A stretch of 51,763 bases of DNA from positions 1-51,763 of IMG/VR virus record IMGVR_UViG_3300045923_000005. One strand, given 5' to 3'. Position numbers and translations under genes: made by a program. The notes beneath the pieces were generated by a model. The model ran no database searches and was not told the DNA's origin. It was given only the letters and a program-made list of their open reading frames with translations. The stretch comes from a virus. Of this stretch, positions 1-51,763 are shown in pieces; the stretch's first letter is position 1, and every line of letters begins with the position of its first letter.

Positions 1-303
1 GTTCGCCAGATTCTTGTAGATCAGCGACTTGTACGGACCACCAACGCGCAGACCCACAACTTCGAAGCTGTCGTGGTTGAACTTGGTGTGGAGCGGCGGC
101 AGACGCAGGAACGGCGCATACCGGTTGTAGGTGACCTCTTCCTTGGTAGGTCCACCGGCTGTCTGCAATTGCAGGCGCATGTCAAACATGGCACCGTAGG
201 AGAGGGAGCTCTTGACGCGCGTCAGTCCGTGGTCCTTACAAACCGCGTCGATAGCGGCCAGGAGGTCCCTGTGGACGAGTTGCGCATGCTGTTTGCTGAT
301 CAT
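1..303 (-). CDS. unknown phage protein, truncated by the window edge
   Basis: The gene reads leftward off the start of the window, so only its first 101 residues are visible, beginning MISKQHAQLVHRDLLAAIDA. The ATG at 303 overlaps the TAA of the gene upstream (TAATG), so translation is probably coupled. The visible part is soluble in character, with no signal peptide, membrane segment or familiar catalytic motif. I do not recognise the family. Its membership of the small-gene operon driven from the promoter at 529-557 is inferred from spacing. Confidence 0.7.
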   Translation of the reverse strand, partial: MISKQHAQLVHRDLLAAIDAVCKDHGLTRVKSSLSYGAMFDMRLQLQTAGGPTKEEVTYNRYAPFLRLPPLHTKFNHDSFEVVGLRVGGPYKSLIYKNLAN

Positions 304-521
304 TACGACAGATCCTTTTCGACTTGAAGGGACAGGAGGTATTTGGCCGCGTTCAGAATCTTGCGGGCACCCTCCGTCTGACCGTGGACCATCATTTCCT
401 GGGCGTCGCTGAGGAAACCGGAAACGTAGACCAATTTGTGACCGAGCGCCTGCTCGTATCCGGCCTTAAGATCGGCGAAGGTTTCACCGCACATTTCAAT
501 CTGTTGTTTAGTAGTTAGCAT
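303..521 (-). CDS. small unknown protein (72 aa)
   Basis: This 72-residue, mostly helical-looking protein begins MLTTKQQIEMCGETFADLKA and has no recognised domain. A TATAAT box lies exactly 7 nt upstream of the ATG, so the predicted transcription start falls at or next to the start codon and the mRNA should be leaderless. The stop codon overlaps the start of the following gene (TAATG). The promoter and coupling make it a convincing gene although its function is unknown. Confidence 0.75.
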   Translation of the reverse strand: MLTTKQQIEMCGETFADLKAGYEQALGHKLVYVSGFLSDAQEMMVHGQTEGARKILNAAKYLLSLQVEKDLS

Positions 522-604
522 ACAGAGTATTATACGCTTAATCGGTCACTTAGGGTGCTGATTTAACTTATTTTCGAACAACATTTACGAAACGTTAACT
601 AGTA
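522..604 (-). repeat. intergenic promoter module, copy A
   Basis: About 80 bp between two small genes recurs almost unchanged at 1422-1507, with a diverged version at 2032-2105. Read on the minus strand it runs from ACTAGTTAAC just after the upstream stop codon, through GTTAAATCAGCA, to GCGTATAATACT just before the next ATG. The unit therefore joins a gene end, a promoter and the next gene start. Confidence 0.8.
529..557 (-). promoter_or_regulatory. sigma70-like promoter for the gene at 303-521
   Basis: TATAAT (minus strand, 529-534) is preceded by a 17-nt spacer and a poor -35 (CACCCT, 552-557). Only 7 nt separate the -10 box from the ATG at 521. The conserved upstream GTTAAATCAGCA may be an activator site; that is inference from its conservation between copies. 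Confidence 0.65.
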
Positions 605-608
605 CCGT

Positions 609-809
609 TTACTGGATCACTTTGAAGTCAGGATCATGGCGGTGATGCACCCAGCGGCTCTTGTCCGGCCGACCGGGAGGTTGAACCAGCAGCCATGGGC
701 CGCGCTCCGGATTGAATTGAACAGAATCGGCCACCCGCACCAACTGCCATTCCGAGCCTAGCTCGTTGACGCGGTTCCGGCCTTTCTGTGTAATGCCTTC
801 GAGTATCAC
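609..809 (-). CDS. small unknown protein (66 aa)
   Basis: A 66-residue basic protein starting at GTG 809 (MILEGITQKGRNRVNELGSE). The GTG overlaps the TGA of the preceding frame (GTGA), which supports coupling and this start. Its TAA at 609-611 is followed directly by copy A of the intergenic promoter module. It has Trp- and Arg-rich segments but no domain I can name. Confidence 0.7.
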   Translation of the reverse strand: MILEGITQKGRNRVNELGSEWQLVRVADSVQFNPERGPWLLVQPPGRPDKSRWVHHRHDPDFKVIQ

Positions 810-1179
810 TTGACTTGTTCCTTGGGCAACCAGTCAGGATTCTTGGTGTAGAACGCCAGCACGGCAGCCTTCACATCATCCATGTTCTGAAAACGAGCCT
901 TCAACTGCTTCCAGACGAAGGAGGCGTTGGGTTGAGAGGATCACCATGGTAGTCAGCGATCTTCACGATCAACTCAGCGGGACCCCAACCAGAAGAGCAG
1001 TCCTTGGCCAGACGCGCTTTGTAGTCAGCGAAGAGGGCACCCTGATCACCGGTGAACTTGCAGACCACATAGGCGACCTGCTTGTCGTTCACAGACGCAG
1101 ACGGCCAGGAGCGGCTCTGAAAAGAACGATACCGGCCAGTCGGCGCATCGGCAACCTTCCACTTGATCTTGAGAGTCAT
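806..1179 (-). pseudogene. unknown phage protein, gene broken by a frame disruption
   Basis: From ATG 1179 the frame reads MTLKIKWKVADAPTGRYRSF and closes at 901 with a short odd tail (LNPTPPSSGSS). The -1 frame continues sensibly as NASFVWKQLKARFQNMDDVK to a TGA at 806-808 that overlaps the next gene's GTG. Joining the frames near 926-940, for example with one extra C in a CCC run, gives about 124 residues. My recollection of related phage proteins includes both halves. This could be a true frameshift, a programmed -1 shift or a sequencing indel; no classic slippery heptamer is present. Confidence 0.6.
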
Positions 1180-1421
1180 TACTTTACCTCAATCCCAGAA
1201 ATCTCAGTCGTGTCGAAGTACTCGTAACCGGCTTCCGTCGAATGCGACGCAAACTCGATCTCAATGTGCGCGCCAGTGTAACCTTCCCAGCCGCGACCAG
1301 ACTCCATGTGCACCGCAAACTCGGTGACTTCATGAGCCTTCATCACAGCCTGGACAGCGGCGATGAACGCAGCGGCCTTGGCCTGGGTGGCTTCCTTGCG
1401 CTTTTCAGTTTCTGTAGTCAT
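1179..1421 (-). CDS. small unknown protein (80 aa)
   Basis: An 80-residue protein with an Ala/Lys-rich helical N-terminus (MTTETEKRKEATQAKAAAFI) and an acidic C-terminus. Its ATG lies 7 nt after a TATAAT box, which predicts a leaderless transcript. The stop overlaps the start of the disrupted gene at 806-1179, so the two are probably co-translated. No family recognised. Confidence 0.72.
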   Translation of the reverse strand: MTTETEKRKEATQAKAAAFIAAVQAVMKAHEVTEFAVHMESGRGWEGYTGAHIEIEFASHSTEAGYEYFDTTEISGIEVK

Positions 1422-1507
1422 GGGAAGTATTATACGCTTAATCTGTCACTTAGGGTGCTAATTTAACTTAATAGCGAACAATATTTCCAGAACGTTAACT
1501 AGTACCG
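1422..1507 (-). repeat. intergenic promoter module, copy B
   Basis: Nearly identical to the module at 522-604. It shares the minus-strand blocks ACTAGTTAACGTT, AAGTTAAATTAGCACCCTAA and ATTAAGCGTATAATACT, in the same order and spacing. It again links the end of one small gene with the start of the next. Confidence 0.8.
1429..1457 (-). promoter_or_regulatory. sigma70-like promoter for the gene at 1179-1421
   Basis: TATAAT at 1429-1434 on the minus strand lies 7 nt before the ATG at 1421. The -35 position reads CACCCT, as in copy A. The TSS is predicted at or beside the A of the start codon. Confidence 0.65.
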
Positions 1508-1564
1508 GTTTAGCACACGATGACGGTGTCGTACAGTGCACGTCGTGCACGCTCTTCATCTTCG

Positions 1565-1807
1565 TCAGCGGTACGCTTCAGCCGCGTCCTGTTGATCGCG
1601 GGCAAGATCATACGCCTGCTGAGCTTTCTCATCCAAGATCAGAGCGTAGTGGGAAGCGAGAGGGAAAAGGTAGATGTTGTCGAAGCAAAGAGCGACCATC
1701 TTGCCGGTCTCATCGCGGACGATCCAGTAGTTCTTGCCGAGGGTAGGCTGGATCTCACGGAGCTCGTACTTCATTCCAGAAATACGCTTGTCGAAGACTT
1801 TGTACAT
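1565..1807 (-). CDS. small unknown protein (80 aa), possible frame-disrupted C-terminus
   Basis: The ATG at 1807 overlaps the TAA of the upstream gene (TAATG). The 80-residue product begins MYKVFDKRISGMKYELREIQ and ends in a helical tail (DLARDQQDAAEAYR). After its TGA at 1565-1567 another frame continues with an acidic/basic helix (ADEDEERARRALYDTVIVC) to a TAA at 1509-1511. That TAA sits where the intergenic promoter module begins, as the upstream gene's stop does in copy A. The true product may therefore be about 19 residues longer, through an indel or a +1 shift. Family unknown. Confidence 0.6.
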   Translation of the reverse strand: MYKVFDKRISGMKYELREIQPTLGKNYWIVRDETGKMVALCFDNIYLFPLASHYALILDEKAQQAYDLARDQQDAAEAYR

Positions 1808-2031
1808 TAGGCGCGCACCAAGCCGGAGGGAGATTCAATCAGGACGTTACCGTCGAAATCCACAGGACCAAACCACTCAGGCTCATCACCGTCAACGTGA
1901 ACCAGATAGCCGAAGTCAGTGACTTCAACGACGGTGGACATAGCAGCCGGAGTACCGAGGAACTCACTAGCATTCACTAGGAGACGATCACCGACGCGGC
2001 CGACGAAACGAGCAGGTATTTCTTTATTCAT
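1807..2031 (-). CDS. small unknown beta-rich protein (74 aa)
   Basis: A 74-residue protein (MNKEIPARFVGRVGDRLLVN) whose alternating hydrophobic strands and WFGPVDFDGNVL segment suggest a small beta barrel. That suggestion is inference only. The ATG lies 7 nt after a TATAAT box and the stop overlaps the next ATG. No named family recognised. Confidence 0.72.
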   Translation of the reverse strand: MNKEIPARFVGRVGDRLLVNASEFLGTPAAMSTVVEVTDFGYLVHVDGDEPEWFGPVDFDGNVLIESPSGLVRA

Positions 2032-2105
2032 GTGGACTATTATACGCCTAATTCTTATGAATAGTTGCTGATTTAACTTATTCTTAAGATATTTTCGAGC
2101 GCTAG
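2032..2105 (-). repeat. intergenic promoter module, diverged copy C
   Basis: It retains the GTTAAATCAGCAAC block, GCGTATAATA and a GTTAACTAGC end-of-gene block seen in copies A and B, with substitutions in the middle. Confidence 0.65.
2039..2044 (-). promoter_or_regulatory. -10 box for the gene at 1807-2031
   Basis: TATAAT on the minus strand lies 7 nt before the ATG at 2031. The -35 is poorly defined. Same promoter geometry as its neighbours. Confidence 0.6.
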
Positions 2106-2240
2106 TTAACGGTTCTGAACTTCTTCAATGTTCGGGTAGACCTTCAGAACGGCGCGCCATAGCTCGATGGCCTGTAGAAAGGAATCTCTCCTCGTCTCTA
2201 GGAGCCGGATGGCAGAGAGGTGGCCTTGTGACTGAGTCAT
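2106..2240 (-). CDS. small coiled-coil protein (44 aa or longer)
   Basis: From ATG 2240 a 44-residue helical peptide runs to TAA 2106-2108 (MTQSQGHLSAIRLLETRRDS at its start). The same frame is open for more than 20 codons upstream and reads like a leucine-zipper helix (ILFLQNRIDELSEEISSLRA). No ATG, GTG or TTG is available there, so the true start may be a rare codon, or the upstream part may belong to a frameshifted longer product. Promoter module copy C follows it. Function unknown. Confidence 0.5.
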   Translation of the reverse strand: MTQSQGHLSAIRLLETRRDSFLQAIELWRAVLKVYPNIEEVQNR

Positions 2241-2313
2241 TTTACTTAATGCCCGAAGGGAGGAGATCTCCTCCGACAGTTCGTCTATCCGGTTCTGTAA
2301 GAACAGAATCTGG

Positions 2314-2766
2314 TCAAAACAAGCACGGTTCTGGCAGATGCTCGGTGTACTTGATACCGGCTTGCTGAGGGAGAGCCTTGCTGGCGATGAAACGGGTCTT
2401 CATCTTCTCGTACTTGTCCTTTGGAATCCCGTGGATGGATCCAAACTCGCCCAGGCAAGTGATGATCTCTACCTGGTAGCCGTGCTTGTGACCCAATTCC
2501 ACATAGTCACGGAAGGCGCGCCAGCGGGTGTAGCAACCAACGGCTATCACAGACTTGCCGTCGTTGATCTTGGACAAAACCTGATCATAGCAAAGGTCAA
2601 TAGCTCGGCCCAGCCGTTCCTCTGACCATTCATAGACACCAGCATCGTTGTAGAGGAATTGGTCGGTCTCATGGTAGGTGATACCCTTCTCCTCGGCCAT
2701 TTGGGCCGCAAGAGTAGACTTACCAGAACCTGGCAGGCCTCGGACGATGTAGAGAGTCTTGTTCAT
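2314..2766 (-). CDS. P-loop kinase (polynucleotide kinase-like)
   Basis: A 150-residue protein with a Walker A motif near its start (GLPGSGKST, residues 10-18) followed by HETDQF and later WRAF and YVELGHKHGY segments. These features are typical of the small AAA_33/zeta-toxin-like kinase group that phosphorylates nucleic-acid ends or nucleotides. I start it at ATG 2766 because a promoter (TTTACT-17-TATAAT) ends 9 nt upstream; a longer frame upstream reads through that promoter. Substrate unknown. Repair of cleaved tRNA is an attractive guess given the tRNA island upstream, but it is not shown by the sequence. Confidence 0.75.
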   Translation of the reverse strand: MNKTLYIVRGLPGSGKSTLAAQMAEEKGITYHETDQFLYNDAGVYEWSEERLGRAIDLCYDQVLSKINDGKSVIAVGCYTRWRAFRDYVELGHKHGYQVEIITCLGEFGSIHGIPKDKYEKMKTRFIASKALPQQAGIKYTEHLPEPCLF

Positions 2767-2775
2767 ATGACGACT

Positions 2776-2804
2776 ATTATACTCGAACACAGCACAGAAG
2801 TAAA
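2776..2804 (-). promoter_or_regulatory. sigma70-like promoter for the kinase gene
   Basis: Minus strand: TTTACT (2799-2804), 17-nt spacer, GAGTATAATAG (-10 at 2776-2781), then ATG 9 nt further. It belongs to the family whose consensus is TTTACT-CTTA-N-GAGTATAATAG. Confidence 0.8.
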
Positions 2805-2863
2805 GTGTGACCAAAATACCAGCAGAAATGGTGATTAAGGTGAGCATGGAGCTCCTGGAAGGT

Positions 2864-3178
2864 TTAGAGTTTGATCGTTCGATTTCCTATCGCTAGACCA
2901 ATATTGCCACCTGTGATGTGGATCACAGTTCCCATCTTGAAGAAGACCTTGACTAGCTTGCCGTTATTTAGCGCGTTGGTGAAAACAAGTTCCAAGCGAC
3001 TGTTTTTAGTGGCTTCCAAACTTTCATCAAAGTGAATCAATGCGCCACCAATTGAAAGGTTGAGAACTTTCCCCCAAAGACGTTTGCCATCTTTGATGAC
3101 CATGACGGCTACGTGATTGTGTAGGGTCATGTTGCGCTGCCGGGAGCGCTTCTCCGTCCACTTGATCATCGGAAGCAT
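2864..3178 (-). CDS. PilZ-like domain protein
   Basis: A 104-residue single-domain protein. Near the N-terminus it has RSRQR (R11 to R15, the RxxxR half of the PilZ signature), and later NLSIGG (residues 40-45, matching [D/N]xSxxG). These are the two motifs that contact cyclic di-GMP in PilZ proteins. The remainder alternates like a six-strand barrel. ATG 3178 is preceded by AAGGA. It starts 14 nt after the 3' end of a tRNA-Thr gene, so it probably shares that transcript. Whether it binds c-di-GMP or is a degenerate barrel is not determinable here. Confidence 0.65.
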   Translation of the reverse strand: MLPMIKWTEKRSRQRNMTLHNHVAVMVIKDGKRLWGKVLNLSIGGALIHFDESLEATKNSRLELVFTNALNNGKLVKVFFKMGTVIHITGGNIGLAIGNRTIKL

Positions 3179-3192
3179 GCGGATCCTTGAAG

Positions 3193-3267
3193 TGGTGCTC
3201 TGTTAGGGAGTCGAACCCTAGCCTGTTGCTTACGAAACAACTGTGCTACCGGTAACACTTACAGAGC
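3193..3267 (-). tRNA. tRNA-Thr(CGU)
   Basis: Acceptor stem 3197-3203 pairs perfectly with 3261-3267. T arm is taggg/cccta with a normal TTCGACT loop. The anticodon loop TTCGTAA gives CGU (codon ACG). CCA is encoded. Its D arm (GTGTTACCGGTAGCAC) resembles those of tRNA-Trp and the second tRNA-Pro, suggesting common descent. Confidence 0.93.
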
Positions 3268-3282
3268 GTTATCAGATATTTA

Positions 3283-3807
3283 TTAGATCTGTCGGATGAA
3301 CTCTTTGAGACCCATGTTCACTGGATAGATCCGGTTCCGCTGCAAAGTTGTGCGCCGAGTGTATGGTTCATAGACGTGGTGGAAGTTCTTCATCACTTCC
3401 ACCTGCTTAGCATTATACAGATCGGTGGCAACCTTGTGCGCTGCCTGGCGTTCAGCATTCTCTTTGTTCTGTTCATCAGTCAGACGAACTCTGCTCAGCC
3501 ATTGCACATGGTGTAGTGTGGGATACTCAGGACGTGGACCGGTAGCCGGTTCGATGTGTTTCTCCCAGTCGAGCTCCTCATTGGTTTCCTTGTGACGGAG
3601 AACCCTGCGCTCTTCATCTACCATCACGACACAACCAGATTCGTAATCGCTGTCCTTGTCGTCGCGGATCTTGCCCAGGTAGGTGCCCATGCGTACCGAG
3701 ACGCTGTGACTGTAGCCGGTAGTTACGATCAAGACCTTATCACCAACATTGATGATGTGACCTAGATCATTCTCATAGGGAAGTTCAACTGGTTTGCGCA
3801 ATGCCAT
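3283..3807 (-). CDS. unknown phage protein (174 aa)
   Basis: The ATG at 3807 has a GGAG about 6 nt upstream, directly after the 3' end of the RNase P-like RNA. The N-terminal third (residues about 15-75) is strand-rich with VGDKVLIVTTG and MGTYLGKI, reminiscent of an SH3/KOW-type barrel. The C-terminal half is helical and charged. The gene at 4155-4622 has a similar barrel segment, so the two may be distant paralogues. No function assigned. Confidence 0.72.
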   Translation of the reverse strand: MALRKPVELPYENDLGHIINVGDKVLIVTTGYSHSVSVRMGTYLGKIRDDKDSDYESGCVVMVDEERRVLRHKETNEELDWEKHIEPATGPRPEYPTLHHVQWLSRVRLTDEQNKENAERQAAHKVATDLYNAKQVEVMKNFHHVYEPYTRRTTLQRNRIYPVNMGLKEFIRQI

Positions 3808-3831
3808 ATTAACTCCATCTTAATAAATTAT

Positions 3832-4070
3832 CAACAAGTCCGTAGCCGCGATTCTGTTCTATCCTAACATTTGCCTAAAGACCTTTCGATCAATCCCACT
3901 CCGTTGAGTGGGTGCTCTAACCCGAACCAATAAGCAAAGGATTCCCTGGTTCTGTTTAGATTGCTGGCTGTATCACGGTAGTTTGTCGCTTTCGCTCCTA
4001 CTCGTCCTCTGCGCCAGTCGCGAACTTCCTCGACAAACATCCTTATCTGCCGCGTTAGGTCGACTTGTTG
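3832..4070 (-). ncRNA. rnpB-like: candidate phage-encoded RNase P RNA (compact)
   Basis: The 239-nt RNA is closed by a 9-bp P1 (4062-4070 with 3832-3840). P2 is CCTAAC/GTTAGG (4054-4059 with 3863-3868), followed by a short P3. Conserved region I reads GAGGAAGTTCGCG (4019-4031) and conserved region V reads ACAGAATCGCGGCTACG (3841-3857). Together they form P4 as AG(U)UCGCG/CGCGGCU, with the single bulged U typical of P4. P5 is CTGGC/GCCAG, P15 is GAACCA/TGGTTC (3924-3929 with 3947-3952), another 7-bp hairpin lies at 3895-3912, and a GAAA-capped P18 at 3880-3891. The specificity domain is only about 44 nt, as in reduced RNase P RNAs. It is flanked by tRNA genes. An open frame through it has no coding support. 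Confidence 0.85.
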
Positions 4071-4154
4071 AATCAGTGCCACATTTCCTGCACCCTTAAC
4101 CGGTCTTGGGCTCTCAGACGGTGTGGCGTCCGTTTGGCTGCTAATCCAGCCGCG
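4071..4154 (-). other. structured non-coding stretch upstream of the RNase P-like RNA
   Basis: Minus-strand GCCACA/TGTGGC and GGCTG/CAGCC pairings are present, with no coding frame. It could be a processed leader of the RNase P-like RNA or a further small RNA. Confidence 0.35.
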
Positions 4155-4622
4155 TTAATCTGTCTGCGTCGGTTGGATCTTGTAAACCCGCATCTGTGTG
4201 AATGACTGTCGGCGGATCTCTTGCTTCTTGATTCTGGAGTAAGAGATGCTGTAGTTCCTACGTCCATCAACCAGAGGATATCGCTTGTGAAGCTTACCAT
4301 CGGTTGTCTGGTAGTAATAGACTTCCTTCATGATGTTCAGACTGACTGAAGTGACCTTGCCACCACGTTCTCTGAATCCTGCAAAGGTACCAACCGTGAC
4401 TTTGGCTCCTCGGTTAGCCGTGACACCAACACAAAGATCTCCAGTCGTGATGATCTGGCCTATGCCATTCACCCAGCTACCAGCCGTCAATGTGCTCTTC
4501 TTGGCTTGGCGCTTCAAGCGCTCGGAAGCCCAGTAGAGCTTAGTTTGTTCATCTTGAAGGTCGCGCTTCTTGCGTTCGATCTCTTGAAGTTCTTTTGCGA
4601 TTGTTTGTGCGTCACGTGTCAT
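4155..4622 (-). CDS. unknown phage protein (155 aa)
   Basis: A coiled-coil N-terminus (residues about 8-45, ELQEIERKKRDLQDEQTKL) is followed by a Gly- and Val-rich beta segment (VNGIGQIITTGDLCVGVTAN) and a basic C-terminus. The ATG at 4622 overlaps the end of the small gene at 4612-4782. It lies directly upstream of the RNase P-like RNA, so it probably shares a transcript. A role as an RNA-binding protein is conceivable from its charge, but nothing specific supports it. Confidence 0.7.
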   Translation of the reverse strand: MTRDAQTIAKELQEIERKKRDLQDEQTKLYWASERLKRQAKKSTLTAGSWVNGIGQIITTGDLCVGVTANRGAKVTVGTFAGFRERGGKVTSVSLNIMKEVYYYQTTDGKLHKRYPLVDGRRNYSISYSRIKKQEIRRQSFTQMRVYKIQPTQTD

Positions 4623-4782
4623 AATGTATCACCAGTTCACGAATATAGTTGCGGTACTCAATCGGCTTGAGAAGGAACTCGTTGTACCGGGCAAGGAGCT
4701 CTCCCTGGAGTAGTGGAACAAGATTCCTTATCTCCATCATGACGAAGCAACGATCGGCCCATACCTCTTCTTTACTCGTCAT
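4612..4782 (-). CDS. small unknown helical protein (56 aa)
   Basis: Reads MTSKEEVWADRCFVMMEIRN onward to a TGA at 4612-4614 that overlaps the next gene by 11 nt. A GAGGA lies about 9 nt before the ATG. The short amphipathic helical product has no recognised family. Overlap with its neighbour and the ribosome-binding site make it likely to be real. Confidence 0.6.
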   Translation of the reverse strand: MTSKEEVWADRCFVMMEIRNLVPLLQGELLARYNEFLLKPIEYRNYIRELVIHYDT

Positions 4783-4940
4783 ATCAAATGTATCCTCGGA
4801 GTTTGTTATGCCCTATCCACTTAGCAACGGCGGGAGTGACATTATTTGTCCCAAGGCTTATCACAGGTTGCAATACCTGAACATTGAGCCTCTATACTCA
4901 ACGAACCGATTGGGCCTCTTACGAGGTTAACCGGAAACTC

Positions 4941-5030
4941 TGGCAGAAGGTAAGGGATTTGAACCCTTGTGCCCCTTTCGGAACCATCAGTTTAGCAAAC
5001 TGCGCCATTAGACCACTCTGGCAACCTTCT
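4941..5030 (-). tRNA. tRNA-Ser(GCU)
   Basis: Class II tRNA: 7-bp acceptor (agaaggt/accttct), G73, encoded CCA, an 18-nt variable arm and anticodon loop TTGCTAA (GCU, codons AGC/AGU). The outermost anticodon-stem pair is mismatched. Confidence 0.93.
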
Positions 5031-5033
5031 ATA

Positions 5034-5639
5034 TCAATTACGCAAATGTTGAACGTTCTGGTGAATCCTTGAAGTCTTCGGAATGACAGACAACAAGTAA
5101 TCCATCTGATCGGCCTTCACCTTGCGGTTCTTCAGAAGTAGCTTCTCCTGAAGGTTAGGTGCGTAAGGAACATACAGAAGCTGCATTCCTGCTTCCTCCG
5201 GAGTCCTGTCTGCCTTACCGTGGTTACAAGCAGCGCACGACGTTACCGTATTCGTCCAAGTGTGATCACCACCGCGTGAGCGAGGCATCACATGATCAAT
5301 GGTCAAATGAAGATCAATTGACTTCGTGTCCTTATGGACGATACCACAGTAAGCGCACATGTAGCAGTCACGAGCGTACAGAATAGGACGCTCAGCGAAC
5401 TTGGTTACACGGAACTTGAACTTCTCACCAAGCACTGGGCCGGTGACCATAACAATAGATGAGATCTCAATCTTAGAGAGCTTGCCAGTTGAATTGCGGC
5501 CACCGACATAAGTGCGCACGTGAGATCCTAGGTTACAAATAACCCTATCCTCTGCGTAAGCCTTAACGGTGTCCTGGTAGTTCAACCAGTCCCGAGGGTT
5601 TCCACCCTTATCGACAACCAACACATCCATCGCTGACAT
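5034..5639 (-). CDS. HNH endonuclease
   Basis: A 201-residue protein whose central region has the full HNH/McrA-like layout: YMCAYCG (first CxxC), LTIDHVMPRSRGGDHTWTNT (catalytic His with Asp) and CAACNHGK (second CxxC), ending DRTPEEAG as in the classical family. The N-terminal 100 residues form a beta-rich domain found in stand-alone HNH proteins. Its end lies 4 nt from tRNA-Ser(GCU), as expected for a mobile nuclease gene lodged in an RNA-gene cluster. A CTAAATA motif 30 nt upstream may be a late promoter. Confidence 0.9.
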   Translation of the reverse strand: MSAMDVLVVDKGGNPRDWLNYQDTVKAYAEDRVICNLGSHVRTYVGGRNSTGKLSKIEISSIVMVTGPVLGEKFKFRVTKFAERPILYARDCYMCAYCGIVHKDTKSIDLHLTIDHVMPRSRGGDHTWTNTVTSCAACNHGKADRTPEEAGMQLLYVPYAPNLQEKLLLKNRKVKADQMDYLLSVIPKTSRIHQNVQHLRN

Positions 5640-5669
5640 AAATCACCTATCAATGTAACATCATGATAT

Positions 5670-5676
5670 TATTTAG
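5670..5676 (-). promoter_or_regulatory. possible late-type promoter element CTAAATA
   Basis: CTAAATA on the minus strand, about 30 nt before the HNH ATG at 5639. The same heptamer sits 30-33 nt before the starts at 18024 and 33595. T4 late promoters have TATAAATA at -10, so the resemblance is suggestive only. Confidence 0.35.
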
Positions 5677-5691
5677 CACGCAGCGCGAATT

Positions 5692-5769
5692 TGGAGTTGT
5701 GGATCGGATTTGAACCGATGGTGTTACTGTTTTGCAGACAGATGCTTTGGGCCGCTCAGCCACCACAAC
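5692..5769 (-). tRNA. tRNA-Cys(GCA)
   Basis: Acceptor gttgtgg/ccacaac, U73 (a Cys identity element), encoded CCA, T arm atcgg/ccgat and anticodon loop CTGCAAA (GCA). All arms fold normally. Confidence 0.94.
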
Positions 5770-5775
5770 ATAAAC

Positions 5776-6105
5776 TTATCTCTTGCTTGGACCTTGTCCT
5801 GGGATCAACAGTCCCTTGGAAGGCAATTCCACCATACCATGAATTTTACGATACAGTGCTTCAAGTTCGGCCGGAGCCTCTAGTCCATAGACCAGCTTCG
5901 TATCATCGAACGTGAAGATAAAATCAGAACCTGCCAGCACTCCCCACGGCATTGGTACGAAACCAATCTTACCGGATTGAGGATCCTGCTGCATCAATAG
6001 CTGAACGCAATGCTGAACCTTCAGCGGTGCTACGTTCGGCTCGGAAACTCGTTGTGCGACCAAATCAACGTCGCTGATCAATTTCAATAGTACAATGTTG
6101 CTCAA
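5776..6105 (-). CDS. unknown phage protein (109 aa)
   Basis: Begins MSNIVLLKLISDVDLVAQRV and has the look of a small alpha/beta protein with a strand-rich core (IGFVPMPWGVLAGSDFIFTF). The ATG at 6105 lies 8 nt after the stop of the small lipoprotein gene, and both probably come from the promoter at 6277-6305. No family assigned. Confidence 0.7.
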   Translation of the reverse strand: MSNIVLLKLISDVDLVAQRVSEPNVAPLKVQHCVQLLMQQDPQSGKIGFVPMPWGVLAGSDFIFTFDDTKLVYGLEAPAELEALYRKIHGMVELPSKGLLIPGQGPSKR

Positions 6106-6113
6106 GTCACACC

Positions 6114-6269
6114 TCAGAATTTATAGCCAAAACCAATCATATGTTGTTTGTCGCAATGATAATGTGTCTTCTGGTCCTTGTCGATACGTTTATCACAAAA
6201 CGCATAGATACGGGCATTGGCGCAGCCCGTTAAGGCTGCGAACACAATCACCATAGCGACCGTCTTCAT
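6114..6269 (-). CDS. small lipoprotein (51 aa)
   Basis: Reads MKTVAMVIVFAALTGCANAR, a complete lipoprotein signal peptide with an LTGC lipobox (Cys16), then a short mature part with two further Cys and many basic residues. The -10 box lies 7 nt upstream of the ATG, as in the leaderless group. Export to the cell envelope is predicted from the signal; function unknown. A superinfection-exclusion or envelope role is possible but unsupported. Confidence 0.7.
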   Translation of the reverse strand: MKTVAMVIVFAALTGCANARIYAFCDKRIDKDQKTHYHCDKQHMIGFGYKF

Positions 6270-6276
6270 GTATACT

Positions 6277-6305
6277 ATCATACTCTATCTAACTGTAAGA
6301 GTAAA
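6277..6305 (-). promoter_or_regulatory. sigma70-like promoter for the lipoprotein gene
   Basis: Minus strand TTTACT (6300-6305), CTTACAG in a 17-nt spacer, GAGTATGATAG (-10 at 6277-6282) and ATG 7 nt later. Confidence 0.75.
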
Positions 6306-6392
6306 CAATTGAGATCGATGGCTTGTTTGGTCTCGAGAATCCTCGTTAGAAGACACTCCTACGAAATATGGGACTTGACAAATCATCGAAAC

Positions 6393-6425
6393 TGGAGCCC
6401 CAACACAGAATCGAACTGTGAGGAA
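6393..6425 (-). pseudogene. 3'-half tRNA remnant
   Basis: CCA, a 7-nt acceptor 3' strand (6397-6403) and a perfect T arm (cacag aatcgaa ctgtg, 6404-6420) are intact. After about 5 nt of variable loop the sequence runs straight into tRNA-Thr(GGU), so the anticodon and D arms are gone. Confidence 0.7.
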
Positions 6426-6432
6426 CGAATAA

Positions 6433-6506
6433 TGGTGCCCTAGTTTAGAATCGAACTAAATACTGTTTCTTACCAAGAAACTGTCTTACCATTAGACTAC
6501 AAGGGC
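6433..6506 (-). tRNA. tRNA-Thr(GGU)
   Basis: Encoded CCA, perfect anticodon stem gtttc/gaaac with loop TTGGTAA (GGU, codons ACC/ACU) and T arm tttag/ctaaa. One mismatch in the acceptor stem. The plus-strand HNH gene starts 2 nt beyond its 5' end. Confidence 0.9.
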
Positions 6507-6508
6507 AT

Positions 6509-7036
6509 ATGAACAAATCAGAAGCGGGAAAATTGGGAGGCGCTGCCTCCATAGCAACATCCAACGCAAAACGAGCAGCGAATATAAAACACTATCTAGA
6601 AAATCCCACACTATGTAAGTGGTGTGGGAAGGTGATAGATTATGACCGTAGGAAATACACTTTCTGTTCTCATTCTTGTGCTATCAAATTGACCAATAAC
6701 AGATTAGGAACAGGCAAGCCTAAATCAGACAAACTCACCCTTGAAAAGATACGTGATAATCGAGAGCAAAAAATACTTTCTGGCAGCTACACCGATAGAT
6801 ATTATCTGAAAAGATATCTCATAGATTTGAGAGGACATAAATGTGAAGACTGTCTTCTAACAGATTGGAAAGTATCACCCATTCCACTTGAACTGGATCA
6901 TATCGATGGGAATGCTGGGAATAATCTCCCATCAAACCTTAGATTGTTGTGTCCTAATTGCCACGCGATGACTCCTACTGCTCATGGTAGGAATAGGGGC
7001 AACGGTCGTAAGTCAAGAGGATTGCCTTTGAATTGA
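6509..7036 (+). CDS. HNH homing-type endonuclease, opposite orientation
   Basis: The only confident plus-strand gene in the window. The 175-residue product has a Gly/Ala-rich N-terminus (SEAGKLGGAASIATSNAKRA), a first zinc knuckle (CKWC, about residues 36-39), a second (CEDC) and the HNH core LELDHIDGNAGNNLPSNLRL with CPNCHA. It sits between tRNA-Thr(GGU) and tRNA-Val with the tRNAs on the other strand, so it cannot use their promoter. This is typical of a recently inserted mobile nuclease. The adjacent half-tRNA may be a scar of such events. Confidence 0.9.
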   Translation: MNKSEAGKLGGAASIATSNAKRAANIKHYLENPTLCKWCGKVIDYDRRKYTFCSHSCAIKLTNNRLGTGKPKSDKLTLEKIRDNREQKILSGSYTDRYYLKRYLIDLRGHKCEDCLLTDWKVSPIPLELDHIDGNAGNNLPSNLRLLCPNCHAMTPTAHGRNRGNGRKSRGLPLN

Positions 7037-7038
7037 TA

Positions 7039-7112
7039 TGGTGACCGTACAAGGAATCGAGCCTTGGTCTTCGCCGTGTCGTGGCGTTGCTCTACCATTG
7101 AGCTATACAGTC
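7039..7112 (-). tRNA. tRNA-Val(GAC), unusual C33
   Basis: CCA encoded, acceptor with one G-U pair, T arm caagg/ccttg and D stem GCTC/GAGC. The anticodon loop is ACGACAC: anticodon GAC (codon GUC), with C instead of the near-universal U at position 33. Fold otherwise normal. Confidence 0.8.
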
Positions 7113-7342
7113 GAAGAAGATGATTGATGCGGATTGGACTACCGCTCGTGGTGCTTTAGACAACAGTTCAGGATTTGTATCCCAGCGTATCAAAGACCCT
7201 GTCTTCGCTGGTAGTTGTCATCGACTCTTTAGAAGCATGTGCTGTACTCAGCTGACCCGATCTTACAGGCTTACACTCACTCTCGCTCTCGGCTTTCGCC
7301 GACCCGAATCTTCACCCGGCACATCCCGGGAGATCAATCAAA
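7113..7342 (-). other. tRNA-cluster spacer, hairpin-rich
   Basis: No gene or intact tRNA seen. Two GC-rich hairpins occur: CGGC-TTTC-GCCG, and CCCGG/CCGGG just before tRNA-Leu. Confidence 0.3.
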
Positions 7343-7420
7343 TGGTGCCTCAGGAGGGAGTCGAACCCACAATGGAGCGGATTTTAAGTTCGCCGCGTTT
7401 GCCAGTTTCGCCACAGAGGC
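7343..7420 (-). tRNA. tRNA-Leu(UAA) with a short variable loop
   Basis: CCA, A73, anticodon loop CTTAAAA (UAA) and a Leu-like 3-bp D stem with an 11-nt loop. The variable region is only 6 nt, where bacterial tRNA-Leu normally carries a long arm. There is one mismatch in each of the acceptor and anticodon stems. Confidence 0.78.
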
Positions 7421-7424
7421 ATGA

Positions 7425-7519
7425 TGGTACTCCATACAGGACTCGAACCTGCCCGTTGCAGCCAGTCCGGCCACTCTCGCGCGCTTATAAAACGCACCCG
7501 CTCACCTGAGCTATGGAGC
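7425..7519 (-). tRNA. class II-like tRNA, anticodon UAU (Ile) or AUA (Tyr)
   Basis: Acceptor actccat/atggagc, T arm acagg/cctgc and encoded CCA are clear. The anticodon loop TTTATAA gives UAU (Ile). A one-base shift of the stem would give AUA (Tyr). A 27-nt variable region with a GCC/GGC stem and a D loop of only 4 nt are both abnormal for Ile. It may be a chimera or a decaying gene. Confidence 0.5.
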
Positions 7520-7569
7520 ATATAAAGATTGGACGCTAATGGGGTTCGTTACCGACTGATGATTGCTCA

Positions 7570-7589
7570 TCAAGAACCGATTGCGGTTC
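7570..7589. other. perfect 8-bp hairpin
   Basis: AAGAACCG-ATTG-CGGTTCTT, in the 150-nt spacer upstream of tRNA-Met. There is no T-run on either side, so an RNA-processing or structural role is as likely as termination. Confidence 0.35.
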
Positions 7590-7671
7590 TTAGCGGTTCC
7601 TTTGGTGTTAGCGATTACTGCGTCCCATGTCAACCAGATAGAGACCTTACGGTCTAACGCAGACCTAAACT

Positions 7672-7749
7672 TGGTGGTGATAACTGGACTCGAACCAGTG
7701 TTCTCTTTCTTATGAGGAAAGCGCGATGAGCCATCTCCGCCACATCACC
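7672..7749 (-). tRNA. tRNA-Met(CAU) (or Ile2 with modified C34)
   Basis: Acceptor ggtgata/catcacc (one G-U), T arm actgg/ccagt, anticodon stem ctttc/gaaag, loop CTCATAA. The anticodon stem lacks the GGG:CCC of initiators. The sequence alone does not separate elongator Met from Ile(CAU). Confidence 0.88.
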
Positions 7750-7807
7750 GTAATAAATGATTGCTCCTGCCGCAAGTGTAAGTCACCCTTGCGGGTGTCC
7801 TTGAACG

Positions 7808-7824
7808 TTGGGTGTCGAACCCAA
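7808..7824 (-). pseudogene. isolated T-arm remnant
   Basis: ttggg tgtcgaa cccaa is a perfect T arm with a normal loop but has no acceptor, anticodon arm or CCA around it. It lies 10 nt from tRNA-Phe. Confidence 0.5.
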
Positions 7825-7833
7825 AATCGAAAT

Positions 7834-7908
7834 TGGTGGGCACTGAAGGTAACGATCCTTCCTCTCCGGCTTTTCAGACCAGCGCTAATCCGTCTCAGCT
7901 AAGAACCC
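7834..7908 (-). tRNA. tRNA-Phe(GAA)
   Basis: CCA, A73, anticodon loop CTGAAAA (GAA), 3-bp D stem with GG in the loop. The T loop reads ATCGTTA, so the usual T54/A58 pair is swapped to A54/T58. The acceptor has one T-T mismatch. Confidence 0.82.
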
Positions 7909-8062
7909 GTAATAAGTAGGAACCTTTTATGTGGCCAGCACACCGTAAGGACGTGTTCCTAAACGTAGCAGGAGAACAACGTTGCCTGCTCGTATCCTTA
8001 AGACCTGTAGATTGTATACCTGTAACCAGACTCGGACATTAGGAATGCATACAATCTTCTAT

Positions 8063-8134
8063 GACTTGTCGTTGGAATCGAACCAACTCTTCCCGGTTTA
8101 AAGCCGGGCATGCTGCCTTAACAATTGGCAAGTC
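8063..8134 (-). tRNA. putative ochre-suppressor tRNA (anticodon UUA)
   Basis: The anticodon arm is perfect (cccgg tttaaag ccggg on the plus strand). The loop CTTTAAA gives anticodon UUA, complementary to stop codon UAA. The T arm gttgg/ccaac is canonical (loop TTCGATT) and exactly 26 nt precede the anticodon stem, with G18G19 present. Weak points: the D stem pairs poorly, the acceptor has one C-A mismatch and CCA is not encoded, unlike almost all other tRNAs here. It may be a functional suppressor or a decayed tRNA. Confidence 0.6.
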
Positions 8135-8159
8135 GTTACACTTCATGGCCCATTGATCG

Positions 8160-8176
8160 CCAGTTTATGAGACCGG
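8160..8176 (-). pseudogene. anticodon-arm remnant with CAU
   Basis: ccagt ttatgag accgg forms a 5-bp stem with loop CTCATAA, but no T arm or matching acceptor is found around it. Probably an eroded tRNA-Met. Confidence 0.35.
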
Positions 8177-8293
8177 CAACTTTCTGCGCCATTACATGTA
8201 AAATCAATCTATAAACTTTCTATAAGTAAAATTTCATTAAGGGTCGTATTGCTATCGCATAAGTCACCTTGTAAACATCAACATCAAGACATC

Positions 8294-8370
8294 TGGTGCC
8301 CTACCAGGGAGTCGAACCCTGAAAACCCACGTTTTGAGTGTGGTACGTATGCCAATTCCGTCAGTGGGGC
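8294..8370 (-). tRNA. tRNA-Leu(CAA) with a short variable loop
   Basis: CCA, A73, T arm caggg/ccctg, anticodon loop CTCAAAA (CAA, codon UUG) and Leu-like D arm ACGGAATTGGCATACGT. The variable loop is 5 nt (GTTTT), class I in size, like tRNA-Leu(UAA) but unlike tRNA-Leu(UAG) in this cluster. Confidence 0.85.
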
Positions 8371-8384
8371 AAAATCATTTAATC

Positions 8385-8474
8385 TGGCGGGTGATGTAGG
8401 ATTCGAACCCACGGAGGACGTTAGCCCTCTTCTGCTTTCTAGGCAGGTGCCTTAAACCGCTCGGCCAATCACCC
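8385..8474 (-). tRNA. tRNA-Ser(AGA)
   Basis: Class II: perfect acceptor gggtgat/atcaccc, G73, CCA, long variable arm and anticodon loop CTAGAAA. Anticodon AGA (codon UCU) has A at position 34, which is rare in bacterial tRNAs other than Arg(ACG). Confidence 0.85.
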
Positions 8475-8592
8475 ATAATTCGTGGGAACCTTTCTTCCCG
8501 GTCAACTGCTCTGTATCGCTAAGCAGTGAGAGCGTCTAGATCAAGCGGGAGCGGATGTTCCAGATATCCTGCGTGCAGCCGTACTGTTCACG

Positions 8593-8609
8593 GTTGGAGT
8601 CGAACCAAC
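8593..8609 (-). pseudogene. isolated T-arm remnant
   Basis: gttgg agtcgaa ccaac forms a perfect T arm with no CCA, acceptor partner or anticodon arm nearby. It lies upstream of tRNA-Ser(UGA). Confidence 0.5.
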
Positions 8610-8624
8610 ATGTCTCCCTTGCTC

Positions 8625-8716
8625 TGGCGGATGGTGTAGGATTTGAACCCACGTGACCATTTCTGGTCTGCTAGTTTTCAAGACTAGTGCAATAAGCCGG
8701 ACTCTGCCAACCATCC
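8625..8716 (-). tRNA. tRNA-Ser(UGA)
   Basis: Class II: acceptor ggatggt/accatcc, G73, CCA, perfect anticodon stem ctagt/actag with loop CTTGAAA (UGA, codon UCA) and a long variable arm. Confidence 0.94.
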
Positions 8717-8723
8717 ATATACT

Positions 8724-9434
8724 TTATTGAATCCCGAGCATATCCAACTGTTGTGGAGTAAATTCTAGCTGCTCAGAACCCATCAATGAAAATTGTAAAC
8801 CGTGGTGATGATCGAAGTCTATGACGTTCATGACTCCTACAATCTGACCGGCTTCATTGAAGATACCGGAACCACTGTCACCGAAGAAACCGTTGACATC
8901 CATTTCCATCATCGTCTTATCGTAGAAGCTGACGTAGCCTTCCCGGTAGACCATGAGCTTACCGGCAGGGTTGCCCCAGTAATGAACTTTGCCACCCACA
9001 GCTGGTCGGTTGACCGCCAAGGAGGCATAGTGATTGAACGTGTAGTCTACCTCGACTAAGACATGGTCGTTGTGATCAGGCACAATAGACAGAATCTTTG
9101 TTTCACGGCCATTGATGGCCACTGACGTGAATGGAGGAGGAATCGTGATCAAGTCCAAGAAGTTGAATGGTTTCTTAGGCTTCTTTGGTTCGGGTTTCTT
9201 TGGTGGAGCAGGAGGACCCTGTTGATCATCTTGGATCTTATCCAGATTGATGATAGGTTCTCGCTCAAGGCAGTGCGCCGCTGTCAATAGGACGTGAGGA
9301 CCCACTATGGTGCCGGAGCAAATGCTACCGTCATCCATGTCTAGTCGAATTGCTGTCAGTGACTGTTCGTAATTACTTTGCGTACAACCAAACAACAGAG
9401 CCATCAAAGCAGCTAGTAGCGGGTTGCGCATCAA
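8724..9434 (-). CDS. trypsin-like serine protease, lipoprotein
   Basis: 236 residues. An N-terminal lipoprotein signal (LLAALMALLFGC, lipid-modified Cys17 predicted) is followed by an S1-family fold: SGTIVGPHVLLTAAHCL (catalytic His54), an Asp in NDHVLVEVD (about 123-130) and GDSGSG (catalytic Ser187), with the downstream GQIVGV strand. A Pro/Lys-rich linker (residues 73-90) interrupts the domain. The product should sit on the periplasmic face or outer membrane of a Gram-negative cell. It is flanked on both sides by tRNA genes. Substrate unknown; alteration of host surface proteins is speculation. Confidence 0.9.
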   Translation of the reverse strand: MMRNPLLAALMALLFGCTQSNYEQSLTAIRLDMDDGSICSGTIVGPHVLLTAAHCLEREPIINLDKIQDDQQGPPAPPKKPEPKKPKKPFNFLDLITIPPPFTSVAINGRETKILSIVPDHNDHVLVEVDYTFNHYASLAVNRPAVGGKVHYWGNPAGKLMVYREGYVSFYDKTMMEMDVNGFFGDSGSGIFNEAGQIVGVMNVIDFDHHHGLQFSLMGSEQLEFTPQQLDMLGIQ

Positions 9435-9484
9435 AGTACCCTCAAAGAGTGATGATACTTTTATATATTGAAAGGTAAAATTAT

Positions 9485-9560
9485 TGGGGAGAATGTCGGG
9501 ATTCGAACCCGAGTTACCTCTTTCACAGAGAGGGAGCCTAACCGCTGGCTGACAAACTCC
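9485..9560 (-). tRNA. tRNA-His(GUG)
   Basis: Anticodon loop CTGTGAA (GUG) with perfect stem cctct/agagg. C73 and an extra 5' G (G-1 at 9560), the hallmark of tRNA-His, are both encoded. CCA present. Two adjacent T-T mismatches weaken the acceptor stem. Confidence 0.92.
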
Positions 9561-9719
9561 ATAATCAAATGTCAGTAGTCTGGCATGCTATCTCTTAGCC
9601 GGTCTGCCCTATGTCTTCAGGTGACGTGTGACCGGTACTGACTAAACTGAATGCTCCCTGGCATTGCCCCGTTCTGCGTTAGCGGATTGGGTACACTCCG
9701 GCCGGAATGTGGAGCAACT
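9561..9719 (-). other. two stem-closed spacer elements
   Basis: No tRNA or gene. Two tRNA-sized units are closed by complementary ends: gtcagta/tactgac (9571-9577 with 9636-9642) and tgctcc/ggagca (9652-9657 with 9711-9716). They may be eroded tRNAs or small structured RNAs. Confidence 0.4.
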
Positions 9720-9795
9720 TGGAGTCCTTGGTGGGAGTCGAGCCCACGACCTGCGATGTAGGAGATCGCCGCTCTATCCGCTGAGCTACAAGGAC
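9720..9795 (-). tRNA. tRNA-Arg(CCU)
   Basis: Perfect acceptor gtccttg/caaggac, T arm gtggg/cccac, anticodon stem gcgat/atcgc and loop CTCCTAC (CCU, codon AGG). U73 is unusual for Arg. CCA encoded. Confidence 0.93.
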
Positions 9796-9800
9796 GTAAT

Positions 9801-9876
9801 TGGCTCTCCCGGAAGGACTGTACCTTCACTTCCACTGCCGTATTGGGCAGCCGCTCTGGCATTGGCGTACAGGAGA
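9801..9876 (-). ncRNA. CCA-ended tRNA-like element with non-canonical loops
   Basis: It ends in G73-CCA and has a paired acceptor (TCTCC/GGGAGA). There is an anticodon-arm-like hairpin (CTGCC-CAATAC-GGCAG, without U33) and a T-arm-like hairpin (GAAGG-TACAGT-CCTTC, without the TTC loop). The architecture is tRNA-like but the loops are not. Confidence 0.45.
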
Positions 9877-9883
9877 ATAAACT

Positions 9884-9990
9884 TGGTGACCGTGTTCGCG
9901 CGAGTCGCGAATCCACTTGCTGATATGTATGCGGCAAGATTGAACTTATCCGTCTATCAAATCGTAGTGTCCTACATCTCAAGACCGGTC
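9884..9990 (-). ncRNA. CCA-ended tRNA-like element, long
   Basis: It ends in A73-CCA. The acceptor pairs over 5 bp (GACCG/CGGTC), and a perfect 5-bp T-arm-like hairpin (TTCGC-GACTCGC-GCGAA, minus strand) lacks the TTCRANY loop. A CTTGC/GCAAG arm lies in the variable-arm position. No clear anticodon loop. Confidence 0.4.
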
Positions 9991-9995
9991 ATAAA

Positions 9996-10072
9996 TGGCA
10001 TCCTCTACAGGACTCGAACCCGTAACATCCGAGGTAGAAGCTCGGCGCTCTATCCAGTTGAGCTAAGAGGAC
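9996..10072 (-). tRNA. tRNA-Arg(UCU)
   Basis: Anticodon stem ccgag/ctcgg with loop CTTCTAC (UCU, codon AGA). G73, CCA, T arm acagg/cccgt, acceptor closed by a G1-U72 wobble. Confidence 0.92.
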
Positions 10073-10149
10073 ATAATTCTTGCCTGAAATACATCAGGCT
10101 TCTAGTTGTACAGTGAAGTGGAACACTCACCGGGACCCTTGTCCATATT

Positions 10150-10224
10150 TGGCACCCCTGACAGGACTCGAACCTGCACCCAACACGTTCGAAGCGTGCT
10201 GCTCTTCCATTGAGCTTCAGAGGC
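10150..10224 (-). tRNA. tRNA-Arg(UCG)
   Basis: Anticodon loop CTTCGAA (UCG, codon CGA), stem gcacg/cgtgt, T arm acagg/cctgc, G73 and CCA. Two wobble pairs in the acceptor. Confidence 0.92.
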
Positions 10225-10229
10225 ATAAT

Positions 10230-10306
10230 TGGCGCACCTATGGGGATTCGAACCCCAGTCATCCCGCTTGAAAGGCGAGTATCCTGAGCCACTAGACGAT
10301 AAGTGC
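10230..10306 (-). tRNA. tRNA-Glu(UUC)
   Basis: Anticodon loop CTTTCAA (UUC), T arm tgggg/cccca, G73, CCA, acceptor gcaccta/taagtgc with one wobble. Confidence 0.94.
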
Positions 10307-10429
10307 ATAAACTGAAAAGATTAAGTTGAACGGTTCCGGGAATATTCGGTAGTCCGCCGTGATACCCATGACAGTACCAGCTTGAGGCGATGCCGCTCAT
10401 GACACGGCCAACTCTCGTCAACTTAAAGA
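10307..10429 (-). other. spacer closed by a 9-bp stem
   Basis: ttaagttga (10321-10329) pairs with tcaacttaa (10418-10426), enclosing about 90 nt without a T arm or CCA. It looks like a structured RNA segment between tRNA-Glu and tRNA-Pro; no gene seen. Confidence 0.4.
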
Positions 10430-10506
10430 TGGTCGGAGAGACAGGAATCGAACCTGCGACCTCATGCGCCCAAGGCACGCGCTCTACCAGGCTGAGCTAC
10501 ACTCCG
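10430..10506 (-). tRNA. tRNA-Pro(UGG)
   Basis: Anticodon loop CTTGGGC (UGG) with G37 and a C1-G72 pair, both characteristic of bacterial tRNA-Pro. T arm acagg/cctgc, CCA encoded, one T-T mismatch in the acceptor. Confidence 0.94.
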
Positions 10507-10513
10507 AATAATT

Positions 10514-10589
10514 TGGCGCTCCTAACCGGATTCGAACCGGTGTGTCAACCTTGAGAGGGTCGCGAACTGGGCCTCTATTCTATAGGAGC
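10514..10589 (-). tRNA. tRNA-Glu(CUC)
   Basis: Perfect acceptor gctccta/taggagc, T arm accgg/ccggt, anticodon loop CTCTCAA (CUC), G73, CCA. Confidence 0.93.
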
Positions 10590-10595
10590 AAAAAC

Positions 10596-10670
10596 TGGAT
10601 CACCGACTAGGACTCGAACCTAGATTCAGAGGGTCAAAGCCTCGCGTCCTGCCAATTAGACGATCAGTGA
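10596..10670 (-). tRNA. tRNA-Gln(UUG)
   Basis: U1-A72 start typical of Gln, anticodon loop CTTTGAC (UUG), T arm ctagg/cctag, CCA. U73 instead of the expected G73, shared with tRNA-Gln(CUG) at 12293, which is a close relative. Confidence 0.92.
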
Positions 10671-10765
10671 ATAATAAAGGAGGTTGGGAGCTCCTCTACC
10701 AACGACCCGCTTGCGCGCTCACATGGTTTACACACTGATTCAGTTGTGTGAAAGAAGCATAAACT

Positions 10766-10839
10766 TGGAGCGGAGTGCGGGACTCGAACCCGCTATGATA
10801 GTTTGGAAGACTATCGTGTAACCCAAACACTTATCCCGC
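10766..10839 (-). tRNA. tRNA-Gly(UCC)
   Basis: Six-bp anticodon stem, loop CTTCCAA (UCC, codon GGA), U73 as in bacterial Gly, CCA. D arm GTGTTTGGGTTACAC is of the same type as in Trp and Thr(CGU). Confidence 0.92.
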
Positions 10840-10845
10840 ATAAAT

Positions 10846-10919
10846 TGGTCAGGGTACGGAGAGTTGAACTCCGGCCACAAGTTTCCAAAACTCGGATGCT
10901 ACCGTAACACCTTACCCTG
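10846..10919 (-). tRNA. second tRNA-Pro(UGG), Trp-like body
   Basis: Anticodon loop TTTGGAA gives UGG and C1-G72 is present. A37 replaces the usual G37, and the D arm closely matches tRNA-Trp and tRNA-Thr(CGU). It may be an anticodon-shifted paralogue of that group. CCA encoded. Confidence 0.83.
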
Positions 10920-10928
10920 AAATAAATT

Positions 10929-10986
10929 AGCCGGGAGGCTTGGCATTTTGGCTCTAATTGCCTGGTGCGAGAGGCCTGTTCCGGCT
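10929..10986 (-). ncRNA. pseudoknot RNA motif, copy 1
   Basis: Closed by AGCCGG/CCGGCT and AGGC/GCCT. Inside, two helices interleave (CTCT/AGAG and GGCA/TGCC), as in an H-type pseudoknot. The core CACCAGGCAATTAGAGCC is repeated at 11844-11902 with different closing stems that still pair. Confidence 0.5.
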
Positions 10987-10994
10987 TTACAAAT

Positions 10995-11069
10995 TGGCGC
11001 CCATACCAGGAATCGAACCTGGATCACAGTCTTCGCAGGACTGTACACTATCCGTTATGCTATAAGGGC
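10995..11069 (-). tRNA. tRNA-Arg(GCG)
   Basis: Perfect anticodon stem cagtc/gactg with loop CTGCGAA (GCG, codon CGC). T arm ccagg/cctgg, G73, CCA, one T-T mismatch in the acceptor. Confidence 0.93.
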
Positions 11070-11073
11070 AATT

Positions 11074-11147
11074 TGGCGTCCATCCAGGGAGTCGAACCCC
11101 GGCCCGCTGTTTTGGAGACAGCTGTGCTACCGTAACACTTGACGGAC
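11074..11147 (-). tRNA. tRNA-Trp(CCA)
   Basis: Perfect anticodon stem gctgt/acagc, loop CTCCAAA (CCA), G73 as in bacterial Trp, 3' CCA encoded. D arm GTGTTACGGTAGCAC. Confidence 0.94.
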
Positions 11148-11153
11148 ATTGAT

Positions 11154-11228
11154 TGGTACCTCACCACGGACTCGAACCGCGATTTGCCGCTAATCAGGCA
11201 GCCGTCCTTGCCTTTGGACGAGTGAGGC
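11154..11228 (-). tRNA. tRNA-Ile(GAU), pyrimidine at 37
   Basis: Loop CTGATTA gives GAU (codon AUC) with U at position 37, where purines are the rule. Stem gctgc/gcggc, D stem GTCC/GGAC, A73, CCA; acceptor closed by a wobble. Confidence 0.87.
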
Positions 11229-11234
11229 ATAAAC

Positions 11235-11309
11235 TGGTACCTCGTGACGGGATCAAACCGCCGACATCCTCGGTGTAAACGAGGCGCTCTATCGCTGAGC
11301 TAACGAGGC
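11235..11309 (-). tRNA. tRNA-Val(UAC)
   Basis: Perfect anticodon stem cctcg/cgagg with loop TTTACAC (UAC, codon GUA). The T loop is TTTGATC rather than TTCGANT. A73, CCA. Confidence 0.92.
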
Positions 11310-11314
11310 ATAAT

Positions 11315-11393
11315 TGGCGACACCTACGGGATTCGAACCCGTGATCTCTACCGTGACAGGGTAGCGCATTAAGCCAGGCTATGCTAAGGTGCC
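11315..11393 (-). tRNA. tRNA-Asp(GUC)
   Basis: Perfect anticodon stem ctacc/ggtag with loop CTGTCAC (GUC), G73 and T arm acggg/cccgt. CCA encoded. Confidence 0.94.
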
Positions 11394-11403
11394 ATATTGA
11401 AAT

Positions 11404-11489
11404 TGGTGCGCCGTGATGGATTCGAACCACCGTACCCCGAAGAGATCTGTTTTACAGACAGATTGTTTTAACCACTCACACAACGACGC
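11404..11489 (-). tRNA. tRNA-Tyr(GUA)
   Basis: Class II with a 13-nt variable arm. Perfect anticodon stem tctgt/acaga and loop CTGTAAA (GUA). A73, CCA. Confidence 0.94.
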
Positions 11490-11502
11490 ATAAACTTTGA
11501 AT

Positions 11503-11569
11503 TGGTCCAGTATTTGTGCACCCTGCCACACTAGTGTCGGGTGACCGGCTCGGAGACCGGTAGAACTGG
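11503..11569 (-). ncRNA. CCA-ended tRNA-like element, short
   Basis: CCAGT/ACTGG acceptor-like stem followed by A and CCA, a D-arm-like hairpin ACCGG/CCGGT and a central CACCC/GGGTG stem. No T-arm or anticodon consensus. 67 nt, lying between tRNA-Tyr and tRNA-Thr. Confidence 0.4.
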
Positions 11570-11579
11570 CAACTAAACT

Positions 11580-11654
11580 TGGAGCCTTCACACGGAATCG
11601 AACCGTGTTCTGTGGATTACAAAACCACCGCGTCACCTTTTACGCTTTGAAGGC
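11580..11654 (-). tRNA. tRNA-Thr(UGU)
   Basis: Perfect acceptor gccttca/tgaaggc, T arm cacgg/ccgtg, anticodon loop TTTGTAA (UGU, codon ACA) with a mismatch at the loop-closing pair. CCA encoded. Confidence 0.9.
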
Positions 11655-11761
11655 AGAATAAGAAGCCTGTATCGTCAGGCAGAACGATGGATTGAGCACC
11701 TGCACTGGCATCACGCGCCTGTTACAGCGGATGCTCTCGCCCGATGAATAGTCCACAAATT

Positions 11762-11837
11762 TGGTAGCGGAGTCTGGGACTCGAACCCAGGATCTCTTGC
11801 TTATGAGGCAAGCGAGATAGCCACTTCTCCAACCCGC
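11762..11837 (-). tRNA. tRNA-Met(CAU) or Ile2, irregular acceptor
   Basis: Perfect anticodon stem cttgc/gcaag with loop CTCATAA, T arm ctggg/cccag and D stem GAGA/TCTC. One nucleotide is missing between acceptor and D arm and one is extra before the CCA, so the acceptor end is out of register. No initiator GGG:CCC. Confidence 0.75.
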
Positions 11838-11843
11838 AAACGG

Positions 11844-11902
11844 TAGCCGCAGCGTCTTGACATTTCGGCTCTAATTGCCTGGTGTGAGAGGACGTTCTGC
11901 TA
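11844..11902 (-). ncRNA. pseudoknot RNA motif, copy 2
   Basis: Same core as copy 1 (CACCAGGCAATTAGAGCC), with AGAG/CTCT retained and the second helix kept by a G-U pair (GGCA with TGTC). The closing stems differ in sequence but still pair (TAGC/GCTA and CGTC/GACG), which is compensatory change. Confidence 0.5.
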
Positions 11903-11910
11903 GCAAAACT

Positions 11911-11993
11911 TGGTACCCGAGACAGGAATCGAACCTGCATGCTTTCGCGTCGCGTTCTAAGCGCGGTGTGTCTGCCTATTCCACCACTCGGGC
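11911..11993 (-). tRNA. tRNA-Leu(UAG)
   Basis: Class II with an 11-nt variable arm, D arm GTGGAATAGGCAGACAC, anticodon loop CTTAGAA (UAG, codon CUA), A73, CCA. The only Leu tRNA here with a conventional long arm. Its 5' end overlaps the end of the HNH gene at 11976-12278. Confidence 0.92.
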
Positions 11994-12278
11994 ATAATCT
12001 TTCTTACGGTAGTTTCTTTCAAGTGTTCTGATAGCGTGGCAATTCGCACATCGTACGACGCATTTTGCTATTTCATTCTTGATGTCTTTCCATCCGTTGT
12101 ACATCAACGATCCTACCGTTTTGGTCTTGGTAGTTTCGTCGACATGATCAAATTCTAACGCTGCTGAATTGGCTTTGTAGCCACAGTCAGTACAGCCTTT
12201 CAACCGTTTGAAACGGGCGACGACTTTGCGTCTGTAGGCTGCACGTTCAATATCAGTAGGAAATCTTACTTTGCGCAT
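11976..12278 (-). CDS. HNH endonuclease inside the tRNA cluster
   Basis: A 100-residue HNH protein: basic N-terminus (MRKVRFPTDIERAAYRRKVV), first knuckle CTDC (29-32), ALEFDHVDE (catalytic His) and CANCHA. The last 18 nt, including the stop, lie within the 5' end of tRNA-Leu(UAG). Processing of that tRNA from a joint transcript would therefore cut the nuclease mRNA at its stop codon. It is co-oriented with the tRNAs, unlike the HNH gene at 6509. Confidence 0.88.
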   Translation of the reverse strand: MRKVRFPTDIERAAYRRKVVARFKRLKGCTDCGYKANSAALEFDHVDETTKTKTVGSLMYNGWKDIKNEIAKCVVRCANCHAIRTLERNYRKKDYARVVE

Positions 12279-12292
12279 GAGATTATATAGTC

Positions 12293-12366
12293 TGGATCAC
12301 CGACTAGGATTCGAACCTAGGTTCTCTGGGTCAGAGCCAGATGTCCTGCCGCTGGACGATCAGTGA
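12293..12366 (-). tRNA. tRNA-Gln(CUG)
   Basis: Loop CTCTGAC (CUG) on a perfect tctgg/ccaga stem. U1-A72, U73 and T arm ctagg/cctag are shared with tRNA-Gln(UUG), so the two look like a duplication. CCA encoded. Confidence 0.93.
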
Positions 12367-12373
12367 ATAATAC

Positions 12374-12448
12374 TGGTGGCGTGGAGAGCTACTAACTCCT
12401 TGCTTCAAGTCCTGCTGGGTGCGATCCAACCTCAACCATAGACACGCC
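12374..12448 (-). pseudogene. tRNA-like element with intact acceptor and CCA
   Basis: GGCGTG/CACGCC acceptor, A73 and CCA are intact, and a GGAG/CTCC hairpin stands in the T-arm position. The T loop and anticodon loop cannot be identified. Either a pseudo-tRNA or another member of the non-canonical group. Confidence 0.45.
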
Positions 12449-12455
12449 ATAAACT

Positions 12456-12531
12456 TGGTGGGTTATGAGAATTACGATATCTCGACCTTACCGGTTAAAA
12501 GCCGGATGCTCTGCCTCTGAGCTAATAACCC
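12456..12531 (-). tRNA. tRNA-Lys(UUU)
   Basis: Perfect acceptor gggttat/ataaccc, anticodon loop CTTTTAA (UUU), A73, CCA. T loop ATCGTAA departs from TTCRANY, as in tRNA-Phe. Confidence 0.9.
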
Positions 12532-12535
12532 GAAA

Positions 12536-12610
12536 TGGAGCGGACGAAGGGAATCGAACCCTCGAGCACAACTTTGGCAAAGTTGGGCATTACCATTCTG
12601 CCACATCCGC
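12536..12610 (-). tRNA. tRNA-Gly(GCC)
   Basis: Perfect anticodon stem caact/agttg, loop TTGCCAA (GCC), U73, T arm aaggg/ccctc, CCA encoded. Confidence 0.93.
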
Positions 12611-12617
12611 GTAAACT

Positions 12618-12698
12618 TGGAGTCCTGCGAGGTTAATGAAGCCTTCTTCGTCTGACGTACACGTCTGCACGCCAACCACTCGCCGAGTGTGACAGGAC
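12618..12698 (-). pseudogene. tRNA-like element with intact acceptor and CCA
   Basis: Seven-bp acceptor (GTCCTGT/GCAGGAC), U73 and CCA, plus a CACTC/GAGTG hairpin in the D position and a TTCATTA loop in the T position on a weak stem. No convincing anticodon loop. Confidence 0.45.
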
Positions 12699-12743
12699 AT
12701 AAACTGGTGGACTACTAAGGCTTTCGCCGCTTCGCCCATGGAT

Positions 12744-12817
12744 TGGTGGACAGTAGGGGAGTCGAACCCCTGTCACCTGGATGCAAGCCAGGCATAATCC
12801 CGCTATACTAACCGCCC
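12744..12817 (-). tRNA. tRNA-Ala(UGC)
   Basis: Perfect anticodon stem cctgg/ccagg with loop CTTGCAT (UGC), A73, T arm agggg/cccct, CCA. The only Ala tRNA seen. Confidence 0.92.
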
Positions 12818-12926
12818 GAATTCAAGCGCGCTCTTTCGTTGTTGCGCGAAACGCCACGACTCGACGTGGTGATGTCTAGACCCGTCATTCCGCAACCGGC
12901 GACGTAAGGTCAACACATCAATCTTC

Positions 12927-13002
12927 TGGTGGGTTTACAGGGATTCGAACCCTGATCTTACCGGTTAAGAGCCGGATGCATTGGCCGTTGTGCTATAAAC
13001 CC
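12927..13002 (-). tRNA. tRNA-Lys(CUU)
   Basis: Perfect acceptor gggttta/taaaccc, T arm caggg/ccctg, loop CTCTTAA (CUU). Anticodon arm nearly identical to tRNA-Lys(UUU). A73, CCA. Confidence 0.94.
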
Positions 13003-13006
13003 AAAT

Positions 13007-13081
13007 TGGCTCCGACTATAGGAATCGAACCTATCCACAGGCCGTTAACAGCGGCACCGCACACCTTGCGCGTCAGTCGGA
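13007..13081 (-). tRNA. tRNA-Asn(GUU)
   Basis: Perfect acceptor tccgact/agtcgga with U1-A72 and G73, both normal for Asn. Loop CTGTTAA (GUU), CCA encoded. The first canonical tRNA read from the cluster promoter. Confidence 0.93.
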
Positions 13082-13147
13082 ATAAATCTTTGCCGTCTCT
13101 CCGGCTGTCACATCGTTTCGCCGATGTACGCTAGCCACCGGGCACCC

Positions 13148-13164
13148 GTAGGAGTTGAACCCAC
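13148..13164 (-). pseudogene. isolated T-arm remnant
   Basis: gtagg agttgaa cccac keeps most of a T arm but has no CCA, partner acceptor strand or anticodon arm. Confidence 0.4.
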
Positions 13165-13187
13165 TTCGATAATTTAAGTCAGGACAA

Positions 13188-13256
13188 CGCATGAGAGTGA
13201 TTCGAACACTCGTTTCCCCCTTAACGGGAGCGTCCTATCCACTAGACGACCATACT
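13188..13256 (-). pseudogene. degenerate tRNA, UAA-like anticodon, no CCA
   Basis: D arm (GTCT/GGAC), anticodon arm (loop GTTAAGG) and T arm (gagtg/cactc) are all present. The variable loop is only 2 nt, the acceptor has a mismatch at 1-72 and no CCA is encoded. If read, the anticodon would be UAA (Leu). Confidence 0.55.
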
Positions 13257-13709
13257 CGGTTTCGACATCAACCTGCAAGCTTAGTCTTTGCCGTGCCTGA
13301 CTTCTACTGGACCAGTTGCAGCCGGTCCAGTAAACCTTGAATGACTGGGACATTTCGGTGTCCCGCACGGCGATGATTTTCACACGCTGATACGTTTCCG
13401 GTTTGCAACCCTACTCACGTATCATCCGACCAGGCAAGTATGTCACTCTACCCTACTTAAAGAGTGCTGGTGCAACTCAACGTTGCCTCACTCAGCAGTG
13501 CTCATGAGCCTCAAGGTGGCAATCCACTTGGCTCTTACTTCTACCTTTACGGCTAGACCAACGCTTACCGTTTCCGGCCTGTTGGTCACGACAGCGTTAG
13601 CCATCGGAATATTTCCTCACTTTCACTGCGGATATAATTTTGTCAAGCAGTGCCACCCTTTGGCGGATGGACCAGAGAAGTTGGCGGCGGAGGCAACCCA
13701 GAAGATAAT

Positions 13710-13731
13710 TTCCGGTTACTGATCCGGAGTC
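13710..13731 (-). repeat. short structured repeat, copy 1
   Basis: ttccggttactgatccgga with gtc following; recurs at 13836-13858 with a one-base longer loop (gttacgtaatcc). Both copies form a TCCGG/CCGGA stem. Confidence 0.5.
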
Positions 13732-13835
13732 TTGGTGTTACCGTTATCTAGACGGACACTTAAAGACAGTTCAACAACATTAGCCTGGCATTTTCGGCGG
13801 TGGTCGTTGCCCACCCATATGTATTGAAGAATATG

Positions 13836-13858
13836 TTCCGGTTACGTAATCCGGAGTC
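13836..13858 (-). repeat. short structured repeat, copy 2
   Basis: Partner of 13710-13731, 126 bp away. The TCCGG/CCGGA stem is conserved while the loop changes length from 8 to 9 nt. Confidence 0.5.
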
Positions 13859-14121
13859 ATCGATGGCTTTACAACCAAACGCTAGTCCATGTTGAGAGGA
13901 CGCTGACCGTATCAAAAGAAATCTTGTTCCAGCGGTTCTGTGGTAGAGTGACCGCGTGCCTGGCATGGGAGAGGGCCCATGAGTTGCGTCGTCAACGTCA
14001 CCTTGTTGGTGACTCCCGGTTTCGACTATCGAACATCCTGTTCGACCTTCTAGTGCGGTTCTCTGACGACCCCATCGAAGGTTCAGGTGCGGTTTGTGCC
14101 GCTACCTCAACCATGAAGACT

Positions 14122-14149
14122 ATTATACTCTAGTTTTCTCAGAAGTAAA
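14122..14149 (-). promoter_or_regulatory. promoter of the tRNA/ncRNA operon
   Basis: TTTACT (14144-14149), 16-nt spacer, GAGTATAATAG (-10 at 14122-14127). It reads into the non-coding leader and tRNA genes. An ATG 7 nt after the -10 opens a 38-codon frame that looks non-coding, although the spacing matches the leaderless gene promoters. Confidence 0.75.
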
Positions 14150-14155
14150 GTCTAA

Positions 14156-14175
14156 GAATTGATCTTAATCAATTC
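14156..14175. other. 8-bp AT-rich hairpin between operons
   Basis: GAATTGAT-CTTA-ATCAATTC is a perfect inverted repeat in AT-rich DNA between the tRNA-operon promoter and the small gene ending at 14264. It may end transcription of the upstream genes; no clear T-run. Confidence 0.35.
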
Positions 14176-14263
14176 GTAATGTTCTGAGGTCTTAAGTTAA
14201 GTACTTCAAGTATCCTATATAGTAGAATCAGGTCAATTCAGTCTTAAGTAATTGATCTAACTC

Positions 14264-14446
14264 TTAAAATTCGTCATCATCCATCAAGTCAATCGCGCGG
14301 CGAGTGTCGAACCGTTCACGGTGATAGGCTTCCGAGCGCCGATGCGGTGCAGCAGCCTGCTTCTTTTCCGTCTTCCTGACATTCCGGTTAATCCTTGTGG
14401 GCTTCCGGTAGTCGATCTCTTTCTCAGTGTTTCGTGGGTCCGCCAT
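14264..14446 (-). CDS. small basic protein (60 aa)
   Basis: A highly charged 60-residue protein (MADPRNTEKEIDYRKPTRIN) with an Arg/Lys-rich middle and an acidic end (DLMDDDEF). Likely disordered. Overlaps the end of the upstream gene by 23 nt in another frame. No family recognised. Confidence 0.6.
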   Translation of the reverse strand: MADPRNTEKEIDYRKPTRINRNVRKTEKKQAAAPHRRSEAYHRERFDTRRAIDLMDDDEF

Positions 14447-14648
14447 ATGTCTCGGCCAGATAGGCCTCTCGTTCAGCTACAGAATGGATGATAGCCTCGT
14501 ATTGCATTTCTGGCATACCGGCTAGCTCTTTGACCGTGAAGTACATGCCACCATAATCGAAATACACCGCGTGTAAATTCAATTTGCCTTCCCAGCGGTA
14601 GATGCCACCCGCTGAGTTAGCTATTTCTATGGCAGTATTTACGTCCAT
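14424..14648 (-). CDS. unknown protein (74 aa)
   Basis: Begins MDVNTAIEIANSAGGIYRWE, a soluble alpha/beta-looking protein. The ATG lies 7 nt after the TATAAT box at 14656-14661, predicting a leaderless message. Function unknown. Confidence 0.72.
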   Translation of the reverse strand: MDVNTAIEIANSAGGIYRWEGKLNLHAVYFDYGGMYFTVKELAGMPEMQYEAIIHSVAEREAYLAETYGGPTKH

Positions 14649-14651
14649 GGC

Positions 14652-14810
14652 TTATATTATACCGTGGTCAGTCTTAGAAGTAAAGTCTGGGCAGGTGTGA
14701 TGGACATGAATGCGGGGATCGTCTTTGTGTTGGAGCAACCACGTCTCACCTATGGCAAATATGCCTAGTATAAAGATGAGTAGAATGATCGATCCTAGTC
14801 GCAACGTCAA
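14652..14810 (-). CDS. possible small membrane protein (52 aa, TTG start)
   Basis: From TTG 14810 the frame reads one hydrophobic helix (LGSIILLIFILGIFAIGETW) followed by a short His-rich hydrophilic tail, and ends inside the promoter of the next gene. A GGAG directly before the TTG belongs to a hairpin (14809-14830). Start codon and reality are uncertain, but the membrane segment is clear. Confidence 0.45.
   Translation of the reverse strand: MTLRLGSIILLIFILGIFAIGETWLLQHKDDPRIHVHHTCPDFTSKTDHGII
14656..14684 (-). promoter_or_regulatory. sigma70-like promoter for the gene at 14424-14648
   Basis: TTTACT (14679-14684), 17-nt spacer and TATAAT (14656-14661), with ATG 7 nt later. The -35 region TTTACTTCTAAGAC closely matches the promoters at 2776 and 14122. 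Confidence 0.75.
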
Positions 14811-14830
14811 CTCCAGGTTGCCCTGGAGTT
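14809..14830. other. 9-bp perfect hairpin
   Basis: aactccagg-ttgc-cctggagtt, immediately after the MazG-like gene. It could end that message or occlude the TTG start of the small membrane ORF. No T-run follows on the minus strand. Confidence 0.4.
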
Positions 14831-15209
14831 ATTTAGCCTTTCGTGCGTATTTCTTCTTGGCGTAACGCTTTGTGAGTTTATCTACGTTGACATTGATGAT
14901 GTCTTGAGCCTTGATATCACTCTTATGAGCAACGGCCAGTAGATAGTAGAGAGCGTCGCCCAACTCTTTCGTAAGTTCTTTCTTCTCTAGCTTCCGCTCG
15001 TCCCGGACGTCCTTCTTGGATCGTTCAGTAACCTTACCTATCGCCACCACGAACTTCAGGACAGCCTCGACAACCTCGGCGGTCTCGCCAGCCAAGCCGG
15101 TCGTCATGACGTAGTTGTCCTTGAGAGTATACTCGCGCTTGCCGGCCTTAAGAGGACGGCTGCTGGACCACATCTTGGCAACCCAGGCTTGGTATTCGGT
15201 GATGTTCAT
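14829..15209 (-). CDS. MazG-like nucleotide pyrophosphohydrolase
   Basis: 126 residues with the all-helical MazG/dUTPase-type signature: GLAGETAEVVEAVLKF (helix with metal-binding Glu residues) and later KELTKELGDALYYLLAVAHK (the ELGD metal site). Enzymes of this group hydrolyse (d)NTPs to monophosphates, often to cleanse or balance nucleotide pools. The ATG overlaps the end of a second MazG-like gene (15206-15469). A Lys/Arg-rich C-terminus (KKKYARKAK) is present. Substrate cannot be read from sequence. Confidence 0.85.
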   Translation of the reverse strand: MNITEYQAWVAKMWSSSRPLKAGKREYTLKDNYVMTTGLAGETAEVVEAVLKFVVAIGKVTERSKKDVRDERKLEKKELTKELGDALYYLLAVAHKSDIKAQDIINVNVDKLTKRYAKKKYARKAK

Positions 15210-15469
15210 ACCGGCTCCCGCTTGAACGTCATAATGCCGTCCAGCTTCACTATCTTGGCCTCGGCATTCTCACAGACCTTGTCATCGCTGACGTAACCTT
15301 CCATAAGGAGAAGCTTGATGACACCTGCTAGGTCGCCCATCTCCAATTCAAGATGATCTTGGTTGCGTGTATTGACACCGAACCTTACCTGCTTGGAGGC
15401 TGCCTGGATGACCTCGGCCGCTTCTTCTTGGAGGATCTGTAGGAGTTCTTCGCGACGGTTAGCTGGCAT
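15206..15469 (-). CDS. small MazG-like protein
   Basis: 87 residues with LQEEAAEVIQAASKQVRFG and LELEMGDLAGVIKLLL, the EExxE and ExxD half-sites of the MazG fold. It overlaps the other MazG-like gene by 4 nt (ATGA), so the two may act together. Smaller than typical pyrophosphohydrolases, and may work as an oligomer. Confidence 0.8.
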   Translation of the reverse strand: MPANRREELLQILQEEAAEVIQAASKQVRFGVNTRNQDHLELEMGDLAGVIKLLLMEGYVSDDKVCENAEAKIVKLDGIMTFKREPV

Positions 15470-15972
15470 TAGTGATTCTCGATTGGTGTGCCGTAAGTGG
15501 GCACAAGCACTTCTTTGGTTCGTACCGGCTGGTTATCCAGGGCACGCTGTAACTGGTTCAGTTGGTCTTGCTTTTGTGCCAACTGGCTCTTTAATGTTCG
15601 GTTCTCTTCCCGGAGATTGACTAGTTCGTCAGCGTCCTTCATGGATTGGAGAATGTTATCGTAGCCCACTACAAGGCAACGCTCATAGTAGATCTGGAAT
15701 GCGTCCGTGGGTCGCATGTTAGATGCGTATACCTGATGCCGGATAAGTGTAATAGGGAACGATTGGATAATCGGTTGTGAAATGTAATGTTCAAAATCAG
15801 ACTCGGCAACTCCGGTAGCCTTGATTGTGGCAATCGCCTGAGCGAACTTGCCTACCTTAGTGCACTGCTCGCTCAATTGGCGACTAGCTTCGGTAGAGTC
15901 ATCGTGAATGGCAGGACCGGCTAATGCCAGCCCTGCCACCATGACGCCCATCATTACGAATAGGCTCTTCAT
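15469..15972 (-). CDS. exported protein with C-terminal coiled coil
   Basis: 167 residues. A Sec signal peptide (MKSLFVMMGVMVAGLALAGPA) precedes a helical domain with two Cys, then a coiled coil (about residues 112-146, NLREENRTLKSQLAQKQDQL). It is adjacent to and co-oriented with the Ser/Asn/Gly-rich exported protein, so both probably act in the periplasm or at the cell surface. No family name assigned. Confidence 0.75.
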   Translation of the reverse strand: MKSLFVMMGVMVAGLALAGPAIHDDSTEASRQLSEQCTKVGKFAQAIATIKATGVAESDFEHYISQPIIQSFPITLIRHQVYASNMRPTDAFQIYYERCLVVGYDNILQSMKDADELVNLREENRTLKSQLAQKQDQLNQLQRALDNQPVRTKEVLVPTYGTPIENH

Positions 15973-15973
15973 A

Positions 15974-16900
15974 TTACTTGCTCAGCACCTTCGTGGTGAT
16001 GCGGTCTTCTACAACGCGGAGCTCTTGATGAGTCACAGCATCGACCGGAGCAGCGGCTACAGGAGCCTCTACCGGAGTAGGAGCGGCCAGCGGAGGGCAA
16101 TCCTCACCAGCTTCTGCCATGGCTTCCTTGATGTCCGCACCTTCGGCATGCATCTGCATACGCTTACAGGCTGAACGCTCAAGACCGGCCTCACGCAGTA
16201 GTTTGGTCTGCTTGATCAGGACGCAATTCTTGTCAACGTAAGTCTTACCAAACGTCAAGCCAAGGATTTGAGTCTGAGCACCGGCAGAAGCCGAACCCAA
16301 GCAGGTGTCCATACCACTCGTCAGTGACGCACTATAAGCAGTGGCTACCGGCTGACGATAGGTCTTCGCAGCTTCATAGGTCACATTGGTGTTATTGGAA
16401 CCGTTACCATTGCCATCAGCAGAGGCACTGGATGTGCCACCGGATACGTTGCCTACAGATGAAGTAGATCCAACAGCACCAATGCTAGTGGTTTGAGTAT
16501 TAGTATTCTTAACAGCACCAGAGGCAATAGAGCTAGAAGCAGAACCGCCGGCACCACCAGTCCCACCATTTGCAACGTTGGAAACATTGTTGGTGTTGGC
16601 ATTGCTGACTTTGTTCGTGTTCGTGCCACCGGTAGCGCTCACATTGTTGGTGTTTGAACTGTTGCCCGAATTATTTAGGGATTGCTGTTGCTGCTGATTG
16701 GCATTGCCGCCAGTAGCAGAAGCATTCCCACCAGTTGCCTTAGAAGAAGAGCTCGCACCGGCTGATGCCGATACATTCACTTCCCATTGGCCAGTGCTCT
16801 GGTTGCAGTTACAGTTCGGCGGTTGCGGGCCATTACAAGCCTGCGCTGCCGTTGCGCCCAAGAGCGCTAGAGCCAGGAAGGCTCCTAGAAAAGATTTCAT
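15974..16900 (-). CDS. secreted Ser/Asn/Gly-rich low-complexity protein
   Basis: 308 residues. A signal peptide (MKSFLGAFLALALLGATAAQ) is followed by Cys-rich CNGPQPPNCNCNQ, then about 150 residues of NNVSATGGTN-type low complexity including a Gln run. A conserved C-terminal domain has SGMDTCLGSASAGAQTQILG and a Cys pair, like exported proteins I recall from other large phages. The low-complexity part resembles amyloid or adhesin repeats, but that is only similarity of composition. The promoter at 16948-16976 drives it with a leader of about 45 nt and a GGAG ribosome site. Confidence 0.75.
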   Translation of the reverse strand: MKSFLGAFLALALLGATAAQACNGPQPPNCNCNQSTGQWEVNVSASAGASSSSKATGGNASATGGNANQQQQQSLNNSGNSSNTNNVSATGGTNTNKVSNANTNNVSNVANGGTGGAGGSASSSIASGAVKNTNTQTTSIGAVGSTSSVGNVSGGTSSASADGNGNGSNNTNVTYEAAKTYRQPVATAYSASLTSGMDTCLGSASAGAQTQILGLTFGKTYVDKNCVLIKQTKLLREAGLERSACKRMQMHAEGADIKEAMAEAGEDCPPLAAPTPVEAPVAAAPVDAVTHQELRVVEDRITTKVLSK

Positions 16901-16947
16901 GATATCTCCATTGATGTAAAGTCAATTCAAATCAAACGTCACGTTCA

Positions 16948-16976
16948 ATTATACTCTAACAAACTTTAAGAGTAAA
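16948..16976 (-). promoter_or_regulatory. sigma70-like promoter for the secreted-protein genes
   Basis: TTTACT (16971-16976), CTTAAAG within the 17-nt spacer, GAGTATAAT (-10 at 16948-16953). Here a leader and ribosome site intervene before the ATG at 16900. Confidence 0.75.
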
Positions 16977-17286
16977 AGACTTGGAAGAGTATTTTGTCCG
17001 ACCATATTAAGTTAACCAACATCAGTACATCGATGATGGCTATGGCCCAGAACAAAATCTTGTAGCGGCGATCCGCAATGGCTAGGATGCCACCGGCGAG
17101 AAGGATCAACCAGAAGAGTTTTACGAACAGAATCCCATTAATGCCGAACTGGGCTATAATATAGGCCATGGATGGGTTGGCTTCCATACCTGACTCAAAG
17201 GTAAGGATGGTCTTGGTTATTAGGAAGTCAACCACACTCAGGGCAGCAAGTATCCAATACACAATCCAAATCTGCTTCTTAACCAT
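16966..17286 (-). CDS. three-helix membrane protein (DUF5658-like)
   Basis: 106 residues from ATG 17286, which overlaps the TAA of the upstream gene (ATGGTTAAG). Three hydrophobic helices are visible: IWIVYWILAALSVVDFLI, GINGILFVKLFWLILLAGG and LFWAIAIIDVLMLVNLIW. The segment DFLITKTILTFESGMEANP between the first two is typical of the DUF5658 family of small membrane proteins. Function unknown. A longer frame upstream overlaps the zinc-finger gene and is rejected. Confidence 0.72.
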   Translation of the reverse strand: MVKKQIWIVYWILAALSVVDFLITKTILTFESGMEANPSMAYIIAQFGINGILFVKLFWLILLAGGILAIADRRYKILFWAIAIIDVLMLVNLIWSDKILFQVFYS

Positions 17287-17488
17287 ACGCGGCTGCGCAG
17301 TTGGCTGAGCAGAATGCACCGATGGTCTTGTTTGGATGACCGAGTGACTTCCAGTATCTGGAAGCAGGCATAAAGATAGGAGGGTATGGTTGGACTTGTT
17401 CGCAACCAACGGTGGCGTTACACTTCAAACAGAACCACGGCATTGGGACCGGAGTATAGACGTCTAGATTTTCTGCGCTACTCGCCAT
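17279..17488 (-). CDS. small zinc-binding protein (69 aa)
   Basis: Contains CLKC, a later single Cys and a C-terminal FCSANCAAAYG, so four or five Cys could bind one zinc ion. The C-terminus resembles MYM/TRASH-type fingers. Overlaps the metalloprotease-like gene by 25 nt and the membrane protein gene by 8 nt. No function assigned. Confidence 0.65.
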   Translation of the reverse strand: MASSAENLDVYTPVPMPWFCLKCNATVGCEQVQPYPPIFMPASRYWKSLGHPNKTIGAFCSANCAAAYG

Positions 17489-18024
17489 GGCTTGCCGTGC
17501 TCATCATAAAACATGTTGTAGAGACCTTCGGTTCGACCGTAGGCTTCAAGTTCCCAAGGGGAATCATAGTAAGCCCACTCGGCCGCGAATGGACCGGCTG
17601 CTTTCTTTGGCTTGGGTTCAAAATATTCAACACCATGGAACATCGTTCCAATGATGTTTTCACCTTTATATAGATCCTTCATCTCACCCAGGACGTACTG
17701 CTTGACGTGTACTAGCTCATGGGCAAGATACTGAAGGGTCTTCTTGTATTTCGTGAGCGGCTTGGTTGCCTTTTTGCTGATGGCGAACTTAGCTAGAGTG
17801 ACGAAGTAATGATCCTTGGTGTCAGATGAAGGATTCATCCAGGCTTCATACTTGTTGAGATCGTCTCGTTCGTCAGGGTCAACTTCATTGCGGTCAACGA
17901 AGTCAATTTGAATGGTTAGCTTTTTGATGCGATACGGTGTAAGGAATCGACCGAGACAATAGCGTGCAAACTGTTTTACAAGCTTGACATCGCGAGGGTT
18001 ATCTAATCCCTTGACTATCAGCAT
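17464..18024 (-). CDS. zincin metalloprotease-like (SprT-like) protein
   Basis: 186 residues. The core is TLQYLAHELVHVKQY, a HExxH zinc site (His102, Glu103, His106). A Glu/Tyr-rich downstream stretch (WELEAYGRTEGLYNMF) may supply the third ligand. No signal peptide, so it acts in the cytoplasm; SprT-like domains process protein-DNA crosslinks, but the relationship is by motif only. A CTAAATA motif and a GAGGGT/ACCCTC hairpin lie in the 40-nt gap upstream. Confidence 0.75.
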   Translation of the reverse strand: MLIVKGLDNPRDVKLVKQFARYCLGRFLTPYRIKKLTIQIDFVDRNEVDPDERDDLNKYEAWMNPSSDTKDHYFVTLAKFAISKKATKPLTKYKKTLQYLAHELVHVKQYVLGEMKDLYKGENIIGTMFHGVEYFEPKPKKAAGPFAAEWAYYDSPWELEAYGRTEGLYNMFYDEHGKPWRVAQKI

Positions 18025-18054
18025 CGGGTGGCTCCAAGAGGGTTGGCTACCCTC

Positions 18055-18061
18055 TATTTAG
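18055..18061 (-). promoter_or_regulatory. possible late-type promoter element CTAAATA
   Basis: CTAAATA about 30 nt before the ATG at 18024, the same spacing as at 5670 and 33629. A 7-bp hairpin lies between it and the gene. Confidence 0.35.
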
Positions 18062-18065
18062 AGGA

Positions 18066-18440
18066 TCACTCAGAAAGCATTGAAACCGAAGAAGAAACAG
18101 AGATACCGTTGATTTCCTTAAGAGAATCGAGGCGGAAGGCTCTCCAACCCTTGGCTTCGACATCCCATACTGAGATTGCAGTGGAATCTGTCTCGGTCAG
18201 GGTGCTTCGTCCACGATTTTCCTCGGGAAGGAAAGCATCGTTGAGTGTGGCCTTCATGGCGCGTTCCTGGCCATTTGCCTTGGTGAACACGACATGTACG
18301 ACGCCTCGACGAAGAGCGGCATGTAACTGTGAAATATCCATCTTCATTTCCTCGGCATGATGTTTGCAAATTTCTCTGTACGAAGGTTCACAACCACCGG
18401 TTTTTTCCAGTGCGCAACCGGTAAATGGACATTTTGACAT
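18066..18440 (-). CDS. WYL_2/Sm-like SH3-fold protein with Cys-rich N-terminus
   Basis: 124 residues. The N-terminal 30 residues carry five Cys and a His pair (CPFTGCALEKTGGCEP), a likely zinc site. The rest has VVHVVFTKANGQERAMKATL, the signature of the small SH3-like WYL_2 domain common in T4-like phages. Its role is unknown. A promoter at 18480-18508 and a GAGG ribosome site precede it. Confidence 0.7.
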   Translation of the reverse strand: MSKCPFTGCALEKTGGCEPSYREICKHHAEEMKMDISQLHAALRRGVVHVVFTKANGQERAMKATLNDAFLPEENRGRSTLTETDSTAISVWDVEAKGWRAFRLDSLKEINGISVSSSVSMLSE

Positions 18441-18479
18441 CGCTCAATCCTCAGAGGGTTTATCCGACTGTAGGATTCT

Positions 18480-18508
18480 ATTATACTCTATGGATGTGTA
18501 AGAGTATA
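18480..18508 (-). promoter_or_regulatory. sigma70-like promoter for the WYL_2-domain gene
   Basis: TATACT (18503-18508), CTTACAC in a 17-nt spacer and GAGTATAATAG (-10 at 18480-18485), followed by a leader of about 35 nt with GAGG near the ATG. Confidence 0.72.
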
Positions 18509-19039
18509 GCCGTACTGGGCGATGAAGTAGGCGTCAACGATGTCTGAGACAGGAGAGCCGATGTTCTTACCGGAACCCATGGTCTGGAGTTTGATGCCGG
18601 TCTGCTTGACGAAGGCTTCGTACATCTGTTCCTTCTTGGCATTACCCTTACCGGTTGCCACCTTCTTGATGACGGTAGGAGGGATGGTCGTAATACCGTA
18701 GTTGAGCGCCCACAGTTTGTGCTTTAGCAAACCGGTATTCTCGGCGATATGAAAGACGCGTCCTTTACTACCCATGGAGTAATCTTCAATGTAGACTGGA
18801 GTGTTTGGAGACACCCTTAAACGCTCTAGTTGTTTGATGAAGTAATCAGATATCTGATGGAATCGCTCTTCCTGGGTCTTGTATTCAGAATGTAACTGAC
18901 CATTGACTTGCCCTAGGAAGTGGGGTCCTTCATATTTCTTCACGTCCGTAAGAAAATAGAACTCGCTGTTGTTCCAGTCCGGTTTGAACTGGATACACAT
19001 ACAAGGGCAAGACATACTATAGTCAAATGATACAATCAC
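18488..19039 (-). CDS. RuvC-like (RNase H fold) Holliday-junction resolvase
   Basis: 183 residues starting at GTG 19039, with GGGG upstream. The RNase H-fold order is visible: SFDYSM (Asp6), VYIEDYSMG (Glu85/Asp86), IPPTVIKKVATGKGNAKKEQ (the basic DNA-binding strand typical of RuvC) and SDIVDAYFIAQYG (Asp166/Asp169). Such phage enzymes resolve branched replication intermediates before packaging. It replaces the T4 endonuclease VII function by inference only. Confidence 0.85.
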   Translation of the reverse strand: MIVSFDYSMSCPCMCIQFKPDWNNSEFYFLTDVKKYEGPHFLGQVNGQLHSEYKTQEERFHQISDYFIKQLERLRVSPNTPVYIEDYSMGSKGRVFHIAENTGLLKHKLWALNYGITTIPPTVIKKVATGKGNAKKEQMYEAFVKQTGIKLQTMGSGKNIGSPVSDIVDAYFIAQYGYTLTHP

Positions 19040-19042
19040 AAA

Positions 19043-19237
19043 TTAACCCCAGTTGGTGTCTTCGTCCTCGTCGGTATCAGAGTCATCGTCTACGTCATGC
19101 TCTTCGGTATCCAGGTCAATTGGATTACCACAGAAGCAGCACATATCCGGCATGCCGTCGGTCATAGCGGTGTCGAATGTGACTTTATATTCAGAGTCAC
19201 AGCCTTCACATACGATTTGGATAGTTTCCTTGCTCAT
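19043..19237 (-). CDS. small zinc-ribbon protein (64 aa)
   Basis: CEGCDSEYKV and CCFCGNP form a two-knuckle zinc ribbon. The C-terminal third is a run of Asp and Glu. It sits between the ribonucleotide reductase and resolvase genes. Similar acidic-tailed ribbons occur in many T4-like phages; role unknown. Confidence 0.75.
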   Translation of the reverse strand: MSKETIQIVCEGCDSEYKVTFDTAMTDGMPDMCCFCGNPIDLDTEEHDVDDDSDTDEDEDTNWG

Positions 19238-19246
19238 CGTCTCCCC

Positions 19247-21163
19247 TTACAATTCACAGACACCGGCGCTGCATGCCAATTCTTTGGCAGCCGTCGTGGT
19301 ATCTGTTTCTTCTTTGAACTTTGTCCAGTCAATTGAAACATTCTGAGTCTTCAGTATCTCATTATACTTAGTCTCATCAATTTCTTCATATGGTGCCTGA
19401 CGATAAGAGCCTGTGTCCCGAGGGAGGAAGCTGACGCCAGAGATGCCGTCCATGTTCTTGTAAACCCAGGATCCTACTTCCATCCACTCGTCGTCGCCGA
19501 CGTAGACGGTAATAGAAGGCTTGTGCTCGCAGTAATGCTCTTGGTATACCTTCCATAACTCCAATTGGGTGATAGCTGAAACGTCCTTGACTAGTACGCT
19601 ACCGGCTGGTGCCTTCATAGGGAAGGCGAACACCCAATTGTTCTTGTTGTGGACGTCTTCTTCGGCAAGGTAGCCGTTCGTCATCATAAACTGACCTAGT
19701 GGGTCGGTTTTGGCGAGACGTACTCTACGAATGTAATACTGGGCATAACGAGGGTGTATGCCAGACGCACTATCCACGAGTTGGCTAACAGTTCCGCTTG
19801 GCTTAACACAGGTGATTGCTGCACTTGGCTCAACTCCTATCAATTTAGCGTATTCTTTGTTGACGGCGACGGCCTCTTCACGAAGCATACTCAAAGCAAC
19901 CTTAAGTGCTTCTTCACCTGAACCGAATCCAACCTTGCCGGTACGACCGTTGGTGACTTTACAATCCATGATGCCCGTAAGACTAACGCCCAGTAATCGT
20001 TCTTCCTCTGTATTGGTCTTCCACTTCTTGTTCAGATAACGGAAGTCAGATAGAGTAGATTGTAGGGTGCCCAGAATGGTGGCCAAGCGAACCTTGCGCT
20101 TCAATTCCTTAAGGCTATCATCGGCGCGGACCACCACTTCCGTTAGATTACAGAACTGATATGGGCGTAGAATGATCTCTGAGCAAGGATTGGTGCCGTA
20201 GTCGATGTCCGCGGAACGACGCTCGTACTTGGCGGCAGCCTTCTGGCTAGCCTCTCGTGAGAAGATACCTCGTTCGCCGGAGCGGGAAGCATGTAGGGCG
20301 AACCATTCACGCATGAAGGTTTCCATGTCAGGCTTGTTCTCATACACGGCAGATATGTTGGCTAATGCGCGTTGGTTGTTTTCGAGCCACCAGTTACCAG
20401 ACTTGGCGTGACGTAGCTTGTCATCGTTTAAGTCAGTCAAGGAGATCAAGGCAGAGCGACGGACGCCTCCTGATACTACAATGTCAGCAATCTTACAAAC
20501 GATATCGTGACACTCTAGGGTGCTCAGCTTGCGACCGTGCGCCTTCTGGAATACATTGATGGTGAACTGTAACAAGTCAATCAAAGGCTCTGGACCGCTA
20601 GCACGACCGCCGAAGGTCATCAGGCGAGCACCGGATGGGCGCAACTTAGAGACGTCCCACTGAGGAATCTTGCCAGAGTAAAGGAGCGAGATGAATTCAC
20701 GATAACCACTGGCCCAACCCAGCTTGGAGTCTTTGAAAACGATCTTGGTGTCTGTTGGGTGAAGTTCATCAGGAACTTCGGGCAACTTGTTGACGTATTT
20801 ACTTTCAACAGAGAAGCCGACGCCTGTACCACACATGCTAATGTACATCAACTCATCGAAGGACTTGACTGAGTCAATTGGAAGATATGAGCAGTTGTAA
20901 CCAGCCACGTTGTCTTTGTCGAGCGCCTCACCGGCAGTCATTAGTGCGCGCATAGAAGGCATGATCTCTAAGCCAAGAATGGCGGCCTTCAATTCATCGA
21001 ATGGAATCTTGCTTTTGTTCTTTCCTGAACGTCCCTTGAAGAAGGTAATGTAGCGGTCAACGGTTTCCTCAAACGTTTCCCTACGACCCAAGTCATCACA
21101 GAAGCGCGCATATCTGCTTACGTGAATGAACTGTTGATAAATAGTAGGTAACATGTTGGACAT
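19247..21163 (-). CDS. nrdJ: class II (B12-dependent) ribonucleotide reductase
   Basis: 638 residues, the length of the monomeric adenosylcobalamin-dependent ribonucleoside-triphosphate reductase. Family motifs in order: AGYNCSYLPI (first active-site Cys), MCGTGVGFSVE, SGGVRRSALISL, NPCSEIILRP (radical-site region with Cys and Glu) and CVKPSGTVSQLVDSASGIHP. A C-terminal CSAGVC pair can shuttle electrons from thioredoxin. It makes dNTPs without oxygen but needs host or salvaged B12. With ThyX, dCMP deaminase and the MazG proteins it completes a dNTP-supply set. Confidence 0.95.
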   Translation of the reverse strand: MSNMLPTIYQQFIHVSRYARFCDDLGRRETFEETVDRYITFFKGRSGKNKSKIPFDELKAAILGLEIMPSMRALMTAGEALDKDNVAGYNCSYLPIDSVKSFDELMYISMCGTGVGFSVESKYVNKLPEVPDELHPTDTKIVFKDSKLGWASGYREFISLLYSGKIPQWDVSKLRPSGARLMTFGGRASGPEPLIDLLQFTINVFQKAHGRKLSTLECHDIVCKIADIVVSGGVRRSALISLTDLNDDKLRHAKSGNWWLENNQRALANISAVYENKPDMETFMREWFALHASRSGERGIFSREASQKAAAKYERRSADIDYGTNPCSEIILRPYQFCNLTEVVVRADDSLKELKRKVRLATILGTLQSTLSDFRYLNKKWKTNTEEERLLGVSLTGIMDCKVTNGRTGKVGFGSGEEALKVALSMLREEAVAVNKEYAKLIGVEPSAAITCVKPSGTVSQLVDSASGIHPRYAQYYIRRVRLAKTDPLGQFMMTNGYLAEEDVHNKNNWVFAFPMKAPAGSVLVKDVSAITQLELWKVYQEHYCEHKPSITVYVGDDEWMEVGSWVYKNMDGISGVSFLPRDTGSYRQAPYEEIDETKYNEILKTQNVSIDWTKFKEETDTTTAAKELACSAGVCEL

Positions 21164-21285
21164 TATTTCATACCCATGTGTTTAGGAACAATATGATGGA
21201 AATGCGTTGACCGCATAATACTCTTCTTGATTTATTTGTATTGAGTCGTATATAGTTTCGACGACTCTTAAGTCAGAAGACGTTG
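21164..21285 (-). other. intergenic region with a 7-bp hairpin
   Basis: GAGTCGT/ACGACTC (21243-21267) lies between the small zinc protein gene and the reductase gene. It may separate their transcripts, but no T-run follows. Confidence 0.4.
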
Positions 21286-21483
21286 TTATTTGTATCGTTC
21301 TGGGAACAGAACTTTCAAGTCATCCATCACGAAAGGTTTACGGTCTACACGACGCGTAATGATGGTGCTAGCAGTGATACCTTCACACTCACAAGGTTGA
21401 TCCTTACCGCAAACTGCGCATGCCTGAACTTCCTCATAAGCTTCAGGTAGGACACGACCAAATTGTTGTTGATATGCTGACAT
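21286..21483 (-). CDS. small Cys-containing protein (65 aa)
   Basis: Contains CAVCGKDQPCEC, a compact four-Cys cluster likely to bind zinc, and ends in a basic/aromatic helix (DLKVLFPERYK). It overlaps the end of thyX by one base. No family recognised. Confidence 0.65.
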   Translation of the reverse strand: MSAYQQQFGRVLPEAYEEVQACAVCGKDQPCECEGITASTIITRRVDRKPFVMDDLKVLFPERYK

Positions 21484-22298
21484 TATTTTTCTCCGCGTAG
21501 TTCGTTAAAGTTCTTGATGGTGACCGGCACGATTGGCTCGATCAATTGAAGGATTGCTTCGGCATACACCCTGATCTCTTTCTGGGAATGAGTGTGCGCA
21601 CGTAGCGTCAGGAAGTGTAGTAGGTTGTGCAGATTCACCGTGGCGAACATCTTAGAGTACATGGCCACTGGTAGAACAATGCGGGCGAGCTCACGAGCCG
21701 TTCCCTTGTTCAATAGACGCAGATAGGTCTTATATGAGCGCATGATGCTGGAGTACATCTGGGTCTGTATCCACTGAGCCTCTGGATGTTGCTCGTCAGT
21801 GCGCATCTGCTTGTTGCTGGCGTGCTGCTGATTGATGTCAGCCAGAGCCGGAATATAGAAGCCCATATCCAGTTCAGTGTAACGAGCACTGACTTCGTTG
21901 TATGCCCAGGTACGATGGCGATGCCACTGGCGGTAGACAAAGATTGGAGCCTTGACTTCAAATGTGAAGGTCACGGACTCGAATGGTGATGTGTGTTTGT
22001 TCTTCAGCAAGTAGGCAATCAGCTTGGCGTCCTTGCCGATGACTTCATCCAGTTCCGGTTCGCGCCAACCGGCATCATAGGAGACGCGGGCTGAACGTAC
22101 AACTGAAAGATCTCCGCCCATATGGTCGACCAAACGAATATAACCACCATTCAACACTTCAATTTTATCTGTCATTATTTTCTCTTCTTGTTTTTTGGGT
22201 TCCTTGCAAGCTGGACAACGTTGATCCAGGTTTCCAGAGAACCACATGTGAGTATTACCGCAACCAGGTGTTGGGCAACCGATAGCATACATCCCCAT
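21483..22298 (-). CDS. thyX: flavin-dependent thymidylate synthase ThyX with N-terminal zinc ribbon
   Basis: 271 residues. The ThyX signature RHRTWAYNEVSARY (Arg127-His-Arg, then Ser137 seven residues on) identifies the FAD-dependent enzyme that methylates dUMP using methylene-tetrahydrofolate and NADPH. Unusually, the first 40 residues carry a CPTPGC...CPAC ribbon (Cys8, 13, 28, 31) ahead of a second possible start (ATG at residue 42, before MTDKIEVLNGG). This could be a domain fusion or an upstream start. Adjacent to nrdJ and the primase. Confidence 0.93.
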   Translation of the reverse strand: MGMYAIGCPTPGCGNTHMWFSGNLDQRCPACKEPKKQEEKIMTDKIEVLNGGYIRLVDHMGGDLSVVRSARVSYDAGWREPELDEVIGKDAKLIAYLLKNKHTSPFESVTFTFEVKAPIFVYRQWHRHRTWAYNEVSARYTELDMGFYIPALADINQQHASNKQMRTDEQHPEAQWIQTQMYSSIMRSYKTYLRLLNKGTARELARIVLPVAMYSKMFATVNLHNLLHFLTLRAHTHSQKEIRVYAEAILQLIEPIVPVTIKNFNELRGEK

Positions 22299-23335
22299 TA
22301 GACTTTACTCCAAGACGAAAGCTTCAGTTGAGCGGTTAGGCCGCTGAACGTGTTAGATTCAATCACCTTCATCAATTCTTTCTGTGTCGTGCCAGCCAGG
22401 ACTGCTTCATTGATGTCCTTGCCTGGGAAACTATTTGGAAGAATACAGACGTCCCAATTGTCTTCCACAATCGAATTTCTTATGGTTTGAACGATCTGAC
22501 GGTTGCGCGGTTCGTTATCAAAGATCAGAACAGGATTGATCCCGAGGGTATCGAACAACCAACCAGCGGCCTTGTTAAGAGCAGAGTCACCTGCTGCGAC
22601 TGCGTTGGACACAAACATGCTGTCGAACTGCCCTTCGGTGACGTAGACGCGGTCCTTGAGGTTGAGGCGATGTAGGCCATACAGCTTACGTCCCTCTCCC
22701 ACCTTGACCACTATATAACGCAACTTCTGATCGGCGAGTGTAAGACTTCGACCACTGACGTTGGTGACCTCTCCCTTAAGATTAGTGAAGCATAAGACCA
22801 ACCGAGGATCGTCTTCCAAAAGAGTATCCTTGCCATGATCAGGGAATTGGTCATCCAGGAATTTCTTGTAGTCGGCCGCAAAGAATATCTCATCCCAGTA
22901 TTCAGTCGGGATTAATCGCTTGGTGACGTATTGACGCGCGTAATGACTATCAGGCAGGCTGCTGATTTTGGGTAGGTCCAACTCGCTAACATGAATACCG
23001 GTACGCTTGGATTCAGGCTCAGGGACTTTCACTGTTGGTTCGACATGCTTCTTCATGTCTTTGAACTTTTCCATGAAATATTCTTTGTGTTTATCAGTAT
23101 CCAAGTGCTTCAGAAACGAATCGAAGTTCGTACTGACGTTACAGTTATGGCACGTGAAGATATAGCCATTGAACTTCTTGCTCTTGGATATGTAGCCACG
23201 AGCCTTTAGCCGGTTCTTCTCCGAGTCACCACAAAAAGGGCAACTGAAGTTGAAGAGATCCTCATTTTTTTGCTTAAAATTACGAAGACGCGCTGATGTC
23301 AGCAATAAATACTTTCTATCCAAATACAAACTCAT
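22298..23335 (-). CDS. DNA primase (T4 gp61 / DnaG type)
   Basis: 345 residues. An N-terminal zinc ribbon (Cys32, Cys35, Cys62, Cys65 in CPFCGDSEKN and TCHNCN) precedes a Toprim domain with YVTEGQFDSM (catalytic Glu234) and IFDNEPRN (Asp273). This order and length match T4-type phage primases, which lay RNA primers with the gp41 helicase. The start overlaps the GIY-YIG gene by 4 nt (ATGA). Confidence 0.92.
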   Translation of the reverse strand: MSLYLDRKYLLLTSARLRNFKQKNEDLFNFSCPFCGDSEKNRLKARGYISKSKKFNGYIFTCHNCNVSTNFDSFLKHLDTDKHKEYFMEKFKDMKKHVEPTVKVPEPESKRTGIHVSELDLPKISSLPDSHYARQYVTKRLIPTEYWDEIFFAADYKKFLDDQFPDHGKDTLLEDDPRLVLCFTNLKGEVTNVSGRSLTLADQKLRYIVVKVGEGRKLYGLHRLNLKDRVYVTEGQFDSMFVSNAVAAGDSALNKAAGWLFDTLGINPVLIFDNEPRNRQIVQTIRNSIVEDNWDVCILPNSFPGKDINEAVLAGTTQKELMKVIESNTFSGLTAQLKLSSWSKV

Positions 23336-23811
23336 AGTATACCTAATCTTCGTTGATTACCCATCATTCTTTCACTTTGGGCTTTCCTCAATTCAATTCG
23401 CTTCATAGGGTTTAATGAACCCTTCTTCGTCTTTGCTATATTTTCTCGGTGACTGTCGCTCTTCTTAACACCTGTTATAGTCTTTGAATGTTTGAGATTC
23501 GTTTCTGCGCTTCTCTTGTATCCTCTCATTCCACCCTTACCACCGTCGTTCAAATTCAATAACGGACCGGTGTTCAAATCTTTGCGACCTATTTCTATTA
23601 TGAGTAGATTCTCAAACTCATACGCTTCAAGTTCAATATCAAAGGCTATCAGGCCAACTTGTGGCTCTGTTCCTTCCCTTATGAGTTTCTGTAGTTTCTG
23701 CACGAAAGGATGTTTGTCTTTGCGACGTCTGTGATACGCCACTCGATCCGCAGAACCTTTGCCCACGTAGAACGGGGAATTGTTATGGGAATAGATATAG
23801 ACGTAGAACAT
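23332..23811 (-). CDS. GIY-YIG homing-type endonuclease
   Basis: 159 residues from ATG 23811, chosen because a TATAAT box ends 7 nt upstream; a longer frame would read through the promoter. MFYVYIYSHNNSPFYVGKGS is the GIY-YIG core with the Arg a little further on (RVAYHRRR), then ENLLIIEIGRKDL with the catalytic Glu region. The C-terminus has NUMOD3-like repeats (GVKKSDSHRENIAKTKKGS). It lies just before the primase start and shares an ATGA with it. Confidence 0.88.
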   Translation of the reverse strand: MFYVYIYSHNNSPFYVGKGSADRVAYHRRRKDKHPFVQKLQKLIREGTEPQVGLIAFDIELEAYEFENLLIIEIGRKDLNTGPLLNLNDGGKGGMRGYKRSAETNLKHSKTITGVKKSDSHRENIAKTKKGSLNPMKRIELRKAQSERMMGNQRRLGIL

Positions 23812-23818
23812 TACCTCT

Positions 23819-23847
23819 ATTATACGCGGGTTTTGTATAAGAGTAAG
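23819..23847 (-). promoter_or_regulatory. sigma70-like promoter for GIY-YIG and primase
   Basis: CTTACT (23842-23847), CTTATAC in a 17-nt spacer and GCGTATAATAGAGGTAATG: the -10 box (23819-23824) is 7 nt from the ATG, and the intervening AGAGG could also serve as a ribosome site. Confidence 0.72.
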
Positions 23848-24000
23848 GTATGAGTGGGTGAGTATGAGTGCGCCGGTCATGAACGGAACGGAACTTACAG
23901 ACGCATTTTATACAAACTGAAGAGGCTAAATGGAGTGTTCAGACCCTGGTATCACGTGCCACCAAAGTCCCACCATACACATGTATATAGTCTTTTGACC

Positions 24001-24477
24001 TTAAGAGTTAAACAGAGTAGCGAATATACCCCATTTGTGGGTAATGATGCCTGCGGCAAAGGCGAAAGCGAATGCGATGATCTTCCAATAGTTCACAAGC
24101 CAATCAACAATAGCCCCAAAGCCCACCTTGTGTGGTTTGGATTCAGTTGGGTTCATCAGATTGGTCTTCAAGTCTTCCACTGCCTTGACTACGTCGTCGA
24201 TTTTCTCGACGGCCTGTCTCATAGCTTCTTTGGTTTCGTTGCGACGTTCTTCGATCAATAGCTCGACGCGGTCGTTGGTCTCGGCTTGTGTGGCAAACTT
24301 CTCCTCATGGATTGAAACCATGCGGTGCATAGATTGCGCAAGCTCGTGGATACCGTCAACGGTCCTATCAAGCTTATCCAAGATCTTGGTCTGAATTTCA
24401 TTGTCCCTTTTTAGAACACTGACATCCAGATCAATACCATGAATCTTTTCGTTGAGTGCGTCGTTATCCAGTGGCAT
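24001..24477 (-). CDS. coiled-coil protein with C-terminal membrane helix (XhlA-like)
   Basis: 158 residues: about 110 residues of heptad-like helix (VSVLKRDNEIQTKILDKLDR) and one C-terminal transmembrane helix (YWKIIAFAFAFAAGIITHKW). This architecture recalls XhlA-type lysis accessory proteins. It overlaps the o-spanin gene by 14 nt in the lysis cassette, supporting a role in lysis or in tethering to the inner membrane; that is inferred from context. Confidence 0.7.
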   Translation of the reverse strand: MPLDNDALNEKIHGIDLDVSVLKRDNEIQTKILDKLDRTVDGIHELAQSMHRMVSIHEEKFATQAETNDRVELLIEERRNETKEAMRQAVEKIDDVVKAVEDLKTNLMNPTESKPHKVGFGAIVDWLVNYWKIIAFAFAFAAGIITHKWGIFATLFNS

Positions 24478-24646
24478 TCTTTGTCTCAGTTACCGGCTTC
24501 TTAACCGGGATGGTCGTCAAGTCTTGAGTAGGAACTAAGAGTTGGGCTGGCGCATCTGGCATAACCATAACTGGGACGATCTGCGTGGTAGCGCAGCCGC
24601 CTAGCATAACAAGCAGACTGACTGCTATGACTTTTATCGCGTTCAT
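24464..24646 (-). CDS. o-spanin (Rz1-like) lipoprotein
   Basis: 60 residues: lipoprotein signal VIAVSLLVMLGGC (lipobox LGGC, Cys18) and a short mature part rich in Pro and Val (VPVMVMPDAPAQLLVPTQDL). Size and composition are typical of Rz1-type outer-membrane spanin subunits. The i-spanin gene lies upstream, but a GIY-YIG gene now separates the pair. Confidence 0.78.
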   Translation of the reverse strand: MNAIKVIAVSLLVMLGGCATTQIVPVMVMPDAPAQLLVPTQDLTTIPVKKPVTETKNATG

Positions 24647-25083
24647 TTCTTTCTCGCATTCTGGTTACCAATCTTAGACAAACTCATTTTGGTTCTCGCT
24701 GCTAATGATTTGCAAGGCATATTATCACCCATAGCAAGTCTGGCTAAACTTACTCTCTTCCTTGCCTCTGGTCTTTTTGTTGGATGGGTATCTCCTCTAT
24801 GAACAGGAGGATAACCGCCACCAGGAACTATATTATATGTATCTTCACTACTGATAAACTCTTCATCAACTATTACTGCTTCAGCGATCGATGCTTCTTG
24901 TAAACAATTGTAAACAAGAACCGTCTCTCGCTTAAAGTTATCACGACCATATTTCTTTATAGCAAGCACCAATGCTTTTCCACTTCCAAAATATCCATCA
25001 AACTCGAACGGTTGTTCTTGTTCATGAATGCCAACGTAAAAACGACCGTTGGTTAAATTGGTTGTCTTGTAAAGAATAAACAT
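24643..25083 (-). CDS. GIY-YIG endonuclease between the spanin genes
   Basis: 146 residues: MFILYKTTNLTNGRFYVGIH is the GIY-YIG core, followed by YFGSGKALVLAIKKYGRDNF (the conserved GSG/Arg region) and VDEEFISSEDTYNIVPGG. Overlaps both neighbours by 1-4 nt, so it is inserted without breaking coupling. Seg/GIY family; target unknown but probably in or near the spanin genes. Confidence 0.88.
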   Translation of the reverse strand: MFILYKTTNLTNGRFYVGIHEQEQPFEFDGYFGSGKALVLAIKKYGRDNFKRETVLVYNCLQEASIAEAVIVDEEFISSEDTYNIVPGGGYPPVHRGDTHPTKRPEARKRVSLARLAMGDNMPCKSLAARTKMSLSKIGNQNARKK

Positions 25084-25652
25084 TATCTTTTATCCTTCTT
25101 GTTCTGAGCAGCGATAGCAGCCTTCTGGGTTGTGTACCAAGCCTGCCAACCGTCCACTTCAGCTTTCCATTGTAAACAAATACCGTTGTTGGTATTTACC
25201 ACGTCAAGTGCCTGATCTGCATTTACTCCTGATGGAGTCTTGTCAGACGCAGCTGTCGGATCAATAGGTTGAGCCTTGGCTGAGAAGTTAAAAGCTGACA
25301 CCCAACCTGTGCTCAGGATGGTGTTAATATCAGGGACTTTGGTATCAATGATTGTTTGGTTGTCGTGTACCACCTTCGTGATAACTTGGACACGATCAAC
25401 GTATTGAATCTGGATCTTAGTATTGTTCTTAGTCACAATGGTGGCTAAGTCTGTCTCGTCTTTCTTCAGGTTGGCTACGTACTGAGCGATGCGGGCATCA
25501 GCTGCCTTGGTGACTGAATGGTCCCAATAGATACGCAGGCCGACGACCGCTGCCAATACGGCTGCTGCACCACCTGCCCATAGATAGATAGATGGGAGGC
25601 CACCAATAGCGGCCTTCAGACCATCTCCAAACAAGGTTGAAATTATACTCAT
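25083..25652 (-). CDS. i-spanin (Rz-like)
   Basis: 189 residues: one N-terminal membrane helix (IYLWAGGAAAVLAAVVGLRI), then a long periplasmic helical region (ADARIAQYVANLKKDETDLA) and a C-terminal globular tail with NNGICLQWKAEVDGWQ. This matches inner-membrane spanin subunits of large phages. With the o-spanin it would bridge the envelope to disrupt the outer membrane at lysis. Confidence 0.78.
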   Translation of the reverse strand: MSIISTLFGDGLKAAIGGLPSIYLWAGGAAAVLAAVVGLRIYWDHSVTKAADARIAQYVANLKKDETDLATIVTKNNTKIQIQYVDRVQVITKVVHDNQTIIDTKVPDINTILSTGWVSAFNFSAKAQPIDPTAASDKTPSGVNADQALDVVNTNNGICLQWKAEVDGWQAWYTTQKAAIAAQNKKDKR

Positions 25653-25894
25653 GACTGTGGTGGCTCCATTTTAGCTCTTGCTCCTACACCGATGCCACCA
25701 CCAGCTAGAACGGCAGCAAGACCCGCTCCAAAGTTCATAAAATCAAGTGGCTGATGATTCTTTACTACTGCCCAGATTGCTAGAGCAAGGAACACTATTG
25801 ATCCTGCGATCCAAAGCAAACGCGCGATATCAAAAGATTCACCATCTGCCTCGGTTACGATGTCCTTACATAATTTTTTGATGAACGGTGGCAT
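25649..25894 (-). CDS. holin-like membrane protein (81 aa)
   Basis: Two hydrophobic segments (LLWIAGSIVFLALAIWAVV and FGAGLAAVLAGGGIGVGA) with charged ends. Position between endolysin and i-spanin is typical of a holin or pinholin-like protein. The family is not certain from sequence alone. Confidence 0.68.
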   Translation of the reverse strand: MPPFIKKLCKDIVTEADGESFDIARLLWIAGSIVFLALAIWAVVKNHQPLDFMNFGAGLAAVLAGGGIGVGARAKMEPPQS

Positions 25895-25897
25895 AAA

Positions 25898-26377
25898 TTA
25901 CTGACCCAATACGAATTTCTTATATTTAGCCATAAAAGTGTCGTGCGTTGCTGCTCCTTGCGGAGTGTTGTAATGAGCCTTGTAATACGCCCAGATTGCT
26001 TCGATGTCAGCTGAATCTGGAAGAGCGCCTGGAGCGCGAGAGTAATGAACACGAGCCATAGCGATAGCGTAAGGATCGTTGTTGACTAGGTCCTCAACTG
26101 TACCGGACTGGCCATTGTTAAGAGCTTCACAAGCTGACGCAAGAGTGCTGTGATACTTCAGATAGTTAGCCCAGATGTCGACGAAGTCTTCACCCTCCAT
26201 CTGGAAGATGCCGCGAGCGGGACCATGAGGAGCCTGGGTGCGGTATTCACCGAAGTTGGATTCATTAGCACAGGTGGCCATTAGAAGCTCTTCTGCGTTC
26301 AAACTATAGACTCCCATAGGAGTCAATGTATTTTGGATCAGCGTCCTAAGTGCGGCCGCATTCAACGGAGTCAACAT
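25898..26377 (-). CDS. endolysin (lysozyme/transglycosylase-like)
   Basis: 159 residues. The active-site region ATCANESNFGEYRTQAPHG with GPARGIFQMEG matches the Glu-Ser-x-Phe and Gly-x-x-Gln-Met pattern of goose-type/SLT muramidases found as phage endolysins. No signal peptide, so it would rely on the holin to reach peptidoglycan. First gene of the lysis cassette in transcription order. Confidence 0.83.
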   Translation of the reverse strand: MLTPLNAAALRTLIQNTLTPMGVYSLNAEELLMATCANESNFGEYRTQAPHGPARGIFQMEGEDFVDIWANYLKYHSTLASACEALNNGQSGTVEDLVNNDPYAIAMARVHYSRAPGALPDSADIEAIWAYYKAHYNTPQGAATHDTFMAKYKKFVLGQ

Positions 26378-26379
26378 AA

Positions 26380-27465
26380 TTACTCACCCTTTGGCGCTTT
26401 CCTCTTAGCCATCGCCATTTGTTTAATTTTCTTCAACTTCTGTGCGGCATAGTCTACCGTTGCGTCTGGTGGAGCCACACCGGCTACTGAGCCATTGGCT
26501 ACAGACATTGCTGGAGCGTCTTCATTCACGCTTTGTGCTTCCCTTAGAGCATACTTCTTCAATAGAGACTTGTGAACCCAGACTTGACCGCCAGTTGCTA
26601 GCTTGACTTGATGATAGTCGCCATCACACTTGACAACCTTACCCTTGACACCACTCTTAGGAGTGTTGCCACCGAACTTGACGTGATCACCGGCTTCGAC
26701 CTGTTCTACTAGAACGTCATCACCAATCTCTAGTTCTTCTTTGACAGAGGTAGCCTTGGCGTTGTGAGCATAATAGTCATTCATTCCACCAGCCGTATGC
26801 TTTGGTTTGTAGTAAGCCTTGATCAGTTTCATACGGGAGGTCTGACCCAGCAACTGGTTGGCTGTGTGCTCTGACTCTTTGCCCTCGGTTATTCCTGATC
26901 CTTTCAAGCGATCTACCACACCATGAAGTCCGGCGTTCTCAAGTGCCTTGAGACTACCATGCTGCTTATGAAGATCGTGGTCTGCCTGAGTGGCCGGAGA
27001 TGGTCCTATGGGTTTAGACATATCAACCTTCTTGTGAAGTGAGCCGCCCTGTTGTGCTCTCTGTATATCTTCCCAGTCGTGACCGACAATCTTGCCTTCA
27101 TACACTTGACCGGCACCGGCCTGGTGATGATAGACGCCAACATTATACATCTTACCATCGCCACCTTTCTTCTTGGCGGTTGAAACGTGCTTCTCTGAGG
27201 TAGAATCTATGTGGCTGAGATCATGAGGAAGTTCTTTCTTCCAATCATCGTATGAACCATAGACAGTTCGCTCTTCACCAAAAGTCGTTGGACCGGTGTG
27301 GTGGGCCGTGACGATAGATGGCTTGCGAGAGGACGTAGGACGCTTCGGAGTCGTGGCGGCACCAACACCCTGAACACCGCCCATGGTGGGACCACCGGGC
27401 TGCTTCGCGGACGTGTTGCGTGCTTTGGTGACGCTGTTCTTGATGATGCTGACGTTATTTGCCAT
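26380..27465 (-). CDS. large basic protein with KOW/SH3-like domain
   Basis: 361 residues, His- and Lys-rich. The middle has a short conserved AHDW/GQVYEG region. Residues about 255-305 form a KOW/SH3-like strand set (GDHVKFGGNTPKSGVKGKVV). The ends look disordered. Members of this locus may be internal head or virion proteins, which is inferred only from size, composition and clustering with 28951-30936 and 31121-32998. No enzymatic motif. Confidence 0.65.
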   Translation of the reverse strand: MANNVSIIKNSVTKARNTSAKQPGGPTMGGVQGVGAATTPKRPTSSRKPSIVTAHHTGPTTFGEERTVYGSYDDWKKELPHDLSHIDSTSEKHVSTAKKKGGDGKMYNVGVYHHQAGAGQVYEGKIVGHDWEDIQRAQQGGSLHKKVDMSKPIGPSPATQADHDLHKQHGSLKALENAGLHGVVDRLKGSGITEGKESEHTANQLLGQTSRMKLIKAYYKPKHTAGGMNDYYAHNAKATSVKEELEIGDDVLVEQVEAGDHVKFGGNTPKSGVKGKVVKCDGDYHQVKLATGGQVWVHKSLLKKYALREAQSVNEDAPAMSVANGSVAGVAPPDATVDYAAQKLKKIKQMAMAKRKAPKGE

Positions 27466-27853
27466 TATTGATCTGCCTTAGTGCCTCAATCGCCTTCTTG
27501 TCGAGAGGGATGACATCTGTTGGGATGTCCTTCCCTCGTATATTCTCTATGACAGGTGGCAGGCTTTCAATAAACACTAGAAAGGGTTTAATGACAGTCC
27601 AATCCGTCTTATCTAACTTTAGGAACAGCAACCGGTTGCCCGGTACGATCCCAAACACATTTAAGAAGATGACCAGATGATTCAGAAGCAATCGCTCCTT
27701 CAGGTGGCCGCTGGAATAATACTTCGACAACAATCTCTTGATGTACGAGATACGATTCAAGTCTTCTTCAAATTCAGACTGTACAGCACTTGGCTTTTCA
27801 TAAGCTTTGGCGGCATACAGAATATAGTTTTCGTCAGTCAATTCAACAATCAT
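27455..27853 (-). CDS. T4-like conserved protein (DUF7207-like)
   Basis: 132 residues from the ATG at 27853, preferred to an ATG 11 codons upstream because an AAGG lies 7 nt before it. The pattern ENYILYAAKAYEKPSAVQSE, LNRISYIKRLLSKYYSSGHL and LKERLLLNHLVIFLNVFGIV is the one I recall from a conserved protein of T4-like cyanophages. Function unknown. Overlaps the upstream gene's coding end by none and the next gene by 11 nt. Confidence 0.72.
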   Translation of the reverse strand: MIVELTDENYILYAAKAYEKPSAVQSEFEEDLNRISYIKRLLSKYYSSGHLKERLLLNHLVIFLNVFGIVPGNRLLFLKLDKTDWTVIKPFLVFIESLPPVIENIRGKDIPTDVIPLDKKAIEALRQINNGK

Positions 27854-27863
27854 GTATTCAACC

Positions 27864-28433
27864 TTATCCTTGCGGAGGAGCCTCATCTACGTCGCGAGCA
27901 CCACCATTCAGATGACGTTGCTGTTTGAGCCAATCGGTCTCGCCAGCAATATCACCCACCAATTCTGGGAACTCATCATCCAATGGATCTGAGCTCATCA
28001 ATTCTTCTAGCTCGTCGCCGTTGACTAACTGTGCATAGCAGGCATACACTCCATCTTCCTCACGCTCGGCTAGCATATACAGATAGATGTCGCTAGGACC
28101 ATCAGTATCGTGTATATCCTTGACGTTGAAGATAAATTCACCGTCTACTGGAGGAGCATACATGTCAACGTTAGAACCGTCCGTAATACCGGCCTGGACA
28201 AACTTACCATCCTCAACAGAGGCACCCGTTTTATCGTAACCATGGGCACCCTCAACATCTAGCATTGGTAGAGTGATACCATGAAGATCTAATGCGCCGC
28301 GAACGGCCGCAACGAATACGTTGACAGTAATGAATCGTTTCTCTGTCAAATCGTCCAACAATTGATTCAAGCGAAAGACGTCAGTCGTTTCGTCATGAAA
28401 TATTGCTTCATCGTTGTGCAGAAAATCTGTCAT
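27864..28433 (-). CDS. acidic unknown protein (189 aa)
   Basis: Start at ATG 28433, overlapping the HAD-phosphatase stop as ATGA; an upstream frame is rejected. Strongly acidic (GDELEELMSSDPLDDEFPEL near the C-terminus), with two small domains. No family recognised. Its place among virion-type genes suggests a structural or chaperone role, unproven. Confidence 0.65.
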   Translation of the reverse strand: MTDFLHNDEAIFHDETTDVFRLNQLLDDLTEKRFITVNVFVAAVRGALDLHGITLPMLDVEGAHGYDKTGASVEDGKFVQAGITDGSNVDMYAPPVDGEFIFNVKDIHDTDGPSDIYLYMLAEREEDGVYACYAQLVNGDELEELMSSDPLDDEFPELVGDIAGETDWLKQQRHLNGGARDVDEAPPQG

Positions 28434-28948
28434 TTCGTAAACCCTAATCTCTTTAACTGTATGATGGTAGAAACCGCACTCGTATGCAGGATTCCTGTTC
28501 CACCTGCGTGATCCCATTCCATGATGTTCCTATGATCATCATCGATAAGAATGTTCGGCACACCATTATTTATTGCCCAATGTTTCTTATCTTCCCTCTT
28601 GCATAAATGGAACCTGCTATCAGGAACCATCGTATATTTCTTATTCCAATCCATCTTACCCTTGCGGGCGACGCTCTCAGCTATCCTACTCCACTGAGGG
28701 TAAGCTGTAATGACTCCTGGCTGCCAGAACTTAATGTATCCCCAGTATGAGTGAAAGTCTGACATCGGTTCTAGGTTAGCCCAGAAACCAACTGAGTCAC
28801 AACACTCGGCGTAGAGTTTGTTCCTAGGACCCATCGCCATAGCGTCCCATGATGCTCTATCTCTAGACTGAGGAATCTTTGCCTCTACTGCCTTCCTGAA
28901 GTTCGCGCAAACACCGTCATAATCTGAATATATCATCCCGTACTTCAT
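28430..28948 (-). CDS. HAD-superfamily phosphatase (5'-nucleotidase-like)
   Basis: 172 residues: IYSDYDGVCANF gives the DxD motif (Asp9, Asp11), and NILIDDDHRNIMEWDHAGGT supplies the conserved Asp pair of motif IV, with the HTS tail typical of NT5C-type phage enzymes. It probably removes phosphates from nucleotides or another small substrate. Overlaps the following gene by 4 nt. Confidence 0.83.
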   Translation of the reverse strand: MKYGMIYSDYDGVCANFRKAVEAKIPQSRDRASWDAMAMGPRNKLYAECCDSVGFWANLEPMSDFHSYWGYIKFWQPGVITAYPQWSRIAESVARKGKMDWNKKYTMVPDSRFHLCKREDKKHWAINNGVPNILIDDDHRNIMEWDHAGGTGILHTSAVSTIIQLKRLGFTK

Positions 28949-28950
28949 AA

Positions 28951-30936
28951 TTAAGTTCTCTTCAATGGACTCCCTGGAGTCGTCTTATTCACATTCTTGT
29001 CTGGACGAGCTAACACTGGCATTACTTCAATAGCGTGTGCTGGCTTACCGGTAGCCGTTCGACCGCGCTTGGTGCCCAGATATTTACGCTTGACGCGGTT
29101 TTGATCTGGACCATCAACGCCTTCGCCGACCTTCAATTCTTCACCAACCATCTGGTGTAAGAAACCCTTCTTTGGAGTGTCACGACGTTCGCGTTCTTTC
29201 TTACCTTGCTCAATACCCTTGTAATAGTTTTGAGCGGTTCTGCCGAATTTGGTCGTGACGGTCACCTTTGGAAGCTCATGGCCGCGCAGACCATGGATAG
29301 CTCCCAACTCTAATGCGCTTTCTTCTTTGACGACCTTCTTAGCATCTCGGACACCCTCATGGTATCGTTGAGAGTAATCGCCAAACCGTTCTTTGCTACC
29401 GGCACGATCAAGAGGGTTGTTTTCTTTGCCATGTTTCAAACCTTCACGGTAAGCATATGCCCAGCCGACGCGGTTGTCATCTTTCATACCTTCTAAGATA
29501 CCAGCATCATCTGCCATTCCCTTGGCAGCCGTAGGAGTTGGTCTCTTACCCTTCTTGTATGCTTCGAAAATTGGTTCTAGTTCTTTGACAGATACTATGA
29601 TCGCTTCGTTAGTCTTTCTTCGACTATCAAAGAAATGGTTGTAGTCTTTTTGAGAAGGTACTTTCAAGTGCTTGTTTGGTATTCTATGTAGATCAACGTT
29701 ATGTGTACTAGTGTGTACAAATACATCGCTATGACCCTTATCAGAAGGTCCAGCTTTGTACATACGCTTGCCTATCAGATGAGGATATTCATGTTGGTGA
29801 TCAGGATGGATTATGACTAATCCGCCCTTGGCTTCGTGAATTAATTCTTCGTTGGTCCAGGCTGCCATCTTCTTCCTCGCTTCCTCACCATGCTTACCTG
29901 CAAGCACTGCCTTGACGTGTGAGTGTGAATAGCTATCAACCGGCTTCTCGTCCTTGTGTGCCGTTGTAACGTAGTCCCAACCAGTCTTAGTGTGATGCGG
30001 TCTAGTCTTGTACTTAACTTCACCATGCTTGGCTGCAATGTCTTGCTTCCATTTCAGATATTCTGGAGATGCTTTAGAGGCTTCTAGTATCAGAGATGTA
30101 TCAAATGCAGTAAATTCATCATTGATGCTGTCTTCTGAGCGCGCGAACTTACCGGAAGCATATCCTTCGTGATAGTGATCAGCATGATGCTTAGGTGGAA
30201 GATACGTGCCACCATTGTAACCATGGCTGTGACCCAGCGCATAGGCATCATCCTGTGCGTCTGTCTCTTTTTCCTTGAATGCGCCTTCTTTAAGACCACT
30301 CAGCGGAGTCGTATCAGACTGCTGAGTGACTTTTGGCACTCGCTTATGAACTTGCTTAATTGCTTTGTTTTGATCAGTTGTACCAGTGCCTGAAGGCAGA
30401 GAGACAGCGTAATTACCATTGCCAGTTGAAGGAGCCGCATAACCTAATCCACCTGCATCCTCAGGGATATATTTTGTTCGCAAATATCCATTTGGCTTTA
30501 GTCCTGGAATATGGCTATTGTGCCAGAAGATGCCGCGCCAACGTTGACCAGGAACATGATTCAATTCACGTTGTGGGTCAAGACGTTCTTGTTTGTGAGC
30601 AACATGTACGTGCTCATCTGGATTGGCCGTCTTAATTTTGCTAACATGGTAGCCAGCTTTTGTGGCATGGGCCTTCCAAGTCTCAAAGTTCCTATGAGGA
30701 ACTTCGATGTGCTTATTGGTAGAACCTGCTTCGGTAATAGTCTCTTCGGCTTGAGGCATCAATAATATATTCCCATTGGCTTGCTTGCGACGGCGAGCCA
30801 AATCCTTTAGTTTCATCTTCATAGAGGTAGTCAACAATGCTTCAGGAGTTGCGCGAGTCTTAGGCATAAGACTAGGTATGACCTCGTTCTTGCCGTGGCC
30901 ATTGCGCTTCTGAAGTGTTGACTTAACTCTACCCAT
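28951..30936 (-). CDS. large His/Lys-rich protein (661 aa)
   Basis: Full-length frame from ATG 30936. Repeated His-rich segments (DHYHEGYASGKFARSEDSIN) and Gly/Lys linkers suggest several small repeats rather than one enzyme. Two similar units near residues 470 and 560 (YAYREGLKHGKE, YYKGIEQGKKERERR) hint at duplication. No catalytic motif. Possibly a packaged or scaffolding-type protein; unsupported by homology here. Confidence 0.65.
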   Translation of the reverse strand: MGRVKSTLQKRNGHGKNEVIPSLMPKTRATPEALLTTSMKMKLKDLARRRKQANGNILLMPQAEETITEAGSTNKHIEVPHRNFETWKAHATKAGYHVSKIKTANPDEHVHVAHKQERLDPQRELNHVPGQRWRGIFWHNSHIPGLKPNGYLRTKYIPEDAGGLGYAAPSTGNGNYAVSLPSGTGTTDQNKAIKQVHKRVPKVTQQSDTTPLSGLKEGAFKEKETDAQDDAYALGHSHGYNGGTYLPPKHHADHYHEGYASGKFARSEDSINDEFTAFDTSLILEASKASPEYLKWKQDIAAKHGEVKYKTRPHHTKTGWDYVTTAHKDEKPVDSYSHSHVKAVLAGKHGEEARKKMAAWTNEELIHEAKGGLVIIHPDHQHEYPHLIGKRMYKAGPSDKGHSDVFVHTSTHNVDLHRIPNKHLKVPSQKDYNHFFDSRRKTNEAIIVSVKELEPIFEAYKKGKRPTPTAAKGMADDAGILEGMKDDNRVGWAYAYREGLKHGKENNPLDRAGSKERFGDYSQRYHEGVRDAKKVVKEESALELGAIHGLRGHELPKVTVTTKFGRTAQNYYKGIEQGKKERERRDTPKKGFLHQMVGEELKVGEGVDGPDQNRVKRKYLGTKRGRTATGKPAHAIEVMPVLARPDKNVNKTTPGSPLKRT

Positions 30937-30941
30937 GGAGA

Positions 30942-31118
30942 TTACTTCTTGTTGAAATCTGGATGATTTCTGATCTGCTCTTCATTGGCGCGCAAGTTGC
31001 GTACCAACGGACTTGCATTCGTCAATCCATCTGGATCAATACGACGACTGCGGCGAACGTCTGTCTCCAAACGATCGTGAAGCGCCATTAGTTCGGATAG
31101 TTTCTGTTGCTCTGACAT
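30942..31118 (-). CDS. small helical protein (58 aa)
   Basis: Reads MSEQQKLSELMALHDRLETD and ends NHPDFNKK at TAA 30942-30944, five bases before the 661-aa gene. Overlap-style packing and a plausible helix support it. Function unknown. Confidence 0.6.
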   Translation of the reverse strand: MSEQQKLSELMALHDRLETDVRRSRRIDPDGLTNASPLVRNLRANEEQIRNHPDFNKK

Positions 31119-31120
31119 GA

Positions 31121-32998
31121 TTATTTACCTTTCTGCTTTTGACGAAATTGCTTGAAGCTCACTGCCTCACCAATTGATGTTGACAAACCTACACCGCCAG
31201 ATGGAACCTGACCGATGTTTGAGTTGTATGGACCGGCTGGAGGGACGGCTCCCTTTGCTGGATTCTTTTTACTGTATTTGACACCAGCTGCCTGCGTCTG
31301 GGGAACAGAGACTTCCTGGGTGCCGCGAACCTTGTTAGGGTTGATGGTATCCAGATCTTCACCCATCGTGGCAGGACCGTGCTTCTTAAAGTGGTGCGCG
31401 GGTAGGCGTACAGATTGCAGACGACCGTCTTCATCCTTTATGTGCTGATGGTGCTGACTATAGTCAATGACATACTCTTTGCCTCCACCCAACTTACGAT
31501 GAACTTCGCCGACTGATCCCACTTTACCCTTTAGAGCGCCGTGAGTGATCTGAACCAAGTTGCCTGGACGATGCATCTCATCCAATTCTGACTCTTGAAC
31601 AACGCGCTCGTTGTCTTTGGCACCGGCTACAGCGATCCCGTTGTGCTTGTACTTATCACCCTGCTTAGTCTGCTTGGTATCTTCCTTCTTAGCCATCATA
31701 TCGATGACAGAGCGAGACTCTACTTCATCAATCTGGTCAAAGGCATTGTTCAATTCTGCAACTAGCTTGCGCTCACCGAACAGGTCCTTACCGGTTTCTT
31801 CAACGGCAGGATGATTCTTGTAGCGATGATCGTCCACATCAACGAGCTTGTTGAAACTACCATCCTTGATGCGCTTCATACCCTTTGGAACCGGATGCGG
31901 CGTCTTTGGGGCAGCGACAGCTGGAGTAGGACGTGCCACATTGAAGCCCATCCTAGTCATGTTCTTGTAATAGTTCTCGATCAGAGTAGGAAGTTCAATC
32001 AACCAACTCGCGATCGTGTCCTTGGTCTCTTCATTTACTAGACGTAGGTCCTGACTGTTGTCGAACAGGAAGAAGCCTTCAGAGAAGAGGTCCTTGAATT
32101 GATGCATGGCATTGATAGAGGCGTCGTAACGAGCCGCTCTCTTTGCTTCGTTGATCTTTGTACGCTTACAAGAAGTGATGTTGTCTGTGTAAACGAATAC
32201 CATCGTTGTCTGGTAGGACATAGCCTCCATGACTGCCTTGGCAGTGGCGATATCCTCGTCATCGGCCTGACCATTAAGAATTAGCGGACGACCGTCAATC
32301 TCTGGTATGTTCTCGTTAGAATGGATAGCCTCGACCAACTTGTCTAGGCTGATCTCCATGGCGCCATATAGAGCCTCACGTAGAACGAAATCCTTTCCGG
32401 AGCCTGGGCCACCGACCAAGAAGACCGCTTGATAATTTTCGAGTTTCATACCTTTCCTAACAGCGCGATACAATTCCTTCGCGTGTTCCTTTTTGATTAC
32501 ACCCTTGCTGAACTCCTTGAAGTTCTTCTTGGTGGCATGCTCACGCATCTTGGATGCTGACATACCTTCAACGCCTTCAGCGTCAGGGTCGCGCTCTCCG
32601 GCGCTCTTGACTTCCAATTTGTGGAAGTGGTAATCCTTGCCATTGTATTTATGGACAAGATTGCTCATCTCTTGATGACGATCACCGCCGACTACGACAG
32701 TGACGTGCTTATAACCTTTCTTGTGGAGATGCTTCAGAGCATCAATAGGAGTCTTGACTCCTTCTTCCTCATGGACGTTTAGGTGAGGAACCATCTTGTG
32801 GATAAACTCGCGCTTCTGCTTATGAGATAGCGGATTCTTCTTCGCGTCTTGTGAATGGGACAGGAAGATGTGGTGATCAGCACCTTCTTTACGAGCGTGA
32901 TCTTGGATATGCTTGAAGAGTTTTGCGTGGCCAGTGGTTGGCGGATTCGCTCTGGCGAACGTCATTACAGCATGATCAGAATGTTTTTCTATACTCAT
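31121..32998 (-). CDS. bifunctional nucleotidyltransferase - P-loop protein
   Basis: 625 residues. Residues 1-160 are an NMN/cytidylyltransferase-type domain: ARANPPTTGHAKL (the HIGH-like TTGH, residues 21-24) and GMSASKMREH (the ISSTxxR-like site). Residues about 190-330 carry a kinase P-loop (GGPGSGKD, 196-203). Residues about 495-540 form a KOW-like fold (LVQITHGALKGKVGSVGEVH). Such fusions occur in T4-like phages and may serve NAD or nucleotide-sugar metabolism. The substrate is not readable from sequence. Confidence 0.78.
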   Translation of the reverse strand: MSIEKHSDHAVMTFARANPPTTGHAKLFKHIQDHARKEGADHHIFLSHSQDAKKNPLSHKQKREFIHKMVPHLNVHEEEGVKTPIDALKHLHKKGYKHVTVVVGGDRHQEMSNLVHKYNGKDYHFHKLEVKSAGERDPDAEGVEGMSASKMREHATKKNFKEFSKGVIKKEHAKELYRAVRKGMKLENYQAVFLVGGPGSGKDFVLREALYGAMEISLDKLVEAIHSNENIPEIDGRPLILNGQADDEDIATAKAVMEAMSYQTTMVFVYTDNITSCKRTKINEAKRAARYDASINAMHQFKDLFSEGFFLFDNSQDLRLVNEETKDTIASWLIELPTLIENYYKNMTRMGFNVARPTPAVAAPKTPHPVPKGMKRIKDGSFNKLVDVDDHRYKNHPAVEETGKDLFGERKLVAELNNAFDQIDEVESRSVIDMMAKKEDTKQTKQGDKYKHNGIAVAGAKDNERVVQESELDEMHRPGNLVQITHGALKGKVGSVGEVHRKLGGGKEYVIDYSQHHQHIKDEDGRLQSVRLPAHHFKKHGPATMGEDLDTINPNKVRGTQEVSVPQTQAAGVKYSKKNPAKGAVPPAGPYNSNIGQVPSGGVGLSTSIGEAVSFKQFRQKQKGK

Positions 32999-32999
32999 C

Positions 33000-33350
33000 T
33001 TATCTTGAACTCTGTGTCAAGGTTGTAGTGTCTTTATTTAGGTAAGTCTTAAGCCTATGACAATTGGCGCAAAGTGTCTGTAGATTGCCCGGATCGTTAT
33101 TCTTATGATCACCATCTATATGGTCGACATCCAATTGGCAGAAATTTACTGCAACAAAACCGCATTCTTCACAATATGTCTTCTTGTGAAGTCTGTAGGA
33201 TTTCTCTTCGTTCCAACCAGCTTCGTGACAAATCTCACATATCCTTCCGTACCGGATGAAGCCTAGTTTGGTTCGTTCAGATAGTATCCTAGACGGTCGT
33301 TGATTGCAACATTTGCAAATGGGTCTGGACTTTTGGAACTTCACTGTCAT
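33000..33350 (-). CDS. HNH endonuclease
   Basis: 116 residues: two zinc knuckles (CKCC, CEIC) in a basic N-terminus, then CEECG, FCQLDVDHIDGDHKNNDPGN (HNH catalytic core) and CANCHR. Stand-alone homing-type nuclease. A strong terminator lies between it and the small membrane protein gene upstream, so it may have its own expression. Confidence 0.87.
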   Translation of the reverse strand: MTVKFQKSRPICKCCNQRPSRILSERTKLGFIRYGRICEICHEAGWNEEKSYRLHKKTYCEECGFVAVNFCQLDVDHIDGDHKNNDPGNLQTLCANCHRLKTYLNKDTTTLTQSSR

Positions 33351-33358
33351 AATAAAAT

Positions 33359-33376
33359 GGCCGCCCGAAGGCGGCC
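33359..33376 (-). terminator. intrinsic terminator
   Basis: GGCCGCC-TTCG-GGCGGCC followed on the minus strand by ATTTTATT. It stops transcription coming from the small membrane protein gene before the HNH gene at 33000-33350. Confidence 0.85.
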
Positions 33377-33403
33377 CAATATTATTGTTATCTTACGTTG
33401 AAA

Positions 33404-33595
33404 TTACAGCTTAGAAACTACTGTGTTTGCTACAGCGGCTGCGGCGGCGCCAGCGACCTTAGTTGCTTCTGCTTTTGCATCAGCTTCAACAGCTGATGCT
33501 ACGGTTCCGGCTGTTACGACCTTTCCGGCAGACTTTAGTTTCCAAACGACTACACCGACAACTACGACGGCTGCGAGAATTAATAGACCTAGCAT
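33404..33595 (-). CDS. small single-pass membrane protein (63 aa)
   Basis: Start at ATG 33595, preceded by AGAGGG; a GTG 10 codons upstream lacks such a site. One hydrophobic helix (MLGLLILAAVVVVGVVVW) precedes an Ala/Val-rich tail with mild helical repeats. Function unknown. Confidence 0.65.
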   Translation of the reverse strand: MLGLLILAAVVVVGVVVWKLKSAGKVVTAGTVASAVEADAKAEATKVAGAAAAAVANTVVSKL

Positions 33596-33628
33596 GTATA
33601 TACCCTCTGGGTTGTTTTCACTCACCAG

Positions 33629-33635
33629 TATTTAG
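33629..33635 (-). promoter_or_regulatory. possible late-type promoter element CTAAATA
   Basis: CTAAATA about 33 nt before the ATG at 33595. Third example with matching spacing (see 5670 and 18055). Confidence 0.35.
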
Positions 33636-33645
33636 GTGTTTCGGG

Positions 33646-34170
33646 TTACGGGGTTAGAGACCAGACTATCAACCATACACAAAGGAACAAAACTGCTGTC
33701 TTTTCAGCAGCCGGACCTGCCACAACGCCAAGTTTTTTCCATACAGTTAGCATACCAGCAACAAGGATAGGAGCCGCTAAACCAGCAGCGGACAACCACC
33801 AAAATTTACCTGAATCTGATACTGCTTGGACGCCTAGCATAGATACAAACATACCTAGAGAGAAATAGGTGTGAATCTTGTTGTGAAGTCCTTTGGTAAC
33901 TTTATCCACCCACACAGAGAACGTGTTGGAGATAGCCGTAATCATAAGAGAACCGGCTGCCGCCCAGGCTAGAACTTCAGCCAACCCATGGCCCTTGAAT
34001 GCCATAACGAGCGCTGTGGCTAGGACAACGTAGGCGCCATCTAGCATCCAAAAGGTTGGGACCTCTTGATACAGACCATCGCTGATAGTCAGTTGACGTA
34101 ACTGAGGTGTGCTATAGTTCTGATAAGCAATTACAGCAAGGAGTAATAGACTGGCTATGATTAGGAACAT
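33646..34170 (-). CDS. multi-span membrane protein (174 aa)
   Basis: About five to six hydrophobic helices (for example MFLIIASLLLLAVIAYQNYS, VLATALVMAFKG, FWWLSAAGLAAPILVAG, TAVLFLCVWLIVWSL). No catalytic or transport motif recognised. Adjacent to the DUF6267-like protein gene. Confidence 0.7.
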   Translation of the reverse strand: MFLIIASLLLLAVIAYQNYSTPQLRQLTISDGLYQEVPTFWMLDGAYVVLATALVMAFKGHGLAEVLAWAAAGSLMITAISNTFSVWVDKVTKGLHNKIHTYFSLGMFVSMLGVQAVSDSGKFWWLSAAGLAAPILVAGMLTVWKKLGVVAGPAAEKTAVLFLCVWLIVWSLTP

Positions 34171-34171
34171 A

Positions 34172-35335
34172 TTATTTCCTCTGTTTGTTTAGATTGTGGA
34201 AGCTGAACTCGGAGCGGTCCACTAATTTGATAGGGTGACCATTCTTGACGGCCACGAAGCCTTCTGGCTTGGTCTCTTTTCCGTCTACAGAGTGCTCATA
34301 CTTACTAGTCTTGGCTAGACTCTTGACAAGCTCGTTCTTAGCAGCCTGAAGATGGTGATGCATGGCAAATAATGAATCGTAATGTTCTTCATGGTCTTCA
34401 ACGTGTTTTAGATGTCCCAGCATGTCATCCATATGCTTCTGCTTGGCCTTAGCTGTAGACACCTTGGCTGCATTCTTCTCACCCTGCTCCATCATGTGAC
34501 GACGGAACCCGGCTGTGGTGGGTGTCGTCTTTTCACGAACGTTCTTGTTGATGAACGTCTTCAAATGAGTCGCGTGATGTTGGGTTTGATCGAATACATC
34601 GGCCGGAGCTTCATTGTATTCTTTCTCTGCACGCTTGATGTGGTGCTCGAATGTGGTAGAAGCATTTGCCTTTGGTGGCTCTACTTCTGGGCTGATCAAG
34701 TGAACGTCTTTGTGTTCCTTGAAGTCAGAAAGGTTTGGTTCAAAGCCAACGTGCATCTTTTCTAGGGAAGGACCATGATACTTAGAGTGGACCACGACGC
34801 CTACTTTACTGTCCTTGATCTTCTTACCTTCAGGAGAACCTTTTGGAGTAGAATACATGATAGTATTAGGAGTGAAGTGATATTCACCGCCATGCTCATG
34901 AACCATCTCCGGTGTATGCATCAAGTCGCCTTGAAAGACACCTGCCTTTGGAGCAACCTTTGGAAGATGATGAAGAGCGGCCTTTAGTTTCTCGACTAGA
35001 CCAGGAGCATGTCCATGGTTCTTCTCGATGTCGGCATCTGTGTAATTGATCTTTGGGTCTTTGTTGAACGCGGACTTGGTAGCCACGAAGAACTTCTTGG
35101 TCTTTGGATCGGTGCCGAATACGATGCTTGGAGAGCCGTCATACTTCTCTGTGACACGAGTACCATTGAAGCCACCGGTTAACTTCTCGTTGACATCTTT
35201 TAGTGCATCTACAGCATGCTTGTATCCTGTCTTACCGTGATCAATCATCAGGTCTTCTGGATGTTCTAGATGTGTAAGGTGCTGAGCCATGGGGACGGCT
35301 GCGCCTTCAGTTAGGAACTCTTTGAATGCAATCAT
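34172..35335 (-). CDS. DUF6267 / nucleotidyltransferase (ligase-like) protein
   Basis: 387 residues. VTEKYDGSPSIVFG (Lys64-Tyr-Asp-Gly) matches motif I of ATP-dependent DNA/RNA ligases, where the Lys is adenylylated. The region to about 230 keeps further strand patterns. Known from T4-like phages as DUF6267. Whether it joins nucleic acid or is a virion protein derived from a ligase is open. The C-terminal half is His/Lys-rich and helical. Overlaps the next gene by 4 nt (ATGA). Confidence 0.7.
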   Translation of the reverse strand: MIAFKEFLTEGAAVPMAQHLTHLEHPEDLMIDHGKTGYKHAVDALKDVNEKLTGGFNGTRVTEKYDGSPSIVFGTDPKTKKFFVATKSAFNKDPKINYTDADIEKNHGHAPGLVEKLKAALHHLPKVAPKAGVFQGDLMHTPEMVHEHGGEYHFTPNTIMYSTPKGSPEGKKIKDSKVGVVVHSKYHGPSLEKMHVGFEPNLSDFKEHKDVHLISPEVEPPKANASTTFEHHIKRAEKEYNEAPADVFDQTQHHATHLKTFINKNVREKTTPTTAGFRRHMMEQGEKNAAKVSTAKAKQKHMDDMLGHLKHVEDHEEHYDSLFAMHHHLQAAKNELVKSLAKTSKYEHSVDGKETKPEGFVAVKNGHPIKLVDRSEFSFHNLNKQRK

Positions 35336-35544
35336 TTAGCGAAACCAGGTGGAATAGGGTTGGTTACAGTTTCTTTCTCTATCATCTTGATTATGTCTTC
35401 GGTGAGTTTAAGTTCTGCTCGGAGGATCTTGAGTTTTACCTCAAGCTCTTTCTTGCGTTCACCGTATCTTTTCAATTCCTCAATTTGACGCTTGCGCATT
35501 TCGCGCGCGCTACTCAGGAGGATGATAGTTACTTGATTCTCCAT
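35332..35544 (-). CDS. small coiled-coil protein (70 aa)
   Basis: Basic coiled coil (REMRKRQIEELKRYGERKKE) with a hydrophobic N-terminus and a short C-terminal tail. AAGG directly precedes its ATG, and it begins 7 nt after the helicase stop. Function unknown. Confidence 0.65.
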   Translation of the reverse strand: MENQVTIILLSSAREMRKRQIEELKRYGERKKELEVKLKILRAELKLTEDIIKMIEKETVTNPIPPGFAK

Positions 35545-35551
35545 CCTTTAT

Positions 35552-36997
35552 TTAGCTGAAGCGATTGATGGGTCCTGAATCCTCCGGTGCACCTAGATTA
35601 CGGAACTTGTCAAAGGTAGACTTCCCTCGGAACACACTCCCATTAAGTCCGCTCTGTGCTTCATCAGCATCACGATCCAATTGGTTGGCATCAACCAAGG
35701 TCTGCTCTTCTGGGCCCACATCATATAGACGCATCTTGTGGCGATTGACGCCTAAGACGAACCGACGATTCTCATTGACATCATTGTCGCGGTTCTTGAT
35801 CTGTTTGATCACAATCTGCTTGAGCTTGGCTAGTTCCTCGCTCGTGATGATTGCCCACATGTTGTCCACGGTAGCCGGTAGACCGAAACTCTCGCTCGTA
35901 TCTGTCATATCAGGATCAGAGTTAGTAGCACCAGAACGGGTTGTCTGAGTCGCTGTGATGATAGGAAGATTGAACTCCATCGCCAACCCTCGCATTTCTT
36001 CCGCTATGCTCTTGATCAGAGTGTAGCTGTTAACGCTATTGCCTAACTTCAACCGGCTGCTAGAGCAGATGTTGATGTAGTCGATGATCACGATGTCCGG
36101 CCGGAACTGCTTCTTCATAGCTAGTTCATTCAGGAGTGCACGGAAGTGATTACAACCGGCAGCTGCTGTAGGATATTCCTTAACAACCAGTTTACCCTTA
36201 TACTTGGACTTCATCTGTTCGACTTTACTGTCGAAGGCTTTCTTGGACATCTTCTTGATGTCCGCCATCTCCACATCCATCAGGTTCGCGTCAATACGCA
36301 TGGCGATCTTCTCTTGCGCCATTTCCATTGTGATGTATAGAACGTTGAAGTGCTGCGCCAAGAACGCGGCAGCAAAGTGACACATCATCAAACTCTTACC
36401 CGCATTTGGTGGAGCAAGAATACAGGTAAGGGTCTTTGGTTCAAGACCGCCACCGGTAATACGGTTGAAGAAGTCTAGGTCAAATGGATATTTCTTAGAC
36501 GTCCTGTGATAGAACGCATAACGCGCATCAGCATCGTCTAGATAGTCGTGGCCGACGTTTGGGTCGAAGGTGACGGCGAGCGCGTCCTGGAGGATCTGAG
36601 GGATGCTACCCTTATCCTTCTTGGACTTACCCTCCATGATCTGGATTGACTCAGAGACGCCATTATAGAGAGCCTTCTCTTGACAGAACTTCTCTGTTGC
36701 GTCAGCTAGCCATGCTTGGTCGGTTTCTTGCTCGTCATTTGTGATGACGTCAATCAGTTCATGGATGCCCGCGAGCTCGGTGTCGAAAACATCATTGCGG
36801 TTATCAACGTTGATATTGATAGCCGCAGGGTCAGGGACCACATTGTACTTATTGACGTATTCAAGGATCTCCTCGAAAACAACCTTGTCGGCTTTTTCGT
36901 GGAAGTAGTCAGGCTTAAGGTACGGGAGAGCCTTTCGAAGAAATGGTTCTTTCTTCAGTAGGTTCTTGAGGATTATCTGTTCCATCTTCTGCATCAT
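35552..36997 (-). CDS. replicative DNA helicase (T4 gp41 / DnaB type)
   Basis: 481 residues, RecA-fold hexameric helicase: Walker A APPNAGKSL (195-203), Walker B region DIVIIDYINIC, and TQTTRSGATNSDPDMTDTSE (motif H3). The N-terminal 100 residues form the primase-interacting domain. The start codon lies in a 17-bp block (MMQKMEQ) that is repeated at the far end of the inserted GIY-YIG gene. Confidence 0.94.
   Translation of the reverse strand: MMQKMEQIILKNLLKKEPFLRKALPYLKPDYFHEKADKVVFEEILEYVNKYNVVPDPAAININVDNRNDVFDTELAGIHELIDVITNDEQETDQAWLADATEKFCQEKALYNGVSESIQIMEGKSKKDKGSIPQILQDALAVTFDPNVGHDYLDDADARYAFYHRTSKKYPFDLDFFNRITGGGLEPKTLTCILAPPNAGKSLMMCHFAAAFLAQHFNVLYITMEMAQEKIAMRIDANLMDVEMADIKKMSKKAFDSKVEQMKSKYKGKLVVKEYPTAAAGCNHFRALLNELAMKKQFRPDIVIIDYINICSSSRLKLGNSVNSYTLIKSIAEEMRGLAMEFNLPIITATQTTRSGATNSDPDMTDTSESFGLPATVDNMWAIITSEELAKLKQIVIKQIKNRDNDVNENRRFVLGVNRHKMRLYDVGPEEQTLVDANQLDRDADEAQSGLNGSVFRGKSTFDKFRNLGAPEDSGPINRFS
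36981..36997 (-). repeat. 17-bp direct repeat at the helicase start
   Basis: tccatcttctgcatcat recurs at 37508-37524, flanking the GIY-YIG gene. Here it encodes the helicase start MMQKME. Confidence 0.85.
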
Positions 36998-37527
36998 GAT
37001 CTTCTCTTTGCTGCTTCTGATAGCCGGTGACGGTGCTCTGCGCTAAACCGGCGACCCTTCAGAGCGTTGGATATGGCAATTTTGGTCTCATCAGATTGCT
37101 TCTGACCAAAACGTGGATTCAGTTCACCTGAACGATTTACACCATACATCGGGTTACCTCCACCCTTATACTTTATGCTTATATGCGCCCTGGTAGAAGC
37201 CGCTACGATTCTTCCCACCGCGCCGTTGCCACCCGATGTTCTATTCATCAAGGTGCCGGAGCCTTTATCCAATCTACCAAAAGCTGATATCAACATACGT
37301 TCCATCCAGAACGATGCTGATTCGTTTACAGTCATGATTATTTCAACGTCGGTTTCACCCGTCAAACGAGGATTTGTCTTCAGGTGATCCAAGAAGCGGA
37401 GCCCGGTTCCTTTACCCACGTAAAATGGCGTTTCGTCTGAAAATATGTAAACATAGGAACTATTCTTTAGTTCGCTCTTCAACTGGTTCTTCAACGATAC
37501 CAGCGTCTCCATCTTCTGCATCATCAC
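36994..37527 (-). CDS. GIY-YIG endonuclease inserted before the helicase
   Basis: 177 residues as read; the core starts near SSYVYIFSDETPFYVGKGTG (GIY-YIG), with RFLDHLKTNP and ASFWMERMLISAFGRLD further on, and NUMOD3-like repeats at the C-terminus. The first about 20 residues come from the 17-bp duplicated block and the overlapping upstream gene, so the true start may be internal. Inserted between a T4-like gene and gp41. Confidence 0.88.
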   Translation of the reverse strand: MMMQKMETLVSLKNQLKSELKNSSYVYIFSDETPFYVGKGTGLRFLDHLKTNPRLTGETDVEIIMTVNESASFWMERMLISAFGRLDKGSGTLMNRTSGGNGAVGRIVAASTRAHISIKYKGGGNPMYGVNRSGELNPRFGQKQSDETKIAISNALKGRRFSAEHRHRLSEAAKRRS

Positions 37528-37879
37528 TCAACTCCTCATTATTCAATCCACCAACGTAGTTTGGAGTCACTTGGCCCAATACGACCATTATGATCTCTCC
37601 TACTATATCTGTGAACTGATGCCTCGCATAATATGAATCGTGTACACCCGGCTGCTTGCGTAGAATCTTGTGCTCGAACTCACATCGCCCATAGTCATCT
37701 AGAATCTTAAACTCTGTGATGGTGAATATCGTTCCAGCGAACGGTCCTTGAAGTATCTCAATCGGCAGCAACCCTTCTGAGTGGTCGTCTGCCGGCTTGA
37801 AATAGACGTTCTTAGAATATTTCTTCTCACGTCTTCCCTTCAGGAACTTTTCAATTACACCATACAGCCAATTAATCAT
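37460..37879 (-). CDS. unknown T4-like protein (139 aa)
   Basis: From ATG 37879, overlapping the UvsX stop by 8 nt. IEILQGPFAGTIFTITEFKI and KILRKQPGVHDSYYARHQF form a compact alpha/beta domain; the acidic C-terminus (EELSDDAEDGDAGIVEEPVE) overlaps the GIY-YIG frame. Seen next to uvsX in related phages as far as I recall; role unknown. Confidence 0.65.
   Translation of the reverse strand: MINWLYGVIEKFLKGRREKKYSKNVYFKPADDHSEGLLPIEILQGPFAGTIFTITEFKILDDYGRCEFEHKILRKQPGVHDSYYARHQFTDIVGEIIMVVLGQVTPNYVGGLNNEELSDDAEDGDAGIVEEPVEERTKE
37508..37524 (-). repeat. 17-bp direct repeat, second copy
   Basis: Same block as 36981-36997, here inside the C-terminal codons of the gene at 37460-37879 (DDAEDG). 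A target duplication would have preserved both reading frames when the GIY-YIG gene was inserted. Confidence 0.85.
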
Positions 37880-38945
37880 TGTCTTCGACCACCGGAGGAG
37901 TATCCTCGGAGTAGATGCTCTTGTTGCCAATGCTGTAGGTATCCTTGACCCACTGCTGGAACGTTGCATCTTTCACTACCTCGGCCAAATGTTCCTGCGC
38001 GTCTTTCTTGAGGAACTTCTTCGTGCCGATGACTTTCATCTCTCCTGTCGTCTTGTCAAGTTGCGCCAGCTGATACCAAGTACCACCGGTCTGCACAACA
38101 TGCCCAGACTCCAGGGCCATATCTAGTATACCTGAGTATTTGTTAATACCATCCTGAAAATTTACTGAGACTGGAATACGACTCTTTTCACGGACATATC
38201 GACTCTTCTCGACATTGATGATGAAATCGTAGCCTAAGAGTTCAGTCTCTTTCTTGTTCTGTTGACGACCAACGATGAAGATATTGTCAGCAGAGTAGTA
38301 AGGTCCTGTGCCACCAGAGACGATTGCCTTGGGGAACATACCCTGCTCCATATAGATGTGGTTGACCACAACCATAGGGATGTCCTTGATGTTCAGGTGA
38401 GGAGTAACCATGCGGAACAAACTCTTGATCTGCTTGGCGCGCGTCATATCAGCAACGCTCTTACCGGCTTCGGCGTCCTCTACTTCTTTCTTGGAAGCAA
38501 GGTTGCCGATGGAGTCAACCGCGATGAAGAGCTTGTCTCCGCGGTTTACTTCCTTTAGCTGAGCCATGATGTCGAACTTAAGTTGTTCAAGATCCGTGAT
38601 AGGACTGTGAACAACACGCTTCATGTCGACACCAAAGTTCTCGAAGTAGCTCTTTGGTGTGCCGAACTCAGAATCGTAGAATAGGACGATGGCGTCCTTA
38701 TACATCTGCTGGTAGGCGCGCATTTGGATCAGTGTGAAAGCAGTTTTGAAGTGCTTGGATGGACCTGCCCACATCGTCAGACCGGGAGCGAATCCACCTG
38801 TGAGGTCGGCGCTCAGAGCGATGTCTAGAGCATATATGCCGGTAGAAACTAGGTCCTTCTTGTTGAAGAACTTTGATCCTGACAGCGTATCGCTTTCTTC
38901 GATGGTGCTGTTCTTGCGTATCTTTTCTAGGAGTTTGTTAGCCAT
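37872..38945 (-). CDS. uvsX: UvsX-type recombinase (RecA family)
   Basis: 357 residues. Walker A is the T4-type GPSKHFKT (61-68) rather than the GPESSGKT form of bacterial RecA. IAVDSIGNLASKKE (Walker B) and VSGGTGPYYSADNIFIVGRQ follow. It forms the strand-exchange filament for recombination-dependent replication, with helicase and polymerase genes alongside. Confidence 0.93.
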   Translation of the reverse strand: MANKLLEKIRKNSTIEESDTLSGSKFFNKKDLVSTGIYALDIALSADLTGGFAPGLTMWAGPSKHFKTAFTLIQMRAYQQMYKDAIVLFYDSEFGTPKSYFENFGVDMKRVVHSPITDLEQLKFDIMAQLKEVNRGDKLFIAVDSIGNLASKKEVEDAEAGKSVADMTRAKQIKSLFRMVTPHLNIKDIPMVVVNHIYMEQGMFPKAIVSGGTGPYYSADNIFIVGRQQNKKETELLGYDFIINVEKSRYVREKSRIPVSVNFQDGINKYSGILDMALESGHVVQTGGTWYQLAQLDKTTGEMKVIGTKKFLKKDAQEHLAEVVKDATFQQWVKDTYSIGNKSIYSEDTPPVVEDND

Positions 38946-38972
38946 GTTATGTTATCCTTTATGTTGTATCGT

Positions 38973-41564
38973 TTATCCGAATAGACCTTCCAAACTACTA
39001 ACTTCTTCAAGTTTCCAGCCGATGACCTCAGTCACGCGCTCGATTTGGTTTGTAAAGGTTTTTTCGAACATTGTATTGTAGTCAATATATTTATCCAGCC
39101 CGAATTCCTTCGGTAGTGTGGTAGAGAAAGATACAACAGCACTCTGTAACGGGTTAGGCTCACGTAGATAAATGTACTTCAACTTCTCACCGTCCTTGAG
39201 TGTCTCGTACTTCTTAGTCAGAGACAATTTCTCAAGCCAGTGATTGTAAATAAGTGCACCCTTAACGGCGATGGGTGTCTTGTTCTTATAGATAGCCTCT
39301 CCACCATCATAGTCTTCTAATCCATTCATCCCTCGCGGGAACGCTATGTCATAGAGTGGAGCGGACATGAACTCATCACGGAACTTTTGTACGAACTGCC
39401 GCAGTCCGACTTCGTCTTCTGTGTTGATGATGTGTTCAAATACTTCTTTGATCTTCTTACGGCACAGACCGGGAGTGGAAGACTTGATAGCCTCCATACC
39501 CACGATCTTCAACTTAGGTTTGGCATATTCCAGACCTTCGTTGTTCCAGACGTTGATCATATAATGCTTCTTCTTCGTCCAGATGGCTTTGTCGGCTATA
39601 GCTTCACGCTTCATGTCGAGTTTGGAACCATCATAGGCATTAACGTAGTCAGCCACGTCCGCACAGAACTTCTTAATCTGAGGACCGATGACGGTCTCAC
39701 AGAGTTTGTCCAACTGGCGGATAACATCAATGGTAGCCTTACCCTTCGCCGTCTTGTTAACGATGGCTTCAAAGGTGACGTAGACAGAATCTGTATCAGA
39801 GGCAATAACGTAGTCGCCATTCTTCTGACCGGTAGCCTGGTTGATCAGAGCATTCAGGTGCTTCTGGATCCAACGGACGGCCAGCTGGGCCGACAGGGTG
39901 ATCGCTTCCGCGATGCGCACGTCAAAGAACCGGAAGTATTGTGATCCAATGACACCGAAGGCTGAGTTCAAGCAGATCTTCATTGTCTGCTGGAGATTAT
40001 TGTAGCGTGTGATCGCTTGCTCAATCTGACCCTTCTTGGTCATATCCACAAGAGTCTCTAGCTCACGCTTGGCCGCATTCATCTGCTTCTTGAAAGCGGC
40101 GCGGTCCTTGTACATCTTCTCCATCAGTTCAGGGAGGAAGCCTTGCTTGTCTTTACGGAACACTTGACCATTAGGAGTCAGCACAAGATTCTTGCGCTTA
40201 AAGATTTCAGTATCTACCTTCTTCTCGAGAAGGTTGTCCACGTTGATCAGATGACGGTTCTCATCGAACCAGGCATCTAGCTCTTCATCATAGTCAGCCG
40301 GTTCGACCAGTGTCTCTGGTGATAGATTGAACATCATGATCAAGTGAGGGTATAGGGATGTGAAGTCGAAGCTGGCCACCCAACGGTACATACCCGGCTT
40401 CGGGTTCTTAACGTAAGCACCCTCAAACTGTGTGCTCTTGTGAGTGTCCTTCTTTGGAGGAAGGATGATACCCTTAGACTTCAGATGATTATAGATGAGC
40501 GCGTCCCACATACGAGTCTGTGAGAAGACGTCCTCGTAATTCACCTTGGCGTTGTAAGCTAGGGTCAGCGCAACCTCGAGCAGACGGTGCTTGGCCTCTA
40601 GCTTCAGAACGATTTCGACGTCACGGAGGTTGTACTCAATGTACTTCTGATAATTGTTACGACGGAGATCATCTAAGTTCTCGTACTCGTCATAATTGAT
40701 CTTATCCATACCGCATTCGACGTGACCGATATGACCAAGCTTGTAGCTCTCTTGATTTACACCAGAGAACTTCTTGTACAGATCATAGTAGTCCAACATA
40801 GCGACACCGGCGATCTCGTAGAAGTTGGTTTCCTTCTTCTTGTTCTTACCGGTAGAGAAGCTGCGCTCTTTGATCCAGCGCCATGGGGATAGATGCTTGA
40901 CCAAATCCTCACCGTCACTACCCATGAACAATCTCTTCATGCGGTTGATCAGATACGGGAAGTCAAACATGTTACTATTCCAGCCAGACACTACGTCCGG
41001 TTGAAACTCAATCCAAATTTTCATGAAGCGATGTAAGAGGTCGCTCTCGTCAGCGCACTTGTGATAGACTACGTCCGGCCTGTTACTCTTAAAGTCACCT
41101 GTGCCAAAGACCCAGAACTTACCATTACAATGTAGAGTGATCGCGGTCACCGGTGATGATGCCTCATCCGGCTCCGGAAAGCCGCTATCTGAGGCGACTT
41201 CAATGTCAATGTAGGCTACGACCAACAGAGACGGATCCCAGGCTACGTCTCCTCTATATGCCTCAGAGACGAACGCATAGTCATGGCGATATTCACCATA
41301 GAGTTGGAAGTTGTCAACGCCTTTGTAAGAGTCTTTGAACTCTTTGAAATCGTCAATTGAACCTAATTGGATCTCTTCCAAATACTCGTTGAACAGAGTC
41401 TTAAACTTGGTGACCTGATTGAATGCCTTACCCTTCTGTTTGGCCGGAACATACAATTTGGGTTTGAATGGCACGCGCGCCTTCTTGCGTTCACCGTTCT
41501 CCACGTAGCGCACGAGAATGTTGTTTCCAACACAAGTCACATTAGTATAGAAATCTGCGCTCAC
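38973..41564 (-). CDS. DNA polymerase, family B (T4 gp43)
   Basis: 863 residues, GTG start overlapping the upstream stop (GTGA). Exonuclease motif I YIDIEVAS (Asp120, Glu122); polymerase motif A DFTSLYPHLI (400-409); motif B KICLNSAFGVIG; motif C ASDTDSVY (Asp590, Asp592). Order and length match T4-like replicases with proofreading. No intein or split seen. Confidence 0.96.
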   Translation of the reverse strand: MSADFYTNVTCVGNNILVRYVENGERKKARVPFKPKLYVPAKQKGKAFNQVTKFKTLFNEYLEEIQLGSIDDFKEFKDSYKGVDNFQLYGEYRHDYAFVSEAYRGDVAWDPSLLVVAYIDIEVASDSGFPEPDEASSPVTAITLHCNGKFWVFGTGDFKSNRPDVVYHKCADESDLLHRFMKIWIEFQPDVVSGWNSNMFDFPYLINRMKRLFMGSDGEDLVKHLSPWRWIKERSFSTGKNKKKETNFYEIAGVAMLDYYDLYKKFSGVNQESYKLGHIGHVECGMDKINYDEYENLDDLRRNNYQKYIEYNLRDVEIVLKLEAKHRLLEVALTLAYNAKVNYEDVFSQTRMWDALIYNHLKSKGIILPPKKDTHKSTQFEGAYVKNPKPGMYRWVASFDFTSLYPHLIMMFNLSPETLVEPADYDEELDAWFDENRHLINVDNLLEKKVDTEIFKRKNLVLTPNGQVFRKDKQGFLPELMEKMYKDRAAFKKQMNAAKRELETLVDMTKKGQIEQAITRYNNLQQTMKICLNSAFGVIGSQYFRFFDVRIAEAITLSAQLAVRWIQKHLNALINQATGQKNGDYVIASDTDSVYVTFEAIVNKTAKGKATIDVIRQLDKLCETVIGPQIKKFCADVADYVNAYDGSKLDMKREAIADKAIWTKKKHYMINVWNNEGLEYAKPKLKIVGMEAIKSSTPGLCRKKIKEVFEHIINTEDEVGLRQFVQKFRDEFMSAPLYDIAFPRGMNGLEDYDGGEAIYKNKTPIAVKGALIYNHWLEKLSLTKKYETLKDGEKLKYIYLREPNPLQSAVVSFSTTLPKEFGLDKYIDYNTMFEKTFTNQIERVTEVIGWKLEEVSSLEGLFG

Positions 41565-41965
41565 TTCTTGTCCTTACATTTATCGAAGTGCCATCGCTTC
41601 ATACCGATGACTCCTCCACTCTTACCGCAATGTGGGCAAGTTATCTCTGGTCCTTGCGCCCGGACGATGGGCTTCTTGACTTCGATCGGTTTAGCTACAG
41701 GCGCAGCAATGACCACCGGTGTTGGTTTCAACACGGTGATCTCTGGCTTGAATGATACTGACGTGCCCTTGACTTTGGCGGACATAAGAGCCTTGCGGTA
41801 GACTTTCCAGTCGAGTGGTGCAATCTCTACACCATCAGCGACTGGATTCTCGAAAGCCACACCCCAGACTATACCGTCTGACTTGAACTCGTAACCGATA
41901 AAGTCGGTCACCTTCTTGCCCACGCTCTCAAAGAACGTGCGCAATTCGCCCAAAGAGTTCATCAA
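41561..41965 (-). CDS. unknown protein with C-terminal zinc motif
   Basis: 134 residues. The N-terminal part is a small alpha/beta domain. The end has CPHCGKSGGVIGMKRWHFDK, a CxxC-x-H-x-C finger of the type found on homing nucleases and their relatives (compare the gene at 46886). Overlaps polymerase by 4 nt. Function unknown. Confidence 0.65.
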   Translation of the reverse strand: MMNSLGELRTFFESVGKKVTDFIGYEFKSDGIVWGVAFENPVADGVEIAPLDWKVYRKALMSAKVKGTSVSFKPEITVLKPTPVVIAAPVAKPIEVKKPIVRAQGPEITCPHCGKSGGVIGMKRWHFDKCKDKK

Positions 41966-42276
41966 GCAGCTTCCGTGGCCGCCGTGGTCTCTTCTGCTGC
42001 GGTTGGAACCAACTCGCGAGCTAGACGTTTGTTCTTGAAACCACGATGCTGCGCATGAGCCTCAGCAAACAACAACCGTAGTTGGCGGTCGTAGTCAGGT
42101 AGAATCTGATAGACCAGTTTCTGCTTCCCATCACCATCAAGACGAGGAGCCTTGGTGATAGGGTCAACTGCGCCGACCTGTTGACGCTTCTCATAATGAG
42201 TAGGCGTCTTCGACAACGCACACAACTTGGTTAAGTCACGTGGTAGGTCTCTGCCGAATGTAGAACGGTTAGCCAT
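41962..42276 (-). CDS. unknown protein (104 aa)
   Basis: A basic, Arg-rich protein (DYDRQLRLLFAEAHAQHRGF) ending in an Ala/Thr/Glu-rich tail. Coupled to its neighbour by a 4-nt overlap. No family recognised. Confidence 0.6.
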   Translation of the reverse strand: MANRSTFGRDLPRDLTKLCALSKTPTHYEKRQQVGAVDPITKAPRLDGDGKQKLVYQILPDYDRQLRLLFAEAHAQHRGFKNKRLARELVPTAAEETTAATEAA

Positions 42277-42277
42277 T

Positions 42278-43054
42278 TCAATCCTTCAATACTGTTGCAC
42301 ACTTTGCCAAGAATCTTTCATGTTGGCCCGCGAACCGCATCTGGAAATTGTGCCAGAATGTTTCCACTCCGGTAGGTTTCCACTCAATGTCATCAGCACT
42401 GATTGCTTTGGTAGAGTCAAGGAGGTTTCCCTCTTTGGGTGTAGGTACGCTTTCGCCGAAAGTCGTTCCTAATCCGTACCTTGGCATTCCGTCCGCAAGA
42501 GCCCAACCATTTGGTGCTTCCTGAGGAGCCGCGTCATAACGTAGTGGCATGTAGAACCGCACTGGGACGCCTGCTTTTTGCGCCAACCAAGTGTACTCCT
42601 CCGCTACATCAGACCGGCCTGTTTCTAGAGCCGATGGCTTGTTGATCGTCCAGAACTGCTCGATGCTTAGAGCCATCGCGCTGGGTGCCACAAATACGTG
42701 TTGCCCATTCTGGATGTGATTCGTTCGCTGGATATTTCCAACCAGAGTACCATTATACGCCTGTTCCACGTAAGAGTCAATTGCATCCTCATTCAAGGGG
42801 ATAGCGTCGATGTCTAGGAACATCACAACGTCGAAGTCGAACTGTTGTTTCAAATGGCGGAAGTCTTTACGAACCTGACAACCATTCCAATGCCAGCACG
42901 CATCCATGGATAGTCCATGACGAGTGTTGGTAAGCACCTGGAAGAATCCGTGTTTGCTCTTGTTGAACTTTTCAACGACAGCCTTCTGAGCCGCGAGCGC
43001 CTCGGCTGGGATGTTGTCCATATAGAATGAGAAAATACCGGCTTTTATACTCAC
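42278..43054 (-). CDS. glycosyltransferase-like protein
   Basis: 258 residues from GTG 43054, chosen because GGAGGA lies 8 nt upstream and the GTG overlaps the methyltransferase stop (GTGA). FDVVMFLDIDAIPLNEDAID has the DxD metal site of GT-A glycosyltransferases. Nearby methyltransferase and GT2 genes suggest a sugar-modification cluster, perhaps for glycosylating DNA or virion proteins; the target is unknown. Confidence 0.7.
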   Translation of the reverse strand: MSIKAGIFSFYMDNIPAEALAAQKAVVEKFNKSKHGFFQVLTNTRHGLSMDACWHWNGCQVRKDFRHLKQQFDFDVVMFLDIDAIPLNEDAIDSYVEQAYNGTLVGNIQRTNHIQNGQHVFVAPSAMALSIEQFWTINKPSALETGRSDVAEEYTWLAQKAGVPVRFYMPLRYDAAPQEAPNGWALADGMPRYGLGTTFGESVPTPKEGNLLDSTKAISADDIEWKPTGVETFWHNFQMRFAGQHERFLAKCATVLKD

Positions 43055-43701
43055 GCAGGCTTCCTCCAAATGAATTTCTTGTCATCTTTAGCATGAACAC
43101 CTTTGCCTGACATGATGATAGTATCAGCAACGGCGCGGCGGACATCATCATACCATAGGTCATCGATGATCATACAGGCATTCGCTTTCATGACACCAAC
43201 CCACTGCTCGATGTCGCGCTTGGCGGAGTTGTAATCATGGGAGCCATCGATGTAGACCAAGTCTGGTTTGATACCTAGACGACGGAATACCCGGTTGCCA
43301 CTGTTAGCGTCAATACGGAACGGAGTAATGCGACCGTCGGTCTTTGTATGGATACAGTTACTAAGGAACTGTTCATACAGATCGTGACGACGATACTGTT
43401 CCTTGAGCTCGGGCTGGGCCCAATGTTCTTCTGAACCACACCAAGTATCGATACAGACGATTTCAAAGTCACTGTCATGCTTGATGCGGGCATCGTGCAT
43501 AAACCGGGCAGACTTACCCAGATAGCTACCAACTTCAACTATCAGCTTGGGTTTGTCCAGGTTGATGATGTCGGTGAAATACTTGTGTTCGCTGAACCAA
43601 CCGAAATCATCCATAGGACGCTGCAAGTCTTTGTGTTCACCGGTGACCCATGAATATGGATCGTAATCTCCATACAGCTTTCTTCTTACTTCTTGCGCCA
43701 C
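43051..43701 (-). CDS. SAM-dependent methyltransferase (class I)
   Basis: 216 residues, GTG start. KLIVEVGSYLGKSARFMHDA (SAM-binding motif I), IVCIDTWCGS (motif II) and LVYIDGSHDYNSAKRDIEQW with MIIDDLWYDDVRRA match the Methyltransf_24 family, often linked to sugar or lipid-carrier metabolism. It lies between two glycosyltransferase genes. Confidence 0.83.
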   Translation of the reverse strand: MAQEVRRKLYGDYDPYSWVTGEHKDLQRPMDDFGWFSEHKYFTDIINLDKPKLIVEVGSYLGKSARFMHDARIKHDSDFEIVCIDTWCGSEEHWAQPELKEQYRRHDLYEQFLSNCIHTKTDGRITPFRIDANSGNRVFRRLGIKPDLVYIDGSHDYNSAKRDIEQWVGVMKANACMIIDDLWYDDVRRAVADTIIMSGKGVHAKDDKKFIWRKPA

Positions 43702-44435
43702 GGAAAGTTCCCCTTATATGCTTCGGCCATTTTCTTATTACCATGAATGAAAAACCCTGGAGATACACTCAGAGCATTTCCACCCACGGCATAGTTCACG
43801 GTGTATTGACCAGTCTCTACACCAGGTACTTTGTTCTGTAATAGAACATTGATCAGGGCTCTATCTACTTCCATCACACCCGGCTCACGAGCCTTACGAT
43901 ACCAGACAGGTGTTAGTTGGACGGCCAACCCTTTGGATAGGAAATAGCAATTGACGTCAACCAGAAAATCGTTCACGTCCATAACGGTGTGATGTCTACC
44001 CAGACTCTCACAGTCATCATTACAGAGGAAGTTGCCTTGTTGATCTACAATCTTACGGAGAGAGTATGCCCAGGCAGCGCCACTTTCTTTGATGGCGGCC
44101 AGGCATTCTTGAATATGGTTGGTGTCGATGAAATTGTCATCGTCTAGATACATCACGTAGTCAGTATCAACCAGAAAGGTCCCGGCTGCATACATCCTAT
44201 GCCCATTCCAGCGATCCTTGCCTACAGCATAGGGTAACTGTACTACATCCACATAGGAAGGGAACTCATAATAGGCAAACAGATTCCTAGCCATCGAATA
44301 GGCTTCCGGTCCATCTGGAATGATCAGGTGTTTGACCTGACAAACCTCTGGACCAGTCTGATCAGCAACTGACTGAACACATTTTAACAGTGAAGCACGT
44401 CCTGTGGTGGACGTGATCACCGTCACTGATGACAT
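43686..44435 (-). CDS. glycosyltransferase family 2 (GT-A)
   Basis: 249 residues. TVITSTTGRASLLKCVQSVA (N-terminal nucleotide-binding strand), YVMYLDDDNFIDTNHIQECL (DxD motif) and DCESLGRHHTVMDVNDFLVD are standard GT2 features. The ATG overlaps the TAA of a small basic gene (TAATG). Donor and acceptor unknown. Confidence 0.85.
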   Translation of the reverse strand: MSSVTVITSTTGRASLLKCVQSVADQTGPEVCQVKHLIIPDGPEAYSMARNLFAYYEFPSYVDVVQLPYAVGKDRWNGHRMYAAGTFLVDTDYVMYLDDDNFIDTNHIQECLAAIKESGAAWAYSLRKIVDQQGNFLCNDDCESLGRHHTVMDVNDFLVDVNCYFLSKGLAVQLTPVWYRKAREPGVMEVDRALINVLLQNKVPGVETGQYTVNYAVGGNALSVSPGFFIHGNKKMAEAYKGNFPWRKK

Positions 44436-44542
44436 TAAGACTTGCCCTTGATACTACGCTGATGCGCGGCCCAGCGCTTATTGCGCTTCTTAGAACCACG
44501 CTTTGCGCGACCTCGACCAGTCCTACCTATACCTTTGCTCAT
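44435..44542 (-). CDS. tiny basic protein (35 aa)
   Basis: MSKGIGRTGRGRAKRGSKKR onward, 35 residues and strongly basic, with AGAGG 8 nt before the ATG. Perhaps a nucleic-acid-binding peptide. The neighbour overlap (TAATG) supports it. Confidence 0.55.
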   Translation of the reverse strand: MSKGIGRTGRGRAKRGSKKRNKRWAAHQRSIKGKS

Positions 44543-44556
44543 AATATACCTCTTTC

Positions 44557-44778
44557 TTACTTGACTTCAGCGTCGCCCATTGCGAATGGCGCAATTCCAC
44601 CACCACCATAGACAACGTTGTCTTCCTTGAACTCATATAGAGACCACGTCAACTTGCCGGGTTGCTCTACCTGTTCCTTCTTGAACTGATTGTAACCAGC
44701 AATCGTGCGCTCGGCAACACCGGCCATAGAGCCAGAATTATCTAGGACGACTGTGATGTGTGTATAACCTTTCTTCAT
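44557..44778 (-). CDS. truncated VWA-domain protein (73 aa)
   Basis: ITVVLDNSGSMAGVAERTIA contains the MIDAS DxSxS site of von Willebrand A domains, but the product stops after 73 residues, about a third of a normal domain. It is a remnant or a minimal form. The stop is followed directly by the next gene's ribosome site. Confidence 0.6.
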   Translation of the reverse strand: MKKGYTHITVVLDNSGSMAGVAERTIAGYNQFKKEQVEQPGKLTWSLYEFKEDNVVYGGGGIAPFAMGDAEVK

Positions 44779-45611
44779 TACTTTACCTCAAAACTAAAAC
44801 TTGGATTGAACTCCGGATTCTCCGGAGGGACATGTTCATAACGAGTATACCCGCGAGGGTTACACATAACACGGCACTCACCAATCATGTAATCAAATCC
44901 CGTGTGTGTATGACCATGTACCCAATTTTTAATTTGAGTATGGTCTAGGATCCAACGATCCAATTCGCTGCTGTAAGCATAATTCATCCAGTCGCCTTGG
45001 TAGCGAGGATGGATGCTCTGATAACTAGGGCAATGGTGACCCATTACCAAGAATTCGTTGCTTGGCCAGATTTTCAATTCGCTGGCGAGCGCGGTCAACG
45101 CCCACTCATGCTGATTCACAGACTCTTCTGGAGTATAACGAGGATTCATCCCGGTCTTTGGATCCTTGCGATGACGGATCTGACCGGCGAAGTCGTTCAT
45201 TCCCATTCTGGCTGCATTCAAAGCCATTGGATTCATCTTGGCCATATCCGTCCAAAGAGTTGCACCGAATAGACGAGTTGTCGGAGTCAAAGGCACAGAT
45301 GTACCATTCAACAACGTGATGTTGATATCCTTGGTGAACTCTGCCAGAATGTCGAACGTGTCTTCGAAGATGCCATGGTAGTGTTCATGGTTGCCCATGA
45401 TGTAATAGACACCCTTATACTTTGCTACGACGTCATCAAAGAACTTCTTGGTACGGTCCTGAAGCCGGAGACCTTCCTTGTCAGTACGACCCTGACGTAG
45501 AGCCGCCGCTGGAATGATGTCGCCAGACAATAGGAGAATAGCCTCCGCATCCCCAGGGAGGGTGATGGGACAAAATTCAAGATGGAGATCGCTAACCAGG
45601 ATTACTTTCAT
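44778..45611 (-). CDS. calcineurin-like metallophosphoesterase
   Basis: 277 residues from ATG 45611 (the upstream gene ends at 45592). Motifs in order: VSDLHLE (Asp8, His10), LLSGDIIP, GNHEHYH, GHHCPS and HGHTH. These are the di-metal phosphoesterase sites. Substrate could be nucleic acid or a nucleotide; not readable from sequence. Confidence 0.87.
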   Translation of the reverse strand: MKVILVSDLHLEFCPITLPGDAEAILLLSGDIIPAAALRQGRTDKEGLRLQDRTKKFFDDVVAKYKGVYYIMGNHEHYHGIFEDTFDILAEFTKDINITLLNGTSVPLTPTTRLFGATLWTDMAKMNPMALNAARMGMNDFAGQIRHRKDPKTGMNPRYTPEESVNQHEWALTALASELKIWPSNEFLVMGHHCPSYQSIHPRYQGDWMNYAYSSELDRWILDHTQIKNWVHGHTHTGFDYMIGECRVMCNPRGYTRYEHVPPENPEFNPSFSFEVK

Positions 45612-45813
45612 GATATTTCTTTTTGCGTGCTTCAATATTCTCTAAGACTTCGCGCTGCTCACCTTCACTCAATGTACCACTGTGCCAGTCAGATATTTCT
45701 TTGAGGGTCATGAAGCAACCACGGCAAAAGCCTAGACTGCTGCTAACTCCACAGCGACGAACACAAGGGTCTTTGATGGGTGGGACAGGTTTGTCCCAAA
45801 CGTCTTCAAGCAT
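45592..45813 (-). CDS. DUF1289-family small protein
   Basis: 73 residues. PCVRRCGVSSSLGFCRGCFM with TLKEISDWHSGTLSEGEQRE fits the DUF1289 pattern (four Cys, ExxxW, RKKK end). Common in Gram-negative bacteria; function unknown. Overlaps the phosphoesterase by 20 nt. Confidence 0.75.
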   Translation of the reverse strand: MLEDVWDKPVPPIKDPCVRRCGVSSSLGFCRGCFMTLKEISDWHSGTLSEGEQREVLENIEARKKKYHESNPG

Positions 45814-46312
45814 CTAATTCAACTAACTCCACACCACAGTCACGCGCATATTGACGCACCTTATCAAATGCAGCACCCCAGCGGACTAGCTGATCTTCGG
45901 TGGCCTTTGGCGCCACGAATCGGGTGATACCCTTCTGAACCATTTGCACGAAGCAACGATCGCACGGCATGAATGGTGTAGTATATAGCGTGTATCCTAC
46001 AAGTGACTGGTCTCGGCAGAAAGACACTGCGTTGATCTCACCGTGCACAACCCGACTGTACTTCTCTTCACGGTTCTCATACCACTCCGGCCGATCTTCC
46101 ATCTTCTGAGGGAAGCCATTGAAGCCCACCGAAGCGACGCTCCAGTCTGGACGAACAACCACGGCACCCACCTTGGTGCTTGGGTCTTTGCTGGCGGTAG
46201 CCATGTAGCGGCACAGGCCGATGTAGAACACGTCCCACTTACGCTGAGTGTCCTCGTAAGTCTTGATGTGATTTTCTGTTCCGATAAATCCAGATATTGC
46301 GCTTCCGCTCAT
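45806..46312 (-). CDS. dCMP deaminase
   Basis: 168 residues from ATG 46312. Zinc site HGEINAV (His90, Glu92) and MPCDRC (Cys117, Cys120), with SKDPSTKVGAVVV and SVGFNGFPQK, as in T4 gene cd. Converts dCMP to dUMP, which ThyX then methylates. Part of the nucleotide-supply set. Confidence 0.92.
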   Translation of the reverse strand: MSGSAISGFIGTENHIKTYEDTQRKWDVFYIGLCRYMATASKDPSTKVGAVVVRPDWSVASVGFNGFPQKMEDRPEWYENREEKYSRVVHGEINAVSFCRDQSLVGYTLYTTPFMPCDRCFVQMVQKGITRFVAPKATEDQLVRWGAAFDKVRQYARDCGVELVELDA

Positions 46313-46313
46313 T

Positions 46314-46895
46314 TTAGTCCCACAAGTTGCTGTAATACTTACCAAACAACCGGAAACCATTCTTCATACGGTTCCAGTGCTTGTCCCTTCCAATGCGGTC
46401 GATCTTGTAGGTGTCGTTTGGACCTTTGACCATGCGCCAGCTTACGGCACCCTCTGGTTCTTTACGTTTGTCTGATAATTTGACCGGCTTACCGATCTCC
46501 TTACCATCCTTGTCCATAGGAATAAACCTATGATCACTCTTACCGGAAGAAAACTCCATCTCCCAGTCAGTGTTGACTTGACTGAATGCCCAGATCATTT
46601 CGTCCAGGATCCAATTCCATCGTTCGAAGAACTTAGGATCAGTCTCACCCTTCTCTTTGTAGATCTCTACCTGTTTGGGTGTTGGGCGGAGGTTCTTTGG
46701 TGAGTCCTCGACGTCCGTATCTGGCGCACCATGGGTCGTCTTCTTCAGCTGCTTGAGCATAGGAACTATGATCATGGCGAGCGTAGAATCCATTGACCAG
46801 GTGTCCCATTTATCAATGCGGACGCTGATCTTGCGCTTCAATTGTGTCTTGGTGCGCTTGTTGTAGTTCCGGTATGGTCCAATAATTACACGCAT
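46314..46895 (-). CDS. conserved T4-like protein of unknown function (193 aa)
   Basis: MRVIIGPYRNYNKRTKTQLK begins a protein with WDTWSMDSTLAMIIVPMLKQ and FFERWNWILDEMIWAFSQVN, a pattern I recall in a widespread unassigned protein of large T4-like phages. Basic and probably single-domain. Confidence 0.75.
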   Translation of the reverse strand: MRVIIGPYRNYNKRTKTQLKRKISVRIDKWDTWSMDSTLAMIIVPMLKQLKKTTHGAPDTDVEDSPKNLRPTPKQVEIYKEKGETDPKFFERWNWILDEMIWAFSQVNTDWEMEFSSGKSDHRFIPMDKDGKEIGKPVKLSDKRKEPEGAVSWRMVKGPNDTYKIDRIGRDKHWNRMKNGFRLFGKYYSNLWD

Positions 46896-47278
46896 AATAT
46901 ACTCTTACAATTATTGAAATGCCATCTAAACATAGCAGATTTACCACCCGATTTGTCACAGTTAGGACACGTGACTACCGGTTTGGGTCTACCTCTATTT
47001 GATGCGCCAATCTTAGCTCTAGTTTCTTTAGTTTGATGTTTTGGTCCATGAACCCAACCTTTTCGATTCATTGACCATTTTAATTTCGTTTCTTCTGTGA
47101 TTACTTGTTTTGCTCTGGCCTTTCTGATAAGTTCAAGTGATTCTGGAGTATGTTTCTTACCCTGAAATCCGTTGATCTTTCTATGATTCTGTGATGTGGG
47201 TTTAGAGTCATTAGAAGATACAACATCCATCTCTGGACGCCATTCCAAACCTAATGCCTCTGCTAATCCTCTACTCAC
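46886..47278 (-). CDS. NUMOD3-type remnant of a homing endonuclease
   Basis: 130 residues with two NUMOD3-like repeats (GKKHTPESLELIRKARAKQV and GPKHQTKETRAKIGASNRGR) and a CPNCDKSGGKSAMFRWHFNN zinc motif, the DNA-binding tail typical of GIY-YIG/HNH enzymes. The nuclease domain is missing, so this is either a decayed endonuclease or a regulator derived from one. Confidence 0.7.
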   Translation of the reverse strand: MSRGLAEALGLEWRPEMDVVSSNDSKPTSQNHRKINGFQGKKHTPESLELIRKARAKQVITEETKLKWSMNRKGWVHGPKHQTKETRAKIGASNRGRPKPVVTCPNCDKSGGKSAMFRWHFNNCKSILCV

Positions 47279-47760
47279 ATTTGGCCTGCTATCTTGTAAT
47301 GGTCATTTACACTGACCTTGGACTTGCGTGCAAGGTAATCTTCCCAGTATTCCCACTGACCAAATTCGTTGATAAAACCCCAATCACGTGAGGTCTTACC
47401 GCGTATAAACAATGTCCAGGTCTTTCCTGACTCGGGGATCTCTACCCAATGAGTCACATTACGACCGAACCGGATGCTACCTGGACCGCGCCAGACCTTC
47501 TTATCACCGGGTAGATGCTCCCAGTATCCACCCTTCAAAATCAGAGTAAAGTACCACCATGGATGTGTATGAAGAACAGGGTCGTCGCTTTGTATGAACT
47601 GATGGATCAGAACGTTGAAGGGAATATCTTTCCGTTCACGCTGAACCGAATCAGGGAACAACGCATAGTACCGAACCAAGTAAGGTTTCAATCCGTCACG
47701 ATCCATTATGATCGACTTACGTCCGGCTTTCTCGAGCCGATCCAACAACCACTGAAACAT
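47275..47760 (-). CDS. cupin-fold protein
   Basis: 161 residues from ATG 47760, which overlaps the TGA of the small upstream gene. VLHTHPWWYFTLILKGGYWE (first cupin motif) and GSIRFGRNVTHWVEIPESGK (second) with WTLFIRGKTSRDWGFI form the double-stranded beta-helix core. Could be an isomerase or a metal-binding enzyme; no catalytic detail. Confidence 0.75.
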   Translation of the reverse strand: MFQWLLDRLEKAGRKSIIMDRDGLKPYLVRYYALFPDSVQRERKDIPFNVLIHQFIQSDDPVLHTHPWWYFTLILKGGYWEHLPGDKKVWRGPGSIRFGRNVTHWVEIPESGKTWTLFIRGKTSRDWGFINEFGQWEYWEDYLARKSKVSVNDHYKIAGQM

Positions 47761-47915
47761 CAATCCTCCAGTAATACCTTCAACAACGCAATTTCGTCGA
47801 GCATGTGTTGCCACAAGTCAACGTCCCGGTCATTATCCTTCAGACAAACACCAAGCGCTCGCTCAGCTGTTCGTCGTAGATTCTCAACCGTTTCTTTCGC
47901 TGCTGGTAGATCCAT
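47760..47915 (-). CDS. small helical protein (51 aa)
   Basis: Reads MDLPAAKETVENLRRTAERA; overlaps both neighbours (TAATG before, TGATG after). Amphipathic helices, function unknown. Confidence 0.6.
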   Translation of the reverse strand: MDLPAAKETVENLRRTAERALGVCLKDNDRDVDLWQHMLDEIALLKVLLED

Positions 47916-48142
47916 TATTCCTTGACTATGCTGAAGTCTTCTCGCTTGGCAACAATGATGTGACCACGACGGTTCAACACTTGGATGTAGAACGTGTCTG
48001 GATCATTGTGCGGAATACCTATAACACGACCGGTCGTTCCCGCGCTCAACTCTGCTGTATAGGCTGCTGCGTGGAATGGAGAATTTGGATATTCTTTGGT
48101 CGCGTTCAGGGATACTAGACAACCCAACTTTACTTGGAACAT
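47915..48142 (-). CDS. small unknown protein, leaderless promoter
   Basis: 75 residues with a beta-rich, SH3-like look (AGTTGRVIGIPHNDPDTFYI). Its ATG is 6 nt after a TATAAT box, so the message should be leaderless or nearly so. Coupled to the next gene by TAATG. Confidence 0.7.
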   Translation of the reverse strand: MFQVKLGCLVSLNATKEYPNSPFHAAAYTAELSAGTTGRVIGIPHNDPDTFYIQVLNRRGHIIVAKREDFSIVKE

Positions 48143-48148
48143 GCTTCT

Positions 48149-48177
48149 ATTATACTCTGTTTTACTGTAAGAGTTTA
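48149..48177 (-). promoter_or_regulatory. sigma70-like promoter for the gene at 47915-48142
   Basis: TAAACT (48172-48177), CTTACAG within a 17-nt spacer and GAGTATAATAG (-10 at 48149-48154), 6 nt before the ATG. Confidence 0.75.
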
Positions 48178-48181
48178 GCCC

Positions 48182-49645
48182 TTAGAGGGAGCGGCATTCT
48201 TGGGTGTATTCTTCGTCTTTCTTGACGTAATCGGGCAACAGTTGCATTACCCGATGCTGTGTACAGATGGTATTCTTTAGATCCTTGAAGACCTGGAGAA
48301 GATTCTCATCACTCAATTGGCTGAGCTCGTCGGTGATGTCGAAGTAATGATCAACCAACTCAACAGCCTTGTGGATCGGGTTGTGGATCGCCCAAACCAA
48401 TTTCTTGTCTAGCTCTGGTTCAACAAAGGTAGCAATTGGAAAACCATTCTTGATCTCTAGTTTATCTAGCCGACCGTGATCACCGCAGTTGAAGATTTCC
48501 AACAGAATGTTGCTTGGGCCCACTTCACTGTTAGTAGTCAGCGAACTGAACGTAGAAGGAAGGACCGGCTTCGTAGCACTGTAGTGATACTGATCGCTGT
48601 GGATGACAACGAGAACTTCGTGGCGCGCGTATCCGGCATTAGCAAGCTTCTCCCAGGTGCGCCCAGTGCTGCTGATATCAACGAACAGACTAAACCGAGG
48701 AGCCTGAGTCTTGAGATAGAAGCTCGCACTCTCTGGATTCTCCAAGGCCACCTTCCGTGAGAATGGTAGATAGTAAGAATTGCGGAAGTAGGTGTTGAAG
48801 ATACGATACATCAATTGACAGTCGCGCCCAAGGAATGTAACTGGCTGTGTATTGAAAGTATTGAGTGAGACCTTGCGCTGAATCATCTCACATACAACGA
48901 ACAACCAGGGAAGGTTGAGTTGTGTGGCGATAGTCTGAGCAGCCGCGTAGACTGCCTGGTCGCTGCTCTGGGTGATCTCATGAATCAATCGACCCAATGT
49001 TGGCAACTTTCTGTCTTTCAGATACACTTCGATATCGGTGATCTTAGCGTGCCGGTTATAATGTATAGCCTTGAAACCATGTTGGACGGCGCGATTAAAA
49101 TCAGAAGTTGCATTATCACCGATGTGGTATTCCGGTTCGATACCAGCATCCTTCAGACCTTTCCAAAAAGCACCAGAAGCTTTGTCTCCACCAGACTGAT
49201 AGATCGTTACTTGCTTGGTAAGACCGCAGGCACGTACCATGGCGAGAATATATGGACCAGGGATGTACATATCAGATACAAGGATGTCGCCATCCTCTAC
49301 CTTATCCATGTTCTCTTTGATTGGATAAAGGTTGCGCGTCTCTAGGCCGATCTCATCTTCCATCAACCGCTGTGGAGTGGCTTTGATAGTATAGTTTGGG
49401 ATCTGGCCTTGCTCTTCCATGTGCTGGTAGATTTCAAGGAGGTCGCGCTGACCGTTGTCGGCAGCCTTACGGTTGCGGACAAAGTCGTCACCCATTTCCA
49501 TACATTCAAGGAGGGTATCGGTGGGCAGACGGCGCGCCACCAAAGTATCAAATACGTCAAAGCTGCGAATGTTCCTTCTCCCGATCAGTCCATACACGTT
49601 TGTTTGTGATGGAATCAATATACCACGTTCTACCTTTATGTACAC
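48182..49645 (-). CDS. HAD-superfamily hydrolase with C-terminal domain (487 aa)
   Basis: RSFDVFDTLVARR (Asp30, Asp33), GDILVSDMYIPGPYI and EYHIGDNATSDFNRAVQHGF are the HAD catalytic and motif IV sites, followed by a long C-terminal region reminiscent of sugar-nucleotide or polysaccharide-linked HAD proteins. The N-terminal start is uncertain because the HNH fragment at 49557 overlaps it; the HAD core begins near residue 27. Confidence 0.75.
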   Translation of the reverse strand: MYIKVERGILIPSQTNVYGLIGRRNIRSFDVFDTLVARRLPTDTLLECMEMGDDFVRNRKAADNGQRDLLEIYQHMEEQGQIPNYTIKATPQRLMEDEIGLETRNLYPIKENMDKVEDGDILVSDMYIPGPYILAMVRACGLTKQVTIYQSGGDKASGAFWKGLKDAGIEPEYHIGDNATSDFNRAVQHGFKAIHYNRHAKITDIEVYLKDRKLPTLGRLIHEITQSSDQAVYAAAQTIATQLNLPWLFVVCEMIQRKVSLNTFNTQPVTFLGRDCQLMYRIFNTYFRNSYYLPFSRKVALENPESASFYLKTQAPRFSLFVDISSTGRTWEKLANAGYARHEVLVVIHSDQYHYSATKPVLPSTFSSLTTNSEVGPSNILLEIFNCGDHGRLDKLEIKNGFPIATFVEPELDKKLVWAIHNPIHKAVELVDHYFDITDELSQLSDENLLQVFKDLKNTICTQHRVMQLLPDYVKKDEEYTQECRSL

Positions 49646-49652
49646 CCAACAT
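49557..49652 (-). pseudogene. HNH-type fragment overlapping the HAD gene
   Basis: The short frame from ATG 49652 encodes MLGVHKGRTWYIDSITNKRV, a motif typical of HNH homing proteins, but lacks a nuclease core. It overlaps the HAD gene's start and is probably a relic. Confidence 0.45.
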
Positions 49653-49678
49653 ATTAGGCTTGGGTTTGCCTCTTGTCC

Positions 49679-50083
49679 TTAAGGCTTTTTCTTGTTTCCG
49701 ATGCTGTACTTTGCTACCAACTGCCACTCGTTCTTGTTTTTGAAAGAGATGATTTTGATCTGGCTTAGAGGAGCCATCACCAATGCTGGTTCGGCGTTGA
49801 CACACTTCAATAGTTCCCATTGCTCAAGTAGCTTGGCGATGGTATTGCGGCGCTGGTAGTCGTTGTCTGTGATGCTTGAAGGCTTGCCGTCCAGAGCGAA
49901 GAGCTCTTTGAAGTGGACGATGGCATAATGCCCCTGCTTGTGGAGGATGTGAGCAGACTGATAGAGGATGTTCTCGTTCTTAGCAGCAACACCGATGCGA
50001 GTCAAAGACTCACGGATAATGTTGAAGCTGTCGGGTTTGGTAAGAGTTACTTCGACTCCTACACCCTTAAATACGTCACTCAT
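49679..50083 (-). CDS. regA: translational repressor RegA
   Basis: 134 residues from ATG 50083 (a GTG 3 codons upstream is less likely). The RegA fold motifs are visible: IRESLTRIGVAAKNENILYQ, SAHILHKQGHYAIVHFKELF, ALDGKPSSITDNDYQRRNTI and PLSQIKIISFKNKNEWQL. RegA binds the translation-start region of several early mRNAs in T4. Coupled to the gp62 gene. Confidence 0.92.
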   Translation of the reverse strand: MSDVFKGVGVEVTLTKPDSFNIIRESLTRIGVAAKNENILYQSAHILHKQGHYAIVHFKELFALDGKPSSITDNDYQRRNTIAKLLEQWELLKCVNAEPALVMAPLSQIKIISFKNKNEWQLVAKYSIGNKKKP

Positions 50084-50084
50084 G

Positions 50085-50567
50085 TTATACACCCACTGTA
50101 GTTTGTTCTCTAATGATCTTGAGTTGATCCTCAGTGAGTATATTTAGGGAAGTCTTAGCCTTGGCATCAGAGTAGCCGAAGTACAGTTTGACGGCTGCTA
50201 AGTCGTCCTCTTTGATTGGCTTGATCCATTTGGCCCAACCACGGCGCTTAGCCCGGATTCCATGATAATAGAAATCGTACTGCAACCGTTCATCCAACTG
50301 ATGAGCCATGTTCATCTCGTTGGATAGGTACAATGTATCATCGTGATAAGATAGCATACGATTCACTAGGAATGCGTTGTACTCTTTCTCACGTTCTAGG
50401 ATGTATTTCTTGCGCTCAAGAATAGACGGTAGGATGTCTTTGAAGACATCCAACTTGGTCATCTTCAAATCTACTTCTTCGTCTTGTAATTTTTGAGCGG
50501 CGACGATTTGGTCAAAACGCTCTTCATCGATCTTCTCATCGATGGCGTCTAGGAGGTTGTTCAACAT
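50085..50567 (-). CDS. clamp-loader small subunit (gp62)
   Basis: 160 residues, mostly helical, in the T4 order 44-62-regA. Contains DVFKDILPSILERKKYILER and RLQYDFYYHGIRAKRRGWAK with a basic C-terminus. gp62 is poorly conserved, so position and size carry most of the weight. Confidence 0.8.
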   Translation of the reverse strand: MLNNLLDAIDEKIDEERFDQIVAAQKLQDEEVDLKMTKLDVFKDILPSILERKKYILEREKEYNAFLVNRMLSYHDDTLYLSNEMNMAHQLDERLQYDFYYHGIRAKRRGWAKWIKPIKEDDLAAVKLYFGYSDAKAKTSLNILTEDQLKIIREQTTVGV

Positions 50568-50576
50568 AAGACCTCC

Positions 50577-50846
50577 TTATGAACGGAGTTTGGTATCGTA
50601 GATGATCAGTTCGATCTTCTCGCGGATAACGTTGATGCCGGCTTGACGGAGTGCCGTAGCTGTATCACGCAACTTGTCCTGCATCCGGATCAGATCGCGT
50701 TCATGTGTAGTCAAATAGAAATATGTGGCTTCACCCAGAGTAATATCTCTGGCGATCTGACTCGTCTTCCATCCTCTGTTCATCGCGATGAGCTCGCATG
50801 CCAAGGCATCTTTGATATCACAGGTAATGTGGCTTTCGTACAACAT
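50577..50846 (-). CDS. unknown protein between gp44 and gp62 (89 aa)
   Basis: MLYESHITCDIKDALACELI onward: helical with a TTHERDLIRMQDKLRDTATA segment. Separates the two clamp-loader genes, which are adjacent in T4. Starts 1 nt from the gp44 end. Family unknown. Confidence 0.65.
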   Translation of the reverse strand: MLYESHITCDIKDALACELIAMNRGWKTSQIARDITLGEATYFYLTTHERDLIRMQDKLRDTATALRQAGINVIREKIELIIYDTKLRS

Positions 50847-51763
50847 TACTTTACCTCACACTCTACCATCACTTCGACTAGGTAGGCCGCCAGGTTGATC
50901 TCCTGGTCTGCTACGAAGGATGATTGGTAGAGATACTTACCGGTAAGAACCACTAGAACTGGTAGAGTCTGTGGTGTGAATACTTCCGTCATCTTGTCGT
51001 ACAGATTGCGCATGATGACAGTTGAGTCATTATCTGAATTGAGACCAACCCATTTACGAATACCTTTGAAGTCCTTGGCTTTCAAGAAACCAATCAGTTC
51101 ATCCAACTTAACATCAGATACCTGTGCCAATATGCCGGTATCGATGGAACCGTTGATGCCGTAACGTTGAAGTTCGTTCAGGATACGACGATAGTCGGGG
51201 AAGAACTTCTGGATGAGCTCGGCTACTACTTTGCGATCAAATTCTACCTGCTCAAGTTCAAGGATCTCGGCTACTCGCTTGAAGAAGGCAATAGCCATCA
51301 GTTGCTTGTCTTTGCTCTGAAGCTTGAAGTCAATCACGGCACAGCGGCTGTGTAGAGGCTCGATCAGACGGTTGACGAAGTTACAAGTGAATACGAAAGA
51401 GCAGTTCTGAATGAACTCCTCGATGACGCCACGGAAGGCTGCCTGTACGAGAGGGTTTAGGTAGTCAGCCTCGTCAATGATGACGACTTTACGACCACCT
51501 GACAAGGAAACGCTAGAGGCATATCCCTTGACTTTGACACGCAGAGTTTCTATATTGCGCTCATCAGAACCGTTGATCAAAATGTAGTCGCATCCAATCT
51601 CGTCGCACATTGCGCGCGCCACGGTCGTCTTACCGGTACCAGGACCGCCGCAGAGGATCATGTTAGGGATCTCTTTGCGGTCAACGTATGACTGAAGTGA
51701 GCTCTTCAGTGCTTCAGGAATAATACAATCAGCAATTCGACGTGGGCGATATTTCTCGACCCA
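50846..51763 (-). CDS. clamp-loader large subunit (gp44), 5' end beyond window
   Basis: The frame continues past an internal ATG at 51661 to the window edge and reads WVEKYRPRRIADCIIPEALK upstream of it. The AAA+ core follows: ILCGGPGTGKTTVARA (Walker A), VVIIDEADYLN (Walker B) and SRCAVIDFK (sensor-type Arg region). It loads the sliding clamp with gp62. Only the first one or a few residues are missing. Confidence 0.92.
   Translation of the reverse strand, partial: WVEKYRPRRIADCIIPEALKSSLQSYVDRKEIPNMILCGGPGTGKTTVARAMCDEIGCDYILINGSDERNIETLRVKVKGYASSVSLSGGRKVVIIDEADYLNPLVQAAFRGVIEEFIQNCSFVFTCNFVNRLIEPLHSRCAVIDFKLQSKDKQLMAIAFFKRVAEILELEQVEFDRKVVAELIQKFFPDYRRILNELQRYGINGSIDTGILAQVSDVKLDELIGFLKAKDFKGIRKWVGLNSDNDSTVIMRNLYDKMTEVFTPQTLPVLVVLTGKYLYQSSFVADQEINLAAYLVEVMVECEVK

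Follow-up and report, generated by a model that had tools for sequence, protein, structure and literature searches.

How a homing endonuclease gene can come to lie between two genes that leave no room for it is the question raised by the locus described here. Coding in phage genomes is dense and neighbouring genes frequently overlap, so a harmless gap should seldom be available to a free-standing homing endonuclease. The DNA analysed (the window) was the first 51,763 bases of the 115,763-base virus record IMGVR_UViG_3300045923_000005. Its genes follow a T4-like order on the minus strand: a polymerase, which we take to be gp43 from the annotated order in relatives, uvsX, a g40-like gene (139 aa), a GIY-YIG gene, and the gp41 helicase gene (Table 1). 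The g40-like gene was named by its position, after T4 gene 40. As judged from the sequence comparisons below, it is highly likely that a Seg-like gene invaded the overlap between the g40-like gene and gp41 of a T4-like phage, and that approximately 52–55 nt of this overlap now stand on both sides of it, both neighbours being spared.

Table 1 Features of the locus, with positions in the window
Feature	Position	Strand	Basis or remark
UvsX recombinase (context, next gene upstream)	37872..38945	-	Pfam RecA and T4_UVSX_C
g40-like gene, 139 aa, upstream of the helicase gene	37460..37879	-	ORF and translation; relatives by tblastn and profile
Putative left copy of the ancestral overlap (65 nt): end of the g40-like gene and, in the other frame, start of the GIY-YIG gene	37460..37524	-	
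Exact 17-bp repeat, left copy, from the ATG ATG of the GIY-YIG gene	37508..37524	-	
AGGAG, 7 nt 5' of the GIY-YIG ATG	37532..37536	-	Site of the helicase Shine-Dalgarno in relatives
GIY-YIG and NUMOD3 gene, 176 aa, predicted Seg-like free-standing homing endonuclease	36994..37524	-	
Putative right copy of the ancestral overlap, now helicase start only	36946..36997	-	
Exact 17-bp repeat, right copy, from the ATG ATG of the helicase gene	36981..36997	-	
gp41-type DnaB-family replicative helicase, 481 aa	35552..36997	-	Pfam DnaB_C 3.9e-21; tblastn to phage gp41

The 17-bp direct repeat reported in the initial annotation, TCCATCTTCTGCATCAT, was found to be exact at both places (Table 1), with no further exact occurrence in the 115,763-base record. 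Both copies start exactly at an ATG ATG and are read in the same frame, as MMQKME, in the GIY-YIG protein and in the helicase. The minus-strand reading of the left copy in the GIY-YIG protein is MMQKMETLVSLKNQLKSELKN, that of the right copy in the helicase is MMQKMEQIILKNLLKKEPFL, and the second frame of the left copy gives the end of the g40-like protein, DDAEDGDAGIVEEPVEERTKE. The copies had been placed one on each side of the GIY-YIG gene; for the left copy this needs correction, as it is not outside the gene and forms its 5' end. It lies at the end of the upstream gene, as had been stated, inside the g40-like gene and 48 nt before the end of the stop codon. When the left and right copies were aligned over their length, 40 of 55 columns were identical, 23 of 38 beyond the exact 17 bases. 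The repeat that had been taken for the duplicated block is thus real, but on this alignment it is the best-kept portion of a longer block of approximately 52–55 nt.

The complete identity of 17 of 17 bases beside a remainder of 23 of 38 (36946-37524) is not readily explained by one old duplication. Either joining to foreign DNA at this point, similar to the fungal case discussed below, or constraint on two start regions might account for it. A further case of two ORFs, each of at least 80 aa and lying 150–1600 bp apart, that share 13 nt at their ATG start was searched for on both strands of approximately 1.5 Mb, comprising the loci of relatives and the window, after exclusion of fourteen loci that repeat the window's record or other loci; none was found. 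Four exact direct repeats of at least 17 bases within 1 kb, the present one included, were counted in the window; the mean in simulated windows was 0.005 (order 1) or 0.01 (order 2; 200 Markov simulations each). The others, of 17–18 bases, lie at 526-607 and 10950-10967 of the window with spacings of 900 and 917 bp, and two of these three share a single 900-bp spacing.

The best reading of the GIY-YIG gene is a predicted Seg-like free-standing homing endonuclease. Its product matched the homing endonuclease family PHROG 314 (1.6e-13) and has a NUMOD3 motif above the cut-off (PF07460, 1.4e-07). In the Pfam scan of the protein, NUMOD3 alone was matched and no GIY-YIG domain was found at 0.001; an NCBIfam match reached 13.2 bits, far under its cut-off of 56.05. 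UvrC contains a GIY-YIG domain, and a profile of four sequences (the endonuclease and three homologues) matched UvrC and GIY-YIG domain-containing chains with a best E of 0.0015. Residues Y24, Y35, G37, R43, E75, and N94 are invariant in these four sequences. We take them to be the conserved GIY-YIG residues, and the endonuclease is predicted to be active. Its C-terminus is shorter than in the three homologues, and its single-sequence model (pLDDT 40.9) was unusable. Only one partial relative was obtained when the endonuclease was searched against viral contigs.

An ancestor in which the g40-like gene and the helicase gene overlapped across the block had been proposed, and comparison with relatives lacking the insert had been named as the way to check it. 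Such relatives were found in the clade of L090, L172, L173, and L174, of which L090 and L172 are nearly identical. They have no GIY-YIG gene at the junction, the g40-like gene enters the helicase gene in another frame with an overlap of 86–92 nt, and they carry one copy of the block, at the gene overlap, in agreement with the proposal. The overlap is 170 nt in L112, L175, L176, L177, L178, L179, L180, and L181, and no GIY-YIG gene is present at the junction there either.

The arrangement was surveyed in the local set, in which 128 of 177 loci contained the uvsX end as well as the gp41 start (near-identical contigs counted separately; E-values for a database of 127 ORFs). A g40-like ORF was detected by an iterated profile at 106 of the 128 loci and overlapped gp41 at every one of them, by 1–209 nt and in 103 cases by at least 4 nt. 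ORFs in the two non-helicase frames only were counted, and the g40-like gene of L010, which is in the helicase frame, was thus missed. The remaining 22 loci are L010 and 21 whose gp41-adjacent ORF had no profile match; this ORF overlaps gp41 by 1–32 nt in 17 of them and ends 2 nt before it in the other four. No GIY-YIG gene was recognised by eye at eight loci (seven with wide gp41 spacing, plus L011).

In a helicase tree of 34 hand-chosen rows, the window was joined with L010 (100/99), and L090, L172, L173, and L174 were sister to this pair (100/99). Given this tree and the overlap in the sister clade, the ancestor at that node had overlapping genes. The distant phages T4 and Klebsiella phage UPM 2146 have gaps of 9 and 6 nt, respectively, so it is only within the wider clade to which the window belongs that the overlap is ancestral. 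The non-overlapping genes of L010, taken by themselves, seem to contradict the overlapping ancestor, but the genes of the wider relatives overlap.

Both copies in the window were compared with the single-copy overlaps of the relatives, past the 17-mer in each case. The left copy was identical at 26 of 31 positions to L173 and at 25 of 31 to L174, with none of 2000 shuffles as good in either comparison, and at 19 of 25 to L112 (32 of 2000 shuffles as good). The match to L090, 16 of 22, was not significant (297 of 2000), and the window's own right copy was matched at 17 of 22. For the right copy, identities were 44/53 to L173 and 51/66 to L090, and no shuffle of 2000 was as good for L090, L173, L174, or L112. 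When translated in the g40-like frame, the helicase start of the window resembles the end of the L173 g40-like protein (0/5000 shuffles) and that of the L010 protein (1/5000), the latter end being untied from the helicase gene. Two copies of the gene end thus flank the endonuclease, and the host genes are intact.

The same origin is seen at the N-terminus of the endonuclease. Residues 1-21 were compared with the N-terminus of the window's own helicase, and none of 5000 shuffles was as good; for the portion after MMQKME, the shuffles as good per 5000 were 88 for the window, 25 for L010, 33 for L090, 48 for L173, 92 for L174, and 2082 for L112. Residues 1 to approximately 18–21 derive from the left copy. 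In tblastn against sequenced phages, the best place in each of 25 records lacked residues 1-19, beginning from residue 20 or later, and six of seven fetched homologues have their annotated start at window residue 15 or later in gap-free alignment. The seventh, from BcepSaruman, carries its own long N-terminal stretch. As the homologues start later, the extra N-terminal residues in the window are most simply explained as the old helicase start.

The nearest relative found, and the only close one, is L010, a 5,160-base contig (polymerase 78%, helicase 83%). It has no GIY-YIG gene at the junction, its g40-like gene is in the same frame as the helicase gene and separated from it by 9 nt, and it is without the 17-mer. 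The window and L010 were the only non-overlapping g40-like members met in the clade. The putative left copy of L010 contains stops in the old helicase frame, whereas this frame is intact in the window. At the DNA level the L010 left copy matched the overlaps of relatives weakly (shuffles as good: L090 36/2000, L173 208/2000, L174 172/2000, L112 650/2000); at the protein level the match was better, the corresponding numbers being 2/5000, 6/5000, 24/5000, and 67/5000. Since the gene ends are separated here with no endonuclease present, insertion and duplication are not necessarily a single event. The L010 arrangement may be a scar left when the endonuclease was later lost, or it may point to a duplication that preceded the insertion. 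Elsewhere in this contig (2261-4013), uvsX is broken by a split intein-like element, and a small HNH-like ORF (3214-3471) lies between the two parts of the element, an arrangement of the 'fractured gene' type.

In the explanation preferred here, a Seg-like gene would have entered the overlap approximately 18 codons behind the helicase ATG, and repair would have doubled the stretch from this ATG to the insertion point. The left copy would then end the g40-like gene and supply the helicase Shine-Dalgarno, the ATG, and approximately 18 codons to the endonuclease, which would continue the reading frame of the old helicase start. A full helicase gene would be restored by the right copy, its start lying in an ATGA shared with the stop codon of the endonuclease. 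The initial annotation had held that insertion duplicated the block so that neither protein was lost. Both neighbours are indeed intact; that the insertion itself caused the duplication, the two arising together, seems probable, but L010, with its ends separated and no endonuclease, would fit either a later loss of the gene or an earlier duplication.

Two rival explanations agree with this best explanation except on the sequence of events and on where the left copy came from. A plain tandem duplication might have come first, in the ancestor of the window and L010, the endonuclease having settled later between the copies with its frame running back into the left one. This order would fit L010, in which both gene ends stand 9 nt apart with no endonuclease, and the sister relation of the only two non-overlapping members met in the clade, but the unused left start of L010 has decayed, whereas that of the window is intact, in use, and has AGGAG in front. 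An intact frame in the one and stops in the other favour a start in constant endonuclease use, and a duplication preceding the endonuclease is regarded as rather unlikely. It is likewise doubtful that the endonuclease arrived together with a foreign g40-like end, so that the 17 bp would be the join and the diverged remainder the donor's, as in the fungal-mitochondrial type. The exact 17 bp beside a diverged stretch would suit such a junction, the left copy past it is somewhat closer to L173 and L174 (26/31 and 25/31) than it is to the right copy in the window (17/22), and C-terminal duplication of this type has been described (PMC3630166). However, the left copy has too few positions to support a tree. 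Constraint to helicase sequence acts on the right copy and not on the left, a difference that could produce the same pattern, and the searches for relatives yielded no donor phage.

Two further explanations would remove the duplication or the free-standing gene altogether, and both appear very improbable. The 17-bp repeat could be a chance match between a stretch coding for an acidic tail and the helicase start, in keeping with the shortness of the exact match and the lack of the 17-mer in L010; against this, 0.005–0.01 such repeats are expected per window, the copies have a common frame and start codon, and both match the single overlap in relatives. Homing endonucleases are often located in group I introns, inteins, and ribosome-bypass elements, and the insert might belong to an element of one of these kinds in the helicase gene. 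However, positions 35500-38100 had no Rfam match at E up to 1 and hence no known group I intron, a complete helicase gene with a start of its own follows downstream, and the frame of the endonuclease closes at a stop codon that overlaps this gene. The neighbour genes are uninterrupted, and the GIY-YIG gene is not inside an intron or intein.

For the preferred explanation, in which the insertion fell into the overlap, the start signals matter as well. A GAGGT stands 8 nt before the helicase ATG in L090, L172, L173, and L174, and in the window the AGGAG stands in front of the GIY-YIG gene. For the window helicase, the best hit of the scan was GATC directly at the ATG, which is unusable as a Shine-Dalgarno; the L010 helicase has only GAG at 12 nt. 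The stop codon of the GIY-YIG gene lies inside the helicase ATGATG. With no usable Shine-Dalgarno and this ATGA overlap, the helicase is predicted to be started, probably, by translational coupling to the endonuclease.

The two neighbour proteins were compared with their relatives. The helicase aligns over 98% of its length to phage gp41. The g40-like protein aligns over its length to relatives, only its tail being shorter; in a model built with 59 sequences (pLDDT 71.5), residues 107-139, which include the whole overlap, were under 50. The tail is thus shortened, according to the alignment, and probably disordered, according to the model, and a flexible tail can tolerate shortening and drift. 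The g40-like protein had no Pfam match at 0.001 and no NCBIfam match at 0.1, and its model, compared at a limit of E 0.001, gave no hit in the PDB and five hits in a viral library, all of them uncharacterised or unnamed. T4 gp40 was at best a marginal profile match (E 0.0024–0.043 in one-sequence searches). No g40-like relatives were found in sequenced phages with the window or L090 protein as the query, and four records were found with the L138 protein; genome contigs yielded none. An unannotated match to the g40-like family (E 2e-5) was seen between uvsX and gp41 in Pelagibacter phage HTVC008M (L204 1501-1763).

Endonuclease genes in comparable positions are known from T4-like phages, in which the Seg and Mob genes are found either between other genes or interrupting them (PMC2988022). 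Five free-standing endonuclease ORFs described there overlap the upstream ORF, mobE by 1 nt and segC, segF, mobA, and mobC by 11–24 bp, and the cleavage site of a free-standing enzyme may be distant from its own gene (PMC2988022). Like the Seg genes covered in that review, the present gene is an intron-less GIY-YIG gene between conserved genes, but its overlap is 65 nt, consists of what appears to be a second copy of the ancestral overlap, and the gene uses the old start of the neighbour. No word beginning with 'duplicat' occurs in the main text of the review (PMC2988022). Genes-in-pieces, exemplified in it by mobE in Aeh1 nrdA, mobA in T4 gene 60, and seg43 in Aeromonas phage 25, also have a homing endonuclease gene at a functionally important place (PMC2988022). 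They split one protein in two, whereas the host coding region here is not split into two polypeptides and the neighbours are whole, the shared DNA being present twice.

A likeness is also found in fungal mitochondria, in which mobile ORFs with terminal duplication have been described for Glomus atp6, atp9, cox2, and nad3 and Allomyces atp6; the two copies in Glomus atp6 have 63.5% DNA identity (PMC3630166). In the cases described there, as at the present locus, an endonuclease ORF lies between inserted and native copies of a gene end and the host gene survives. In the fungi the C-terminus of one gene is doubled, whereas here it is a two-frame overlap comprising the gene end, the start of the next gene, and the endonuclease start. 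A comparable arrangement is thus already published for fungal mitochondria (PMC3630166), and no phage precedent for a duplicated overlap around an endonuclease gene was found in searches of a library of open-licence papers.

The locus would be the end product of an insertion into an overlap by which neither neighbour was lost, and L010 may be a scar left after loss of the gene. Tentatively, overlap doubling could be a route for a selfish endonuclease into a gapless phage operon. The endonuclease would take the start signal of the essential downstream gene, the helicase would then need endonuclease translation, and simple loss would be penalised until a clean deletion leaves a scar such as that in L010. 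This gives a testable model of how an endonuclease settles in essential operons and of how gene overlaps are undone in evolution.

Further endonuclease genes were noted in the window and beyond it. A second GIY-YIG gene (window 23332-23880, minus strand) lies directly before a primase-like gene, its stop overlapping the ATG of the latter (23332-23335), and in this protein, again, residues precede the usual start (MFYVYIY); no direct repeat of at least 14 bases was found around it in 23100-24300. Imperfect repeats with 77–93% identity were present in the other five endonuclease regions of the record. In L112 (2500-3700), an insertion resembling an intein is present in the helicase gene, and an ORF on its opposite strand (2574-3206) has, by eye, the look of an HNH-type endonuclease. 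Outside the window, the record (G000) has NUMOD3-like matches at 84554-85953, above the cut-off, and at 68892, 54401, and 104304, below it, which suggests that the phage carries more predicted endonuclease genes.
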